In this document: in pieces, positions 1 through 64,000 of the stretch | How the letters are laid out: each line of letters starts with the position of its first letter | Numbering within the stretch: the first letter of the stretch is position 1 | NCBI RefSeq assembly: GCF_002081825.1 | Contig: NZ_MUKU01000021.1 | Location: forward strand, 1-64,000 | DNA: 64,000 nt | Reading direction: 5' to 3' | DNA from: Chromobacterium haemolyticum | GTDB lineage: Bacteria; Pseudomonadota; Gammaproteobacteria; Burkholderiales; Chromobacteriaceae | Notes under the pieces: generated by a model | What the model was told of the DNA's origin: nothing | Database searches by the model: none | What the model saw: the letters and a program-made list of their open reading frames with translations, nothing else | Position numbers and translations under genes: made by a program

Positions 1-3000
1 CCATCCGCCAGGCCGATCTCGACGCTCGCAAAGGACAGGTCATCGGCCCGCCGATTCCCGATCTGGCCTTCCATCTGCTGGACCGCTTCCTGCAGCCGGT
101 GCCCATCGGCGTGCCCGGCGAGATCTACGTCGGCGGCCCCGGCGTCGCTCGTGGCTACTGGAACCGTCCGGCGCTGACCGCCGCCCGCTTCCTGCCCAAT
201 CCCTTCGCCGCCGACGGCTCCCGCCTGTATCGCTCCGGCGATCTGGCCCGCCGCCGCGCCGACGGCGAAATCGAATACCTGGGCCGCGCCGATCATCAGG
301 TCAAGCTGCGCGGCTTCCGCATCGAACTAGGCGAGATCGAAGCCGCGCTGTGCCGTCTGCCCGACGTGCGCGAGGCGCTGGTCCTGCTGGACCGTCCCGC
401 CGCCGGCGAACCGCGGCTGGTGGCCTACGCCGTCGGCGACGCCGAACCCGCCGCCCTGCGCGCCGCGCTGGCTGCCGAGTTGCCCGAACACATGCTGCCC
501 GCCGTCATCGTGGCGCTGGAGCGCTTCCCGCTGACCCACCACGGCAAGATCGACCGCGCCGCCCTGCCGGCCGCGCAAGCCGCCAGCGACGCGCCCCGCG
601 TCGAACCGCGCTCCGACGCGGAACGCGCGCTCGCCCACATCTGGGCCGACGTCCTTGCCGTGCCCCTACCCGGCATCGACGATAATTTCTTCGCCCTAGG
701 AGGCGATTCCATCCTCTCCCTGCAAGTGGTCGCCCGGGCGCGGGCGCAAGGCCTGGCGCTGAGTCCGCGTCAGCTGCTGCTGGAGCCCACCATCCGCCAG
801 TTGGCCGCCGCGCTCGGCACGGCCGCGATCGAGGAGGAAGCCGCGGCCGCCGGCCCGCTGCCGGCCACGCCCATCCAGCGCTGGTTCGCCGGCCTGGGTC
901 TGGCCGAGCCGCGACACTGGAACCAGGCGCTGGCGCTGCAACTGGCTCGCCCCGTGGACGCGGTCCGGCTGCAAGCCGCGCTCGACGCCGTGGCCGCGCG
1001 CCACGACGCCTTCCGCCTGCGCTTCACGCCGGAGCCGACGCTAAGCGAAGAGACCGGCGGCTGGCCCTGCCGCGAACTGGAACTGGCGGACGACGGCGAC
1101 GAAGCCGCGCGCGCGGCGCTGGAACAAGCCCAGCGCGAGCTGGACCCAAGCGCCGGCCCGCTGGCCCGCGCGCTCTTGCTGCGCCGCGGCCGACAAGCGC
1201 CGGTGCTGGCGCTGATCATCCACCATCTGGCGGTGGACGCGGTGTCCTGGGGCATTCTGCTGGACGATCTGAACCAGGCGCTGGACGCGCTGACGCGCGA
1301 CGAAACGCCGCGACTCCCCGCCGTGCCAACCCAATGGCGCCGCTGGGCGGAGCTGCAACGGGCCGAGGCCGCCGAAGCGGACCCCGCGCCTTGGCTCAGC
1401 CAGGCCGCGGCTGGCTTCCCGACGCTGCGCCGCGACGCCGCCGCCCCGACGGCCAATACCGAAGCCGCCTCGCGGCTGCTCAGCCGCGAACTGGACGCGG
1501 CCTTAACCGGCCGCCTGCTGCGCGCCGGCGCCCGCGCCGCTGGCCAGCGCGTCAGCGCCTTGCTGCTGCTGGCGCTGTGGCGCGCGCTGGCGTCCCGGCT
1601 CGACGCGCCGCGCTTCGCGGCGACGCTGGAACACCATGGCCGCGACGCCGAATCCGGCCTGGACCTGTCCCGCACCGTGGGCTGGTTCACCGCGCTGTAT
1701 CCGCTGAGCGTGGCCGGCGACGCCGCCGCCGGCGCGGCCGAACTCCTGGCTTCCATCGCCGCGCAATTGTCGCGGCTAACCCCCGTCGCGCCTGAATACG
1801 GCCAGGCGCGCTGGCTGGGGCCGGACCTGGACGCGCGCCGGCAACTGGACGCGGCCGGCCTGCCGGAAATCAGTTTCAACTACCTGGGCGCGCCTCGCGG
1901 CGTCGACAAGGCCTGGTTCCAACTACGGCCCGAGTTGATTACCGGAGAACGCGCCGCCGGCAACCTGCGCCCCTTCGCGCTGGACCTGGTGCTGGTGGTG
2001 CTGGACGGCAGGCTTCGCGTGGACTGGCGCTACCCCGTCAGCCAGTTCGAAGCGGCCACCGTCGCCGGCTGGGCCGACGCCTTCGCCCGCGAACTGGCGC
2101 TGGCGCTGGGCGAGATCGAAGCCGCGCCGCTGCTGGCCGCCGATTACCCGCTGGCCCGTCTGGAGCAGGCCGCCGTCGACGAGCTGGCGCGCCGGACCGG
2201 CCCCTTCGACGATCTCTATCCGCTGTCCCCGCTGCAACAGGGCATGCTGTTCCACAGCGTGGCCGACGCCGCCGACGGCGCTTATCTGGAACAGCTCAGC
2301 AGCGTGGTCAACGGCGCGTTGGACTCGGACGCCTTCGCCGAGGCCTGGCGCGCAATGCTGGCGCGCCATCCGCTGCTGCGCTCCAGCTTTCACTGGCGGG
2401 GCCTGGCCCAACCGCTGCAGGCGGCGATGCGCACGGCGTCGCTGCCGATCAGCCGGCTGGACTGGTCCGATCTGGCCGAGCCCGAGGCCGCGCTGGCCGA
2501 CTACCTGGCCGCAGACGCCTCGCGGCCGTTCGCTCTGGACGCCGCGCCGCTGATGCGGCTGGCGCTGATCCGGCTGGGCCAGGACCGCTGGCGCTGGATC
2601 TGGAGCTATCACCACCTGCTGCTGGACGGCTGGTCGCTGCCGCTATTCTTCCGCGAACTGCTGACCCTATACCGCGCGCTCAGCCGCGGCCAAACTCCGG
2701 CCCTGCCGCCGGCGCGGCCGTTCTCCGCCTATATCGGCTGGCTGGACCGCGCCGGCCGCCGCGCCCGCTCGGACGAAGCTTTCTGGCGTCGTTACTTTTC
2801 CGGGCTGGAACACCCCACCCTGCTCGCCGGCCCCGCCGACGGCGACGCCGACTTCGTCGAACGGGAAATCCGGCTGTCGCCGGAATGGAGCGCGCGCGCC
2901 GCCGCCGCAATGCAGGCCTGCTCCAGCACGTTGAACACCCTGTTCCAGGCCGCCTGGGCATTGACCCTGGCGCGCAGCGGCCACGGCGAGGACATCGTCT

Positions 3001-6000
3001 TCGGCACCGCCTTGTCCGGCCGCAACGGCGATCTGCCCGGCATAGCCGAAATGATAGGGCTGTTCATCAACACCCTGCCGCTGCGGGTGCGGCTCAACCC
3101 CGCCGCCGACGCGCGCGCGCTGCTGGCCCAGGTACAGACCAATCAAGCCCGGGTGCAGGACTACGCCCACAACCGGCTGGTGGACGTCCAGCGCTGGGCC
3201 GGCCGCGACAACGCCCAGTTGTTCGACTCGCTGCTGGTCTTCGAGAACTACCCCGCCGACGCGCTGCTGCGCGACGAGGCCGCCGGCCTGGGCTTTGAAA
3301 CGCCGCGCTTCAGCGAGCACACCAATTATCCGCTGACGCTGGCCGTGATCCCGGGCGCGGCCTTGACCGTCAAGCTCACCTTCGACCGCAGCCGCGTCGC
3401 CGACGTGGCGGCCGAGGAATTGCTGCAACGCTGGCTCGCCGTGGCGGAATCCATCGTCGCCGCGCCGGACGCCGCCGTCGCCTCCATCGAGCTACTGCCC
3501 GCGGACACTCGGCGGGCGCGGATAGCCGACGCCGCCCGGCAGCCGCTGGCCTCGCCGCAACTGGCGCAGCGCCTGTTCGAAGACCAGGCCGCCGCCGCGC
3601 CGCGCGCGCCGGCGCTGCTGGACGAAAACGGCGCGCTTGATTACGCCGGGCTGGACGCCCGCGCCAACCAGTTGGCCCACCGGCTGCAAGCGCTGGGGGC
3701 CGGCCCGGAAACCGTGGTGGGCGTGCTGCTGCCGCGCGGCGCGGCCGCGGTGACCGCGCTGCTGGCCACGCTGAAGGCCGGCGCCGTCTATCTGCCGCTG
3801 GACCCGGCCTACCCGGCCGAGCGGCTGGACTACATGCTGGCCGACAGCCGCGCCGCCATCCTGCTCAGCGAAACCCGCCTGCTGCCGACGCTGAGCCGGC
3901 TGCCGGCCAGCCTGCTCTTGCTGGACCAAGCCGCCGACTCGCCGGACGCCGCGCAGGATTCCGCCCCGCCCTGCGCCGCCGGCGTCGACAACCTGGCCTA
4001 CCTCATCTACACCTCCGGCTCCACCGGCTGGCCCAAGGGCGTGGGCGTCAGCCATCGCGGCGTCGCCAATCTCTGCCGCGCCCAATGCGAATTTTTCCAG
4101 GTGGACGCCAGTAGCCGGGTCTATCAGTTCGCCCCGCTGAGCTTCGACGCCTCGGTGTCAGAAATCTTCATGGCGCTGGGCAGCGGCGCGGCCCTGTGCC
4201 TGCCGGAGGCCGACGCCGCGCAAGACCCGGCCGGCGCCCTGCGCCGCACCGCGCGGTGCCACGGCCTGACTCACGCCACCCTGCCCCCGGCGCTGCTGGC
4301 GGCGCTGGACCAAGACGATCTGCCCGGCCTGCGCACCCTGATCGCCGCCGGCGAAGCCGCCTCACCCGGCCTGCTGGCGCGCTGGGCCGCCGCTCACCGC
4401 GTGGTCAACGCCTACGGCCCAACCGAAGCCACGGTCTGCGCCAGCATGCAGGTCTGCGACGCCGTCGAGCCGCTGCCGTCCATAGGCCGCGGCATGGCCG
4501 GCGTCCGCCTCTATCTGCTGGACCGCTGGGGCGCGCTAGTGCCGCCCGGCGTGCCCGGCGAGATCCACATCGGCGGCGAGGCGCTGGCGCGCGGCTATAT
4601 CGGCCAGCCCGGCCGCACCGCCGCCAGCTTCGTACCGGACGCCGTGTCCGGCCTGCCCGGCGCGCGGTTGTACCGCAGCGGCGACCTCGGCGAATACCTA
4701 CCCGACGGCGGCATCCGCTTCCTCGGCCGCGCTGGCGGCCAGGTCAAACACCGCGGCTACCGCATCGAACTGGACGGCGTCGCCGCCGCGCTCAGCGCCC
4801 ATCCGGACGTGGACGAAGCGCTGGCGCTGATCCGCCTGGACGGCGAGCGCCGCCAACTGGTGGCCTACGCGCGGCTCAAGCCGGAAGCGGGCTTCGACGC
4901 CTCCGCGCTGCGAGAGCACCTGGCCGCCCGCCTGCCGGCCCACGAACTGCCGCAAGCCATCGTCGGCGTGCGGCAATGGCCGTTGACCCCCGCCGGCAAA
5001 ATAGACCGCGCGGCGCTGCCGTCGCCGGAGGAGGCCGCACCGGACTCGCCGGACGCGGACAAGACGCTGAACCCGGCCGAGGCCGCGCTGCTGGAGATCT
5101 GGCGCTTGGCGCTGGGGCGGAGCGGAATTGGCGTTCACGACAATTATTTCGCCGTCGGCGGCGACTCCATTCTGGCCCTGCAGATCGTCTCTCGCGCCAA
5201 GCAGGCCGGTTTCGACATCGAACCGCGCGCGCTGTTCGCCCATCCCACGGTGGCCGGACTGGCCGCCGTGGCCGGCGCCGCCGCGCGGCGGGCGCACATC
5301 GAGGAGCCGGAACAGGCCGAGGCGCCGCTGGCGCCTATCCAGCGCTGGTTCCTGCAACAAGACTGGCCCGCGCCGCAGCACTGGAACCTCAGCCTGCGCT
5401 TGAGCCTGGACGCCGCCGCGGACCCCGTCGCCTTGCAGGCGGCGCTGACGGCCGTGGCCTTGCGGCACGACGCGCTGCGCCTGAGACTGCGCCGCTCCCC
5501 CGACGGCGCTTGGAGCCAGCATTACGGACCGCGCGCAGCGCCGCCGCTTGAAACGCTGACGCTGCGGGCGACGGAAGCGGCCGCCCGCGAGGCGGAACTG
5601 CAAACCCACGGCGCGCGGCTGCAAGCCTCGCTGGACCTGGAACGCGGCCCGCTGCTGCGCGCCGTGTTGATCGAGGTCGGGCCGGGCGGCCGCGCCGAGC
5701 TGTTGCTGATCACCCATCACTGGGTAGTGGACGTGGTGTCCTGGCGCATTCTGCTGGACGACCTGGACCAGGCCTACGGCCAGGCCATGGACGGCGCCGA
5801 ACCCTCGCTGCCTCCCGTGCCCGTCAGCTACCGGGCCTGGGCGCAATCTCTGGCGGACGACGCGCCCGCGCTGGCCGGCGAGTTCGACTACTGGCGCCGC
5901 GCCGTCTCCCCGCTGGCCGCGCCGCCGGGACTTGCCGCCGTCGGCCGCGTGGAGGAACGCCGCCGCGCGACGGTCAGCCTGGACGCCGACGCCAGCGCCG

Positions 6001-6719
6001 CGCTGCTGGAGGGCGGCGCCGAACGCTACCGCGCTCAGCCGCAGGAACTGCTGCTGGCGGCTCTGACCCTGGCCTGGCGCCGGCTGAGCGGCCTGCCCGC
6101 GCTCGCTCTGGACCTGGAAAACCACGGCCGCAACGCGGCGGCCGGCCCCGCGCCCGATCTGTCGCGCAGCGTGGGCTGGTTCACCTGCTTGCACCCGCTG
6201 CGCATAGAGCCGGCCGGCGACGGCTGGGAGCCGGCGGCCGCGGCGGCCAAGGCCGCGCTGCGCGGCGTGCCCGGCGGCGGCATCGGCTTCGGCGTGCTGC
6301 GCTATCTGGGCGATCCGGCCCAGGCCGCCGCTCTGGACCAGGCGCCGCCTCGGCCGCTCAGCTTCAACTACCTGGGCCGGCTGGACGACGCCGCCGACGG
6401 CGTGCTGCCGCGGCTGCGGGCGCGGCTGTCGACGCTAGAGGCCGGGCCGGCGCAAGACCCGCGCCAGCGGCTGCCGCACGCCATCGCCGTCAACGCCCGC
6501 ATAGAGAAGGGCCGCCTGCGGCTGGACTTCGACTACGCCCACGCCCACGACACCCCGGCGCTGGCCGAACAGTGCCGGCTGGCGCTGGAAGAACTGGCCG
6601 CGCTCTGCCGCGCCGGCGGCCTGCCCGCCGTCGCCTACCACACCTCGGACTTCGCCGGCGTCGCGCTGGAGGAGAACGAATTGGCCGCCTTGCTGGACGA
6701 CCTCACCGACATCGAATGA
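1..6719 (+). CDS. Nonribosomal peptide synthetase NRPS1 (5' partial): ...A-T-E / C-A-T-E
   Basis: The reading frame is open from base 3, so the true start lies outside the window; 2238 residues are visible. Domains in order: end of an adenylation (A) domain (about 3-590, with YRSGDLARR and the A10-type HGKIDR), carrier T (LGGDSI near 700), epimerase E (PIQRWF near 870, HHLAVDAVSW near 1220, TVGWFT near 1676, FNYLG near 1876), condensation C (HHLLLDGWS near 2612), a complete A domain (YTSGSTGWPKG near 4011), T (VGGDSI near 5156) and a second E (HHWVVDVVSW near 5717, FNYLG near 6363). The nonribosomal code of the complete A domain, aligned by hand to GrsA, is D-A-S-T-I-A-A-V-C-K, which suggests Phe or Tyr. 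Both modules should deliver D-residues. The last ~23 residues (EENELAALLDDL) look like a donor COM docking helix for NRPS2. The stop overlaps the NRPS2 start (ATGA). The first module's specificity cannot be read. Confidence 0.95.
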   Translation, partial: IRQADLDARKGQVIGPPIPDLAFHLLDRFLQPVPIGVPGEIYVGGPGVARGYWNRPALTAARFLPNPFAADGSRLYRSGDLARRRADGEIEYLGRADHQVKLRGFRIELGEIEAALCRLPDVREALVLLDRPAAGEPRLVAYAVGDAEPAALRAALAAELPEHMLPAVIVALERFPLTHHGKIDRAALPAAQAASDAPRVEPRSDAERALAHIWADVLAVPLPGIDDNFFALGGDSILSLQVVARARAQGLALSPRQLLLEPTIRQLAAALGTAAIEEEAAAAGPLPATPIQRWFAGLGLAEPRHWNQALALQLARPVDAVRLQAALDAVAARHDAFRLRFTPEPTLSEETGGWPCRELELADDGDEAARAALEQAQRELDPSAGPLARALLLRRGRQAPVLALIIHHLAVDAVSWGILLDDLNQALDALTRDETPRLPAVPTQWRRWAELQRAEAAEADPAPWLSQAAAGFPTLRRDAAAPTANTEAASRLLSRELDAALTGRLLRAGARAAGQRVSALLLLALWRALASRLDAPRFAATLEHHGRDAESGLDLSRTVGWFTALYPLSVAGDAAAGAAELLASIAAQLSRLTPVAPEYGQARWLGPDLDARRQLDAAGLPEISFNYLGAPRGVDKAWFQLRPELITGERAAGNLRPFALDLVLVVLDGRLRVDWRYPVSQFEAATVAGWADAFARELALALGEIEAAPLLAADYPLARLEQAAVDELARRTGPFDDLYPLSPLQQGMLFHSVADAADGAYLEQLSSVVNGALDSDAFAEAWRAMLARHPLLRSSFHWRGLAQPLQAAMRTASLPISRLDWSDLAEPEAALADYLAADASRPFALDAAPLMRLALIRLGQDRWRWIWSYHHLLLDGWSLPLFFRELLTLYRALSRGQTPALPPARPFSAYIGWLDRAGRRARSDEAFWRRYFSGLEHPTLLAGPADGDADFVEREIRLSPEWSARAAAAMQACSSTLNTLFQAAWALTLARSGHGEDIVFGTALSGRNGDLPGIAEMIGLFINTLPLRVRLNPAADARALLAQVQTNQARVQDYAHNRLVDVQRWAGRDNAQLFDSLLVFENYPADALLRDEAAGLGFETPRFSEHTNYPLTLAVIPGAALTVKLTFDRSRVADVAAEELLQRWLAVAESIVAAPDAAVASIELLPADTRRARIADAARQPLASPQLAQRLFEDQAAAAPRAPALLDENGALDYAGLDARANQLAHRLQALGAGPETVVGVLLPRGAAAVTALLATLKAGAVYLPLDPAYPAERLDYMLADSRAAILLSETRLLPTLSRLPASLLLLDQAADSPDAAQDSAPPCAAGVDNLAYLIYTSGSTGWPKGVGVSHRGVANLCRAQCEFFQVDASSRVYQFAPLSFDASVSEIFMALGSGAALCLPEADAAQDPAGALRRTARCHGLTHATLPPALLAALDQDDLPGLRTLIAAGEAASPGLLARWAAAHRVVNAYGPTEATVCASMQVCDAVEPLPSIGRGMAGVRLYLLDRWGALVPPGVPGEIHIGGEALARGYIGQPGRTAASFVPDAVSGLPGARLYRSGDLGEYLPDGGIRFLGRAGGQVKHRGYRIELDGVAAALSAHPDVDEALALIRLDGERRQLVAYARLKPEAGFDASALREHLAARLPAHELPQAIVGVRQWPLTPAGKIDRAALPSPEEAAPDSPDADKTLNPAEAALLEIWRLALGRSGIGVHDNYFAVGGDSILALQIVSRAKQAGFDIEPRALFAHPTVAGLAAVAGAAARRAHIEEPEQAEAPLAPIQRWFLQQDWPAPQHWNLSLRLSLDAAADPVALQAALTAVALRHDALRLRLRRSPDGAWSQHYGPRAAPPLETLTLRATEAAAREAELQTHGARLQASLDLERGPLLRAVLIEVGPGGRAELLLITHHWVVDVVSWRILLDDLDQAYGQAMDGAEPSLPPVPVSYRAWAQSLADDAPALAGEFDYWRRAVSPLAAPPGLAAVGRVEERRRATVSLDADASAALLEGGAERYRAQPQELLLAALTLAWRRLSGLPALALDLENHGRNAAAGPAPDLSRSVGWFTCLHPLRIEPAGDGWEPAAAAAKAALRGVPGGGIGFGVLRYLGDPAQAAALDQAPPRPLSFNYLGRLDDAADGVLPRLRARLSTLEAGPAQDPRQRLPHAIAVNARIEKGRLRLDFDYAHAHDTPALAEQCRLALEELAALCRAGGLPAVAYHTSDFAGVALEENELAALLDDLTDIE

Positions 6720-9700
6720 ACATGACAAGCACACCGAACCTCAAAGACCAGATCCAGGACATCCTGCCCCTGAGCCCGCTGCAGCGCGGCGTCTTGTTCC
6801 ACACCTTGTTCGCGCCCGGCTCCCCGGTCTATTTCGAGCAATTGATCTGCCGGCTGGACGGCGCGGTGGATCCCGCCGCCATGGCCGACGCGCTGGAGCG
6901 GCTGGCCGAGCGCCACCCCATCCTGCGCACCGCCTTCGTCACCAAGGGCCAGGCCGAGCCCCGCCAAGTGGTGTTTCGCCACGCGCGAACGCCGCTGGAC
7001 GTCCACGACTGGAGCCGGGACGACCCCGCCGAGCGCGAACGGCGGCTGGAAGCGCTGCTGGACGAAGACCGCCGCCGCGGCTTCCAGCTGAACCGGCCGC
7101 CGCTGATGCGGCTGACCCTGCTGCGCTACGGGCAGGAGGAATGGCGGCTGATCTGGAGCCACCATCACATCCTGCTAGACGGCTGGTCGCTACCCATCCT
7201 GATGCGCGATTACTTCTCGTTGCTGTCCGGCGCGGCGCTGCCCTCGGCGCCACCGCCCTTCGCCGCCTACCTGAGCTGGCTGGGCCACCAGGACCAGGAC
7301 GACGCCGCCAAGCGCTGGCGCGCCGCGCTGGGCGATCTGGCCGCGCCCACGCCGCTGGGCCTGGACCGGCCGGCGCTGCCAGGCGCGCTGGCCGGCGCCG
7401 ACGTCGGCCAGATCGAGATGCGGCTGGACTACCGCGCCGACGGCGACCTCGCGGCCGCCGCCGAACGCTGCCGGGTCTCGCCGGGCAGCCTGCTGCTGGG
7501 CGCCTGGGCCATCCTGCTCAGCCGATACAGCCGCCAGGACGACGTGGTCTTCGGTCTTACGCTGTCCGGCCGGGCCATTGATCTGCCCGGCGTGGACGGC
7601 ATGGTGGGCCTCTTGATCAACTCCCTGCCGCTGCGCTTGCCGGTGCCGGCCGACGCCGCGCTGCCGCAATGGCTGGCCGAGGTGCAACGCCTTCAGCTGG
7701 AGCTGCAATCGCTGTCGCACAGCGATCTGGCCGAAGTCCAGCGCCACAGCGGCGTGCCGCGCGGCCAGCCGCTGTTCGAAACCCTGGTGGCGATAGACAA
7801 CTTCCCGATAGGCGACGCCCTGCCCTCGGACGGCTTGGGCTTCCGGATTTCCGACGTTTCCCAGCGCGAGCGCACCCACTATCCGCTGACGCTGACCCTG
7901 GTGCCGGGCGCGGACGGCTTGAGCTTGAAGCTGGGCTTCGACCGCGCTCGAGTGGACGACGCTCCGGCCGCGGCGCTGGCCGAGGCCTATCTGGAACTGC
8001 TGCGCCAGATCGCCGCGCGGCCGGACGCTGCGCTGCGCGAGTTGGGCCTGGTCCGGCCAAGCGCGATCCAGCCGCCCGCATCGGCCTCGCTGGCTAGCCG
8101 CGGCGGGCCGGACACCCTGGCCGCAGGCTTCCTGGCCGCCGCCGAACGCTTTCCAGACCGCATAGCCGTCAGCGACGGCCCCGCGACACTAAGCTACCGG
8201 CAATTGCGCGCCCAGGCCGCCGCCATCGCGGAACGCTTGCGCCAGGACGGCGTGGCGCCCGGCGTCAGGGTGGGCATTTGCCTGCCGCGCTCCGCCGGAC
8301 AAATCGCCGCCATGCTGGGGGTGACGCTGGCCGGCGGCGTCTATCTGCCGCTGGATCCGGACTATCCGGCAGAGCGGCTGGCCTACCAACTGGCCGACAG
8401 CCAAGCGCTGCTCACGCTGACCGACGCCGAACTCAAGCCGCGGCTGCCGGCGGAGCACCGCTGCTTGTCGTTGGCGGAGATAGGCTGCGGCGCCAGGCCG
8501 GCGGCGCGGCCGCCCACCGGCCTGGAAGCTGGGCACGGCGCTTACGTGATCTACACTTCCGGCTCCACCGGCCAGCCCAAGGGCGTGCTGGTTTCCCACC
8601 GCAACGTGCTGCGCTTGTTCTCCGCCAGCGCCCGCCACTTCGCCTTCGACGAAAGCGACGTCTGGACTTATTTCCACTCCTTCGCCTTCGATTTCTCGGT
8701 ATGGGAAATCTGGGGCGCGCTGCTGCACGGCGGCCGCTGCGTCGTGGTGCCGCGCGAGCTCAGCCGCGATCCGGCCGCCTTCGTCGAACTGCTGGGCCGC
8801 GAAGGCGTCACCGTGCTGAACCAAACCCCGTCGGCGTTCAAGCTGGCGATAGCGGCCGAAGCCGCCGCCCCGCTGCCGCGGCCGTCCGCGCTGCGCTGGG
8901 TGATCTTCGGCGGCGAGGCGCTGCGGCTGGCGGAATTGGGCCCGTGGCTGGAGCGACACGGCGACGACAGTCCGCGGCTGGCCAATATGTACGGCATCAC
9001 CGAAACCACCGTTCACGTCACCTTCCGCCGCATCCTCGCCGCCGATCTTAAGGCCGGCGGCGAACTCAGCCCGATAGGCGAACCGCTGGACGACCTGAGC
9101 CTGGAACTGGTGGACCCCTGCGGCCATCCCGTTCCCTTGGGCGCGCCCGGTGAAATCCTGGTCGGCGGCGCCGGCGTCAGCCTCGGTTATCTGAACCGCC
9201 CGCAACTCAACGCCGAACACTTTCCCGGCGTCGGCGCGGAACGGCGCTACCGTTCCGGCGACCTGGCGCGGCGAACCGCCGACGGCGAACTGCTCTACTG
9301 CGGCCGCATCGACCATCAAGTGAAGATTCGCGGCTTCCGCATCGAACTGGGCGAAGTACGCGCGGCGCTGCTGAGCCACCCGGCGGTGCGCGACGTCCAT
9401 CTCGTCGCCGCCGACGACCAACTCATCGCCTATCTGCTCGCCGATGACCCCGCCGCGGCCGGCGCCGAAACCCTGCGCCGCCATCTGGCCGCGCGCTTGC
9501 CGGCCCACATGATTCCGGCGGTCTTCATCGCGTTGGCCGAGTTTCCGCTCACCCTCAACGGCAAGGTGGACGCGCGCGCGCTGCCGTCGCCGCAAGGCGC
9601 GCGTTCGGCGCTGGACACGCCCTATGTCGAAGCGGCCACCCCCAGGCAAAAACTGCTGGCGGATATCTGGCGCCAGGTGCTGGACCTGCCCCGCGTAGGC

Positions 9701-12700
9701 ATACGAGACAACTATTTCACGCTGGGCGGAGACTCCATCCGCAGCGTGCGCATCGCCGGGCTGGCCAAGGAGCGCGGCTGCCCCTTGAACATCCAGGACA
9801 TTTTCCGCCACGGCACCATTGAAGCCATCGTCGAAGCGATAGGCGAAGCCGAAAGCACGGCCGCGCCGGACGCGGCACTGCCCCCGTTCGCGCTGATAGA
9901 CGCCGCGGACCGCGCGCGGCTGCCGCCCGAGGTGGAAGACGCGCTGCCGCTGGCCAGGCTGCAGGCCGGCATGCTGTTCCACAATGAATACGACGACGGC
10001 CGCAACCTGTACCACGACGTGTTCTCCCACCGGCTGCGCGCCGACATCGACCCGGAGCGCCTGCGCCGGGCGCTGGCGGAGCTGAGCCGCGAACACCCGT
10101 TGCTGCGCACCGGCTTCGCGCTGGCCGGCTACTCCCAGCCGCTGCAACTGGTTTGGCGCGATCTGACGCCCAGCCTGGAAATCGACGACCTGCGCGGCCT
10201 GTCGCCGCAGCAAAGGGACGACGCCGTCGCCAGTCAGCTGCGACAGCTAAGCGAACAGCGCTTCGCGCCGGAACGGCCGCCACTGCTGCGCGTCGGCTGC
10301 CTGCGGCTGGCCGACGACGAGTGGCAGCTGACGCTGGCTTTCCACCACGCCATCCTGGACGGCTGGAGCGTCGCCACCTTGTGCTCGGCCTTGTTCAAAC
10401 GGATGCGCGACCAAGGCGGCCCCGCGCGGGCACCGCGCGCGGCCTTCCGAGAGTTCGTCGCCGCCGAGCGGGCGGCGTTGGCCGATCCGGCGCAACGAGA
10501 CTACTGGCGCGCGCAGCTGAAAGGCCTGCCGTCCGCCGCCATCCCGCGCTGGCCTCAACGCGTTGCGCCGACGGGCAAGGCCAGGGTGGGATCGCAGGAA
10601 ACGCGCTTGCCAAACGCCACCGCCGCGGCGCTGATCCGGCAGGCCGCGGACAGCGGCATGCCTCTGAAAACCCTGCTGCTGGCCGTGCACGCCCGCGTGC
10701 TGGCTTGCTTGTGTGGTCAGAACGAAATCGTCACCGGCCTGGTCAGCAACGGCCGCCCGGCGGACGCCGACGGCGCCGAAGCCTTGGGCCTCTTCCTCAA
10801 CACCCTGCCGCTGCGCGTCCGCGTTGGCGGCAGTTGGCGCGCGCTGCTGGCGGAAACCATGACGGCGGAGGGAAACAGCCTGCCCCGCCGCTTCTTCCCG
10901 CTGGCGGAAATCCTCAAACTGGACGAGGCCGCCCGCTTCGACGCCTCGTTCAACTATGTGGATTTCCACGTCTACCGCGAACTGAGCGAGAGCGGCGGCC
11001 TGGAGGTGCTGGACAGCAGCCGCCTGGAAGCGGTGGACATCCCGCTGGCCGTCACCTTCAGCGCCAGCCGCGCCGAGGGCGCCGTCACCCTGGGCTTTTC
11101 CTACGACCGCGCCGCCTTCCCCGACGAGCAAGTGGCCACCATCGGCCGGCTCTACCTGGCCGCCGCCGCCGCGCTGGCGCGAGACCCCGACGCCCTCTGC
11201 CTGGACGCCGCGCTGACGGAGACCGCTGTCGAGCCGCTACGCGGACCGTCCGCCGGTCTCGCGGCCTTCTCGGTGCCGCAGGCGGTCGCCGCCATCGCGC
11301 GGCGGCAACCGGACGCGCCCGCCGTCGCCGGAAACGGCGAGGCGCTGAGCTACGCCCAGCTGGACGGCCAGGCCAACCGGCTGGCGCGCCGGCTGTTGGC
11401 GCATGGCCTTGGCCCGGACGCGGTGGTGGCGCTGGACTTGCCGCGCTCGCCCGAACAGGTGGTGGCCATGCTGGCGACCTTGAAGGCCGGCGCCGCCTAT
11501 CTGCCGCTGGACCGAAGCCAGCCCGAGGCACGCCGCCGCGACATCCTGCAGGAGGCCGCCCCGGCGCTGCTGCTCAGCCTGAACCCCGCCGCTTACGCGC
11601 CGCCCGGCTGTGCCGTCTTGCAGGCGAACCTGGCCGACGATCTGAACGACGAAGACGCGGCGGCCCCCGCCGCGCCCGTCCATGGCGACGCGCTGGCCTA
11701 TCTGCTGTTCACCTCCGGCTCCAGCGGTCGCCCCAAAGGCGTCGCCGTCGGCCGCGCCGCGCTGGACAACCACATGGCCTGGATGAACCGCCGCTACCCG
11801 CTGGACGCGGACGACGCGGTGCTGCAGAAGACCCCGGTGGGTTTCGACGCCTCGGTCTGGGAGTTCTGGGCGCCGCTGACACAGGGCGCGCGGCTGCTGC
11901 TGGCGGCGGAGGACGGACACCGCGACCCGGACTACCTGATCCGCGCCGTGCGCGAACAAGGCGTCACCGTGCTGCAGCTGGTGCCCAGCCTGCTGGCCGT
12001 GCTGCTGTCGATGCCGGACTTCGCCGGCTGCCGCGCGCTGCGCCGGGTCTTCGTCGGCGGCGAAGCGCTGCCGGCCGCCACCCTGGCCCGCTTCCACGCC
12101 GCGCTGGACATCCCGCTGGTCAACCTCTACGGACCCACCGAAACCGCCATCGACGCCTCCAGCGCGGAATACCTGCGCTCGGACCCGCCCGCGGCCGCCA
12201 TCAGCATCGGCCACCCCATAGACGGCGCCGTCTTCCATGTGCTGGACGCCCGCCTCAATCCGGTGCCCCCCGGCGTGCGCGGCGAACTGTACATCGCCGG
12301 CTGCGGCCTGGCCCGCGGTTATCTGGGCCAGCCGGCGCAGACCGCGCGGCGCTTTATCCCGGACCCGCTGTCGCCGTTGCCCGGCGGCCGCCTATACCGC
12401 AGCGGCGATATCGTGCGCCTGCTGCCGGACGGCGTGCTGGAATACCTGGGCCGCGCCGACGACCAGGTCAAGCTGCGCGGCCAGCGCGTGGAACTGGAAG
12501 AGATCGAAGCCGGCCTCGCCGCCTGCCCCGGCGTGCGCCAAGCCGCCGCCGCGCTCTACCGCGACCGCTCCGGCGCGGACAAGCTGGCCGGTTACGTAGG
12601 GCTGACGCCGGAGGCCGAGGCCGGAGACTGGCGAGCCGCCATCCTGGCGGCGCTGCGCCTGCGTCTGCCGGAATACATGCTGCCCGCGCAATTGATCGCG

Positions 12701-15700
12701 CTACGGCAATGGCCGGTCGGCGCCAACGGCAAAACCGACCGCGCCGCGCTGCCCGCGCCGCAGGCGGACGCGGCGGCCCCAATGCGCAGCCGCGCGCCCA
12801 ATGCCCCTGAGGAACAGACTTTGGCCGCGATCTGGCGGCAAACGCTGGGCCGCGAGGACATCGGCGCCGACGACAACTTCTTCCAATTGGGCGGGGACTC
12901 CATCCTAGGCCTGCAAATCGTGGCTCAGGCCCGCCAGGCCGGCCTGACGCTGGCCGCGCGCGACATCTTCAGCCACCCCACCATCGCCGAGCTGGCCGCC
13001 CAAGCGCGCCCGGCGCGGCAGGAAGCCAAGCTGGAGGACATTCCACCCGGCGCTCCGCTTCCGCTGACGCCGGCCCAAGGCTGGTTCTTCGAACGCGTAA
13101 ACACCCTGCCGCGTCCCGGCCACTGGAACCAGGCGCTGCTGCTGAGCGTGGCCGCCGGCATTGCCGCGCCGACGCTGCGCAGCGCCCTGCTGCGGCTGGA
13201 ACAAAGCCACGACGCCTTCCGCCTGCGCTTCGCCGCCGGCGCCGACGGCTGGCGCCAACACTACGCGCCGCGCGAGGCCTTGCACGAAGAAGACTGGCTG
13301 GAACGCGTCGATCTGAGCGCGCTGCCTGCCGCTGAACGCGCCGCCGCCATCGAGGCCCGCGCCGAAGCGGCGCAGCGCGAGCTGGATCTGGAACGCGGGC
13401 CGCTGTTGCGAGCCGTGCACTTCGACTGCGGCGACGGCGAAGCCGGCCGGCTGCTGCTGGTCATTCATCATTTGATTGTGGACGGCGTGTCCTGGCGCGT
13501 GCTGCTGCAAGATCTCGCCGGCCTGCTGGCCGGCGTCGCCCCCATACCGGCGAACGTCGGCTTCGGCCATTGGGCGCTGCGCCCGCTCGCGCCCTCCGCC
13601 GAAGAACGCGCTTACTGGCTAGACCAGGCGCGGCTGGCCGCCGACGCGGTCCGCATCCCGCTGACGGCGGAGGCGGCACGCGACAACCGCTACGGCGCGA
13701 CCGACACCGTGGAGCTGTCGCTGGACGGCGGCGAAACCGCCGCCCTGCTCCGCGGCGGAGCGCTGCGCGCCAGCGCCGAGGAAATGCTGCTGACGGCGGC
13801 GCTGGGCGCGCTGCGCGACTGGTTGGACGCCGACGCGCTGGTCCTCACCATGGAAGGCCACGGCCGAGACGACGAGGCGCTGGACCTCTCCCACACCGTG
13901 GGCTGGTTCACCGCCATGTATCCGCTGACCGTGACCGGCCTGGCCGAGGCTTCGCCGCCGCGGCTGCTGCGCCGGGTCAAGCAAGCCTTGCGCGCGGTGC
14001 CGGCCGGCGGCGCCGGCTACGGCGCGCTGCGTCAGAAGGACGACGCCGACGCCCGCACGCTGGCCGCCATGCCGGAACCGCAAATCGCCTTCAACTATCT
14101 GGGCCAGTTCGACGCCAGCCTGCCGGCCGACGGCGCGCTGGCGCCCGCGCCGGAATCCGTGGGCGCGATGGAAGACCCGGATGGCTTGCGCCCCCGGCTG
14201 ATCGACATCGTGGCCCTGGTCAGCGACGGCAAACTGTCCCTGCGCTGGAACTACGGCCGCGCCACGCTGCCGCGCGCGACGGTGGAGGCCCTCGCCCGGC
14301 AAATGCGGCAGCGGCTGCTCGCGCTGCTGAGCCTGGACGCGGACGCCGCGGCGGCGGCGCTGACGCCGGACGACTTCCCGCTGGCCGCGCTGGACGAAGC
14401 CGGCCTGCCCGCGGCGCTGGGCGAGCGCGGCGACATCGTCGACCTGTGGTCGCTGACGCCGGTGCAGGAAGGCATGCTGTTCCACTCGCGAATGGAAGCC
14501 TCTTCCGGCCCCGCCGGCGTCTACATAGAACAAGTGGTCGCCGAACTGGACGGCGCGGTGGATCCGGTCTTGCTGCGCCAAGCCTGGGAGCAGGTGCTGA
14601 CCCGGCACGACGCGCTGCGCGTCAGCTTCGCCTGGGAAGGCTTGGCCGCGCCGCTGCAGCGGGTCCATCGCGCGCCCGCGCTGCCGTTCTCCATCTGCGA
14701 AACGCCGGATGAGGCCGCGCTGGAACGCTATCTGGCCGCCGACCGCGCCGCCGGCTTCGCGTTGGACGCCCCGCCCTTGATGCGCCTGGCGCTGCTGACC
14801 CGGAACGGCGCGCCTTGGCGGCTGGTCTGGACCCATCACCACGCGCTGCTGGACGGTTGGTCCATGGCCGTCGTCTTCGACGAGGCGCTGGCCCTGTACC
14901 GCGGACTGAGCCAGGGCCAGAACGCGGCGCTGCCGCCGGCGCCCTCCTTCGGACGCTTCATCAAATGGCTGCGCGCGCACAGCGACCGCCAGGCCCAGCA
15001 AGCCTTCTGGGGCGACTACTTCAGCGGCTACGCCGCCGCGGCCGATCTGGCCTTGCTGCCGGCCGGCGGCCCGCCCCAGCCGCGCGCCCATTCGCTGCGG
15101 CTGGACTCCGCGCTGACCGCTGAGTTGCGGCGGACGGCGCGAGAGCGCAAAGTCACGCTCAACACCTTGTTCCAGGGCGCGCTGGCGGTGGCTCTGTCCC
15201 GCGTCGGCCGCTGCGACGACCTAGTGTTCGGCGTCACCATGGCCGGCCGGCCCGAATCGCTGCCCGGCTGCGACGCCGCCGTCGGCCTGTTCATTTCCAC
15301 CCTGCCCTTGCGCGCCGACTGCTCTGCCGCTCAAGCGGTGGACGATTTTCTCCACCGGCTGCAGCACGCCCAGAGCCGTCTGGGCCCCTTCGAGTCCAGC
15401 GCCTTGGTGGACATCCAGCGCTGGAGCGGCCTGTCCGCGCGCCAGGCGCTGTTCGACGTGGTGCTGGTCTATGAGAACTACCCGATTCGCGCCTCGGTCG
15501 GCGACGCCGCCCAAGCGCTGCGCGTGGGCGCGGCCTCCGCGCGCGAACAGTCCAACTATCCGCTGACCCTCTACGTCAAGCCAGACGCCGACACCATTGA
15601 GCTGGACGGCGTATTCGACGCCGGCCGCATCGAACCGGAACGCGTCGCGGCGCTGCTGGAAGCGCTGCCGCGGCTGCTGAGGCAGATCGCCGGCGGCGCG

Positions 15701-17653
15701 GCCCGCGTAGGCGAGTTGCGTCTGGCCGAACCGACGCCTCCGGCCGCCTTCCCGCCGCCGGAGCGCGGCGATAATGTGCTAGCCATGTTGATCGCCGCCG
15801 CGCGGCTCAACCCGGACAAGATCGCGGTCGCCGCCGAGGACGGCGAGCTGAGCTACCGCCAACTGGTGAACGGCGCGCGCGCGCTGGCGCGCCGGTTGGC
15901 GGAGCGCGGCGTCGCTCCCGGCGACACCGTGGCGCTGGCCCTGCCGCCGGACGGACGCGCGCTGACCGCCCTGCTGGCCACCTTGTGGGCCGGCGCGCAA
16001 TACCTGCCGCTGGACCCGGCGCTGCCGCCGCTGCGGCGCGACGCCATCCTGGAAGACGCCCGCCCCGGCCTGGTCCTCGTCGACGGCGAGCAGACCGGCT
16101 GGCCCGCGTCCGCCAAACTGCTGACGCTGCCGACGCCTCTGCCTCAAGCCGACGTCGACGACGCTCCCTTGCCCGGCGACGCGCTCCACCCGGAAGCGCC
16201 GGCCTACACCCTGTTCACCTCCGGCAGCACCGGCCGGCCCAAGGGCGTGCAGATCGCCCATCGCTCGCTGGCCAACATCCTGCGGCATTTCAGCGCCGAA
16301 CCCGGCTTCGGCGCGGACGACGTCTTGCTGTCGGTCACCACTTGGTCCTTCGACATCGCGGCGCTGGAACTGCTGTTGCCCCTGGTCCGCGGCGGCACGG
16401 TCGCCATCGCGCCGGCTTCGGCCAGCGGCGACGGCCCGGCGTTGGCCGCCGAGGCCGCGCGCCGCGGCGCCGGCGTGATCCAGGCCACGCCGGCCAGCTG
16501 GCGCATGCTGCTGGAAGCCGGCTGGAAGCCCGCGCCCGGGCTGCGCGCTTGGTGCGGCGGCGAGGCGCTGCCCGCCGACCTGGCCCGCGAGCTGCTGGAC
16601 GCCGGCGCCGCGCTGTGGAACGTCTACGGCCCCACCGAAACCACCATCTGGTCCGCGCTGCACCGGGTCGACGGCGCGGAACTGCCGCCGCCGGCCGGCC
16701 ACGCCGTCCGCCGCACCACGCTGTGGGTGGCCGACCACCACGGCCAGCCGCTGCCGCCGCAACTGGCGGGCGAACTGCAGATCGGCGGAGACGGCCTGGC
16801 TTTGGGCTATCTGGGCGCGCCGGCGCAAACCGCCGCCCGTTTCCGACCCGACCCGCTGGCCGGCCGGCCCGGCGCCCGCGTCTATCGCAGCGGCGACCTG
16901 GCCTGCCTGCGGCCGGACGGCAGCGTCCGCGTGCTGGGCCGGCTGGACGGCCAAGCCAAGCTCAACGGCTTCCGGCTGGAGCTGGAGGAAGTGGAAACCA
17001 GGCTGCGCCAACTGCCCGGCGTGCGCCAGGCGGCGGCCGCCGTCCGCCGCGACCCGCAAGGCCACGCGCGGCTGGTGGCCTACTTGGTGCCGGACGGCGG
17101 CGACGCCTGGCGCGCCGGCGACGAAGCCGATCCCGCCGCCTTGCAGCGGGTCCGGGCCCAGCTGTCCACCGCGCTGCCCGGCTATATGCTGCCCAGCCGC
17201 TTTGTCACCCTGGAACAGTTGCCGCTGACCGCCAACCGCAAGCTGGACCGCAAGGCCCTGCCCGAACCGGCCGCCAGCGCGCCGACCCGCGCCGGCAGCG
17301 CCCCCCAGGGCGCGCTGGAGCAAGCGGTGTGCGCATTGTGGGAAGAAGTGTTCGAACGCGCCGGCATCGCCGCCGACGACGACTTCTTCGAATTGGGCGG
17401 CCATTCGCTGTTGGCCACCCGCATCCAGGTGCGCGTCAACAAAATCTTCCGGCAAACGCTGCCGCTGCGCGCCACCTTCCACGCCCAAACCCCGCGCGCC
17501 CTGGCCGCGCTGCTGGCGGAGCGCGAGTCCGCGCCCGGCCTGGCCGCCAAGATCGCCGCCGTCTACCTGAAGCTGCGCGGCATGTCCGACGCCGAGCGCG
17601 ACGCGCTGCGCCGGGCCGCCGCTCAACCCTCCACCATGGAAACCGCAGAATGA
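6716..17653 (+). CDS. Nonribosomal peptide synthetase NRPS2: C-A(Thr)-T / C-A(Gln)-T-E / C-A(Gly-like)-T
   Basis: 3645 residues; the ATG at 6716 overlaps the NRPS1 stop. The N-terminus (LKDQIQDILPLSPLQ) resembles an acceptor COM sequence running into C1. Domains: C (HHHILLDGWS near 7160), A with code D-F-W-N-I-G-M-V-H-K, a classic Thr code, and T (LGGDSI near 9724). Next is a second C (about 9930-11200) of unusual type (PLARLQAGMLFHNEY, FHHAILDGWS), then A with code D-A-W-Q-F-G-L-I-D-K, a classic Gln code, T (LGGDSI near 12888) and E (HHLIVDGVSW near 13467, TVGWFT near 13900). The third module is C (HHHALLDGWS near 14836), A with code D-I-L-Q-W-G-V-I-W-K (Gly-like, less certain) and T (LGGHSLL near 17395). 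The C-terminal ~50 residues form a basic helix (LRGMSDAERDALRRA) that may dock to NRPS3. The unusual C domain after Thr may dehydrate Thr to dehydrobutyrine; that is inference. Specificity codes are hand-extracted. Confidence 0.96.
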   Translation: MNMTSTPNLKDQIQDILPLSPLQRGVLFHTLFAPGSPVYFEQLICRLDGAVDPAAMADALERLAERHPILRTAFVTKGQAEPRQVVFRHARTPLDVHDWSRDDPAERERRLEALLDEDRRRGFQLNRPPLMRLTLLRYGQEEWRLIWSHHHILLDGWSLPILMRDYFSLLSGAALPSAPPPFAAYLSWLGHQDQDDAAKRWRAALGDLAAPTPLGLDRPALPGALAGADVGQIEMRLDYRADGDLAAAAERCRVSPGSLLLGAWAILLSRYSRQDDVVFGLTLSGRAIDLPGVDGMVGLLINSLPLRLPVPADAALPQWLAEVQRLQLELQSLSHSDLAEVQRHSGVPRGQPLFETLVAIDNFPIGDALPSDGLGFRISDVSQRERTHYPLTLTLVPGADGLSLKLGFDRARVDDAPAAALAEAYLELLRQIAARPDAALRELGLVRPSAIQPPASASLASRGGPDTLAAGFLAAAERFPDRIAVSDGPATLSYRQLRAQAAAIAERLRQDGVAPGVRVGICLPRSAGQIAAMLGVTLAGGVYLPLDPDYPAERLAYQLADSQALLTLTDAELKPRLPAEHRCLSLAEIGCGARPAARPPTGLEAGHGAYVIYTSGSTGQPKGVLVSHRNVLRLFSASARHFAFDESDVWTYFHSFAFDFSVWEIWGALLHGGRCVVVPRELSRDPAAFVELLGREGVTVLNQTPSAFKLAIAAEAAAPLPRPSALRWVIFGGEALRLAELGPWLERHGDDSPRLANMYGITETTVHVTFRRILAADLKAGGELSPIGEPLDDLSLELVDPCGHPVPLGAPGEILVGGAGVSLGYLNRPQLNAEHFPGVGAERRYRSGDLARRTADGELLYCGRIDHQVKIRGFRIELGEVRAALLSHPAVRDVHLVAADDQLIAYLLADDPAAAGAETLRRHLAARLPAHMIPAVFIALAEFPLTLNGKVDARALPSPQGARSALDTPYVEAATPRQKLLADIWRQVLDLPRVGIRDNYFTLGGDSIRSVRIAGLAKERGCPLNIQDIFRHGTIEAIVEAIGEAESTAAPDAALPPFALIDAADRARLPPEVEDALPLARLQAGMLFHNEYDDGRNLYHDVFSHRLRADIDPERLRRALAELSREHPLLRTGFALAGYSQPLQLVWRDLTPSLEIDDLRGLSPQQRDDAVASQLRQLSEQRFAPERPPLLRVGCLRLADDEWQLTLAFHHAILDGWSVATLCSALFKRMRDQGGPARAPRAAFREFVAAERAALADPAQRDYWRAQLKGLPSAAIPRWPQRVAPTGKARVGSQETRLPNATAAALIRQAADSGMPLKTLLLAVHARVLACLCGQNEIVTGLVSNGRPADADGAEALGLFLNTLPLRVRVGGSWRALLAETMTAEGNSLPRRFFPLAEILKLDEAARFDASFNYVDFHVYRELSESGGLEVLDSSRLEAVDIPLAVTFSASRAEGAVTLGFSYDRAAFPDEQVATIGRLYLAAAAALARDPDALCLDAALTETAVEPLRGPSAGLAAFSVPQAVAAIARRQPDAPAVAGNGEALSYAQLDGQANRLARRLLAHGLGPDAVVALDLPRSPEQVVAMLATLKAGAAYLPLDRSQPEARRRDILQEAAPALLLSLNPAAYAPPGCAVLQANLADDLNDEDAAAPAAPVHGDALAYLLFTSGSSGRPKGVAVGRAALDNHMAWMNRRYPLDADDAVLQKTPVGFDASVWEFWAPLTQGARLLLAAEDGHRDPDYLIRAVREQGVTVLQLVPSLLAVLLSMPDFAGCRALRRVFVGGEALPAATLARFHAALDIPLVNLYGPTETAIDASSAEYLRSDPPAAAISIGHPIDGAVFHVLDARLNPVPPGVRGELYIAGCGLARGYLGQPAQTARRFIPDPLSPLPGGRLYRSGDIVRLLPDGVLEYLGRADDQVKLRGQRVELEEIEAGLAACPGVRQAAAALYRDRSGADKLAGYVGLTPEAEAGDWRAAILAALRLRLPEYMLPAQLIALRQWPVGANGKTDRAALPAPQADAAAPMRSRAPNAPEEQTLAAIWRQTLGREDIGADDNFFQLGGDSILGLQIVAQARQAGLTLAARDIFSHPTIAELAAQARPARQEAKLEDIPPGAPLPLTPAQGWFFERVNTLPRPGHWNQALLLSVAAGIAAPTLRSALLRLEQSHDAFRLRFAAGADGWRQHYAPREALHEEDWLERVDLSALPAAERAAAIEARAEAAQRELDLERGPLLRAVHFDCGDGEAGRLLLVIHHLIVDGVSWRVLLQDLAGLLAGVAPIPANVGFGHWALRPLAPSAEERAYWLDQARLAADAVRIPLTAEAARDNRYGATDTVELSLDGGETAALLRGGALRASAEEMLLTAALGALRDWLDADALVLTMEGHGRDDEALDLSHTVGWFTAMYPLTVTGLAEASPPRLLRRVKQALRAVPAGGAGYGALRQKDDADARTLAAMPEPQIAFNYLGQFDASLPADGALAPAPESVGAMEDPDGLRPRLIDIVALVSDGKLSLRWNYGRATLPRATVEALARQMRQRLLALLSLDADAAAAALTPDDFPLAALDEAGLPAALGERGDIVDLWSLTPVQEGMLFHSRMEASSGPAGVYIEQVVAELDGAVDPVLLRQAWEQVLTRHDALRVSFAWEGLAAPLQRVHRAPALPFSICETPDEAALERYLAADRAAGFALDAPPLMRLALLTRNGAPWRLVWTHHHALLDGWSMAVVFDEALALYRGLSQGQNAALPPAPSFGRFIKWLRAHSDRQAQQAFWGDYFSGYAAAADLALLPAGGPPQPRAHSLRLDSALTAELRRTARERKVTLNTLFQGALAVALSRVGRCDDLVFGVTMAGRPESLPGCDAAVGLFISTLPLRADCSAAQAVDDFLHRLQHAQSRLGPFESSALVDIQRWSGLSARQALFDVVLVYENYPIRASVGDAAQALRVGAASAREQSNYPLTLYVKPDADTIELDGVFDAGRIEPERVAALLEALPRLLRQIAGGAARVGELRLAEPTPPAAFPPPERGDNVLAMLIAAARLNPDKIAVAAEDGELSYRQLVNGARALARRLAERGVAPGDTVALALPPDGRALTALLATLWAGAQYLPLDPALPPLRRDAILEDARPGLVLVDGEQTGWPASAKLLTLPTPLPQADVDDAPLPGDALHPEAPAYTLFTSGSTGRPKGVQIAHRSLANILRHFSAEPGFGADDVLLSVTTWSFDIAALELLLPLVRGGTVAIAPASASGDGPALAAEAARRGAGVIQATPASWRMLLEAGWKPAPGLRAWCGGEALPADLARELLDAGAALWNVYGPTETTIWSALHRVDGAELPPPAGHAVRRTTLWVADHHGQPLPPQLAGELQIGGDGLALGYLGAPAQTAARFRPDPLAGRPGARVYRSGDLACLRPDGSVRVLGRLDGQAKLNGFRLELEEVETRLRQLPGVRQAAAAVRRDPQGHARLVAYLVPDGGDAWRAGDEADPAALQRVRAQLSTALPGYMLPSRFVTLEQLPLTANRKLDRKALPEPAASAPTRAGSAPQGALEQAVCALWEEVFERAGIAADDDFFELGGHSLLATRIQVRVNKIFRQTLPLRATFHAQTPRALAALLAERESAPGLAAKIAAVYLKLRGMSDAERDALRRAAAQPSTMETAE

Positions 17654-18420
17654 AACTGGAACACATCAACGCCATCGTCAGCGGCGCCGCCAGCGGCATC
17701 GGCCGCGCCTTCGCGCTGGAGCTGGCCCGCACCGGCGCTCGGGTCCACGCCGCGGATCTGGACGCCGCCGGCCTGCGCCGGCTGGAAGAAGACGCCGCCG
17801 GCCTGCCCGGCTCTGTGCGCGGCTCGGTGCTGGACGTGAGCCAGGAGGCCGCGGTCCGCGCTTTTCTGAAAACCGCGTCGGAACAGGCGGAGCCGGCCAA
17901 TCTGCTGGTCAACAACGCCGGCATCCTGCGCGACGGCTGGCTGGTGAGGCTGGACGTGGAAGGCTTCGTCCGCAAGCTGCCCACCGCGCAATGGCGGTCG
18001 GTGCTGGAAACCAACCTGACCGCGCCTTATCTGCTGAGCCGCGAGTTCGCCGCTGCTCGCGTGGAGTCCGGCCTCAAAACGCCGGGCCTGATCGTCAACG
18101 TCTCCTCGGTCACCAGCGCCGGCAATCCCGGCCAGTCCAACTACGCGGCGTCCAAGGCCGGCCTGGACGCGCTCACCCGGACCTGGGCGCTGGAGCTGGC
18201 GCCCTTCGGCATTCGCGTGGCCGGCATCGCCCCGGGCCTGACCGACACCCCGATGGCCGCCGGCCTGGCGCCGGCCACCCGCGAGGAACTGATCGCCCAG
18301 GTGCCGCTGCGGCGCATGGCCGAGCCGGCCGAAATCTGGCAGGGGCTGAAATTCATCATCGAATGCGACTACTTCAACGGCCGCATCATCGCGATCGACG
18401 GCGGAGCCACCTTCTCGTGA
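17650..18420 (+). CDS. Short-chain dehydrogenase/reductase in NRPS operon
   Basis: 256 residues of the classical SDR (FabG-like) family, cytoplasmic, NAD(P)H-dependent. Visible: glycine-rich cofactor motif SGAASGIGRAFA near the N-terminus (Ser replaces the usual Thr), NNAG, the catalytic Ser in VNVSSVTSAG, the YxxxK pair in NYAASKAG, and the C-terminal substrate/cofactor end IDGGATFS. The ATG at 17650 overlaps the NRPS2 stop by 4 bases (ATGA), and its own stop overlaps the next gene's GTG, so it is translationally coupled to the NRPS operon. Likely a tailoring or precursor enzyme, for example reducing a keto group on a fatty-acyl or amino-acid building block. The substrate is not deducible from sequence. 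Confidence 0.92.
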   Translation: MKLEHINAIVSGAASGIGRAFALELARTGARVHAADLDAAGLRRLEEDAAGLPGSVRGSVLDVSQEAAVRAFLKTASEQAEPANLLVNNAGILRDGWLVRLDVEGFVRKLPTAQWRSVLETNLTAPYLLSREFAAARVESGLKTPGLIVNVSSVTSAGNPGQSNYAASKAGLDALTRTWALELAPFGIRVAGIAPGLTDTPMAAGLAPATREELIAQVPLRRMAEPAEIWQGLKFIIECDYFNGRIIAIDGGATFS

Positions 18421-19190
18421 ACCCGACACTCGCCACCCCGGCCGCGGACATTCCGCGCCGCATCCATCAGATCTGGTATCAAGGCGCCGCCGCGCTGCCG
18501 GACAAATATCGCCGCTATCGCGACACCTGGATGCGGCGGCATCCAGACTGGGAGTTCGTGTTCTGGGACGCGCCCCGGATGCAAGCGCTGGTTGACGAGC
18601 ACTACCCTTGGTTCGCCGCTCGCTACGCAAGCTTCGAGCGCGACATCCAACGCATAGACTCCGCGCGCTACCTGTTCCTGGCGCTGCACGGCGGCTTCTA
18701 CATCGACATGGACATCGAAAACCTGCGGCCCATAGACCCGCTGCTGCCTGGAAGGCGACTCATCCTGTCGCGCACCCACGGTTTCAACAACGCGCTGATA
18801 GGCAGCGCGCCCGGCCACCCCTTGTGGGACACCGTGCTGGGCCGGCTGGCGGCCGGCCAGTCCGCGCCGCTGGACCCGGCCATGCCGGCCAGGCTGCGCG
18901 AGTCGCCGGCGATGCGCACCGCCGTCACCGTGGGCCCGCGCTTCTTCACCTGGTGCGCGCAGCAAAGCGGCTGTCTGGACGACCCGGCCACGCTGTGTTG
19001 CCCCGGCTATTACTTCGAACCCGGCTCGCCCACGTCGGACGGCAGCTCCTGGCCGCCGGCCAACGATCCCGACGGCGGCTATGCCCGTCACCACATGGAC
19101 CTTAACTGGCTGGGCCTGCGCCACCGGCTGTTGTCCCGGCTGAACCGGCTGCTGTTGCCCTGGCTGACGCGGCGGCTGCCTTTGCAATGA
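18417..19190 (+). CDS. DXD-motif glycosyltransferase (GT32-like) in NRPS operon
   Basis: 257 residues from a GTG start at 18417 that overlaps the SDR stop (GTGA); no better start lies downstream. The family is suggested by IPRRIHQIWYQG at the N-terminus, HPDWEFVFWD, ARYLFLALHGG and the nucleotide-sugar/metal-binding FYIDMDIENL, with a C-terminal HHMDLNWL. This matches the DXD sugar-transferase family (Pfam Gly_transf_sug, GT32; yeast Och1/Sur1 and capsular sugar transferases). The coupled position at the end of an NRPS operon implies it glycosylates the peptide or a precursor. Donor and acceptor cannot be read. The C-terminus is basic and hydrophobic (LLSRLNRLLLPWLTRR), perhaps a membrane-associating helix. 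Confidence 0.85.
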   Translation: MNPTLATPAADIPRRIHQIWYQGAAALPDKYRRYRDTWMRRHPDWEFVFWDAPRMQALVDEHYPWFAARYASFERDIQRIDSARYLFLALHGGFYIDMDIENLRPIDPLLPGRRLILSRTHGFNNALIGSAPGHPLWDTVLGRLAAGQSAPLDPAMPARLRESPAMRTAVTVGPRFFTWCAQQSGCLDDPATLCCPGYYFEPGSPTSDGSSWPPANDPDGGYARHHMDLNWLGLRHRLLSRLNRLLLPWLTRRLPLQ

Positions 19191-19217
19191 AAAAGTCGCC
19201 GCAAGGCGGCGACTTCA
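19190..19217 (-). terminator. Intrinsic terminator of the MbtH-like gene
   Basis: Arms AAGTCGCC (19193-19200) and GGCGACTT (19208-19215). Read on the - strand the hairpin is followed by a T5 run, so it fits termination of the leftward mbtH-like gene. On the + strand there is no U-tract, so any effect on the glycosyltransferase transcript would be weak. Confidence 0.7.
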
Positions 19218-19237
19218 AAAACAACACATAACAACCA

Positions 19238-19471
19238 TTAATTAGCGGAAGGGGAAGCCGTTTGATTTTCCTGCATGAATTGTCTCAGGCTCAACGGACG
19301 CATATCCGTCCAATTCTTTTCAATATAGTCCAGACACTCCTGTTCTCCTCCGCTGACGCCAAGAGAACGCCAGCCGGCGGGTATTTCGCGATATTCCGGC
19401 CATATCGAATATTGCTCTTCATGATTCATCACCACGATGTATTTGGTTTCATTCATTGCGTCCTGCGTCAT
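19238..19471 (-). CDS. MbtH-like NRPS accessory protein
   Basis: 77 residues when started at the ATG at 19471, which has GGAGG 5 bases upstream; an in-frame ATG 12 bases further upstream overlaps that ribosome site and is less likely. It carries the family signature: [29 protein letters not shown] and SLRQF. MbtH-like proteins bind A domains and promote their folding and adenylation activity, in the cytoplasm. Full family length (about 70 residues plus a short tail). It lies on the opposite strand between NRPS2's operon and NRPS3, with its own terminator, so it is transcribed separately from the synthetases it presumably serves. This arrangement is unusual; mbtH genes are normally co-directional. 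Confidence 0.95.
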
Positions 19472-19712
19472 AAGCACCTCCATGCCGTCGCTAGAAAATT
19501 AAGACAGTTCCAAACAAATAATTTATTCAACCAAAACATTGCTAATTGGAATTGTTTAAATCGGAGAATACCGACCCACAAAACCCGCCAAAGAATATAC
19601 CGCACAAATTGAATATTTTTACAGACCTCGAAAAATAATCGAAATCAAATCGGGCGCGATAAACGCGCAGCCCGATGGGCGACGACAACACATCACCTGG
19701 AAAGCCATTGAA
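19472..19712. promoter_or_regulatory. AT-rich divergent promoter region between MbtH-like gene and NRPS3
   Basis: About 240 bases, visibly much richer in A and T than either flanking gene, with no convincing ORF. It must contain the start signals for both divergent units. A TTGAAT at 19609-19614 is a possible -35 box toward NRPS3, but no good -10 follows at standard spacing. A hairpin lies close to the NRPS3 start: ATCGGGC (19649-19655) pairs with GCCCGAT (19670-19676), extended by GCG/CGC, with loop ATAAA. No LuxR-type box was seen. Confidence 0.5.
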
Positions 19713-22700
19713 ATGAGCGTTAGCGATTGGAACGATAACGATCTGGACCTTCTCGACCATTTGCTGGAACAAGAGCTGGACGTCTTGCCCCCGTCCCCCG
19801 CGCCCGTGGACGGCGGACGGATTCCGCGCGGCGACGCCGCCTCCGGCCCGCTGTCCTTTCAGCAGCAGCGGCTCTGGTTTCTACACCAGCTCAGCGCCGG
19901 CGCCGCCGCCTACAATATCTGCTCCGCCTTCCGCCTCAGCGGCGCCTTGCAGGCGGACGCGCTATGCCGGGCTTTCGATTGCGTGGTGACGCGCCACGCC
20001 TCCCTGCGCACCGCCATTCGCGAAGTGGACGGCGTGGCGACGCAAATCCCGCAGCCCGCCGGCCGCGCCTTTATCGATCGACTGGACTGGTCCGCCTTGC
20101 CGGCCGAAGAAGCCGCGTCCCGGCTGGAAACGCTGGCGCGCCGGGAAAGCGCTCACGCCTTCGACCTGTCCTCCGGCCAGCCGCTGCGCATCGCGCTGGT
20201 GAAGCTGGCGGCGGACGAGCACGCGGTGGTGCTGACCCTGCACCACATCGTCGGCGACGCCTGGTCCCTGGCGGTGCTGATGGACGAAGCCGCCAGCGCC
20301 TACGCCGCGCTCAGCCGCGGCCTCGCGCCGGATCTGCCAGAGCTGCCCATCCAGTACCTGGACTACGCGCGCTGGCAGCATGCCTGCGGCCGACAAGATC
20401 GCTGGGACGCCGACCTCGCCTATTGGAAAGCCCAGCTAGCCGGCCTGCCCACGCTGGAACTGCCCACCGACAAGCCCCGCCCGCCGGTGCAAAGCTTCGA
20501 CGGTGCCACCGTGGGCTTCGACATCGGCGCCGATACCGCCGAGCGCCTGCGCCGGCTGGCGGCGGCCGAGCGCACCACGCTGTTCTGCCTGCTGCTGTCC
20601 GCCTTCCAGGCGCTGCTGGCCCGCCACGCGCGCCAGGACGACCTGGCCATCGGCACCTCGCTGGCCGGACGCGAGCGGGTGGAAACCGAGGGGCTGATCG
20701 GCTTCTTCGCCAATATGCTGGTGATCCGCGCCCGCATCGGCCCGGAAGACAGCTTCCGCCAGTTCGCCCGCCGGCAATCCGACGTCATGCGCGACGCCGT
20801 CGAACACGCCGCGGTGCCCTACGACCAACTGGTCGGCGCGCTGGGCCAGGCCAGCCGCGATCCCAGCCGCAACCCGCTGTTCCAGGTCGCCTTCACCCTG
20901 CTCAACATCCCGGCGGCGATGCCGACGCTGGACGGGCTGCGGCTGACCCCGGTGCTCAGCCAGGAGGCCGCCCGCTTCGACCTTGAGCTGTTCATGCGCG
21001 AGACCGAGGACGGCCTGTCCGGCGCCTTCTCCTACAACACCGCGCTGTTCGAGCGGCTCTCCGTCGAGCGCCTCGCCGAACAACTTAGCCTGCTGCTGGA
21101 CGCCGCCGGCCGCCAGCCGGACGCGCCGCTGGCCGCGCTGCCGCTGACCACGCCGCAACAGGCCGCCTCCCTGCTGACGCTGCCGCTGCGCGCCGCCGCG
21201 CGCGATGGCGTACCGGTGCACCGCGCCTTCAGCCGTTTCGCCGCGATGCAAGCCGACGCCGCAGCGCTGCGCTGCGACGGCCGAGAGCTCAGTTACGGCG
21301 AACTGGAACGGCTGTCGGACACCGCCGCGCGGCGGCTGGCGGCTGCCGGCGTGCGGCCCGGCGATCCCGTCGGCCTGTGGCTGACGCCCTCGTTCGAACT
21401 GATGATCGGCGTGCTGGCCGCGCTCAAGGCCGGCGCCGGCTATGTGCCGATGGACCCGGCCTATCCGGCCGACCGCATCCGCTACATCCTTGAGGACAGC
21501 GGCGCGCGCGCCGTGCTCAGCACCGAGGCGCTGGCGCCTACGCTGCCGCCCTTCGCCGGCCCGCTGCTGACTCTGGACGCGGCGGAGCCCGCGCCGTCGG
21601 CCGCGCTGCCGGCCGGCGACGACCCGGACGGCCTGGCCTACATCATCTACACCTCCGGCTCCACCGGCCGGCCTAAAGGCGTGGCGGTCAGCCACCGCAA
21701 CTGCGCCCGGCTGTTCTCCGGCAGCGCCGAGCTGTTCCAGTTCGGCCCGCGCGAAGTGTGGACGCTGTTCCACTCCTACGCCTTCGACTTCTCCGTATGG
21801 GAAATCTGGGGCGCGCTGGCCCACGGCGGCGTGCTGCTGATTGTGCCGCCACTGCTGGCCCGCTCCTCGGACGCCTTTTACCAGCTGTTGTGCGAGGAAA
21901 AAGTCACCGTGCTGAGCCAGACCCCGTCGGCCTTCCGCCAATTGATGGCCGCCGAGGAGGCAAACCCGCGCGAAGGCGATCTGGCGCTGCGCTACGTCGT
22001 CTTCGGCGGCGAGGCGCTGGACCTCAGCAGCCTGGAGCCCTGGCTGGACCGTCACGGCGACGACTACCCGCGGTTGATCAATATGTACGGCATCACCGAA
22101 ACCACCGTGCACGTGACCTTCCGCCGCATCGGCCTGCCCGAGATCAAGCGCAAGCTGGGCAGCGTGATCGGCGCGCCTCTCCCCGACCTGTGCATCCGCC
22201 TGCTGGACGATGCGCTGCAGCCGGTGCCGCCGGGCATGGTGGGCGAAATCCACGTCGGCGGCGCCGGCGTTGCGCTGGGCTACGTCAATCAGCCGGAGCT
22301 GAGCGCCCAACGCTTCATGCCGGATCCGCACCTGGACAGCGGCCTGCGCTTCTACCGCAGCGGCGATCTGGCCCGCGTCACCCCGCGCGGCGAACTGGAA
22401 TACCGCGGCCGCGCCGACCAACAGGTCAAGCTGCGCGGCTTCCGCATCGAAACCGCCGAAATCCAGGCCTTGCTCAGCCAGCACCCGGCGGTGGCGGAAG
22501 CCGCCGTGGTGGTGCGCGGCGAAGGCGATCAGGCGCGTCTGGTCGCCTATGTCGCCAAGCGTAGCGGCCTGGAAGCCGCCGCCGCCAAGGACAAGGAAAA
22601 GGGCTGGCTGCCCGCCTTCGACATGATCTACGAGGACGCGCCGGCCGAGGACGCCGACCTCGATCTGGTCGGCTGGACCGACTCCTACGACAACGCCCTG

Positions 22701-25700
22701 ATTCCCGCCGCCCACATGCGGCGCTGGCGCGACGAGATCCTGAGCCGCATCCGCGCGTTGCATCCGCGCCGGGTGCTGGAAATCGGCGTCGGCAGCGGCA
22801 TGCTGTTGCTCGCCGTCGCCCCGGACAGCGAGCGCTACCACGGCCTGGACTTCTCCGCCCGCGCGCTGGAGCGCCTGGGCCGCACCGTGGCGGCGCGCGG
22901 CCTGAACCAGGTGAAGCTGGAGCGGCGCGAAGCCCGCGACCTGGCCGGCCTGCCGGACGACTTCGACACCGTGATCATCAATTCCGTGGCGCAATACTTC
23001 CCCGACGCCGCCTACTTCCTGGACGTGGTGGACCAGGCGCTGGCGCGGCTGCGTCCGGGCGGCAAACTGCTGCTGGGCGACCTGCGCCACCTGGGCATGC
23101 TGCGGCACTTCCAGGCCAGCCGCCTGCTGCACCGCCTGCCCGCCGCCGCCCGCCCGACGCGGGCGGAACTGCGCCGTCAACTGGACGCGCTGATCGCGGA
23201 AGAAAAGGAACTGCTGGTGGACCCGGCGCTGTTCCGCCGGCTGGCGCGCCGCCGCGGCGACATCGCCGCGATAGAAATCCGCCTGAAAGAAGACGGCGGC
23301 GACTGCGAACTGACCACCTATCGCTACGACGTGGTGCTGAGCAAGGGCGCGCCGAACGCCGCTCCCGCCCCTGATGCGCGGCGCCCGCGGTCCGGCCTGG
23401 CCAACCGCCGCGCCGCCGAGGTCAACCGCTTCCTCGCCTGGCTGGATCATGATCAGGTCAACAGCACGGCCGACGACGAAACCGCCGACGGTCAGCCCTG
23501 GCGGGCGCAAGCGCTGCCCGACACCGCCGAGCCCGCGGAGCTGTTGGCGGCGGCCGCCGCCGACGGCCTGGCCGCGCGCCTCTGCTGGAGCGAAAACGCC
23601 GCCGACGGCCGGTTCGACCTGGCGCTGGCCGCCACCGCCGACGCCTTGCCCGCGCTGCCGCTGGAGCGGCTGGACGGCGGCGACGACGGCGAGCCCGCCG
23701 ACTGCTTCAACACCCCGGCGCAAAGCCAGCCGCGCGACGCGCTGGGGCCGGAATTGCGCCGTCATCTCGCCTCGCGCCTGCCCGACTACATGCTGCCCGC
23801 CGCCTTCGTCACGCTGGACAAGCTGCCGCTGACCCATAGCGGCAAACTGGATTGGCGCGCGCTGCCCGAACCCGGCCAGTCCGAACAAGGCGGCGTCGAT
23901 GCCGGTGCGCCGCCGCGCAGCCGCGCCGAAAGCGAGGTGGCCCGCATCTGGGGCGAAGTGCTGGGCGCCGGCGGCCTGGGCCGCGAACAAAACTTCTTCG
24001 AAGCCGGCGGCCATTCGCTGCTGGCCACCCGGGTCATGTCCCGGCTGCGCGCCGAATTCGGCGTCGAACTACCCCTGCGCACCTTGTTTGAACACCCGAC
24101 GGTGGCCGAATTCGCCGTTGCCCTGGCGGAACGCGTCGAGCTGGAAGACCCGGTCGCGCCGGCGTCCGCGCCGGAATGCCGCATCCCCCTGGCGGACCGC
24201 TCGCGGCCGCTGCCGGCCTCCTTCGCCCAGCAGCGCTTCTGGTTCCTGGAGCGGCTGGACCAGAGCGAAAACGGCGTCTACAACATCGCCCAGGGCCTGC
24301 GCCTGCGCGGCCGCCTGAACCACGCCGCGCTGCGCGCCGCGCTGGCCGGCGTGGTCCGCCGCCACGAGGCGCTGCGCACCCGTTTCGCACTGAGCGACGG
24401 CGAGCTGCGGCAAATCGTCGAAAACGGCGACGGGCCGGAACTGCAAGAACAGACGCTGCGCGTGGCCGCCGGCGAGAGCCTGGACGCGGCGCTGAATCGC
24501 GCCGCCGAAGCCTTCGCCCGGCCCAAATTCGACCTGGAGGCCGCGCCGCCGCTGCGCTTCGCCCTGCTGAGTATCGCGCCGGACGACGCCGCTTTGCTGA
24601 TCGCGCTTCACCATGCTCTGTCCGACGGCTGGTCGCTGGGGGTGCTGGTGCGGGAGTTCGGCGAACTGTACGCCGCCGCGCTGGAGCAACGCCCGCCCCG
24701 CCTGCCCGCCCTGCCCATCCAATACGGCGACTTCGCCCAATGGCAACGCGACGCCCTGGCCGGCGAGCGCTTCGAACACATGCTGGCGCGCTGGAAAACG
24801 CGCCTGGCCGACGCCCCGGCGGAACTGGAGCTGCTGGGCGACCGGCCGCGCGGCATGGGCGCCATCGGCCGCCCGCGCCGCGGGCGCTTCGTCCGCTTCA
24901 GCTTCTCGCCGGCGGAAACCCAGAGCTTGCGCCGGCTGGCCGAGCGCGCCGGCGGCACGCTGTACATGGTGCTGCTGGCCGGCTACGCCGAACTGCTGTC
25001 GCGCTACAGCGGCCAGCGCGATCTGGTGATAGGCAGCCCCATCGCCAACCGCCAGCACGCGGACCTGGAGGGCCTGATCGGCTGCTTCGTCAATACCCTG
25101 GCGCTGCGCGTCGATCTGAGCGGCGCGCCCAGCGCGCTGCAATTGCTGGCGCGGGTGCGCGATGTAGTGCTGGAAGCCTACGAACTGCAAGACCTGCCCT
25201 TTGAAACCATCGTCGACGCGCTGCGGCTGGATCGCTCGCTGACGCGCAACCCGCTGTTCCAGACCATGCTGGTGCTGCAAAACGCGCCGCTGGACACGCT
25301 GCGCCTGCCGGGGCTGGAGCTGGAAACCCTGTCCAGCGACGACAGCTCCCCGCGCTTCGACCTGACCCTGACCCTGCACGAAGCCGACGGCGGCTTGCAG
25401 GCGATACTGGAATACGACGTCGACCTGTTCGAGGAAGCCGGCGCGCGCCGCCTGGCCTCCCGCTTGCAACGCTTGCTGCTGGCCATGGCCGCGCAGCCGG
25501 AGCAAGCGCCGTCGCGCCTGGCGCTGCTGGACGCGGACGAAACCCGGCGGCTGCTGGAACAAGACGATGAAGCGGCGTCCGCACCGGCCACCCTGCTGCC
25601 CCTGATAGAGGCCAGCGCCGCCGCCGCGGCGGAAGCGACGGCCTTGAGCGACGAGCGCCGCAGCCTGAGCTATGGCGAACTCAACCGCCGCGCCAATCAA

Positions 25701-28169
25701 CTGGCGCGACGCCTGATCGCCCTCGGCGTCGGCCCGGAGGACATCGTCGCCATCGCGCTGCCGCGCTCCGCCGACACCGTGGTGGCCTTGCTTGCAGCGT
25801 TGAAAGCCGGCGCGGCCTATCTGCCACTGGACCTGGACTACCCCCCGGCCCGCATCGCCTTCATGTTGAAGGACGCCGCCCCGCGCTGCGTGCTGACCCT
25901 GAGCGACGCCACGCTGCCGAACGGCGCGGCGCGGCTGGATTTTGACGACCCGGCCCTGCAAGCGCAGCTGGCCTCGCTGCCTGACGGCAACCCCGCCGAC
26001 CACGAGCGCGTCCGCCCGCTGCGGCCCAGCCACCCCGCCTACCTGATCTACACCTCAGGCTCCACCGGCGCCCCCAAGGGCGTGGCGATCCAGCACGGCA
26101 ATCTACACGCCTCCACCGCCGCCCGGCTCGCCTTCTATCCTGCGGAGCTGTCGCGCCCGGGCACCGCCTTCCTGCTGCTGCCCTCCTTCTCCTTCGATAG
26201 CTCGGTGGCCCTGCTGTTCTGGTCGCTGGCCTGCGGCGGCCGGCTGATCGTCAGCCGCGCCGGCGGCCAACTGGAACCCGGCTACCTGGCCGGCCTGGTG
26301 GAACGCGAGCGGGCCGAGGTCTGGCTCAGCCTGCCCTCGCTGTACCGGACCGTGGCGCAAGCCCAGCCCACCGGCTGGGGCGGATCGCTGCGCGCGGTGC
26401 TGTTCGGCGGCGAAGCGGTAACGGCCGGCGACCTGATAGGCGAGGGCCGACGCTTCTACAACGAATACGGCCCCACCGAGGCCACCGTCTGGGGCACCGC
26501 GACGGAAATCGCCTTGCGCGACGGCCAGCCCGTCGACATCGGCCGCGCCATCCCCGGCTACCGCGCCTATATCCTGGACGAAGCCTTGCAGCCGACGGCG
26601 CCCGGCCTGGCCGGCGAACTCTATCTCGCCGGCCCCGGCGTCGCCCGCGGCTATCTGCGCCGCCCGCGGCTGACCGCAGAACGCTTTCTCCCCAACCCCT
26701 TCCGGGACGGCGAGCGGATCTACCGCACCGGGGACCGCGCCCGCTGGCTGGCCGACGGCCGCATCGAATATCTGGGTCGCGGCGACCAACAGCTGAAGCT
26801 GCGCGGCTACCGCATCGAAACCGGCGAAATCGAAGCCGCGCTCAGCGCGCAGCCCGGCATCGCCGCCGCCGCGGTGGCCTTGCACCACGCGCCGCCCGCC
26901 GCCGCGCGGCTGGTGGGCTATCTGGTGCCGACGGACGGCGAGGCGGACACCGCCGCGCTGCGCCGCGCGCTGGCCGAACAACTGCCGGAATACATGATTC
27001 CCAGCGCCTGGGTTAGCCTGACGGCGCTGCCGCTGACGCCCAACGGCAAGCTGGACCGCCGCGCGCTGCCGGCGCCGGCACTGGCCGCACGCGCCTACCG
27101 CGCGCCGAGCACCCCGTTGGAAAAACAACTGGCCGCGCTGTTCGCCGCCACGCTGGGCCTGCCGAACATAGGCGTGGACGATAGCTTCTTCGACATGGGC
27201 GGCCACTCGCTGCTAACGCTGCAACTGCTGTCCCGCGTCCGCGAGGAACTGGGCGTGGAGCTGCCGCTGGCCTCGCTATTCACCTCCGGCACCGTCGCCG
27301 AGTTCGCCCGGCTGGTTCAGGAGGCCGGCCAAACCGCCGCGCCGTCGGTGCTGGTGCCAATCCGGACCGATGGCGACGAAGCCACCTTGCTGCTGGTCCA
27401 CGACGGCTCCGGCCAGATCATCGGCTATCAAAAACTGGTGGAGCAGCTGTCGCCGCGCTGGCGCGTCTACGGCCTGCAAGCCGCGGGACTGGACCCGACC
27501 GTCGCGTCCGACGACAGCGTGACGGCCATGGCCGCGCGCTACGCCGCCGCCGTGCTGCAAGCCGGCCTGACCGGACCGTTGATCCTGGCCGGCCATTCCT
27601 TCGGCGCGGCGGTGGCGGCGGAACTGGCGCGGCGGCTGGTCGAGGCCGGCGTTGAAGTCAGCCTGCTGGCGGCGCTGGACGCGCCGCCGCGCCCGGACGC
27701 CGGCTTCCTGAACGAGCTGCCCCAGGACGAAGCCGGGCTGCTGCATTACATGGCCCGCACCGTGGAAATCGCCACCGGCAAAACGCTGGCCGTCTCGGAG
27801 GACATGCTGCGGCCGCTAGACCGCGCCGGCCGCTTCGCGCTGCTCAGCCGGCAGGTACAGGCCTCCGGCCTGTTCCCCCAGGGCATGGACCCGCGCCGGG
27901 TGGAAGCCATGTTCGACGTCTACCGCGCCAACCTGCTCAGCCTGCGCGGCCACCAGCCGCAAACCGCGCCCTGCCCGGTGGCGGTGTGGATCACCGACGG
28001 CCTGGCCGCCGCCACGGCCGGACCGGCCGACCTGGGCTGGTCCGACTACGCCGCCGGCCCCGTCCAGGTGTTCCGCGCCGCCGGCGAACACGCCGACATG
28101 CTGCGCGAACCGCATGTGGCCGGGCTGGCGGACAGCCTGGAGCGCGCGATGCGAGAACGCCATGTCTAA
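19713..28169 (+). CDS. Nonribosomal peptide synthetase NRPS3: C-A(Thr, N-methyl)-T / C-A-T-TE
   Basis: 2818 residues, terminating synthetase. After an acidic N-terminus (NDLDLLDHLLEQEL, possible docking helix) come C of L-to-L type (FQQQRLWFLHQL; LHHIVGDAWS near 20240) and A with code D-F-W-S-V-G-M-V-H-K (Thr-like). This A domain is split by an N-methyltransferase inserted between A8 and A9 (about 22600-23350; VLEIGVGSGMLL SAM motif, NSVAQYFP). Then T (AGGHSLL near 24004), a second C (LHHALSDGWS near 24607), A with code D-S-A-L-L-G-E-V-W-K (no match I recognise), T (MGGHSLL near 27196) and a C-terminal thioesterase (GHSFGA near 27592; GEHADML near 28084). Predicted order: N-methyl-Thr, then an unknown residue, then release by hydrolysis or cyclisation. 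No E domain is present. Transcribed from its own promoter region. Confidence 0.96.
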   Translation: MSVSDWNDNDLDLLDHLLEQELDVLPPSPAPVDGGRIPRGDAASGPLSFQQQRLWFLHQLSAGAAAYNICSAFRLSGALQADALCRAFDCVVTRHASLRTAIREVDGVATQIPQPAGRAFIDRLDWSALPAEEAASRLETLARRESAHAFDLSSGQPLRIALVKLAADEHAVVLTLHHIVGDAWSLAVLMDEAASAYAALSRGLAPDLPELPIQYLDYARWQHACGRQDRWDADLAYWKAQLAGLPTLELPTDKPRPPVQSFDGATVGFDIGADTAERLRRLAAAERTTLFCLLLSAFQALLARHARQDDLAIGTSLAGRERVETEGLIGFFANMLVIRARIGPEDSFRQFARRQSDVMRDAVEHAAVPYDQLVGALGQASRDPSRNPLFQVAFTLLNIPAAMPTLDGLRLTPVLSQEAARFDLELFMRETEDGLSGAFSYNTALFERLSVERLAEQLSLLLDAAGRQPDAPLAALPLTTPQQAASLLTLPLRAAARDGVPVHRAFSRFAAMQADAAALRCDGRELSYGELERLSDTAARRLAAAGVRPGDPVGLWLTPSFELMIGVLAALKAGAGYVPMDPAYPADRIRYILEDSGARAVLSTEALAPTLPPFAGPLLTLDAAEPAPSAALPAGDDPDGLAYIIYTSGSTGRPKGVAVSHRNCARLFSGSAELFQFGPREVWTLFHSYAFDFSVWEIWGALAHGGVLLIVPPLLARSSDAFYQLLCEEKVTVLSQTPSAFRQLMAAEEANPREGDLALRYVVFGGEALDLSSLEPWLDRHGDDYPRLINMYGITETTVHVTFRRIGLPEIKRKLGSVIGAPLPDLCIRLLDDALQPVPPGMVGEIHVGGAGVALGYVNQPELSAQRFMPDPHLDSGLRFYRSGDLARVTPRGELEYRGRADQQVKLRGFRIETAEIQALLSQHPAVAEAAVVVRGEGDQARLVAYVAKRSGLEAAAAKDKEKGWLPAFDMIYEDAPAEDADLDLVGWTDSYDNALIPAAHMRRWRDEILSRIRALHPRRVLEIGVGSGMLLLAVAPDSERYHGLDFSARALERLGRTVAARGLNQVKLERREARDLAGLPDDFDTVIINSVAQYFPDAAYFLDVVDQALARLRPGGKLLLGDLRHLGMLRHFQASRLLHRLPAAARPTRAELRRQLDALIAEEKELLVDPALFRRLARRRGDIAAIEIRLKEDGGDCELTTYRYDVVLSKGAPNAAPAPDARRPRSGLANRRAAEVNRFLAWLDHDQVNSTADDETADGQPWRAQALPDTAEPAELLAAAAADGLAARLCWSENAADGRFDLALAATADALPALPLERLDGGDDGEPADCFNTPAQSQPRDALGPELRRHLASRLPDYMLPAAFVTLDKLPLTHSGKLDWRALPEPGQSEQGGVDAGAPPRSRAESEVARIWGEVLGAGGLGREQNFFEAGGHSLLATRVMSRLRAEFGVELPLRTLFEHPTVAEFAVALAERVELEDPVAPASAPECRIPLADRSRPLPASFAQQRFWFLERLDQSENGVYNIAQGLRLRGRLNHAALRAALAGVVRRHEALRTRFALSDGELRQIVENGDGPELQEQTLRVAAGESLDAALNRAAEAFARPKFDLEAAPPLRFALLSIAPDDAALLIALHHALSDGWSLGVLVREFGELYAAALEQRPPRLPALPIQYGDFAQWQRDALAGERFEHMLARWKTRLADAPAELELLGDRPRGMGAIGRPRRGRFVRFSFSPAETQSLRRLAERAGGTLYMVLLAGYAELLSRYSGQRDLVIGSPIANRQHADLEGLIGCFVNTLALRVDLSGAPSALQLLARVRDVVLEAYELQDLPFETIVDALRLDRSLTRNPLFQTMLVLQNAPLDTLRLPGLELETLSSDDSSPRFDLTLTLHEADGGLQAILEYDVDLFEEAGARRLASRLQRLLLAMAAQPEQAPSRLALLDADETRRLLEQDDEAASAPATLLPLIEASAAAAAEATALSDERRSLSYGELNRRANQLARRLIALGVGPEDIVAIALPRSADTVVALLAALKAGAAYLPLDLDYPPARIAFMLKDAAPRCVLTLSDATLPNGAARLDFDDPALQAQLASLPDGNPADHERVRPLRPSHPAYLIYTSGSTGAPKGVAIQHGNLHASTAARLAFYPAELSRPGTAFLLLPSFSFDSSVALLFWSLACGGRLIVSRAGGQLEPGYLAGLVERERAEVWLSLPSLYRTVAQAQPTGWGGSLRAVLFGGEAVTAGDLIGEGRRFYNEYGPTEATVWGTATEIALRDGQPVDIGRAIPGYRAYILDEALQPTAPGLAGELYLAGPGVARGYLRRPRLTAERFLPNPFRDGERIYRTGDRARWLADGRIEYLGRGDQQLKLRGYRIETGEIEAALSAQPGIAAAAVALHHAPPAAARLVGYLVPTDGEADTAALRRALAEQLPEYMIPSAWVSLTALPLTPNGKLDRRALPAPALAARAYRAPSTPLEKQLAALFAATLGLPNIGVDDSFFDMGGHSLLTLQLLSRVREELGVELPLASLFTSGTVAEFARLVQEAGQTAAPSVLVPIRTDGDEATLLLVHDGSGQIIGYQKLVEQLSPRWRVYGLQAAGLDPTVASDDSVTAMAARYAAAVLQAGLTGPLILAGHSFGAAVAAELARRLVEAGVEVSLLAALDAPPRPDAGFLNELPQDEAGLLHYMARTVEIATGKTLAVSEDMLRPLDRAGRFALLSRQVQASGLFPQGMDPRRVEAMFDVYRANLLSLRGHQPQTAPCPVAVWITDGLAAATAGPADLGWSDYAAGPVQVFRAAGEHADMLREPHVAGLADSLERAMRERHV

Positions 28170-29493
28170 GCCCATGTCCGCCGCCCTCGCCGCCCCGCAG
28201 TCCTCGCTCTGGCGCGACCGGCGCTTTCTCTGGCTCTCCGCCGCCTGGTTCTGCGCCATCCTGGGCCAGCAGACCGCGCTGATCGCCCTGCCCTGGCTGG
28301 TGCTGCAGCTGGGCGGCGACGGCCTCGCCCTCGGCCTGGTCGTCACCGCGATGGAGCTGCCGCGCGCGGTGTTCATCATCGTCGGCGGCGCAGTGGCGGA
28401 CCGGTACTCGCCGCGGCGGGTGTTTCAGTGCTCGCTGCTGTGCTGCGCGGCGCTGCTGGCCCTGCTCGGCTACGCCGCCTACCGCGGCGGCCTGCCGCTG
28501 GCCTGGCTCTACCCCTTCGCCGCGGCGATGGGCGTGGTTGCCGCCTTCACCGGGCCGTCCGCCGCCGCGCTGCTGCCCAACACCGTGCCGGAAGAAAAGC
28601 TGCAACAGGCCAACTCCGTGTTCATGGCGGTCAACCAGCTCACCTTGCTGACCGGCCCCATGCTGGCCGGCGCGCTGATAGCCCTGCCCGGCGTCCGCGC
28701 CGGCGGCGGCCTGGGACTCGCCTTCCTGCTGGGCGCCGCCTGCTTCCTGAGCGCCGGCCTGATGCTCAGCCGGCTGCGGCCCCGCGCCGCCGCCGCGCAA
28801 GTGCAATCGGCGCAATCCGCCGCCGGCATCCTGCGCGCCATCCGCCGCGGCGCCGCCTGGACCTGGGGCGACGCCACCCTGCGCGCGCTGTTCTTCTACT
28901 GGGCGGTGATCGCCTTCCTGACCGCCGGCCCCATCCAGATCGGCCTGCCGCTGCTGGTCAAAACCGCGATGGGCCTGGACGCCGGCCATTTCGGCACCCT
29001 GCTGTCCGCGCAAGGCGCGGGCAGCCTGCTGGGCATGGCCTTGCTCAGCCTGCTGCCGCTCAAGGCCCTGGGCCGGCTGGGATGGATGGTATTCTGCGCG
29101 GACGCCCTGATGGGAGCGCTGATCATCGGCCTGGGCCTGTCCCCCGCGTTTGCCGCCAGTTGCGCGATGATGTTCCTGATCGGCCTCTTCGGCGGCCTGG
29201 TGCAAGTCCGGCTGATGGCCTGGATCCAGGCCCGCATCCCGGCGGAAATGCGCGGCCGGGTCATGAGTTTTTTGATGTTCATGATGGCGGCGGTCACGCC
29301 CTTGTCCACCACGCTGGCCGGCGTGAGCCTGGCGTCCGCGCCGGTGCGCGCCTTGTTCGCCGGCGCCGGCCTGCTGCTGATCGGCGTCGCCGTGCTGGCG
29401 CTGTGCAGCCCCCGGCTGCGCGCCATCGGCGCGCCCGGCGGCTCAGGCCCGGCGAAGCTCCACCCCAACCCTTCCCTGCAAACAGGAGACTGA
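28162..29493 (+). CDS. MFS exporter (EntS-like) of the NRPS locus
   Basis: 443 residues from the ATG at 28162, 8 bases inside the 3' end of NRPS3, so translationally coupled. About 12 hydrophobic segments are visible. Typical MFS features: the loop ADRYSPRR after TM2, and a second-half segment IPAEMRGRVMSF. The layout and the motif with PSAAALLPNTVPEEKLQQAN fit the MFS_3 group that includes the enterobactin exporter EntS. The likely job is inner-membrane export of the finished peptide, which may also give self-protection. The C-terminal ~20 residues are hydrophilic. Substrate assignment rests only on context. Confidence 0.88.
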   Translation: MSKPMSAALAAPQSSLWRDRRFLWLSAAWFCAILGQQTALIALPWLVLQLGGDGLALGLVVTAMELPRAVFIIVGGAVADRYSPRRVFQCSLLCCAALLALLGYAAYRGGLPLAWLYPFAAAMGVVAAFTGPSAAALLPNTVPEEKLQQANSVFMAVNQLTLLTGPMLAGALIALPGVRAGGGLGLAFLLGAACFLSAGLMLSRLRPRAAAAQVQSAQSAAGILRAIRRGAAWTWGDATLRALFFYWAVIAFLTAGPIQIGLPLLVKTAMGLDAGHFGTLLSAQGAGSLLGMALLSLLPLKALGRLGWMVFCADALMGALIIGLGLSPAFAASCAMMFLIGLFGGLVQVRLMAWIQARIPAEMRGRVMSFLMFMMAAVTPLSTTLAGVSLASAPVRALFAGAGLLLIGVAVLALCSPRLRAIGAPGGSGPAKLHPNPSLQTGD

Positions 29494-29497
29494 ATCG

Positions 29498-30277
29498 ATG
29501 CACCCCTCACCCTGGCTCCAGCGCCAGTCCGCCAGCCAGCCGCCGCGGCTGCGCCTGTATTGCTTTCCCTACGCCGGCGGCCACGCCGGCGCCTATGCCG
29601 GCTGGCAAAGCCGCCTGCCTCCTGAAGTGGAAGTCTGCGCCGCGCAACTGCCCGGCCGCGCCGCCCGTTTCCGCGAAGCCGGCTTCAAGGCGCTGCCGCC
29701 GCTGGTGGACGCGCTGGCGCGGGAGCTCCCGCTGGACGACGCCCCACCCTTCGTCTTCTTCGGCCACAGCATGGGCGGGCTGATCGCCTTCGAATTGACG
29801 CGGCTACTGCGCGCCCAAGGCCGGCCCCTGCCGCAGCGGCTGATCGTGTCCGGCTGCGACGCGCCGCAACACCGCCAGCCGCCGCGCATGCTGCACCGGA
29901 TGGACGACGACGGCTTCATCGACGCGCTGCGCGACTACAACGGCACGCCCGCGGAGATCCTGGCCCACCGGGAAATGATGGACCTGCTGCTGCCCACCCT
30001 GCGCACCGATTTCGAACTGGTGGAAACCTATCGCTACCAGCCGGCCCCGCCGCTCTCCCTGCCCATCACCGTGCTGGCCGGGCGCAACGACCGTCAACGC
30101 CTGCCGGAACAAACCGAAGGTTGGCAACGGGAAACCGCCGCACCCGCGCGCGTCCACTGGTTCGACGGCGACCACTTCTTCATCGCCAGCGCCCGGGACG
30201 CCGTGCTCGCCCGCCTTAACAGCGAACTCGCCGAGACGCTGTCCAGCCCTGCCGCCGCCATGCCGGACCTTGCCTAA
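29498..30277 (+). CDS. Type II thioesterase of NRPS locus
   Basis: 259 residues; the ATG at 29498 has AGGAGA upstream, 4 bases after the MFS stop. An alpha/beta hydrolase with YCFPYAGG near the N-terminus, nucleophile Ser in GHSMGG, a catalytic Asp candidate in AGRNDRQ and the catalytic His in GDHFFI. This is the standard TEII family (SrfAD, GrsT), which clears mis-primed or stalled carrier domains by hydrolysis in the cytoplasm. The last gene of the NRPS3-MFS-TEII unit; the next 550 bases contain repeats rather than genes, so it marks the right boundary of the locus. Confidence 0.94.
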   Translation: MHPSPWLQRQSASQPPRLRLYCFPYAGGHAGAYAGWQSRLPPEVEVCAAQLPGRAARFREAGFKALPPLVDALARELPLDDAPPFVFFGHSMGGLIAFELTRLLRAQGRPLPQRLIVSGCDAPQHRQPPRMLHRMDDDGFIDALRDYNGTPAEILAHREMMDLLLPTLRTDFELVETYRYQPAPPLSLPITVLAGRNDRQRLPEQTEGWQRETAAPARVHWFDGDHFFIASARDAVLARLNSELAETLSSPAAAMPDLA

Positions 30278-30280
30278 GAC

Positions 30281-30386
30281 CCGCTAATAAAACCCCTGAT
30301 CCTGCGTTGCGCCTCCTTGCCGTACTACTTGTACTGCCTGCGTCGGCGCGCCTTGGCTCAGGTTCTCTGCGAGGTTTTGTTAGCGG
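30281..30386. repeat. MITE-like element 1 (106 bp, terminal inverted repeats)
   Basis: Ends are CCGCTAATAAAACC (30281-30294) and GGTTTTGTTAGCGG (30373-30386), which match as inverted repeats at 13 of 14 positions. No coding potential. Begins 3 bases after the TEII stop codon. Only one copy is visible in this window. Confidence 0.7.
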
Positions 30387-30388
30387 CT

Positions 30389-30486
30389 CTAAGAACCTGC
30401 TTACGATCTGCTGCGCGTTGTGGAGCGTTACACGATGTGTTTGCCTTGTCTCGCTCTTGCGCGCGAGATCGTAAACAGACTCTAAG
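30389..30486. repeat. MITE-like element 2, copy A (98 bp)
   Basis: Ends CTAAGAACCTGCTTACGATCT and the inverse of the right end (TTTACGATCT shared) match at about 17 of 21 positions. It shares the stretches CTGCTGCGCGT and GCCTTGTCTCGC with the repeat at 38714-38872. It is a shorter relative of the elements after chuV and smc. Confidence 0.65.
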
Positions 30487-30833
30487 CCGCAGCCGCCCGA
30501 CGAAACGCCGGGCGCAAGCGCGCCCGGCCTCGCTGCGCCGCCATAGCGGACGCCCGCCCCTTGCCTCCCCGCTGCAAGCACGTGATAATCCGGCCGTGCT
30601 GTGCATCAGCACCGGGCTTGGCAGCTCGAATCAGTAAGGCGGACAGCCGCCGCACGCGGCATTTTTACGTCCGTTACACACCACAGGGTAAGTCTTACGC
30701 TAAGGCTGGCCGTGGTGGGGGCGTGCTTGCACGCGCCGGGTCCTTACTGCCGGTCTGCCAACCCTGCCACGCGCCTGTCTCCACGCTTGGCAGCGAAGGG
30801 GGCAGGTTTAATGCTCAGTAAGGAGTCATCGTC
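30487..30833 (+). other. GC-rich structured leader upstream of the 107-aa gene
   Basis: About 350 bases with no convincing gene. It contains several hairpins, including GCCGGGCGC/GCGCCCGGC near 30507-30527 and GCGTGC-TT-GCACGC at 30721-30734, and many G-rich and C-rich blocks able to pair. The two overlapping + strand ORFs across it lack ribosome sites and have shadow-like composition. It ends with AAGGAG at the start of the next gene. Looks like a conserved untranslated leader or a remnant of an integrated element; not identified. Confidence 0.4.
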
Positions 30834-31157
30834 ATGACTAGCCCCGTTCATCTCCATCACACCCCATCACTCTCCACCCTGCTGTTCCAACTGAAAAACT
30901 TGCGCCAGCAGGATGCCACGCTCCACCCAATCGACCCACTATTACGGCAGCTCGACGAGTACTGCGAACAATTCGAACACAACGCCCGGCTGATCAGCCT
31001 GGAACTCGACCAGACCAGCACCGCCCTAAGCGCGCTGACGGCCATGCTGGAGCAATCCAAGCTCGACATGCTGGAATGCGAGCAGGTGTATTGCTTGCTG
31101 GAACCCTTCGCCCGCCGTTTGCGACAGACCACAGTGCAGATACAGGAACTGGCTTAA
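30834..31157 (+). CDS. Small protein of unknown function (possibly DUF1484-like)
   Basis: 107 residues; the ATG at 30834 has AAGGAG 8 bases upstream. No signal peptide or membrane segment. The sequence is helical throughout (LSTLLFQLKNLRQQ, LRQLDEYCEQFEHNARLISL, LEPFARRLRQTTVQIQELA), so probably a small all-alpha or coiled-coil protein. The length and composition remind me of DUF1484, a family of ~110-residue proteins known from Ralstonia and relatives, but this is recall, not a search. A perfect 10-bp stem hairpin follows at 31171-31194. Its position between repeats and tRNA genes hints at a former mobile or satellite element. Function unknown. Confidence 0.7.
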   Translation: MTSPVHLHHTPSLSTLLFQLKNLRQQDATLHPIDPLLRQLDEYCEQFEHNARLISLELDQTSTALSALTAMLEQSKLDMLECEQVYCLLEPFARRLRQTTVQIQELA

Positions 31158-31170
31158 GCCTTATAAACGC

Positions 31171-31194
31171 CCAAAGCCCCAGTAGGGGCTTTGG
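31171..31194 (+). terminator. Hairpin after the 107-aa gene
   Basis: CCAAAGCCCC (31171-31180), loop AGTA, GGGGCTTTGG (31185-31194): a perfect 10-bp stem. No T-run follows on + (TGGGAAGG), so termination efficiency is uncertain. Confidence 0.5.
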
Positions 31195-31279
31195 TGGGAA
31201 GGCTGGGATTAGCATGTTGGCATGAAGCAACATCCTGAATCCGCCCGCTCGCGGCCATGTGAAATTTTTTCAAAAGTGC

Positions 31280-31308
31280 TTGACGCTCAAAAGCCGGATC
31301 TATATTAT
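31280..31308 (+). promoter_or_regulatory. Sigma70-type promoter of the tRNA operon
   Basis: TTGACG (31280-31285), 17-bp spacer, TATTAT (31303-31308), about 38 bases before the first tRNA. Near-consensus boxes and spacing, preceded by an A/T-rich stretch (AAATTTTTTCAAAA) like an UP element. Confidence 0.75.
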
Positions 31309-31345
31309 TCCGCTTCTCGCAAGACACAACGTCTCGCGAAACAGC

Positions 31346-31422
31346 GCACCCGTAGCTCAGTTGGATAGAGTATCTGGCTACGAACCAGAGGGTCGGGCGT
31401 TCGAATCGCTCCGGGTGCGCCA
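31346..31422 (+). tRNA. tRNA-Arg (ACG), copy 1
   Basis: 77 bases with encoded CCA. Acceptor arms GCACCCG and CGGGTGC, anticodon loop CTACGAA giving anticodon ACG, T loop TTCGAAT. Cloverleaf pairing is intact. First of four tRNAs. Confidence 0.95.
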
Positions 31423-31429
31423 CACTAGT

Positions 31430-31504
31430 GTCCCTATAGTTTAGCGGTTAGAACACCGCCCTTTCACGGCGGTAGCCGGGGTTCGATTCCCCGTGGGGAC
31501 GCCA
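31430..31504 (+). tRNA. tRNA-Glu (UUC), copy 1
   Basis: 75 bases with encoded CCA. Anticodon stem CCGCC/GGCGG with loop CTTTCAC gives anticodon TTC. T arm CGGGGTTCGATTCCCCG, acceptor GTCCCTA with TGGGGAC. Confidence 0.95.
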
Positions 31505-31507
31505 CTA

Positions 31508-31584
31508 GCACCCGTAGCTCAGTTGGATAGAGTATCTGGCTACGAACCAGAGGGTCGGGCGTTCGAATCGCTCCGGGTGCGCCA
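31508..31584 (+). tRNA. tRNA-Arg (ACG), copy 2
   Basis: Identical to the Arg tRNA at 31346-31422. It starts 3 bases after the first tRNA-Glu, so the Arg-Glu unit is a tandem duplication. Confidence 0.95.
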
Positions 31585-31592
31585 CAATTTAA

Positions 31593-31667
31593 GTCCCTAT
31601 AGTTTAGCGGTTAGAACACCGCCCTTTCACGGCGGTAGCCGGGGTTCGATTCCCCGTGGGGACGCCA
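31593..31667 (+). tRNA. tRNA-Glu (UUC), copy 2
   Basis: Identical to the Glu tRNA at 31430-31504. Last gene of the tRNA operon, 14 bases before the terminator stem. Confidence 0.95.
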
Positions 31668-31681
31668 GCTTTCTCAAGAAG

Positions 31682-31709
31682 CCCGTCATGGCAACATGAC
31701 GGGTTTTTT
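31682..31709 (+). terminator. Intrinsic terminator of the tRNA operon
   Basis: CCCGTCATG, loop GCAA, CATGACGGG followed by T6. Perfect 9-bp stem. Confidence 0.92.
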
Positions 31710-31745
31710 GTTGTTTCCGCCAGGCGGCCATCCGGCCGCCCCGGC

Positions 31746-32432
31746 TTACCCCTCCGCCCAGGCCAGCGTCGCCCTATACCCCTCCGGCGCCTCCAGCGCC
31801 CAGGCCCTTGTCGCCGGCCAACGTTCGGGCGCGGCAATCCGCAACGGCAGTTCCTTATCCGTCAGTTCCAAGGCCTCGAACGCGGACAGGTGCTGGGCAA
31901 TGCCCACGCCCCAGGCTTTCAGCACCGCCTCCTTGATGGTCCACAACTGGAAAAAAGCCGCCACATCCCGCCCGTGTCCGCATAGTTCCAACTCCCCCGG
32001 CAGCAAGGTCTGCTCCGCCAGCGCCGGCACGTCGCGCATGGGCTGCACCGTTTCGATGTCCACCCCCACTTGCCCGCCGCGCGCGATGGCGATCAGCGCG
32101 TAAGCGCCGGAATGGGACACATTGAAGACAGGCGCTCCGGGCCAAGCCAAGACTGGCTTGCCGTGTGCTCCCAGCTCAAACATCAGCGCGTCCGGCGCCA
32201 GGCCGGTTTCTTGCGCCAACAGCCGCCGCAAGGCCAGCCGGGTCAGGGCGAACTGCAACTGATTGATGGCGCGCAGATAGCGCAGGCAGCGCTTGCGCTC
32301 GTCCTGACTCAAACCCGCCAGTAGCGCCTCGTCCACCGGCCAATCCACATCCAGCCTCACGCGGTACAAGCTCAAGGCCTGCGGCGCGCCCGCCGGGCAA
32401 GGCAAGGGCTTGATCAAAGCGTTCAGTTCCAT
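31746..32432 (-). CDS. Sfp-type 4'-phosphopantetheinyl transferase
   Basis: 228 residues; the ATG at 32432 has a GAGAGG ribosome site. Transfers phosphopantetheine from CoA to Ser of carrier domains. Family landmarks: a basic N-terminal half (LSQDERKRCLRYL), NVSHSG, the Mg/CoA-binding GVDIE, and FFQLWTIKEAVLKAWG. Length is typical of the Sfp group, which serves secondary metabolism, rather than AcpS (~120 residues). It lies 1.5 kb from the NRPS locus and is the best candidate in the window for activating its carrier domains, although it could also serve siderophore synthetases elsewhere. Divergent from the heme operon, sharing the 32433-32583 intergenic region. Confidence 0.93.
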   Translation of the reverse strand: MELNALIKPLPCPAGAPQALSLYRVRLDVDWPVDEALLAGLSQDERKRCLRYLRAINQLQFALTRLALRRLLAQETGLAPDALMFELGAHGKPVLAWPGAPVFNVSHSGAYALIAIARGGQVGVDIETVQPMRDVPALAEQTLLPGELELCGHGRDVAAFFQLWTIKEAVLKAWGVGIAQHLSAFEALELTDKELPLRIAAPERWPATRAWALEAPEGYRATLAWAEG

Positions 32433-32556
32433 CCGCCTCTCCGCGCAAAACCGCCATTATCCCCGGCCTGCGCCGGCTCGGCCACGCCGTTTTGTGACCC
32501 CCGCGCCACAGCCCCGCCCTTTTCGTTCGCCTGAAGGCCTTTTCCAGGTTGAATTC

Positions 32557-32575
32557 GATAATGAGAATCGTTACC
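32557..32575 (+). promoter_or_regulatory. Fur box upstream of hemP/chuP
   Basis: GATAATGAGAATCGTTACC matches the 19-bp Fur consensus GATAATGATAATCATTATC at 16 positions. It lies 8 bases before the chuP start codon, so the transcript leader must be short, and could also affect the divergent PPTase gene. Confidence 0.85.
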
Positions 32576-32583
32576 ATTTGGCC

Positions 32584-32769
32584 ATGGATAAATTCATGCA
32601 CGCCCACACCGCCTCCAAGTCCGGCTCCGGAACCGGCGCTGCCAGCCTGTCCCCGGTGCTGCGCAGCTGCGAGCTGTTCGCCAAAGGCAAGGAAATCCTG
32701 ATCGAACATCAGGGCGAGATGTACCGCTTGCAGTTGACCCGCAACGGCAAGCTCATCCTGATCAAATAG
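32584..32769 (+). CDS. chuP: Hemin uptake protein HemP / ChuP
   Basis: 61 residues from the ATG at 32584; an ATG 12 bases downstream is an alternative, and longer in-frame extensions would run through the Fur box. The C-terminal half carries the HemP family pattern: LFAKGKEILIEHQGEMYRL then TRNGKLILIK. HemP proteins are small basic regulators that help express heme receptors. In C. violaceum the equivalent ChuP is described as linking heme and siderophore uptake (recalled knowledge). First gene of the Fur-boxed heme operon, 82 bases before the receptor. Confidence 0.9.
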   Translation: MDKFMHAHTASKSGSGTGAASLSPVLRSCELFAKGKEILIEHQGEMYRLQLTRNGKLILIK

Positions 32770-32851
32770 GTCCTAGACCACTACACACCGCAAGCCAGCC
32801 AAAATCAGCCAGCCAGCGGAAGCACCCAACCTTAGGAAGTTTGGAGTTTCC

Positions 32852-35041
<2,190 letters not shown>

Positions 35042-35047
35042 CCGCGA

Positions 35048-35077
35048 GCGCCCGCCCCTTGGCGGGCGCCCGTTTTT
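35048..35077 (+). terminator. Intrinsic terminator or attenuator between chuR and chuS
   Basis: GCGCCCGCC (35048-35056), loop CCTT, GGCGGGCGC (35061-35069), then CCG and T5. It would reduce but perhaps not abolish read-through into chuSTUV. Confidence 0.75.
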
Positions 35078-35101
35078 GATCGTCCCAAGGAGAATCCAAA
35101 C

Positions 35102-36145
35102 ATGACCGACTTCAGCCAGCTGTGGGATCGTTACCAAATCCTGAAAGCCAGCCAGCCGAAACTGCGCGCGCGCGACGCCGCCGACGCGCTGGGCGTCAGC
35201 GAAGCCGAACTGGTGGCCGCCGATCCGGCCAGCCAGGCCTTGCAGCCGCATTGGAACGACATCCTGAGCCAGATCTCCCGCCTGGGCCCGGTGATGGCGC
35301 TAACGCGCAATCACGCCTGCGTGCATGAAACCACCGGCGATTACCGCAATGTGCAAATCGACGGCAAGATCGGCCTGGCCATCAACCCGGTCATCGACCT
35401 GCGCATCTTCCTATTCCATTGGCAGCACGCCTTCGCCGTCACCACGGCCGGCGCGCGCGGCGAGCAGCGCAGCCTGCAGTTCTTCGACCGTTTCGGCGAA
35501 GCGGTGCACAAGATCTATCTGACCGCCAATAGCGACGCGGCCGCCTACCAACGCCTGGTGGAAACCTTCGCCGCGCCCAAGACCGCGCTGAGCATAGACC
35601 CGCTGGAAGCCGAAGCGGCGGAGCTGGACGACGAGGTCATCGACAAGGCCGGCTTCCAGCAGGAATGGCAGAGCCTGCAGGACGTACACGCCTTCCATCC
35701 CTTCCTGCGCCGCTGGGGCGTGTCCCGCCAGCAAGGCTTCCGCCTGGCGCCGGAAGGCCAGGCCTGGCGCGTGCTGCCGGAAGCGGTGGAGCAATTGCTG
35801 CGCCGCGCCGCCCATATCGAAGCCCCCATCATGGTGTTCGCCGGCAACCGCGGCATGATCCAAATCCACACCGGGCCGGTGCGCAATGTGCAGATCGTCG
35901 GCAACTGGCTCAATGTGCTGGACCCTCACTTCAACCTGCATCTGCGCACCGATCTGATCGCCGAAGCCTGGGTCACCCGCAAACCGGGCGACCACGGCGT
36001 GGTGACCTCGCTGGAACTGTTCGACGACCAGGGCCTGTCGCTGGCCACTTTCTTTGGCGAGCGCAAGCCGGGCCAGGCGGAACGCGTGGAATGGATCAAA
36101 CTGCTGGGCGAGCTGCCGGCACTGGAGCGCGCCGATGTCGCCTAA
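35102..36145 (+). CDS. chuS: HemS/HmuS-family cytoplasmic heme-utilisation protein
   Basis: 347 residues with AAGGAG before the ATG. Duplicated HemS fold: the two halves each carry a similar block (YRNVQIDGKIGLAINPVID and VRNVQIVGNWLNVLDPHF). His-rich points such as TRNHACVHE are candidate heme-contact residues. HemS-family proteins bind incoming heme in the cytoplasm, passing it on or degrading it, depending on the species. Its stop overlaps the chuT start by 11 bases, indicating translational coupling. Located directly after the receptor in the Fur-regulated operon. Confidence 0.92.
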   Translation: MTDFSQLWDRYQILKASQPKLRARDAADALGVSEAELVAADPASQALQPHWNDILSQISRLGPVMALTRNHACVHETTGDYRNVQIDGKIGLAINPVIDLRIFLFHWQHAFAVTTAGARGEQRSLQFFDRFGEAVHKIYLTANSDAAAYQRLVETFAAPKTALSIDPLEAEAAELDDEVIDKAGFQQEWQSLQDVHAFHPFLRRWGVSRQQGFRLAPEGQAWRVLPEAVEQLLRRAAHIEAPIMVFAGNRGMIQIHTGPVRNVQIVGNWLNVLDPHFNLHLRTDLIAEAWVTRKPGDHGVVTSLELFDDQGLSLATFFGERKPGQAERVEWIKLLGELPALERADVA

Positions 36146-36926
36146 ATTCGCCTTCGCCGCCCTGCTGGGCCTGGCCGCCGCGCTGCCCGCCTGGGCCAGC
36201 CAACGTATAGTGGTGATGACGCCGGACATCGCCGACATCGTGGTGGCGCTGGACGCCGGCAAGGAAGTCGTCGGCCGCGACCGTTCCAGCAAGTCGCCGG
36301 CTTTGGCTCAGGCGCAAGTGGTGGGCTTCTCCCGCGCGCTGAACGCCGAAACCATCGCCCGGCTCAAGCCCACCCTGGTGCTGGGCAGCGCCGAGGCGCA
36401 ACCGCCGACGGTGTGGACCCAGCTGCGGCAATTGCAGGTGCGCGCCGAGGAAGTGACGCGCCGCGAGGACGGCGCGGATTTCGCCGACGCGATCCGCAAA
36501 GTGGGGCAACTCCTGGGCCGCGACGCCCACGCCCAGCAACTGGCCAGCCGCTGGCAGCGCGAGATGACGCCGCGCCCGGCGCGCGGCGTGCGCTACCTGG
36601 TCAGCTACGACGGCCAGTTGGTGGCCGGCCGCGACACCGCCGCCGACACCCTGATCCGCGCCGCCGGCGGCGTCAACGTCGCCAGCCAGTTGTCCGGCTT
36701 CAAGCCGATGGCGCGCGACGCCTGGCAGAGCCTGCAGCCTGACGTGATCATTCTGGGCAGCCACACCGGCACGGTGCACGGCGGCAAGGAGGTCTTCTCC
36801 AAACGGCCGGAAATCGCCTCCACGCCGGCCGGAAAACAAGGCCGCATCTACCTGCTGCCGGCCAAGGACGCGATGATGGTGGGCCTGAACAGCCCGGCGG
36901 TGGTCGATCAGATGGTGAAGATGTGA
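36135..36926 (+). CDS. chuT: Periplasmic heme-binding protein of heme ABC transporter (HmuT type)
   Basis: 263 residues from the ATG at 36135, chosen because a signal peptide follows at once (FAFAALLGLAAALPAWA). The mature protein starts SQRIVVMTPDIADIVVALD. Cluster of class III binding-protein features: EVVGRDRSS, IARLKPTLVLGSAEAQPP, and a long central helix region. Delivers heme from the receptor to the ChuUV permease. The stop TGA is inside the next gene's GTG start overlap. Confidence 0.92.
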   Translation: MSPKFAFAALLGLAAALPAWASQRIVVMTPDIADIVVALDAGKEVVGRDRSSKSPALAQAQVVGFSRALNAETIARLKPTLVLGSAEAQPPTVWTQLRQLQVRAEEVTRREDGADFADAIRKVGQLLGRDAHAQQLASRWQREMTPRPARGVRYLVSYDGQLVAGRDTAADTLIRAAGGVNVASQLSGFKPMARDAWQSLQPDVIILGSHTGTVHGGKEVFSKRPEIASTPAGKQGRIYLLPAKDAMMVGLNSPAVVDQMVKM

Positions 36927-37909
36927 GCGCGCTGACCCTGGACGCCGCCGCGCCCAATCGCGGCCGCTGGCTGTTGCTGGGCCTGATCGCCGCCAGCCTG
37001 CTGTTGCCCTTGCTGGCCTTGTCCAGCGGCGGCAACGGCCTGGCCTGGCCGGACTTCAGCGATCCGCTGCTGACCCAGCTGCGGCTGCCGCGCATCGCCG
37101 CGGCGCTGGGCGTGGGCGCGGCGCTGGCCGCCAGCGGCGCGGCCTTGCAGGCCTTGTTCCGCAACCCGCTGGCCGATCCCGGCCTGATCGGCACCTCCAG
37201 CGGCGCGGCGTTGGCGGTGGTCGGCATGCTGGCCGTCGGCGCCGCCGGCCTGTCCTTGCCGCTGGCCGCCTTTGGCGGCGGCCTGCTGGCCACCTGGCTG
37301 ATCCTGTTGCTGTCGCGGCTGGTGCGCGGCGGCCTGGCCGGTCTGCTGTTGATGGGCTTGGTGGTGGGCGCCTTCTGCGGCGCGGTCACCAGCCTGATGA
37401 TTTTCATGTCCGACGACCTGACCCTGCGCGCCGCCACCAGCTGGCTGGCCGGCAATCTGTCCTCCGCTTCGTCGGAACGGCTGCTGGCCTGCCTGGGCGT
37501 GGCCGGCCTGGGCTTGCTGATCCTGATCGCGGTGGGCCGCGATCTGGACTGCCTGTTGCTGGGCGAGGATGCCGCCCAATCCCTTGGCATAGACGTGCGC
37601 CGCACCCGCCGGCTCACCGCGGTCGGCGCGGCGCTGGCCACCGGCGGCGCGGTGGCGCTGTCCGGGGTGATCGGCTTCGTCGGCATGATGATTCCCAATG
37701 CGCTGGCGCTGCTGATGGGCGGCTGCCGCCGCCGGCTGATCCTGCTGTCGGCTTGGGCCGGGGCCTTGTTCCTGCTGGCGGTGGACACCCTGGCGCGCAC
37801 CGTCGCCTGGCCCATCGATCTGCCTGTGGGCCTGATGGCGGCATTCGCCGGGCCGCCGTTCTTCGTATGGCTGTTCCGGCGACAACAAAGGAGTCTGATC
37901 AATGGCTGA
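36923..37909 (+). CDS. chuU: Heme ABC transporter permease (HmuU type)
   Basis: 328 residues from a GTG at 36923 overlapping the chuT stop. FecCD/BtuC family: about ten hydrophobic segments, the LRLPRIAAALGVGAALAASG block, QALFRNPLADPGLIGTSSGA, and the conserved GVIGFVGMMIPN near the cytoplasmic coupling loop. Inner membrane; works as a dimer with ChuV. Overlaps chuV by 8 bases. Confidence 0.94.
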   Translation: MSALTLDAAAPNRGRWLLLGLIAASLLLPLLALSSGGNGLAWPDFSDPLLTQLRLPRIAAALGVGAALAASGAALQALFRNPLADPGLIGTSSGAALAVVGMLAVGAAGLSLPLAAFGGGLLATWLILLLSRLVRGGLAGLLLMGLVVGAFCGAVTSLMIFMSDDLTLRAATSWLAGNLSSASSERLLACLGVAGLGLLILIAVGRDLDCLLLGEDAAQSLGIDVRRTRRLTAVGAALATGGAVALSGVIGFVGMMIPNALALLMGGCRRRLILLSAWAGALFLLAVDTLARTVAWPIDLPVGLMAAFAGPPFFVWLFRRQQRSLING

Positions 37910-38717
37910 AACCACAACCCTGTGCGTGCGCCAGTTGGCCTGCGATATCGGCGGCAAGCGGATTCTGGACGACATCAACCTGGACTTGCCCACCGGCCGG
38001 GTCAGCGCGCTGCTGGGCCCCAACGGCGCCGGCAAAACCACGCTGATGCGGCTGCTGGCCGGTTTGAACACGCCCAGCGCCGGCGCGGTGCGTCTGGCCG
38101 GCCAGTGCGTCGGCCGCATGGAACCGGCGGTGCGCGCCCGCCGCATCGCCTGGGTGCCGCAGCACATCCCCTCCGGCATTCCGTTGACGGTGCGCGAGTT
38201 CGTGATGCTGGGACGCGTGCCCTACCTCGGCGCCTTCTCTCGCCCGCGGGTTGAGGACAAAAGCGCGGTGGCGGACGCGCTGGGCACGGTGGAGCTGGAC
38301 GATTACGCCGACCAGCGGCTGGATCAGTTGTCCGGCGGCGAACGCCAGCGCGCGGCCATCGCCCGCGCCTTGGCGCAGCAAGCGCCGGTGCTGCTGCTGG
38401 ACGAGCCCACCAATCACCTGGACCTGCGCCACCAGCACCGCTTGCAACAACTGCTGCTGGAATTGTCGCGCCAGGGCCGCACCGTGGTGCAGGTCTTGCA
38501 CGACCTGGCGCTGGCGGCCAGCTACGCGGATCACGTGGCCTTGCTGGAACAGGGCCGGCTGGTGGTGGCCGGCGCGCCGGAACAGGTGCTAACGCCGGAG
38601 CGCCTGCTGGCGGTCTACCGCTGGCCGGTGCGTTTGCAGCGCAACGGCAACGACTGGCAGGTCAATGCAGCCCTGGCGCAGGCGCAGAAGCCCGCGGCGC
38701 TGGCGTCCGGGGCCTGA
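37902..38717 (+). CDS. chuV: Heme ABC transporter ATP-binding protein (HmuV type)
   Basis: 271 residues. Walker A LGPNGAGKTT, Q-loop region, signature LSGGERQRAAIARAL, Walker B VLLLDEPTNHLDL and switch His in LHDLALA. The HmuV group ATPase energises ChuU. The last gene of the heme operon. Its stop TGA falls inside the left boundary (CTGAGAG) of a 159-bp repeat, followed by an intrinsic terminator at 38889. Confidence 0.95.
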   Translation: MAETTTLCVRQLACDIGGKRILDDINLDLPTGRVSALLGPNGAGKTTLMRLLAGLNTPSAGAVRLAGQCVGRMEPAVRARRIAWVPQHIPSGIPLTVREFVMLGRVPYLGAFSRPRVEDKSAVADALGTVELDDYADQRLDQLSGGERQRAAIARALAQQAPVLLLDEPTNHLDLRHQHRLQQLLLELSRQGRTVVQVLHDLALAASYADHVALLEQGRLVVAGAPEQVLTPERLLAVYRWPVRLQRNGNDWQVNAALAQAQKPAALASGA

Positions 38718-38872
38718 GAGCCTGTTCATAGCCTGCTGCGCGTCGGCGGGATGGATAGGTAAAGGGCGTTGAAACTAGCTTCGAAATGCTCATGTACCGT
38801 ATGACCATTCCGCTTTCTCAGCTGCAACGCCTTGTCTCGCCCTAGCTCGCGAGGCTTTGAACAGACTCTGAG
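38714..38872. repeat. MITE-like element 2, copy B (159 bp)
   Basis: Starts CTGAGAGCCTGTTCA and ends TGAACAGACTCTGAG; the ends match as inverted repeats at about 18 of 21 positions. It shares GGGATGGAT, AAAGGGCGTTGAAAC, GCTTCGAAATGCTCATGT, CATTCCGCTT and CGCCTTGTCTCG with the inverted copy at 48979-49140. The chuV stop codon lies within its first bases. Confidence 0.85.
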
Positions 38873-38888
38873 ACCAGAGTCCAAAAAT

Positions 38889-38926
38889 AAAAACCCCCGG
38901 CTTGCTTGCGCGAGCCGGGGGTTTTT
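38889..38926. terminator. Bidirectional terminator between chuV and hpt
   Basis: ACCCCCGGCT and AGCCGGGGGT arms flanked by an A5 run on the left and a T5 run on the right, so it can end both the rightward heme operon and the leftward hpt gene. Confidence 0.9.
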
Positions 38927-38942
38927 CGCGATCTGGCCGCGC

Positions 38943-39485
38943 TTATTTCAACGCGTAGATCGCCGGCAGATTGCGCCAGGCGCCGCGCACGTCCATGCCG
39001 TAGCCGAACACATAGCGGTCCGGCACGTCCAGGCCGACGAAGTCCGCCAGCATCGGCTTTTCCTTGCTGATCAGCTTGTTGGCGAACACGCCGCTGTAGA
39101 AGGCCTTGGCGCCCATGGCCATCACTTTGTCGCGGATCGCCGCCATGGTGTGGCCTTCGTCCAGGATGTCGTCCAGCACCAGCACCACGCGGTCGCGCAC
39201 GTCTTCCTTGGGCGCTTGTTTCCACACCAGCTCGCCGCCCTGAGTCTTGTCGCCGTAGCGGGACACGTGAACGTAGTCGAAGTCCAGCGGGAAGGCCAGG
39301 CGCGGCAGCAGTTGGCCGGTAAACACCACGGCGCCGCCCATCACGGACAAGACCAGCGGATAGGTTTCGCCCAGCTCCTCGGTGATTTCCACCGCCATGC
39401 GGTCAACGGCCGCGCTGACTTCCTCGGCGGTAAACAGCACGTCGGAGCTGTTGATCAGGCCACGGGCCTCGGCAATATTGGGCAT
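38943..39485 (-). CDS. hpt: Hypoxanthine(-guanine) phosphoribosyltransferase
   Basis: 180 residues from the ATG at 39485, which has AAGGAG 5 bases upstream; upstream in-frame codons lack such a site. The PRPP-binding loop is VLVLDDILDEGHTM; other family blocks are VSRYGDKT and VPDRYVFGYGMD. Purine salvage enzyme converting hypoxanthine or guanine plus PRPP to IMP or GMP. Sits 81 bases after galU, separated by an inverted repeat. Confidence 0.92.
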   Translation of the reverse strand: MPNIAEARGLINSSDVLFTAEEVSAAVDRMAVEITEELGETYPLVLSVMGGAVVFTGQLLPRLAFPLDFDYVHVSRYGDKTQGGELVWKQAPKEDVRDRVVLVLDDILDEGHTMAAIRDKVMAMGAKAFYSGVFANKLISKEKPMLADFVGLDVPDRYVFGYGMDVRGAWRNLPAIYALK

Positions 39486-39511
39486 GATGACTCCTTGATT
39501 CACACACGCAA

Positions 39512-39552
39512 ACGCCGCTCTTGCCCATATCATCAAAAAACAGGAGCGGCGT
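39512..39552. repeat. Inverted repeat between galU and hpt
   Basis: ACGCCGCTC (39512-39520) and GAGCGGCGT (39544-39552) are perfect 9-base arms around a 23-base A/T-rich loop. May be a galU 3' stem or an hpt leader structure. Confidence 0.45.
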
Positions 39553-39566
39553 GATTGAAAAAACGA

Positions 39567-40439
39567 TTAGTTCTTGGCCAGCGAGCGCAGATAGGCGGCG
39601 AACTCGGCGCCCACCTCATGATGCTGCAAGCCGTAATTGACCGTGGCTTTAAGATAGCCCAGCTTGGAGCCGCAGTCGTAACGCACGCCCTTGAACGGCA
39701 GCGCCAACACCGGCTCGTCCTTCATCAGCGCCGCGATGCCGTCGGTCAGCTGGATTTCGCCGCCGGCGCCCGCCGTGGTGTTGATCAGCTTGTCGAAGAT
39801 GCGCGGGGTCAGGATGTAACGGCCCACCACCGCCAGATTGGACGGCGCCACTTCCGGACGCGGCTTCTCCACGATGTGCTCTACTTGCTGATGGCCGCGC
39901 GCGTCCGGCGCCACCTTGACGATGCCGTAGGAGCTGGTTTCCTCCGGCGCCACGGTTTCCACCCCCAGCACCGAAGCATGGGTTTCATCGAACAGCTTGA
40001 CCATCTGTTCCATCGCGCCCGGCGCGCCTTCGATCAGGTCGTCGGCCAGGATCACCGCGAACGGCTCGTTGCCCACTACCGGCCGCGCGCACAGCACCGC
40101 GTGGCCCAGACCCAGCGCCTCGGTCTGACGGATGAAGATGCAGGACACCGACGGCGGAATAATGCCCTGAACGGTTTCCAGCAGCTTCTGCTTGTTCTTG
40201 TTTTCCAGCTCGGTTTCCAGCTCGTAAGCCTTGTCGAAATGGTCTTCGATCGAACGCTTGTTGCGGCCGGTGATGAAAATCAGCTCAGTCATGCCCGCGG
40301 CGATCGCCTCTTCCACCGCGTACTGGATCAGCGGCTTGTCCACCACCGGCAGCATTTCCTTGGGGCTGGCCTTGGTGGCCGGCAGGAAGCGGGTGCCCAG
40401 GCCGGCGACGGGAAAGACCGCTTTCGTGATTTTTTTCAT
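39567..40439 (-). CDS. galU: UTP-glucose-1-phosphate uridylyltransferase
   Basis: 290 residues from the ATG at 40439, chosen over an ATG 6 bases upstream because ACGAG is spaced 7 bases from it. N-terminal nucleotidyltransferase motif [18 protein letters not shown], then [13 protein letters not shown] and [15 protein letters not shown]-terminal [17 protein letters not shown]. Makes UDP-glucose for surface polysaccharides and trehalose or galactose metabolism. Full length for bacterial GalU. Confidence 0.96.
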
Positions 40440-40512
40440 GCCCATTCTCGTTAACAAGCGTTGACAGGCGCGCATTCTACCGCGCCTCGGTCCGCGGGTG
40501 AAAGTCCCAGCC

Positions 40513-41937
40513 TCACAAACCGGCGGGAAAACGCCGCGCCAACTCCTGAGCCGCGTTTTCCAGCACGGGCCCCCAGACGCCGGCCTCGGTCTGGCGCCAG
40601 ACCCGCATTGAGTCGTACCACGGCGCGCGCTCGCCGGCGGCCAGGAAGAAGGGCGCGCTTTCCGCGCGCATCAACACCCAAACCGGCTTGCCCATCGCCC
40701 CGGCCAGGTGGGCGACGGCGGTATCGACGGTGATCACCAGATCCAGCGCCGCCACCCAGGCGGCGGTGTCCGCGAAGTCGTTCAAGGCCGGCGTGCTCAA
40801 CAAACCTTGCAAAGCCGAAGGCGTCGTTCCCGGCTGCAAGGACACGAAATCAATGCCGGGCAGCCGGCACAAAACGGCGAAGTCCTCCGGCGGCACGGAT
40901 TTATGGCGGCGCCAGTGATCGGCCTTGCCCACGCCCCATTGCCCGCTCTCCCACACCACGCCGACGCGCGGCCGGCCGCCGCCGCGCGCCGGGACCGCGG
41001 CCGCCGGCACCGCGCTCAGATAAGGCTGGCCGGACAGATTGTCCAGCGTCACGCCCAACGCGCCGGGCAAGGACATCAAAGGCAGTTGCCAATCGAAAGC
41101 CGGCGCGGCCTCCGGCGCCAGCAGCTCGACGCCATCGAATTGGGCGAACAGGCGATGGAAGGTTTTGGGGCAGGCCAATAGCAGGCGCGCCCGCGGATGC
41201 TCGGCCCGGAGCCGCGGCAAGAAACGCGCCATCTGCAGGCTGTCGCCCAAGCCCTGTTCCGCCCACAGCAGCAAGGTGGACGCGCCCAGCGCCTGGCCTT
41301 GCCAGCGCCGATCGCGGTGACGCGGCTGCAGGATGGACTCCCAGCGCGCCTCGTAATACGGCCAGGCCTCGGCGTAGCGGCCGGCCAGCAATAGCGCGAT
41401 AGACAAGCTGAAACGCAGATTGGCGTCGTCCGGGTCCAGTTCCAGACCCCCTTGCAACACGGCGATGGCGTCGTCCAGCAATAAGGCGCAGGTGCAGGCG
41501 TAGCCCAGGTTGTTGCATCGCGCCGGACTCGCGCCGGCCAGCTCGATGGCGCGCAGATGGCAAGCGATGGCGTCCTGGTATTGCAGCCTATGTTGCAAGA
41601 CCACGCCCAGATTGCTCCAGGCGTCGACATGCTCAGGCTCCGCCGCCAGCGCCTCGCGCAGCAGCGCTTCCGCCAGTTCCAGTTCGCCCAGCTCCTTGAG
41701 CAGCACCGCCAGATTGCACTTGATGTTGACGGACTGCGGATTGAGGGCGGCGGCGGCCAAGTAGTCGTCCAGCGCGCGCGCGTTGTCGCCCTGGCGCAGG
41801 CGGGCGTTGGCGCGGTTGGCCAGCGCCTGCCAATCCTTGGCGTTCCGCCTCAGACATTGATCAAATGCCTGCTCCGCCTCGCGCCAGCGGCCCTCCGCCG
41901 CCAATCGGTTGCCTTGTTCGAAGGCTTGGTCCGCCAT
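40513..41937 (-). CDS. TPR-repeat protein with glycosyltransferase-like C-terminal domain
   Basis: 474 residues; ATG at 41937 with AAGGAG 5 bases upstream. The N-terminal half (about residues 1-200) is a run of tetratricopeptide repeats ([50 protein letters not shown]). The C-terminal half resembles the family 9 heptosyltransferase/O-GlcNAc-transferase fold: [19 protein letters not shown], and [24 protein letters not shown]. Such proteins are common in proteobacteria, often near glycan genes; activity not established. Begins 14 bases after the ligA stop, so probably co-transcribed with ligA. Confidence 0.85.
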
Positions 41938-41951
41938 ATCCGCTCCTTGGC

Positions 41952-44375
<2,424 letters not shown>

Positions 44376-44383
44376 TCAAACAA

Positions 44384-44408
44384 GAAAAGCCGGCATGGTG
44401 CCGGCCTT
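44384..44408 (-). terminator. Terminator-like hairpin between zipA and ligA
   Basis: GCCGGC (44389-44394), loop ATGGT, GCCGGC (44400-44405). On the - strand a T4 run follows. It could end the zipA transcript or attenuate into ligA. Confidence 0.6.
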
Positions 44409-44490
44409 GGAAACGGTAGATGGTCAAACGGGCCGATCACCCCAGTGTAGCGGCTGAACGGCAAGGCAACACCGGGGCCTAGGGCCGGCC

Positions 44491-45675
44491 TCAGGCGAAC
44501 AGTCGCAAGGCGGCCACGCTTCCCGGAGCGATGCCGCGGTCGTCCATGCTGCCGTAGATGTGCAGCAATTGCTCGCGAATGCGGGTCAGGCCGGCGTCGG
44601 ACAGCGGGCGGCGGTTGTCGTCCACCAGTTGGGCGTCGAACTCCTGCGCCAACTGGCGCGCGAAATACACGGCTCGGTCGAACACCTCGACGCCGCCGGC
44701 CACGCGCGGCACGTCGAACAACAGAGTCAGCGCCGGGAAGGATTTGTCCAGCAAGGTGTGGAAGGTGAACGGCATCTGGTCAGCCGCCATCAGCGAATAC
44801 AGGGTGTTGCCGGAGTCCGCCAGGTAGTGGAAGGCGCCGTCCGGCTCCAGCTGCAGGCCGGCGGCCTCGGCGAAGCTGCGCAGACGCGTGCCTTCTATCG
44901 GCCCTTGCGGCACGATGTTGATGCCGATCAACACGTCCACGTCGGCGCAGAAGCGGTCAAGTTCGCGCGCAGCCACCAGCTTCTGCTGGCGTTGCGGGAA
45001 GCTGACCGCGGCGTCGTGCTCCTCGGCGAAACGCGATACCTGTTGGCAGAAACCAGCCAGTTCCTGCTCAGTCACCGCGCCGCTGCGGTCCACCATCTGC
45101 ATGCTGACGTTGATCTGCTTGTAACGGGTGCCGGGCAAGGCTTCGGCCGGCTTCCACAGACCTTTTTCCGTGCGGCCTATCAATTGGGTGCGCTTGCCCA
45201 CGTTGAAGCGCGGAATCGCCGCCAGCTCGTGCGGCGCGTGGAACACCACTTCAGCGATGAAGTCCAGCGACGGGTCCAGCATCGCCACCACCAGCGCCTG
45301 GTGATCGGCGGAGTCCATACGCGGTGCCTCGTCCTCGTCCTCGTCCTCCATCACCGGCACCGCGTCAAAAACCGCCTCGCGCGGCCGGTCGGACTCGGCT
45401 CGCGCCGGCTCCGCGGGGATTTGCGGCTCAAAGTAAGCGGCGGCGTAGTCGTCCGGCTCCGGCGAGGCGTCCACCAGCACCGGCTCCATCCGGTCCTGCT
45501 TCACGCCGTCGCGCACATTGTTCTTGGGTACGTCCAGCAACACGTCGTCGTGGCCGCGCGTGAAGGCCTGGCGAGTCTTCTTGCGAAAACGCCATTCCTG
45601 AAAAGCATTGAATCCGTACACCAGAGCGATCACCGCGCCGCCCAGTATCAATACACCAATCTGTAATTCGCTCAT
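44491..45675 (-). CDS. zipA: Cell division protein ZipA
   Basis: 394 residues from the ATG at 45675; longer in-frame extensions lack a membrane-anchor start. One N-terminal transmembrane segment (LQIGVLILGGAVIALVYGF), an acidic Pro-rich linker (EDEDEDEAP), and a C-terminal FtsZ-binding domain (about residues 260-394) with FTFHTLLDKSFPALTLLFDV and FARQLAQEFDAQLVDDNRR. Anchors FtsZ rings to the inner membrane. Next to ligA as in many beta- and gammaproteobacteria; here smc, its usual upstream partner, is displaced by about 3.5 kb. Confidence 0.92.
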   Translation of the reverse strand: MSELQIGVLILGGAVIALVYGFNAFQEWRFRKKTRQAFTRGHDDVLLDVPKNNVRDGVKQDRMEPVLVDASPEPDDYAAAYFEPQIPAEPARAESDRPREAVFDAVPVMEDEDEDEAPRMDSADHQALVVAMLDPSLDFIAEVVFHAPHELAAIPRFNVGKRTQLIGRTEKGLWKPAEALPGTRYKQINVSMQMVDRSGAVTEQELAGFCQQVSRFAEEHDAAVSFPQRQQKLVAARELDRFCADVDVLIGINIVPQGPIEGTRLRSFAEAAGLQLEPDGAFHYLADSGNTLYSLMAADQMPFTFHTLLDKSFPALTLLFDVPRVAGGVEVFDRAVYFARQLAQEFDAQLVDDNRRPLSDAGLTRIREQLLHIYGSMDDRGIAPGSVAALRLFA

Positions 45676-46257
45676 CAGCCAGTCCGCATTAAGGCGAATA
45701 ATCGAAGCCGTCGGCAGCCTCCTCGCCGCGCGCCGACGCATCTTTCAATGCGCGATGCGGCGTCTTTCGGCAATAGCCAGGCCGACAGCCTCCCTTTAAG
45801 TATTCGGCAACAAAACCGTTCGAATCTGGCGTTTCGGCCAGTCGAGAACGGTGATAGACCACGGTTATTATAACGAAAGCCTCAGCTTGCGCATCATTTG
45901 GCGGCAATTTAGCCGTAAATGCCTTGCCGCCAGCGTAACCAAGCCGGGGCGATAGCTGATGCGGGCAATTTGGTGCTTCAAACCGGGTTCGCAACCTGAA
46001 TTGGATGCCGAATCGCCCCTGCTGGTTCCATCGGACCGCGTAGAACGGCTCCAGCCGGCCGTTCAACGTCTCGAATCAGGCCCGCCGCAAGCGGGCCAAA
46101 TGGAAGCGGAACGTCATTTTCAGTGCTGGAAGGTCCGGCAGATGACATTTCTGACAGGGGCGCTCTGAAATATCTCGTGCCAGAATATTTCGTGTTCATG
46201 CAAATGAATGATTCCAAATCGTCTTAAACACTGCTTAGGAAAGCAAGGGATAGATCG
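45676..46257. other. Long divergent intergenic region between zipA and marR
   Basis: About 580 bases with no convincing gene; a 125-codon - strand ORF in it has no ribosome site and unusual composition. Holds a hairpin GGCGGCAA (45900-45907) / TTGCCGCC (45924-45931) and, near marR, the palindrome listed separately. Presumed promoters for zipA and marR were not located with confidence. Confidence 0.5.
46167..46191. promoter_or_regulatory. Palindrome upstream of marR, candidate operator
   Basis: GAAATAT (46167-46173), 11-base spacer, ATATTTC (46185-46191), 66 bases before the MarR start. A/T-rich inverted repeats of this kind are typical MarR autoregulatory sites. Confidence 0.5.
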
Positions 46258-46725
46258 ATGAAAAACACTTCTCAAGCCAGTTTCCTTCCGGTGGTCCACG
46301 AGCTGGCGCGCACCTACCAGGCATTCGAACAGTTTGCCAGCCAGCACATTCGTCAGCTGGGCCTGACTCCGCCGCAATTCGACGTGGTCGCCACCTTGGG
46401 CCATAGCAAGGGCATGAATTGCAAGGAGCTGTCCGACCGTACGTTGATCACCAAAGGGACGCTGACCGGCGTCATCGACCGGCTGGAAGACAAGGGTCTG
46501 GTTACCCGTACCATGCAGCCCAACGATCGTCGCAGCGTGTTCGTTTCCTTGACCCAACACGGCGAACGTCTGTTCGATCAGGCCTTCCCCGCTCATATCG
46601 ACTATATGCAGATCGCCTTCAAACGCTTTGGCGAACACGACCTGTCCGGCTTCTGCCAGGAACTGGGCCGCCTGCGCGAAGGCTTCAGCCTGGCCCTGGA
46701 GGAGCAGGAAGAAGTCACGGCTTAG
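46258..46725 (+). CDS. MarR-family transcriptional regulator
   Basis: 155 residues. Winged-helix DNA-binding core: LTPPQFDVVATLGHSKGMNC, LSDRTLITKGTLTGVIDRLE (recognition helix) and the wing GLVTRTMQPNDRRSVFVSLT with the family DRR motif. Dimerising helices lie at both ends. Acts as a dimer, usually as a ligand-responsive repressor. Two Cys (GMNCKE, SGFCQE) could allow redox sensing, but this is speculative. Single gene on + between zipA and the convergent tonB-narK unit. Likely autoregulated through the upstream palindrome. Confidence 0.93.
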   Translation: MKNTSQASFLPVVHELARTYQAFEQFASQHIRQLGLTPPQFDVVATLGHSKGMNCKELSDRTLITKGTLTGVIDRLEDKGLVTRTMQPNDRRSVFVSLTQHGERLFDQAFPAHIDYMQIAFKRFGEHDLSGFCQELGRLREGFSLALEEQEEVTA

Positions 46726-46831
46726 GATCCCCTAGCCGTCACCGCCCTTTACCCGGCGGCGAGACGCGGCCCCGCGATGCGGCCCGCGCCCTCGCCGCCA
46801 TTGCGTTTTAAACTCCGGCCGCGCTCGCGGC

Positions 46832-47494
46832 TCAATGGCTCTGAAAACGCACCGGCACAATCAACACCGAATCCACCGCCTGGCCGTTGCGTTTGGCCGG
46901 CGCGAAGCGCCAGCGCTCCACCGCGGCCTTGGCCGCTCGGTCCAGCCGCGGATAACCGCTGCTGACGGCCACCGTCACCTCGCCGGCGCGGCCGGCGGCG
47001 CTAACGCCCACCCGCAGTAAAACCGTGCCCTGCTCGCCGTTTTCCCGCGAGCGTTCCGGGTATTCCGGCTGCGGATTGTTCAGATATTCCGCGCGGTACA
47101 ATGCCACGCTGTCCGCGCCGCCCTGCGACGCACTGCCGCCTCCCGACCGCGCGCCGGCCCCGCTCTTCGCCCCCTCGACGCCTGCTGACTCAACGGCGGC
47201 TGCCGCCGGCGCGGCTAGGCCGGCCTCCGGCAAAAGCGAAGGCGCCGTAAAACGGACGCTTGGTTTGGCGCTTGGCCTGGCCGCCGCTTTATTGTCAAGC
47301 TTGTCGCCGGCCTTATTGCCGGCCTTGGCCGCCTTCTGAGCGATGGCGGGCGATGGTCCGCCGGCGGGCTGCGCCAGTCTCAGCGTCAACGCGGCAACGC
47401 TTGGCGGCGGCGGACGGCCTTGCCAAGCAAACAACAACAAAGCGTGCAGCGCCAGCGACGCCAGCAGGGCCCAGCATACAGGGCGCGCGCCCAT
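46832..47494 (-). CDS. TonB-like energy transducer
   Basis: 220 residues from the ATG at 47494 with GAGG upstream, 8 bases after the narK stop. N-terminal anchor (VCWALLASLALHALLLFAW, with the conserved His seen in TonB TM helices), a periplasmic Ala/Lys/Pro-rich spacer, and a C-terminal TonB domain (NPQPEYPERSRENGEQGTVL, RLDRAAKAAVERWRFAPAKR). Couples proton-motive force to outer-membrane receptors. No exbB or exbD genes are adjacent. It is unexpectedly paired with narK. Confidence 0.88.
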   Translation of the reverse strand: MGARPVCWALLASLALHALLLFAWQGRPPPPSVAALTLRLAQPAGGPSPAIAQKAAKAGNKAGDKLDNKAAARPSAKPSVRFTAPSLLPEAGLAAPAAAAVESAGVEGAKSGAGARSGGGSASQGGADSVALYRAEYLNNPQPEYPERSRENGEQGTVLLRVGVSAAGRAGEVTVAVSSGYPRLDRAAKAAVERWRFAPAKRNGQAVDSVLIVPVRFQSH

Positions 47495-47502
47495 CTCTCG
47501 CC

Positions 47503-48873
47503 TCAACAGCGCATCCGGCTGTCCGACCGGCTGTAATGCCACCAAGCCACCAGCATGGACACCAGATAAAACACAAAGAACATGCCGAAAGCCGGCAGGA
47601 AACTGCCGAAGGCGGCCAGCGCGCTGCCGAAGGATTTGGGAATCACGAAGCCGCCGAACGCCGCCATCACCGAGCTGACGTTCATCGCCGACGCGCCGCG
47701 GCGGCCGCCGCGCGCATAAGCTTCCGCAACGTCCAGGCCGGCGGCCTTGGCCCGCTGGCCGGCCTGCAACAGAAAAACCTTGGGCGCCAATTGAAAAGAC
47801 GAGCCGTTGCCCACGCCTGCGGCGAAGAAAATCAACTGAAACATGGCGAGGAACAACCAGAACGAACCGCCGTTGCCGGCGGAGGGCATGCTCAGATAAA
47901 CGCCGACGGTGGCCAGCGCCATCACCCCGTTGCTGAGCATGGTGGCGATGCCGCCGCCGATGTGGTCTCCCATCCAGCCGCCCAGCGGCCGCGACAAGGC
48001 GCAGACCATGGGCCCGATAAAGGCGTAGGGCGTGACGTCGATCAGCGGAAACATATTGCGCGCCAGCAGTGGGAAGGCGGCGGCGAAGCCGAGGAAAGTG
48101 CCGTAGCTGCCCATGTACAGCAGGCAGATATACCAAGTGTGCGGATCGCGCATCGCGTCCAGTTGGTCATGCGGCGTGATGCGCAGTTTCGGCAGATCAT
48201 GCGCGTACAACAGGCAGGTCAGCGCGATGACGACGATGAAGGGCAGCCACAGATAGCCAGCGTTTTGCAGCCACACCGGGTGCACGGCGCCGCCGACGCC
48301 CCAGATCTGCGGCATGCCGCCGAATAAGGGCAGCAGAATGGCGACCGGAATCGCCAGCTGCGCCACCGACACGCCCAAATTCCCCAGGCCCGCGTTCAGC
48401 CCCATCGCCAGCCCCTTGGCCGCCTTGGGGAAGAAAAAGCTGGTATTGGACAGATGGGAAGCGCTGGCGCCGCCGCCAATGCCGCACAAGCCGGACACCA
48501 GCAACAACATGGGGAACGGCGTCGAAATATCCTGCACCACCGCGGCCACGCCCAAAGCCGGCAGCAAGAGCAGCAAGGTGGAAATACCCAGCCACAGGCC
48601 GCCGCCCACCCAGCTCCATATCCATGAGTACAGCAGCCGCATCAAGGCGCCGACCAGCGGCGGAATCGACACCAGCAGGAACTGCTGCTGATTGCTGAGC
48701 GCGAACCCAACCGCCGGCAGGTTGACCACCACCATGCTCCACATCATCCAGATATTGAAGTTCAGATGCAGCGACAGGATGGACAGCCAGAGATTGCGAT
48801 TGGCGATGCGCCGCCCGCGGCGCAGCCAGAAAATAGGGTTTTCAGGTTCCCAACGCTTGATGCTTACGGTCAT
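47503..48873 (-). CDS. narK: NarK-type nitrate/nitrite MFS transporter
   Basis: 456 residues from the second of two nearby ATGs (48873; the other at 48879). About 12 membrane segments. NarK family landmarks: RWEPENPIFW at the N-terminus, the first nitrate signature around SNTSFFFPKAAKGLAMGLNA-GLGN, and a second Gly-rich signature near FFAAGVGNGSSF. Imports nitrate or exchanges it for nitrite for respiration or assimilation. No nar genes are adjacent, unlike the common narK-narGHJI order. The short spacing to tonB suggests one transcript. Confidence 0.9.
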   Translation of the reverse strand: MTVSIKRWEPENPIFWLRRGRRIANRNLWLSILSLHLNFNIWMMWSMVVVNLPAVGFALSNQQQFLLVSIPPLVGALMRLLYSWIWSWVGGGLWLGISTLLLLLPALGVAAVVQDISTPFPMLLLVSGLCGIGGGASASHLSNTSFFFPKAAKGLAMGLNAGLGNLGVSVAQLAIPVAILLPLFGGMPQIWGVGGAVHPVWLQNAGYLWLPFIVVIALTCLLYAHDLPKLRITPHDQLDAMRDPHTWYICLLYMGSYGTFLGFAAAFPLLARNMFPLIDVTPYAFIGPMVCALSRPLGGWMGDHIGGGIATMLSNGVMALATVGVYLSMPSAGNGGSFWLFLAMFQLIFFAAGVGNGSSFQLAPKVFLLQAGQRAKAAGLDVAEAYARGGRRGASAMNVSSVMAAFGGFVIPKSFGSALAAFGSFLPAFGMFFVFYLVSMLVAWWHYSRSDSRMRC

Positions 48874-48978
48874 GCCCATTCATCCAGCAATGATATCGCC
48901 CGGCGGCCGCTGCCGCCGGGAAGCTGCGCAGTATGCCATTCGCGCGCGCGCTCCTGTTTGCGCGCCGTCAAATTGCAA

Positions 48979-49140
48979 CTGACGAAAACAGTTTGCGGAA
49001 AGCTAAAACTAGACGAGACAAGGCGAAAACGGCTGAGGAAGCGGAATGATCAACTGGCACATGAGCATTTCGAAGCCGGTTTCAACGCCCTTTCTCCATC
49101 CATCCCGCTGACACACAGCAGACTTTAAACAGGCTCTCAG
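48979..49140. repeat. MITE-like element 2, copy C (about 162 bp, inverted)
   Basis: Read on the - strand it starts CTGAGAGCCTGTTTAAAG at 49140 and shares with copy B the blocks GGGATGGAT, AAAGGGCGTTGAAAC, GCTTCGAAATGCTCATGT, CATTCCGCTT and CGCCTTGTCTCG. The far end (near 48979) is degenerate. The smc stop codon lies inside its first bases, as the chuV stop does in copy B. Confidence 0.85.
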
Positions 49141-52100
49141 GCGGTTTCCCGCATTTTCAACGCTTCCACGATGTCCACCGCCACAATGCGGCTGACGCCC
49201 TGCTCCTGCATGGTCACGCCCACCAGTTGTTCGGCCATTTCCATGGTCAGGCGGTTATGGGAAATATAGAGAAACTGGGTTCGCTCCGACATCTGTTTGA
49301 CCAGATCGCAGAAACGGCTGGTATTGGCGTCGTCCAGCGGCGCGTCCACCTCGTCCAGCAGGCAGAACGGCGCCGGGTTCAGCGAGAACAGCGAGAACAC
49401 CAGGCTCATCGCCGTCAACGCCTTTTCCCCGCCGGACAGCAGGTGAATCGTGCTGTTCTTCTTGCCCGGCGGTTGGGCGATGATTTGTACGCCGGCGTCC
49501 AGCAGGTCCTCCCCGGTCAGCACCAGTTCGGCGCGGCCGCCGCCAAACAGCGTGGGGAAAAACTCGCGCATCTTGGTGTTGACCGCATCGTAAGTGGCTT
49601 GCAGCATCTCGCGGGTTTCGCCGTCTATCTTGGCGATCGCCTCTTCCAAGGTGGCCATCGCCTGATTCAGGTCTTCGGACTGGTTGGCCAGATAGTCGCC
49701 GCGCTTTCTGGCTTCATCCAGTTCCTCCAGAGCCGCCAGGTTGACCGCGCCCAGCCCTTCCAACGCGCGCGCCAGCCGGGCAATCTCGGCCGCCAGCGCG
49801 TTCGGCTTCACCGCCTCGCTCAGATCGGCCATCAGCGCGGCTTCGTCGGCGCCGGCGCTGGCCAGCTCTTCGGCGAAACGCTCCATCGCCAGCCGCGCTT
49901 CCTGGTGCTTGAGCAGCCAGTCCGAACGCGCTTCGCGCAGCGCCGGCAAGGCGGCGTTGGCTTGCTGTTGTTGATGAGTCAATTCGCGCAGCTTCTCGGT
50001 CAGGCCGTTGAGCCGGTCGCGCACCGCGCCCAGGCTGTGCTCGCGTTGTTCGCGTTCGGCCAGGGCCAGCTGCAAGGCCTCCTCCGGCACCGCTTCCTCC
50101 ACTGCCTCGGCTTCCTCGGCCAGAGTCTCCAAGCGCTCGGCCAGTTGCTGATCGCGCTCGTCCAGCTCGCGGCCCCGCCGCGCCAGCTCCGCCACCTTCT
50201 GCTCGGCGGTGCTCATTTCCAGCTTGATCTCATGCAGCATGCGCTCGGCGTCGCGGGTCTTGTTGCGCGCCAGTTGCAAACCGGTCTCGGCGTTGAGCCG
50301 ATCCACGCGCATGTCTTCCAACTGCACCGTCAGCTCTTCCAGCGTCAGCGCCGTCTCCTCGCCCAGCATTTCCGCCTCGGCGATGCTCTGGCGGGCCAGT
50401 TCGCCCTCGTCGGCGATGCGCCGGCGCTCGGCCTCGATCGCCGACAGCCGCGCCGCGCCCTGGCGCGCGGCCTGGTCCAGCTTGACGTGCTCCAGGGTTG
50501 CCGCGTTCAGTTCCGCCTCCAAGCGGGTCAGCGCGCCCTTTTGCGCCCGCACCGCCTCGGCCAGCATGCCGCCGCGGCTTTGCAATGATTCGCGACGCCG
50601 CTGCAAGGCGTCGATTTCCGGCAACAAGGTCTCCAAGCGCGACTGGGCCGCTTCCAGCAGCGCCTTGCGCGCCATCAGGCCGTCGCCGCCGGCTTCGGCG
50701 TGCAGGCACAGGCTGGCGGCGTAAACGCGGTGGCCTTCCGGCGTCAGCAGGCAAGCGCCGGCCGGCAATTGTTCGCGCAAGGCCAGCGCCTCATCCAACG
50801 ATCCGGCCAGGTAGACGCCGGCCAACCAGTCCTGCAAGGCGGCCTGGAAGGGTTGGGCGGCTCGCACCTGTTGCAACAGCGTCGGCCACGAACGCTCCGC
50901 TTCCCAATCCCGCACTGTCGCGCCGTCCGCCAGCGCCAGCGCCGCCGGCGGCAATTCGCCGGACAACGCGGCGGCGCGCGCGGCCAGGCGCTCGCCCAGC
51001 GCCGCTTCCAGCGCCGCTTGCCATTTAGGCTCCACCTGCAGGCTCTGCCACAACTGCGGCGCCTCGGCCAGGCCCCGGCGCTGCAGCCAGCCGTCCAATT
51101 GCTCGCTGGCCGCCTCGCGCGCCAGCATCCCGGCCAGCGCGGCGGCTTCGGCTTCGGCGCGCGCCTGCTCACCGCGCAGCGCGGCCAGTTGCTCGTCCAG
51201 TTTTTCGCGCTCGGCGGCCAGGTCAGCCTGCTTGGCCTCGTCGGCCACCAGCCGGCCTCGCACCGTCTCCAGCGCGCCGCGCGCGCGTGCCACTTCGGCG
51301 GCGGCGGCTTGCTGCCGCTCTTGGTCCGGCAAATTCAAATCGCTCAGTTCGCGGCGCAAAGCGTCTTCGCGGCCGGACAGCTGCTCCAGATTGCGACGCT
51401 GATGCTCGCCGTTCTGGCGCGCCAGGTCCCGATCCCGGCTGAGCTTGGCCTGCTGCGCGGTCAGCCCGTTCAACTGCTGTTCGATGGCGCGGTATTCCGC
51501 CTCGGCGGTGGGCAGTTCGTCGGCGCCGTCCTCCAGCGTCATCTGCGCCTCTTCCAGCCGCATCTGCGCTTCTTCCCGCCGCGGCAGCCAATCGTCCAGT
51601 TCGGCCTTCACCTGGCCGCGGCTTTCGGCCAGCACCTGGCGCTCGGTGCGCACGGCGCCCAGTTCGCGGTCGACGCGGGCGCGGTTCTGCTCGCGATGGC
51701 GCTGAGCCTCTTCCAGCCGCGCCAGTTGGGCGTTGGCCTCGAACAAGCGCTGCTGCGCCTCGTGCACTTCGTCGCTGGCGGCGAAATGGCTTTCGCGCAC
51801 GGTTTCGGATTCGGCCTCCACATGGGTGACCGCCGCTTCCAGCGCCGCTTCTTCGGTTTCAATGCGCGCCAGTTCCCCGCGCGCCGCCGCCTCGTTGCGC
51901 GCGGCCTCTTCGCGTCGCGCCAGAGCCAACAGGTTTTGCTTATGGGTCAGCGCGCCGCGCAGATCGTGGTATTGGGCCGCCACCTCCGCCTGTTCGGACA
52001 AGCGCTCCACCTGCCGTTCCAGCTCTTGCCGCAAGTCCGCGATGCGCTCCAGGTTGGCGCGGGTGTCCGCGATGCGGTGTTCAGTCTCGCGGCGGCGCTC

Positions 52101-52622
52101 CTTGTACTTGGACACGCCGGCGGCTTCTTCCAGATAGGCGCGCAGTTCTTCCGGGCGCGCCTCGATAATCCGGGAGATCATGCCCTGCTCGATCACCGCG
52201 TAGCCGCGCGCGCCCACGCCGGTGCCGAGGAAAAGATCCGTGATGTCGCGGCGACGCACTTGCTGGTTGTTGATGAAGTAGCTGGATTCGCCCTGGCGGG
52301 TCAGCACCCGCTTGATCGCCACTTCCGCGTACTGGCCCCAGGCGCCTGTGAGCGCGCCGTCGCCGTTGTCGAATACCAGTTCCACCGAGGCGCGGCTGAC
52401 CGGCTTGCGCGTGGACGAACCGTTGAAGATCACGTCCTGCATCGATTCGCCTCGCAGTTGCTTGGCCGAGGACTCGCCCAGCACCCAGCGCACCGCGTCT
52501 ATCACATTGGACTTACCGCAGCCATTGGGGCCGATCACCGCCACCAGTTGACCGGGCACGGCAATGCTGGTGGGATCGACGAATGACTTGAAACCGGCAA
52601 GCTTGATGTGGGTGAGACGCAA
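49137..52622 (-). CDS. smc: Chromosome segregation ATPase SMC
   Basis: 1161 residues from a TTG start at 52622. The TTG is chosen because GAGGA lies 5 bases upstream and the protein then begins LRLTHIKLAGFKSF, as SMC proteins do; a 52-residue upstream extension is not SMC-like. Walker A GPNGCGKSN, two long coiled coils (about 170-500 and 670-1000), a hinge near residues 500-650 (QLDGWLQRRGLAEAPQ), C-terminal signature LLSGGEKALT and Walker B FCLLDEVDAPLDDANT. Forms the ring that organises and segregates the nucleoid with ScpAB. Normal length. Confidence 0.97.
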   Translation of the reverse strand: MRLTHIKLAGFKSFVDPTSIAVPGQLVAVIGPNGCGKSNVIDAVRWVLGESSAKQLRGESMQDVIFNGSSTRKPVSRASVELVFDNGDGALTGAWGQYAEVAIKRVLTRQGESSYFINNQQVRRRDITDLFLGTGVGARGYAVIEQGMISRIIEARPEELRAYLEEAAGVSKYKERRRETEHRIADTRANLERIADLRQELERQVERLSEQAEVAAQYHDLRGALTHKQNLLALARREEAARNEAAARGELARIETEEAALEAAVTHVEAESETVRESHFAASDEVHEAQQRLFEANAQLARLEEAQRHREQNRARVDRELGAVRTERQVLAESRGQVKAELDDWLPRREEAQMRLEEAQMTLEDGADELPTAEAEYRAIEQQLNGLTAQQAKLSRDRDLARQNGEHQRRNLEQLSGREDALRRELSDLNLPDQERQQAAAAEVARARGALETVRGRLVADEAKQADLAAEREKLDEQLAALRGEQARAEAEAAALAGMLAREAASEQLDGWLQRRGLAEAPQLWQSLQVEPKWQAALEAALGERLAARAAALSGELPPAALALADGATVRDWEAERSWPTLLQQVRAAQPFQAALQDWLAGVYLAGSLDEALALREQLPAGACLLTPEGHRVYAASLCLHAEAGGDGLMARKALLEAAQSRLETLLPEIDALQRRRESLQSRGGMLAEAVRAQKGALTRLEAELNAATLEHVKLDQAARQGAARLSAIEAERRRIADEGELARQSIAEAEMLGEETALTLEELTVQLEDMRVDRLNAETGLQLARNKTRDAERMLHEIKLEMSTAEQKVAELARRGRELDERDQQLAERLETLAEEAEAVEEAVPEEALQLALAEREQREHSLGAVRDRLNGLTEKLRELTHQQQQANAALPALREARSDWLLKHQEARLAMERFAEELASAGADEAALMADLSEAVKPNALAAEIARLARALEGLGAVNLAALEELDEARKRGDYLANQSEDLNQAMATLEEAIAKIDGETREMLQATYDAVNTKMREFFPTLFGGGRAELVLTGEDLLDAGVQIIAQPPGKKNSTIHLLSGGEKALTAMSLVFSLFSLNPAPFCLLDEVDAPLDDANTSRFCDLVKQMSERTQFLYISHNRLTMEMAEQLVGVTMQEQGVSRIVAVDIVEALKMRETA

Positions 52623-52755
52623 GATGTCCTCGCAATGGCTGGGCGAAAATCGGCATTTTAGCAGTTGCCCGCGCCAGGCGCGCGTCGCGCGCGGACCTGT
52701 TGCGCGTCGCGCAGCCGCATCTACCCAGGCAGCCCACTTATGCCATAATGGCCGC

Positions 52756-53319
52756 ATGGAACCGCTATCGTTGTCCAATCAATTCTTGATCGCCATGCCC
52801 AATATGGCGGACCCGCTGTTCTCTCGCTCGCTGGTCTTCGTCTGCGAGCACGGCGAGCACGGTGCCATGGGCCTGATCATCAACAAGCCTTCCGGCATCG
52901 CCATGGCGCAGTTGTTCGATCAGATCGATCTGCCGCTGGACGGCGACTCGCTCCGTGCCGAGCCGGTCTACTTCGGCGGCCCGGTGCAGCCGGACCGGGG
53001 CTTCGTGCTGCACATGCCGGTGGGCAATTGGCAGTCCAGCCTGCTGGTCACCGACGACATCGCGCTGACCACGTCCAAGGACGTGCTGATGGCGGTGTCC
53101 GAAAACCACAAGCAGCCGGACCGCATGCTGATCACTCTGGGCTACTCCGGCTGGAGCGCCGGTCAGCTGGAACAGGAGATCGCCGACAACGGCTGGCTGA
53201 CGGTGCCTGCTCGGCCTGACATCATCTTCGGCCTGCCTTGCGAGGAGCGCTACGACGCCGCCATGGCTCTGCTGGGCTTCGACCCCTCCCTATTGTCCAC
53301 GGATGTCGGCCATGCCTGA
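52756..53319 (+). CDS. yqgE: YqgE/AlgH family protein (UPF0301)
   Basis: 187 residues from the ATG at 52756. Family landmarks: [48 protein letters not shown], and [15 protein letters not shown]. Cytoplasmic; function not settled in any species. Overlaps ruvX by 17 bases, the usual yqgE-yqgF pairing. Divergent from smc. Confidence 0.95.
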
Positions 53320-53740
53320 AGGTTGCGCCCTGGCATTCGATTTCGGCGAGCGCCGCATCGGCGTCGCCGTCGGGGACACCCTGCTCGGCATTCCCCACCC
53401 GCTCATCACCATAGACACGGAAATCAACGACGCGCGCTTCGCCGCCATAACCGCCTTAATCGCGGAATGGCGACCAGCGCAATTGGTAGTGGGGCTGCCG
53501 ATGCACATCGACGGCACCGAACACCAGATGACGCAGCTGGCTCGCCGCTTCGCCAACCGGCTCAAGGGACGCTACGGCCTGCCGGTGTGGCTGGTGGACG
53601 AACGGCTGACCTCGGTGGTGGCCGAATCCATGCTGGAAGAAGCCGGCGTGCGCGGCCGCAAGCAGAAGCCGGCGCTGGATCAGGTGGCGGCCCAGGCCAT
53701 CCTGCAAACCTGGTTCGAGCACCCCGGCCAAGCCGTCTGA
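53303..53740 (+). CDS. ruvX: Holliday-junction resolvase-like nuclease YqgF/RuvX
   Basis: 145 residues from the ATG at 53303 (an alternative ATG at 53312). RNase H-like fold: [17 protein letters not shown] with the first catalytic Asp, [27 protein letters not shown] and the C-terminal [13 protein letters not shown] with the last acidic residue. Implicated in pre-16S rRNA 5' end processing and proposed as a resolvase. Coupled to yqgE. Confidence 0.95.
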
Positions 53741-53747
53741 ATCCATC

Positions 53748-54266
53748 ATGAAATTCTCGCCGCAAGCCCGGGTCAGCGCGCTGATGCTGGCCTTTCTCGC
53801 CAGCCTGCTGGGCTTGATCGCGGTCTTGCTGACGCCCAGCCATCAATTGCGCGAATGGCGCAGCGCGCCGGGCCACGTGGAGAGCAGCCGCATGCTGGTG
53901 GAGTCCAGCCCCGAGCATCCCGACCAACTTTACTGGCAACCCCATGTGCAATACCTGTACACGGTGCGCGGCCAGGTCTATCACAGCGACCGGCTGTTCG
54001 CCGTCGACAACGCGCTGCCCGGCGACCGCAGCAACGCCGACGACCTGACGCGGCGCTTTCCCGCCGACAAGGCGATCACCGTCTACTACAACCCGCGCAG
54101 CCCCGCCGAGTCCGTACTGATCAAGGGCGGCGACAGCGATATCGGCAGCGCCAAATTCATCCTGGCGGCGTTGAGCGCGCTGTTCGGCTGGGCGCTGCTG
54201 TATAGGCTTAGGGCCAAGCTGCCGCTGCCGCGCCGACGCATTCACCGAAACGCCCGTTCCCCATGA
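53748..54266 (+). CDS. DUF3592-type membrane protein 1
   Basis: 172 residues. Membrane segments near the N-terminus (ALMLAFLASLLGLIAVLL) and C-terminus (FILAALSALFGWALLY) flank a periplasmic domain with VQYLYTVRGQVYHSDRL and the DUF3592-like YYNPRSPAESVL. Function unknown. Starts 7 bases after ruvX and overlaps the next, related gene by 4 bases (ATGA). The pair probably arose by duplication. Confidence 0.8.
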   Translation: MKFSPQARVSALMLAFLASLLGLIAVLLTPSHQLREWRSAPGHVESSRMLVESSPEHPDQLYWQPHVQYLYTVRGQVYHSDRLFAVDNALPGDRSNADDLTRRFPADKAITVYYNPRSPAESVLIKGGDSDIGSAKFILAALSALFGWALLYRLRAKLPLPRRRIHRNARSP

Positions 54267-54718
54267 GCGAAAAAGTCATCGCCCTCTTGGTCATCGCCAT
54301 CGGCTTGGCCATTTCCGTCTATCTGTGGCAGCAGTCCGCCAAAGCCCAGCAGGCTTCCGCTTGGCCCAGCGTCGTCGGCAAGATCGTCTCCAGCGAAGTG
54401 GACTGGCGCCATGCGCGCGGCGGCGACAGCTCGGACCGCAGGGAATTCCGCGCCGTCGTGCGCTATGAATACCTCGTGGCCGGCAGCGTACGCCACGCCG
54501 AGCGGCTGCGCTTTCCCAACCCCGGCTACGGCGGCAGTGATCAACAAGCGCTAGAGATCGTGCAGCGCTACCCGGCGGGCCAAGCCGTACAGGTGTTCTA
54601 CAATCCGCAAAATCCCGAAGAAGCCTGCCTGGAGCCGGGCAAACATTGGTCGGCGTGGCTGGCGCAAGCCGTGGGCGCGCTGGTGGCCCTTGTCGGCTTA
54701 TGGCTGCTGCAACGTTAA
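54263..54718 (+). CDS. DUF3592-type membrane protein 2
   Basis: 151 residues with the same plan as its neighbour: N-terminal membrane segment (VIALLVIAIGLAISVYLW), central domain with VRYEYLVAGSVRHAERL and VFYNPQNPEEACLEPG, and a C-terminal hydrophobic helix (AVGALVALVGLWLL). Overlapping start (ATGA) with the preceding gene. Function unknown. Confidence 0.8.
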   Translation: MSEKVIALLVIAIGLAISVYLWQQSAKAQQASAWPSVVGKIVSSEVDWRHARGGDSSDRREFRAVVRYEYLVAGSVRHAERLRFPNPGYGGSDQQALEIVQRYPAGQAVQVFYNPQNPEEACLEPGKHWSAWLAQAVGALVALVGLWLLQR

Positions 54719-54750
54719 AACCAGCCCCCTCCCCTGTTCGCCGCTAAAAC

Positions 54751-54783
54751 TGTCCACCTGGACATGTCATTACAAAGTCATTA
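54751..54783 (+). promoter_or_regulatory. Operator-like sites upstream of the two-component genes
   Basis: A perfect palindrome TGTCCA-CC-TGGACA (54751-54764) is followed by a direct repeat GTCATTA (54766-54772) and GTCATTA (54777-54783). The repeats have an 11-base period, the spacing used by OmpR-family response regulators. The following A/T-rich stretch probably contains the promoter. Confidence 0.5.
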
Positions 54784-54890
54784 TTTATTACGCTAGCGGT
54801 GCCTGTTTTAATTTTTTGCGTAAGCACTGACAAAAAATGACATTGCCGTCACAATGTCGCCCCAACCCCGTATTTCGAGCTATTGTCCCG

Positions 54891-56804
54891 ATGACACGCG
54901 CGCTGTCGATACTCTTGCTGTGCCTGCTGTTAATGGGAGGCGCCGCTCACGCCGGCTTCCAGACCTTCAGCGAGCGGGACGCCGGCGTCTATTGCTCCGC
55001 CGACGCAGGACTGGACATAGACCGCGTCGCCAGCGCCGGCTGGCAGACGCGTTTCCAGCCGCTGCCGGACGGCAAACTGGCGCGCGGCTACGGCCACGAC
55101 ACCTGCTGGCTACGGCTCGAACTTCATGATTTACCGCCACGACCTTGGCTGGAATTGATTCCCAGCTATTTGGCGCGCTTAACCTTATTCCAGCCCCTGC
55201 CCAACGGCGGCTGGCAAGGGCAGCGCATCGGTTCCTGGCTGCCGATGTCCGCTATGGAGCTGCCGTTGATGGCGGCCAGCTTTCCCCTGCAGGCCCGCGA
55301 GCAGACTGTGTTCATCAAGATCCAGTCGCTGGCTCTGAACGCGCAGCCGCGCCTGTGGAGCGAGCCGGATCTGGTCGCCCACAACAATCAGCGCCTGCTG
55401 CAATTGGGTCTGATCTACGGCTATATGCTCACCATGGTGCTGATCGCGCTGGCGGCCTGGCTGATCACCCGCCAAGCGCAGCACGCCAAGCTGTTCGGCT
55501 ACATCCTGGCGGTGGCCTGCCATCGATTCGCCACCGACGGCATGGCCCGCCTGCTGCTGTTTCCGGAACAGCCCAAGATCGCGCTGCTATGCAATTACGT
55601 CGGCCTGGGCGCCGCCGTCATCCTGGGTTGCGCTTACTTCGCCCATCTGCTGGAGCTGAAGCGAGACTACCCGCGCACCTATCGGCTATATCAACTGCAG
55701 GCCGCCACCGGCGCAGCCACGGTGCTGTGCGCGCTGTTCTGGCCGTTTGGCCTGGCCTACAGCATTCCGGTCACGCTTTACGCCATCATCGTCATCAATC
55801 TGCTTACCCTGCCGGTTTGCTGGCGGCTGTGGCGGCGCAACGGCAGCGGCGATCGCCTGATCGCGCTGCACCTGCCCACCAATCTGGCGCTCAACATCCC
55901 CGCTCTGTTATTGCATCTGGGACATATTCCTTATCAATCCTGGATCCAGGAATACGGCCGGCTGGCCGATCTGCCGCCCATCACCCTGCTCTACATCGGC
56001 CTGTTCCTGCGCATGCGCACGCTGGAGCGCGAGCGCATCGACGCCCTGCATCAGGCCAGCCAGGCCCAGGCTGACAGCCTGCGCCAACGAGAGGCTCGCG
56101 AGGAACAGGCAGACCTGCTGGCAATGATCACCCATGAAATCCGCACTCCAGTAGCCATCATCGACGCCGCCAGCAGCAGCTTGCGCCTGCTGGAGGAGGA
56201 CGCGCCGGCGCCGACGGTGCTGGCTCAGCGCCAGGCCCGCCACGAACGCATCCAACGCGCCTTGCAGCGCATGCAGGAATTGATGCTGCTGGCCGAGCAG
56301 CATGGCCGTGCCGGCATGATCGACTCCGGGCTGCATAAACAATCGCTGGACTTGCTGGAACTGACCCGGCAAACGCTGGAGCACCTGGAAAACAACGCTC
56401 AAGGCCGTTTCTGGCTGCAAAGCGGCGGAGCGCGCATGCCGCTCTACGGCGACGCGCAGCTGCTGTCGGTGCTGTTGCAGAACCTGATGGAGAACGCTTT
56501 GAAATACGCGCACCCGGACACGCCCATTCAGATCGGCGTCCACCGCCTAGCCGACCGCGTCGTCTGGCAAATCAGCGACCACGGCCCCGGCATCGCGCCG
56601 GGCCAGGAAGAAGCGATTTTCCAGCGCTTCACCCGGCTGGCGGAGACCAGCAACCGTCCCGGCTTGGGACTAGGCCTCCATCTGGCGCGGCGCATCGCCG
56701 TTCAGCACGGCGGCGAACTGGGTCTGGACCCCAACTGGCCGCACGGCGCCAGTTTCATCTTGCATCTACCGAAAGCCGCTCATGACGCACATAGCCTTGC
56801 TTGA
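54891..56804 (+). CDS. Sensor histidine kinase with 7TMR-DISM-type sensor region
   Basis: 637 residues if started at the ATG at 54891, preferred because a signal peptide follows (ALSILLLCLLLMGGAAHA); the frame is open to an ATG at 54837. The periplasmic domain (about residues 20-165) includes GYGHDTCWLRLEL and FIKIQSLALNAQPRLW, like 7TMR-DISM extracellular domains. Seven membrane segments follow (about 175-385), then a short coiled coil, HisKA with phospho-acceptor His415 in MITHEIRTP, and HATPase with NLMENALKYA, DHGPGIAPG and GLGLGLHLA. Overlaps its response regulator by 23 bases. Ligand unknown. Confidence 0.9.
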   Translation: MTRALSILLLCLLLMGGAAHAGFQTFSERDAGVYCSADAGLDIDRVASAGWQTRFQPLPDGKLARGYGHDTCWLRLELHDLPPRPWLELIPSYLARLTLFQPLPNGGWQGQRIGSWLPMSAMELPLMAASFPLQAREQTVFIKIQSLALNAQPRLWSEPDLVAHNNQRLLQLGLIYGYMLTMVLIALAAWLITRQAQHAKLFGYILAVACHRFATDGMARLLLFPEQPKIALLCNYVGLGAAVILGCAYFAHLLELKRDYPRTYRLYQLQAATGAATVLCALFWPFGLAYSIPVTLYAIIVINLLTLPVCWRLWRRNGSGDRLIALHLPTNLALNIPALLLHLGHIPYQSWIQEYGRLADLPPITLLYIGLFLRMRTLERERIDALHQASQAQADSLRQREAREEQADLLAMITHEIRTPVAIIDAASSSLRLLEEDAPAPTVLAQRQARHERIQRALQRMQELMLLAEQHGRAGMIDSGLHKQSLDLLELTRQTLEHLENNAQGRFWLQSGGARMPLYGDAQLLSVLLQNLMENALKYAHPDTPIQIGVHRLADRVVWQISDHGPGIAPGQEEAIFQRFTRLAETSNRPGLGLGLHLARRIAVQHGGELGLDPNWPHGASFILHLPKAAHDAHSLA

Positions 56805-57468
56805 AGACAATCCAGACCTGCGCGAAGAGCTGCTGTTCCAACTCAAGCGCTGCGGCTATCAAGCCACCGGCCTGGCCTGCGGCCAGGAGTTGGAGCGGCA
56901 CTTGGCCGAGCATCCCTGCCGCTTGCTGATTCTGGATCTGGGCTTGCCCGATATCGACGGCATGGCGCTTAGCCGGAGGCTGCGCGCCAGCCACCCCGGC
57001 CTGGGACAAGTCATGCTCACCGCGCGCGGCGCGCTGGACGACAAGGTTCAAGGCTTGCAGCAAGGCGCCGACGCCTATCTGGTCAAGCCCACGCCGCTGG
57101 CGGAATTGCTGGCCACGCTGGCCAGCGTGCTGCGGCGGCTGGACGGCGACGCGGCGGAACGCGCCGCCGGATGGCGCTACCACGCCGCCAACCGCATGCT
57201 GACCGCGCCCAACGGCCTGCAGTTGCACCTGACCCACGCGGAGCACCAAGTGCTGAGCGCAATGCTGCGGCGCGCGCCGGAACCGGCGCACCGCCGCGAA
57301 TTGGCGGAAGCGCTGGGGGTCAATTACCTGCACTACGATGAACGCCGGCTGGAAACCCTGATCAGCCGGCTGCGTCGCAAACTCAGCGGCATCGCGCCGC
57401 AGCACAATCCCATTCTGGCGGCCAGGGGCGTGGGCTATGGGTTCAGCGAGCCCTGCCAACCGCTCTAA
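56782..57468 (+). CDS. OmpR/PhoB-family response regulator
   Basis: 228 residues. Receiver domain with acidic pocket LLEDN, phospho-acceptor Asp52 in LLILDLGLPDIDG, and Lys in YLVKPTPLAEL. The C-terminal winged-helix DNA-binding domain (about 130-222) includes LTHAEHQVLSAMLRRA and VGYGF. Partner of the overlapping kinase gene. Probably autoregulates through the GTCATTA direct repeat upstream of the kinase. Confidence 0.94.
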   Translation: MTHIALLEDNPDLREELLFQLKRCGYQATGLACGQELERHLAEHPCRLLILDLGLPDIDGMALSRRLRASHPGLGQVMLTARGALDDKVQGLQQGADAYLVKPTPLAELLATLASVLRRLDGDAAERAAGWRYHAANRMLTAPNGLQLHLTHAEHQVLSAMLRRAPEPAHRRELAEALGVNYLHYDERRLETLISRLRRKLSGIAPQHNPILAARGVGYGFSEPCQPL

Positions 57469-57474
57469 GCCGGC

Positions 57475-57503
57475 AAAAAAACGCGGCCCGGAATCGGGCC
57501 GCG
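57475..57503. terminator. Terminator between response regulator and RbgA-type GTPase
   Basis: CGCGGCCCG (57482-57490), loop GAAT, CGGGCCGCG to 57503. Preceded by A7, which is a T7 run on the - strand, so it serves mainly the leftward GTPase gene; it is also positioned to stall the rightward gene. Confidence 0.85.
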
Positions 57504-57531
57504 CATGGGCGGAGCGAGAAGGGACGCCGAC

Positions 57532-58467
57532 TCAACGGCGGCCGGATTTCTTGCTGTCCCTCTCCTGTTGCCTGGCTTCGCGCTCCGCGGCGCGGATAGC
57601 GGCCAACTCCTTGGCCCGCTTTTCCCACGCCAGCCATTCAGCCGGGCGTTCCAGCGTGATGCGGCCGATATTGCCGTCGCGAAAATCGGTCAGCACGATC
57701 TCGGCCGCCTTTTGCACATTGATCTTGCCGCCGGACTGCACCGCGCCGCGCTTGCGGCCTATCATTTCCAGCACCTGCCAGTCCTGCTGGCCGGCGATAT
57801 CGTCCAGCTTGTAGCGCGCGGTCAATTCCGGCGCATAGTGCTGGAGCAGATACTTCAGCAGCTCCAGCGCCACCTCTTCCTCGTCCATCGCATTGCGGCC
57901 CACCGCGCCGCTGGCCGCCAGATTGTAGCCACCCTCTTCCACCTCGATCTTGGGCCACAGCATGCCTGGGGTGTCGAACAGCTCCACGTCGTCGGCCAGA
58001 ATGATGCGCTGTTCGTTCTTGGTAACGCCCGGCATATTGCCGGTCTTGGCCACCTTGCGGCTGCTCATGCTGTTGATCAACGTGGATTTGCCAACGTTGG
58101 GAATGCCGCAGATCAACACCCTCAGCGGCTTTTCCAGGCCGCCGCGCGTCGGCGCCAGCTCGCGGCAGGCCGCCACCAGCTTCTGCGCCGGCGCGCGTTC
58201 GCCGGCGTCCATGCCCAATGCCTGGGTGTTCTTCTTGGCGCGATACCATTCCAGCCACTGCAAAGTGGCGGCGGCGTCGGCCAGATCCTGCTTGTTCAGA
58301 ATCATCAGCCGCGGCTTGCCCTTGGCCATGCGCGCCAGCATGGGATTGGCGCTGGAAGCCGGCAGTCGCGCGTCCAGCATCTCAATGACCACGTCGATGT
58401 CTTTCAATCGCTCGGCCACATCCTTGCGGGCCTTATTCATATGGCCGGGGAACCATTGGATTGCCAT
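57532..58467 (-). CDS. Ribosome biogenesis GTPase (YlqF/RbgA type)
   Basis: 311 residues. Starts with the typical IQWFPGHMNKARKD. Circularly permuted GTPase: G4 LNKQDLAD comes before G1 GIPNVGKSTLIN and G3 FDTPGMLWPK. The basic C-terminal tail (EREARQQERDSKKSGRR) is suited to RNA binding. RbgA-type proteins act in late 50S assembly; the factor's role in this organism is inferred. Starts 4 bases after the small DUF3820-like gene, so they form one operon. Confidence 0.93.
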   Translation of the reverse strand: MAIQWFPGHMNKARKDVAERLKDIDVVIEMLDARLPASSANPMLARMAKGKPRLMILNKQDLADAAATLQWLEWYRAKKNTQALGMDAGERAPAQKLVAACRELAPTRGGLEKPLRVLICGIPNVGKSTLINSMSSRKVAKTGNMPGVTKNEQRIILADDVELFDTPGMLWPKIEVEEGGYNLAASGAVGRNAMDEEEVALELLKYLLQHYAPELTARYKLDDIAGQQDWQVLEMIGRKRGAVQSGGKINVQKAAEIVLTDFRDGNIGRITLERPAEWLAWEKRAKELAAIRAAEREARQQERDSKKSGRR

Positions 58468-58471
58468 GCTT

Positions 58472-58684
58472 CTAGCGCTTTCTTATCGGATCAAGTAGAT
58501 AGGTTAGACCATTATGGTCCAGCTCCTGCATCAATTGCAGCAGGCGGCCAATTTCGCCGGGGGGAAATCCTTCGCGGGCGAACCAGTTCAGATAGTTGCC
58601 GGGCAGATCGCAGATCAGCGTGCCCTTGTGTTTGCCAAACGGCATGGCCCGGGTCACCAGGCTTTGCAAATCATCGGCTTGCAT
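58472..58684 (-). CDS. Small DUF3820-like protein
   Basis: 70 residues from the ATG at 58684, preceded by AAGGGAG at 5 bases; a 30-codon upstream extension is not supported. Contains the family pattern MPFGKHKGTLICDLPGNYL, WFAREGFPPGEIGRLLQLM. Proposed quorum- or nucleic-acid-related roles in relatives are unproven. Upstream partner of the RbgA-type gene. Confidence 0.88.
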   Translation of the reverse strand: MQADDLQSLVTRAMPFGKHKGTLICDLPGNYLNWFAREGFPPGEIGRLLQLMQELDHNGLTYLLDPIRKR

Positions 58685-58884
58685 TGCGGCTCCCTTCAAG
58701 CAAGTTGCGCATTGTGCCAAAACCTCGGCGCTCTGACCATGCCCGTCGCCCGGCTCCGGCTTGACATGGCGCAAACGCGGGCGGGGTTTAACTGGGGACG
58801 AGCAAGCACGGGGTTTAGCATGTAGGCGGCCTTCAAAAACCAGCGGCGTGCGCCGCCAATTTTCCGGTTCGCGCAGAACCCTTG

Positions 58885-58925
58885 CGGGCGCCGGGCATCA
58901 TTCATGTCCGCGCCCGTCTTTTTTT
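58885..58925 (+). terminator. Orphan + strand intrinsic terminator
   Basis: CGGGCGC (58885-58891) ... GCGCCCG (58910-58916) with extra pairing GCAT/ATG(T) inside, then TCTTTTTTT. The T-run is on + but no + strand gene precedes it; TTGACA at 58761-58766 could be the -35 of a short non-coding transcript. Confidence 0.6.
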
Positions 58926-58931
58926 ACCGCG

Positions 58932-59276
58932 TTATTCCGGCATCGGCTTGCCGTCGTTGAAATTCAGGAAACCACGCACGATGCGGTAGACATACCACAC
59001 CCAGGTGACGCCCAGGATCACGAAGCCCACCAGGATCCAGGCCAGCGCCACGCCCAACACAGTGCCGAGCAAGGCCCACCAGAAAGTGCGGATCTGCCAA
59101 CTGAAATGGCTCTCATAGCGCGTGCCGCGCGCATCGTCTCGCTTGACGTAGTTGATGATGACCGCCACCAAGCCGGTCAGGCCGACAAACAGGCTGATTG
59201 CCTGCAGGATATAGACCACCAGGGTCAGATTATTCAGTTTGCGTTCGTCTTCTTGCGTGATCACGTCCATCGACAT
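58932..59276 (-). CDS. DUF4870-like small membrane protein
   Basis: 114 residues from the ATG at 59276, with GGGGAGG just upstream (several nearby ATGs). Three hydrophobic segments: LTLVVYILQAISLFVGLTGL-type first helix, WALLGTVLGVALAWILVGF, and VTWVWYVYRIVRGF. The motif YESHFSWQIRTFWW matches the DUF4870/YtfJ-like small membrane proteins. Function unknown. Downstream of the 189-aa protein gene. Confidence 0.8.
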   Translation of the reverse strand: MSMDVITQEDERKLNNLTLVVYILQAISLFVGLTGLVAVIINYVKRDDARGTRYESHFSWQIRTFWWALLGTVLGVALAWILVGFVILGVTWVWYVYRIVRGFLNFNDGKPMPE

Positions 59277-59310
59277 CATGCCTCCCCGGCTCAAAATTTA
59301 TGCAAAACAA

Positions 59311-59880
59311 TTAACAAGATACCCTAGCCAGCAGCGCTTGCAAGCGCTGCTCGCAATGCCGCGTCAACGCCGCCTCCGCCCTGCCGCCGGCCAAAGCCAG
59401 CGCCACTTCGGCACTGCGGCTCCAGGCCTGCAGGCAGGATTCGCCGCCGGCGTCCGCCACCAGGATGGGCAGCGCTGGCGCAAACGGCTGGCCGGTCTGT
59501 TCGGACCACGCGCGGCAGCGACGGTTCGCCAGGTCCAGCAGGGAAAAGCTCTCCGCCGTCACCAACACATGGCTGAGACCCAGCAGCAGAATGCGCGCCG
59601 CCAGCCAATCCGCCGCATCGGCCAGCCGCGCCGACGTCTCCCCGCTCCGTTCGCGCCAGCGTTGCGCCGCCAGCAGCATGGCCATCGCGCGCAGTTGCGG
59701 CAAACGGCTTTCCAGCACGCCGCCGTCGCGTCGCGCGGCAGCCATCCACGCGGCGTCCGGCGCCGGGTGATTGGCGTAGCGCTCGCCGTCGGTCAACACT
59801 CTCACCGGCACGGCGTCGCTGGGACACAACAGGGACCAAGACTGGCGCGCGATTTGCGCGGCATCGCTGACTTCATTCAT
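59311..59880 (-). CDS. Hypothetical protein, 189 aa
   Basis: Strong ribosome site AGGAGG 8 bases before the ATG at 59880. No signal peptide or clear membrane span. Ala/Leu-rich and mostly helical (LRAMAMLLAAQRWRERSG, ADAADWLAARILLLGLSHVL), with a central segment LPILVADAGGESCLQAW. No family recognised. Probably forms an operon with the downstream DUF4870-like gene (34 bases apart). Confidence 0.7.
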   Translation of the reverse strand: MNEVSDAAQIARQSWSLLCPSDAVPVRVLTDGERYANHPAPDAAWMAAARRDGGVLESRLPQLRAMAMLLAAQRWRERSGETSARLADAADWLAARILLLGLSHVLVTAESFSLLDLANRRCRAWSEQTGQPFAPALPILVADAGGESCLQAWSRSAEVALALAGGRAEAALTRHCEQRLQALLARVSC

Positions 59881-59935
59881 GGAACGGACCTCCTAGGGTC
59901 TGGCCTGGCTTCCGGAGGTCATGTATTTCGGGGAG

Positions 59936-59970
59936 GAAAAACAAATGCCGCCGGTAGCGCGGCGGCATTT
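59936..59970 (-). terminator. Intrinsic terminator, leftward
   Basis: AAATGCCGCCG (59943-59953), loop GTAGCG, CGGCGGCATTT (59960-59970). On the - strand a GTTTTT run follows. It lies upstream of the 189-aa gene, so it must end a leftward transcript starting between here and 60120. Confidence 0.8.
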
Positions 59971-59995
59971 ATCGGGAATCTTTACTAGTGCTGGA

Positions 59996-60094
59996 TCAAT
60001 CTTTCAGTTCACAGCCATCCCTTGGCGCCGCCGGTGTGCGGTACCAATAAAAATAGCTGTTGAAGAAGGAGAAAGATTGAGTCATGTCGTCCAT
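59996..60094 (-). CDS. Possible 32-aa aromatic-rich small protein
   Basis: Too short for routine calling. Predicted peptide MDDMTQSFSFFNSYFYWY followed by RTPAAPRDGCELKD; rich in Phe and Tyr. It lies between the etfQO terminator and another leftward terminator, with TTGACA on the - strand at 60117-60112, so a separate short leftward transcript is plausible. The ribosome site is weak (GGCAGC), and no -10 is obvious. Could equally be a non-coding RNA or nothing. Confidence 0.35.
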   Translation of the reverse strand: MDDMTQSFSFFNSYFYWYRTPAAPRDGCELKD

Positions 60095-60120
60095 GCTGCC
60101 AATAATCGGCCCGGCTTGTC

Positions 60121-60149
60121 AAGAAAAACCCCGGAGCGCGCCCCGGGGT
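60121..60149 (-). terminator. Terminator of etfQO
   Basis: ACCCCGG (60128-60134), loop AGCGCGCC, CCGGGGT (60143-60149). On the - strand TTTTTCTT follows; 19 bases after the etfQO stop. Confidence 0.88.
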
Positions 60150-60167
60150 CTCGCTAAATAATACCGT

Positions 60168-61802
60168 TTACATATTAGGATAGTTGGGACCGCCGCCGCC
60201 TTCCGGCGTGGTCCAGACGATGTTCTGGCTCGGGTCCTTGATGTCGCAGGTCTTGCAGTGCACGCAGTTCTGCGCATTGATCTGCAAGCGCGGCTCGCCC
60301 TCTTCGCGGCCGACGATCTCATACACCCCGGCCGGGCAGTAGCGTTGTTCCGGCGCGTCGTACTTGGCCAGATTGAGCCGCACCGGCACGCTGGCGTCCT
60401 TCAGCTTCAAATGCGACGGCTGGTCTTCGCCGTGATTGGTGTTGGAGATGAACACCGAGGACAGACGATCGAAGGTCAACACCCCGTCCGGCTTGGGGTA
60501 GGCGATGGGCGAGCACTCGTCAGCCGGCTTCAGGCTTTGATGGTCCGCCTGGTGATGACGCAGCGTCCACGGCGCCTTGCCGCGGAACAAAAAGGTATCC
60601 AGCGCCGAATAAATCATCGCCGGCCACAGGCCCCAGCGGAACGACGGCCGGATATTGCGCACCCGGTGCAACTCCTCGTACAGCCAGCTCTGCTTGAACT
60701 TCTGACTGTAGGCGGTGGCTTCGCGCGCCGGCTGCTCCTGGCCCAACAGTTCAAACACCGCTTCCGCCGCCAGCATCGCCGACTGCATCGCGGTATGGGT
60801 GCCCTTGATCTTGGGCACGTTGAGGAAACCGGCGGTGTCGCCCACCAGCAGACCTCCGGGGAAAGTCAGCCGCGGCAGGCTTTGCAGGCCGCCCTCGGTC
60901 AAGGCGCGCGCGCCGTAGGACAGGCGGCGGCCGCCCTCGAACACCTTGCGGATCGCCGGATGGGTCTTGAAGCGCTGGAACTCCTCGAACGGCGACAGGT
61001 AGGGATTCTGGTAATCCAGGCCGATGACGAAGCCTACCACCACTTGGTTGTTCTCCAAGTGGTACATGAAGGAGCCGCCGTAGGTGGCGGTGTCCACCGG
61101 CCAGCCCACGGTATGGGTGATGCTGCCCGGCTGGTGCAGTTCCGGCTGCACTTCCCACAACTCCTTGATGCCGATGCCATAGGTTTGCGGATCGGCACCG
61201 TCGTGCAAACGGAAACGCTCAAACAAGGCCTTGGTCAAGGAGCCCCTACAGCCTTCGGCGAAGATGGTCTGCTTGGCCCACAGCTCCATGCCGGGCTGCC
61301 AGGCGTCGGTCTTCTCGCCGTCCTTGCCTATGCCCATGTCGCCGGTGGCCACGCCCTTGACCGAGCCGTCCTCGTGATAAAGCACTTCGGCGGCGGCGAA
61401 GCCGGGGTAGATTTCCACGCCCAGTTCCTCGGCCTGCTGGCCGAGCCAGCGACAGAAGTTGCCGAGGCTGACGATGTAGTTGCCGTGGTTGTGCATCTGC
61501 GGCGGGGTCGGCAGCTGGATGGATTCGGTTTCAGTCAGCAGCAGGAAGCGGTCGGACTTGGCCTCGGTGTTCAGCGGCGCGCCCTTTTCCTTCCAGTCCG
61601 GGATCAGCTCATTGAGCACCCGCGGTTCGATCACCGCGCCGGACAGGATGTGGGCGCCGATTTCCGAGCCCTTCTCCAATAGACAGACGCTGACCTCCCG
61701 GCCCTGCTCCGCCGCCAGCTGCTTCAGGCGAATCGCCGCGGTCAGCCCGGAGGGGCCGCCGCCGACGATCACCACATCGTATTCCATGTAATCGCGTTCC
61801 AC
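60168..61802 (-). CDS. Electron transfer flavoprotein-ubiquinone oxidoreductase
   Basis: 544 residues from a GTG at 61802 with AAGGAG 5 bases upstream; an in-frame ATG five codons later lacks a site. FAD-binding [17 protein letters not shown], ubiquinone/membrane region with [21 protein letters not shown] motif [17 protein letters not shown], and a C-terminal 4Fe-4S site (YCPAGVYE and [15 protein letters not shown]). Passes electrons from ETF, reduced by acyl-CoA and amino-acid dehydrogenases, to the quinone pool at the inner membrane. Full length. Monocistronic with a terminator. Confidence 0.96.
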
Positions 61803-61888
61803 TGCATCTCCTTAATCGCGCGCCGGGTTCAAAAGCCCCGCTACCGCATGCATGTTGCATGGCGCGCGATCAAAAATCAAACAACCGT

Positions 61889-64000
61889 TTAAAAACTGTC
61901 AGACGTCCGACCGCCGGCCGCCCGTCTGACTTCAATCTGTAAGGGTTCGCCCTGTTGCAAATGCACATCGCGCTGCGGAAAAGGCAGCTCGATGCCGGCC
62001 TTGGCCAACGCCCCGTCTATCATGTGACGCAGATCGCTGGCCACCAGCACGGAATCGGCGTCGCCGATGTCCAGCCAGTACTCCAGTTCGAACTCCAGCG
62101 CATCGGCGCCGAAGTTGCTGAACAACACCCGCGGCGGCGGCTCCTTGAGCACCAGGCCGTGACGCTCCGCCTCCGCCAGCAATAGATTGCACACCTCGCG
62201 CGGCGGGCTGCCGTAAGCCACGCCGATGGCGATTTTCCGACGAATCCGCCGGTTGCTGTACGTCCAGTTGGTCACCGCGCTCTCCACGAAGGTGGAGTTG
62301 GGGATCAGCGTTTCGATGCCGTCGCCGGCGCGCACCACCGAAGAACGCAGCCCTATGCTGCTGACGGTGCCGCTGATGCCGCCGACCTGGACGAAGTCGC
62401 CCACTTTCAGCGGCCGCTCCACCAAGAGCATCACGCCGCTGATCAGGTTCTTCAGCAGGTTCTGAGTGCCGAAGCCGATGCCGATCGCCAGCGCGCCGCC
62501 CAGAAAGGCGAACACCGTCAGCGGAATCTTGACCAGGTTGAGCGCGAACACCACCAGCAGGGCGATCACGCAGACATAACTCCAGCGCCACCAGATATTG
62601 GCGGCGGCCTCGCTGAAACCCAGCCTATGCGTGGCCAAACGCCGCAAAGCGCGCAGCAGCGCGGTGCTGGCGGCGTAGCCTATCAGCAGCACCAGGATGG
62701 CGCCCAGACTCTTGCCTATGGTCACGCTGCGGGTGGCCTGCACTTTCTGGCCGTTGATCTCCACGCTGTCGTCGGCGCTGAACAGTTCATAATTCCACAG
62801 CGCCCGCGCCGCCTGCAACACGCGCTCGCTCAGCCGGCGTGACACCTCCTGCGACGTGCCCTCCGCCGGCGCGCCGACGTCGAACTCCTGCTGCAACAGC
62901 AGAATGCCGGTCAAAGCCGCCTGCACCGGCTGCTGAGCGGCGTTGACGATATCCAGCCGCTGACGCAGCAGCTGCAGCATGGCCAGCGCGTGGCCGCTAC
63001 CGCGGTCCAGACCGATCTCATGCTGCACGTCCGCCATCTTGGCCATCGTCAGCTCGGCCTCTTTTTGCAGATAGTCGCGCACCGCGCCCAACTCCTCGCC
63101 GGCCTGGCGGCTGGCGCTGGCCACTTCGGCCAAGTTGGCCGCCTTGCCTGTATACAGCTGGTAGCGGTATTCCCAAATACCGCCTTCCTGTGAATTGGCC
63201 TCTTGCCGGATGCGCGTCAGTTGCACCGCGAGGTCGCTATTGTCCAGAGCCTGGCGTTGCTCGACTGTGCGCTGGGTCAAATCCTGTAACAGCGCGGCCT
63301 GCGCCAGCGCGTCCTTTTTCTGCTTCAACGCGGCCAGTTGCTTCTCCAGCTCCTCCAACTCGGCCTTGACCCGGCGGCGGCGTTGCTCATGCGCGCCCAT
63401 TTCCCGCTCCAGCCGCAGTCGTTCCTCCCCCAAGCGCCGCTGCACCCCGTCCAGCTCGGCCGGCTGAAAGCGGACCTGTTTGCCGATGCCGTCCAGTTGC
63501 TTGCGCCAAAGCTCCAGCTGCGCCTGCAAGGTTTGCTGGCGGATGCGCAACACCTGTCCCAAGGCGTCGAACTGCAACAGCTCCGATGCGCTGATGTCTC
63601 GGCGCCAGCGCGCGCCGTCCATCTTCCAGCGTAGCGCCTCGGCCTCTCCGGCCGCCGCGCCCTCCAACTGTTCCCGCACCTGGCGCAAGCTCACTTCATT
63701 CAGCTTGAGGCTGTTGCGCATCGCCTCCTGCATCTGCGACAACATCAGTTGCTGAGCCTGCTGGGTCTCTTTCTCCCAGCCGCCGGTCTGCAATCGGCTG
63801 CGCAAACCTTCCACCAAGGACACCGGATAGGGGCCGGCTTGCGCGAAGCCGCTCCAGTTCCGCAAAGCCTCCTCGGCCTCGGCTTGCTGCCTCAGCCTCT
63901 GATCGCGTTCGCCCGCGAGATCCAGCTGCCAGGCGTAGGACGCCACCAAACGTTCCAGCAAGGCGCGCCGAAACAGCAGCTCGCCCGGCGTCACGCCGGC
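61889..64000 (-). CDS. MscS-family mechanosensitive channel, large (5' partial)
   Basis: The frame is open to the right window edge (704 codons); a GTG at 63994 could be internal, so the start is probably outside. The N-terminal part (visible residues 1-420) is coiled-coil-rich periplasmic sequence (EMGAHEQRRRRVKAELEELE), as in MscK/YbdG-type channels. Membrane helices follow, then the MscS pore and beta domain: GGALAIGIGFGTQNLLKNLI, VERPLKVGDFVQVGGISGTV, GLRSSVVRAGDGIETLIPNS. The C-terminal alpha/beta domain ends near TSDSF. Releases solutes on osmotic downshock. No second copy nearby. Confidence 0.9.
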   Translation of the reverse strand, partial: AGVTPGELLFRRALLERLVASYAWQLDLAGERDQRLRQQAEAEEALRNWSGFAQAGPYPVSLVEGLRSRLQTGGWEKETQQAQQLMLSQMQEAMRNSLKLNEVSLRQVREQLEGAAAGEAEALRWKMDGARWRRDISASELLQFDALGQVLRIRQQTLQAQLELWRKQLDGIGKQVRFQPAELDGVQRRLGEERLRLEREMGAHEQRRRRVKAELEELEKQLAALKQKKDALAQAALLQDLTQRTVEQRQALDNSDLAVQLTRIRQEANSQEGGIWEYRYQLYTGKAANLAEVASASRQAGEELGAVRDYLQKEAELTMAKMADVQHEIGLDRGSGHALAMLQLLRQRLDIVNAAQQPVQAALTGILLLQQEFDVGAPAEGTSQEVSRRLSERVLQAARALWNYELFSADDSVEINGQKVQATRSVTIGKSLGAILVLLIGYAASTALLRALRRLATHRLGFSEAAANIWWRWSYVCVIALLVVFALNLVKIPLTVFAFLGGALAIGIGFGTQNLLKNLISGVMLLVERPLKVGDFVQVGGISGTVSSIGLRSSVVRAGDGIETLIPNSTFVESAVTNWTYSNRRIRRKIAIGVAYGSPPREVCNLLLAEAERHGLVLKEPPPRVLFSNFGADALEFELEYWLDIGDADSVLVASDLRHMIDGALAKAGIELPFPQRDVHLQQGEPLQIEVRRAAGGRTSDSF

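Follow-up and report, generated by a model that had tools for sequence, protein, structure and literature searches.

The dispersed repeat that lies beside the stop codons of a chuV-like gene and of smc in the window (the whole stretch of 64,000 nucleotides of Chromobacterium haemolyticum DNA that was analysed) is a MITE, that is, a non-autonomous transposon, mostly 140–152 bp long and with ends like those of an IS1031-type element of the IS5 family, and gene stop codons are its commonest landing place among the sites examined. With a probability that we put at roughly 0.88, the MITE is mobilised in trans by IS1031-type (IS5-family) transposases that target C-TNA-G and duplicate the TNA, and its insertions within genes are lost. 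Judging from its length, 140–152 bp being too short, the MITE presumably carries no transposase gene.

Three places in the window were found by profile, and all three begin on a stop codon. Copy 1 of the family, termed family A (38718..38868, + strand, 151 bp; profile match E 4.9e-43), is in sense orientation relative to the chuV-like gene (ORF 37902-38717), whose product is an ABC ATPase (PF00005) and which adjoins a FecCD permease gene. The TGA stop of this gene (38715..38717, +) is the left copy of a 3-bp target duplication, the identical right copy being found at 38869..38871 (+), and the layout reads GGCC-TGA, GAGCCTGTTC ... GAACAGACTC, TGA-GACC, with imperfect inverted ends. Together with its flanking triplets, copy 1 folds into one long hairpin (-63 kcal/mol, z -3.5). 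Copy 2 (49012..49136, − strand; profile match 49137-49012, E 6.5e-28) is likewise sense relative to smc (ORF 49137-52778, minus strand, with an SMC domain), the TGA stop of which (49137..49139, −) forms the gene-side copy of the duplication; its far end is decayed, and no far inverted end was found at up to 3 mismatches. The inverted arms, 38712-38822 and 49032-49142, were 85% complementary across 111 nt. The first-pass annotation had placed shared blocks at 38714-38872 and, inverted, at 48979-49140; both copies are real, but the similarity of the second ends at about 49012 rather than at 48979. It had also held that the end of the repeat carries the TGA of both genes. The repeat does abut both stops, but the TGA is the duplicated target and not part of the repeat, since the triplet varies, is duplicated, and is present as a stop without the element in the G001 ortholog of chuV.

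The relative of about 100 bp that had been reported at 30389 was recovered as a 90-bp third copy of family A (30393..30482, +; partial profile match 30436-30486, E 1.6e-8), flanked by TAA at 30390-30392 and at 30483-30485. It constitutes the second unit of an array, the first unit being a 112-bp MITE-like element of another family, family B (30278..30389, +; ends GACCCGCTAATAAAACC / GGTTTTGTTAGCGGCTC), with TAA on both sides, of which the left one is the stop (30275..30277, +) of a thioesterase gene (ORF 29498-30277; Thioesterase PF00975). This family-B unit folds as a strong hairpin (z -5.7 for 30278-30392). Family B also occurs elsewhere (L098, L099, L313, L323 and others) as units of about 112 bp with ends GAGCCGCTAACAAAACC and TNA flanks; the fetched stretches contain 17 copies, of which 12 have identical flanks on both sides, 3 are on a stop codon and 8 lie beside a family-A-like end.

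The repeat is not a chance likeness, since Blast with copy 1, for which 40 of 333 candidates were scored, yielded at least 45 matches at E<=0.001 in the window's own genome, and a 19-base core allowing up to 3 mismatches matched there 240 times, compared to 4 times for the reversed pattern. The corresponding core matches in G012, a single contig, were 219 and 3. Among 19 genomes of the genus, with at most 40 candidates scored in each, G000, G001, G004, G005 and G012 gave at least 41–46 matches each, seven gave 1–7 and seven gave none. A named genome collection, from which the own genome was possibly left out, contained exact matches to 45 bases spanning end and body in 41 stretches, all of them from Chromobacterium: C. 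alkanivorans, C. aquaticum, C. haemolyticum and, in one case, C. vaccinii. No Rfam family was detected on the repeat copies at the gathering score.

The ends and flanks of the element were assessed in five genomes (own, G012, G001, G004 and G005). Copies from the own genome and from G012 were collected by an exact or one-mismatch core from the first 100 places listed, out of 240 in the own genome and 219 in G012, and those from G001, G004 and G005 by similarity to copy 1, with 20 places each. Of these 303 copies, 224 had both ends within 2 mismatches of GARCCTGTTYA, and the others, lacking one or both ends, were dropped. Leaving out array partners, as well as sites less than 200 bp from the end of a stretch, reduced the 224 copies to 210 unique sites. 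The most frequent lengths were 140 bp (78/171) and 143 bp (33/171). A TNA triplet was present on the left at 193 and on the right at 171 of the 210 sites, and the two triplets were identical at 137, a number that is lower than the main reading would lead one to expect. The own-genome stretches contained 118 copies, of which 82 had both ends; among these 82, the left TNA was seen at 77 sites, C at position -1 at 61 and G at +1 at 53, while the triplets agreed at 47. Insertions away from stops displayed the same CTNAG preference. With G as the first base of the element and C as its last, TNA, CTNA and CTNAG would all be valid ways of noting the duplication; we adopted TNA since the C and the G are missing at many sites and since TNA is the reported target and duplication of the IS1031 group (PMC12016507).

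For the analysis of placement, the elements were excised in silico, genes were called by our own codon-model script rather than taken from annotation, and a site was scored as a stop if either flanking triplet was a stop codon. Exactly on a stop were 110 of the 210 sites (105 with strict gene calls, giving an odds ratio of 12.3 compared to non-coding TNA sites), with 49 located within 100 bp downstream, 39 further away and 12 inside genes; the random placement relative to stops that would have spoken against the first-pass annotation was thus not seen. By genome, stops accounted for 42/78 sites in the own genome, 26/49 and 10/18 in two batches from G012, 11/20 in G001, 9/24 in G005 and 12/21 in G004. 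TAG was found at 0 of the 110 stop sites, as the TNA rule predicts, and it makes up 36 of the 406 stops called in the own-genome stretches. The target preference for stop codons proposed earlier therefore holds as a description of where copies lie, but the target itself is (C)TNA(G) and not the stop as such.

Control TNA sites (n=29,964) comprised 744 stop, 1,785 near, 4,748 far and 22,687 intragenic positions. From the available TNA, stops would be expected to make up 11.4% of non-coding sites, compared to the 56% observed (110/195). Weighting by the motif derived from the 76 non-stop insertions raised the expectation to 26.2%, and with the comparison confined to sites no more than 100 bp downstream it was 52.2%, against 110/158 observed (p 1e-5). 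Restricting the comparison to CTNAG sites under a one-flank classification gave, for stop versus near sites, p 0.046 (own genome) and 0.23 (G012), and for stop versus far sites 3e-6 and 0.14, respectively. Much of the placement at stops follows from the C-TNA-G motif together with the elimination of copies that had inserted into genes or promoters. What is left, once motif and position are allowed for, is an approximately two-fold excess at stops, and either targeting or selection could be its cause; that the motif-weighted expectations fall short of the observed values counts against the main reading.

According to the main reading, an IS1031-type transposase would act on the MITE in trans, cutting a short near-palindromic target, preferably C-TNA-G, and the TNA would be copied to both sides of the insertion. 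A transposon that duplicates TNA will always be able to insert into a stop codon and restore it, because all four TNA words are stops on one strand (TAA, TGA, or TTA and TCA read backwards). Insertion into a stop would thereby leave the protein unchanged and, C-stop-G being common at gene ends while insertions inside genes would be lost, gene ends would become the main reservoir of copies. Resident ends (GGTTC-TNA-GAACC) would in turn offer new targets, giving rise to arrays in which neighbours share one TNA.

A matching autonomous partner was found. In the own genome, ten near-identical right ends of an IS (98–100%) are located at contig ends, reading ...AGATCGTGAACAGGCTC followed by TNA, nine left ends encode the start of OrfA with 73–81% identity to the OrfA of L295 over the part present, and a degenerate full-length copy occurs at L111. 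The L295 element, from G005 (L295:1509-2358, 850 bp, ends GAGCCTGTTCAAAGTCT / GAACCTGTTCAAAGTCT), has TTA on both sides and carries the second end type of the MITEs (GTTCAAAGTCT). Its OrfA contains DUF4096 (PF13340; 5e-22) and matches part of the IS5 model NF033580 below the cut-off of that model, and its OrfB, located in a different frame, contains DDE_Tnp_1 (PF01609; 7.3e-32) and matches NF033580 above the cut-off (3e-43). This element fits the IS1031 subgroup of the IS5 family as described for ISLrh, which is reported to be 857 bp long with 17-bp ends GAACCTGTCTAGTATCT and two overlapping ORFs with a frameshift, and to insert at TNA, TGA in its own case (PMC12016507). The Chromobacterium IS resembles the subgroup in its length of about 850 bp, its 17-bp ends starting GAACCTGT, its two ORFs in different frames and its 3-bp TNA duplication, as far as these features are given in the same source (PMC12016507). 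Unlike ISLrh, it is a separate element outnumbered by MITEs, about half of the examined sites of which are on stops. Neither in G012 nor in G001 was a close match to the IS end of the own genome found at 1e-25, even though G012 has its 219 core matches, and this counts against the main reading.

Many own-genome contigs (L118-L128, L142, L145-L154) end inside the IS; the element breaks the assembly, and its copy number and both flanks are therefore unreadable there. Among the 19 IS flanks visible in the own genome (10 right ends and 9 left), 12 abut MITE-end-like sequence with at most 1 mismatch, and another two flanks, both of right ends, coincide directly with the stop of a gene; the flanks on the stop of the flanking gene number four (L132, L134, L136 and L142). 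By a rough estimate, MITE ends represent at most about one fifth of the C-TNA-G sites outside coding sequence. Since 12 of 19 flanks stand against at most about one fifth of sites, the IS looks like it targets sequence resembling its own ends, in a set of few cases with one side of each IS end visible.

A symmetric TNA target predicts no bias in orientation, contrary to what was seen. At stops, 74 elements were sense and 26 antisense when orthologs were counted once (p 1.7e-6), and at sites 1–100 bp downstream of stops the proportions were reversed, with 14 sense and 32 antisense (p 0.011). The second batch alone lacked significance, at 15:7 at stops (p 0.13) and 3:3 at near sites. Several causes of the bias were tried and rejected: membership in arrays, as isolated copies at stops among the first 171 sites were still 41:19 sense versus antisense; the identity of the left TNA, as non-stop sites lacked a preference for TRA on the left; and the arrangement of the next gene, as tandem and convergent pairs were equally biased. 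The GC content of the flanks favoured no consistent side. The opposite biases, together with the residual excess at stops and the four IS flanks on stops, may indicate that the transposase, or a coupling of it to transcription or translation, truly prefers the 3' ends of genes and senses their direction. Near sites moreover carried TRA on the gene strand in a ratio of 34:14, compared to 900:885 in controls, and some of these may be former stops. Against such a preference, the CTNAG motif is also present at non-stop insertions, the comparison of stop and near sites restricted to CTNAG is the marginal one given above, the second orientation batch alone is without significance, and every copy seen has already passed selection. 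We consider a true 3'-end preference improbable, while still giving it some weight.

Orthologous genes provide the empty sites that bear on the age of the stops. Among 18 chuV orthologs with flank, the element directly follows the stop in four (G000, G004, G005 and G012), and no profile match was obtained in the other 14; one of these, in the close relative G001, shows a single stop directly adjoined by a terminator-like hairpin, which is the empty site that had been sought in relatives. Five of 19 genomes are filled at smc, G011 has a shorter relative and thirteen are without a profile match. The position of the stop is common to the genomes without the element, and the stop therefore predates the insertion. 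The shorter relative in G011 (L188) is a diverged MITE with similar ends at the smc stop, in a genome with one family-A match only. In G008, G017 and G018 (L185, L186 and L183, respectively), a stretch like GATCGTGGACAGGCGC, without a profile match, lies 3' of smc and by eye could be a decayed element end.

Ten pairs of copies at orthologous stops were compared, and in every pair the orientation agreed. Three of the pairs had distal flanks at least 0.88 alike while the elements were only 0.74–0.84 alike, no closer than random pairs of elements (0.80, sd 0.07). One pair, with elements at 0.97 and identical flanks, is plain shared descent; three had unlike distal flanks (0.40–0.52), and in the other three the elements were 0.87–0.91 alike. 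The chuV copies of four species were 0.67–0.89 alike and the smc copies of five species 0.58–0.74, three of the latter being cut at 125 bp with the far end absent. At the chuV stop of G004 (L163), the element carries at its left end a tandem repetition of the eight bases TGAGAGCC, possibly a trace of slippage or of a second insertion.

Of 30 neighbouring pairs in arrays, which include many decayed units with uncertain ends, 27 had a 3-base spacer and 27 the same orientation, the latter also being true of all 13 pairs that were 0.70 or more identical; a single orthologous pair, with a 7-base gap, accounts for two of the 30. Recent tandem duplication was rejected as a general origin of the arrays, as the identity between neighbours ranges from 0.44 to 0.94, with poorly bounded decayed units among the low values and two pairs at 0.94. 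From the differences between copies at orthologous stops, it seems that some copies have been exchanged while the site stayed the same, either through gene conversion or through tandem insertion followed by deletion. A more elaborate scheme, which we regard as distinctly unlikely, would make stops a safe harbour: a complex would recognise gene 3' ends via C-TRA-G and an asymmetric cue (transcription, perhaps, or ribosomes at termination), insert the element in sense orientation and renew the resident copy by repeated head-to-tail insertion and deletion, with the result that sister species would keep the site and the orientation, not the copy.

Even less probable is a role of the repeat as an mRNA 3' end, either as a terminator or as a stabilising hairpin, through which it would be held at stops. 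The long hairpin of copy 1, the two-fold excess and the sense bias at stops would all agree with such a role, but the hairpin is without a U run and the element closes in GARCC-type inverted repeats followed by TNA; of the features of an intrinsic terminator, only the GC-rich hairpin was thus found, in copy 1. At sense stops it is the element strand that is read, and this strand forms the less stable fold (mean -52.2 versus -58.1 for the complement, with the element strand being the more stable one in 28/171), and sense placement therefore brings no better hairpin. Sites 1–100 bp downstream, which should be equally suitable for a 3' hairpin, are biased in the opposite direction. Finally, chuV retains just beyond the element a GC-rich terminator-like hairpin, recognised by eye between A and T runs (38889..38926) and also present at the empty site of G001, and the 3'-end function that the first-pass annotation had offered as its second option is accordingly not supported.

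GTAG-type REP sequences have a fixed end motif and are not known to undergo target duplication, whereas the stop at the Chromobacterium MITE is a duplicated host triplet, and never TAG at the 110 stop sites. Although stop-supplying repeats are already known from such REPs, which are reported to give a TAG stop to flanking ORFs (PMC3733652), and although the element is palindromic and mostly extragenic, an ordinary REP-type extragenic palindrome whose fixed end motif happens to contain TGA or TAA can practically be dismissed, as the flanking triplet varies as TNA and recurs at the other end, a sister species has a single-stop empty site, and instead of the palindrome of 20–40 bp with a GTAG end described for these REPs we found elements of mostly 140–152 bp with IS5-family-like ends (GARCC...GGYTC).

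Transposition by an IS1031-type transposase is the preferred reading, and here other MITEs offer points of comparison. The Tourist-like MITEs belong to PIF/Harbinger, with a transposase akin to that of IS5, eukaryotic hosts and a TWA target. Neisseria, which belongs to the same order, Neisseriales, has the Correia elements, which insert at TA and have other end sequences than the Chromobacterium MITE. The PIF/Harbinger superfamily is reported to have 3-bp target duplications as well (PMC12730594). The Correia elements, or NEMIS, are likewise described as short hairpin-forming MITEs with high copy numbers, and placement at stop codons is not mentioned in the passages that describe them (PMC2229807, PMC10969869). 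QMITE2 of Coxiella burnetii is reported mainly from 3' untranslated regions (PMC10969869), but is tied to GTAG palindromes and IS1111, with no TNA duplication of a stop in the description given there. Among the matches listed in our literature searches, there was no report of this element from Chromobacterium and none of IS1031 MITEs at stop codons, and the main text of a 2024 review of prokaryotic MITEs contains 0 occurrences of 'stop codon' and 0 of 'Chromobacterium'. With about half of the examined sites at gene ends and the stop preserved, the rebuilding of stops by TNA duplication provides a simple rule, open to testing, by which IS1031-type MITEs could become numerous in genomes that are dense and GC-rich.

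The surroundings of the repeat array at the thioesterase gene gave some further observations. Upstream, positions 99-28169 of the window hold very long ORFs with repeated segments, followed by the thioesterase, and apparently represent a non-ribosomal peptide cluster. A C4 antisense RNA (Rfam RF01695, 60.5 bits), a phage-type immunity RNA, is located at 30698-30785, 3' of the array and 5' of tRNA genes, and may be a trace of a prophage or satellite. The tRNA genes, four at 31346-31664, form two pairs with pairwise identical scores, which suggests a recent duplication.
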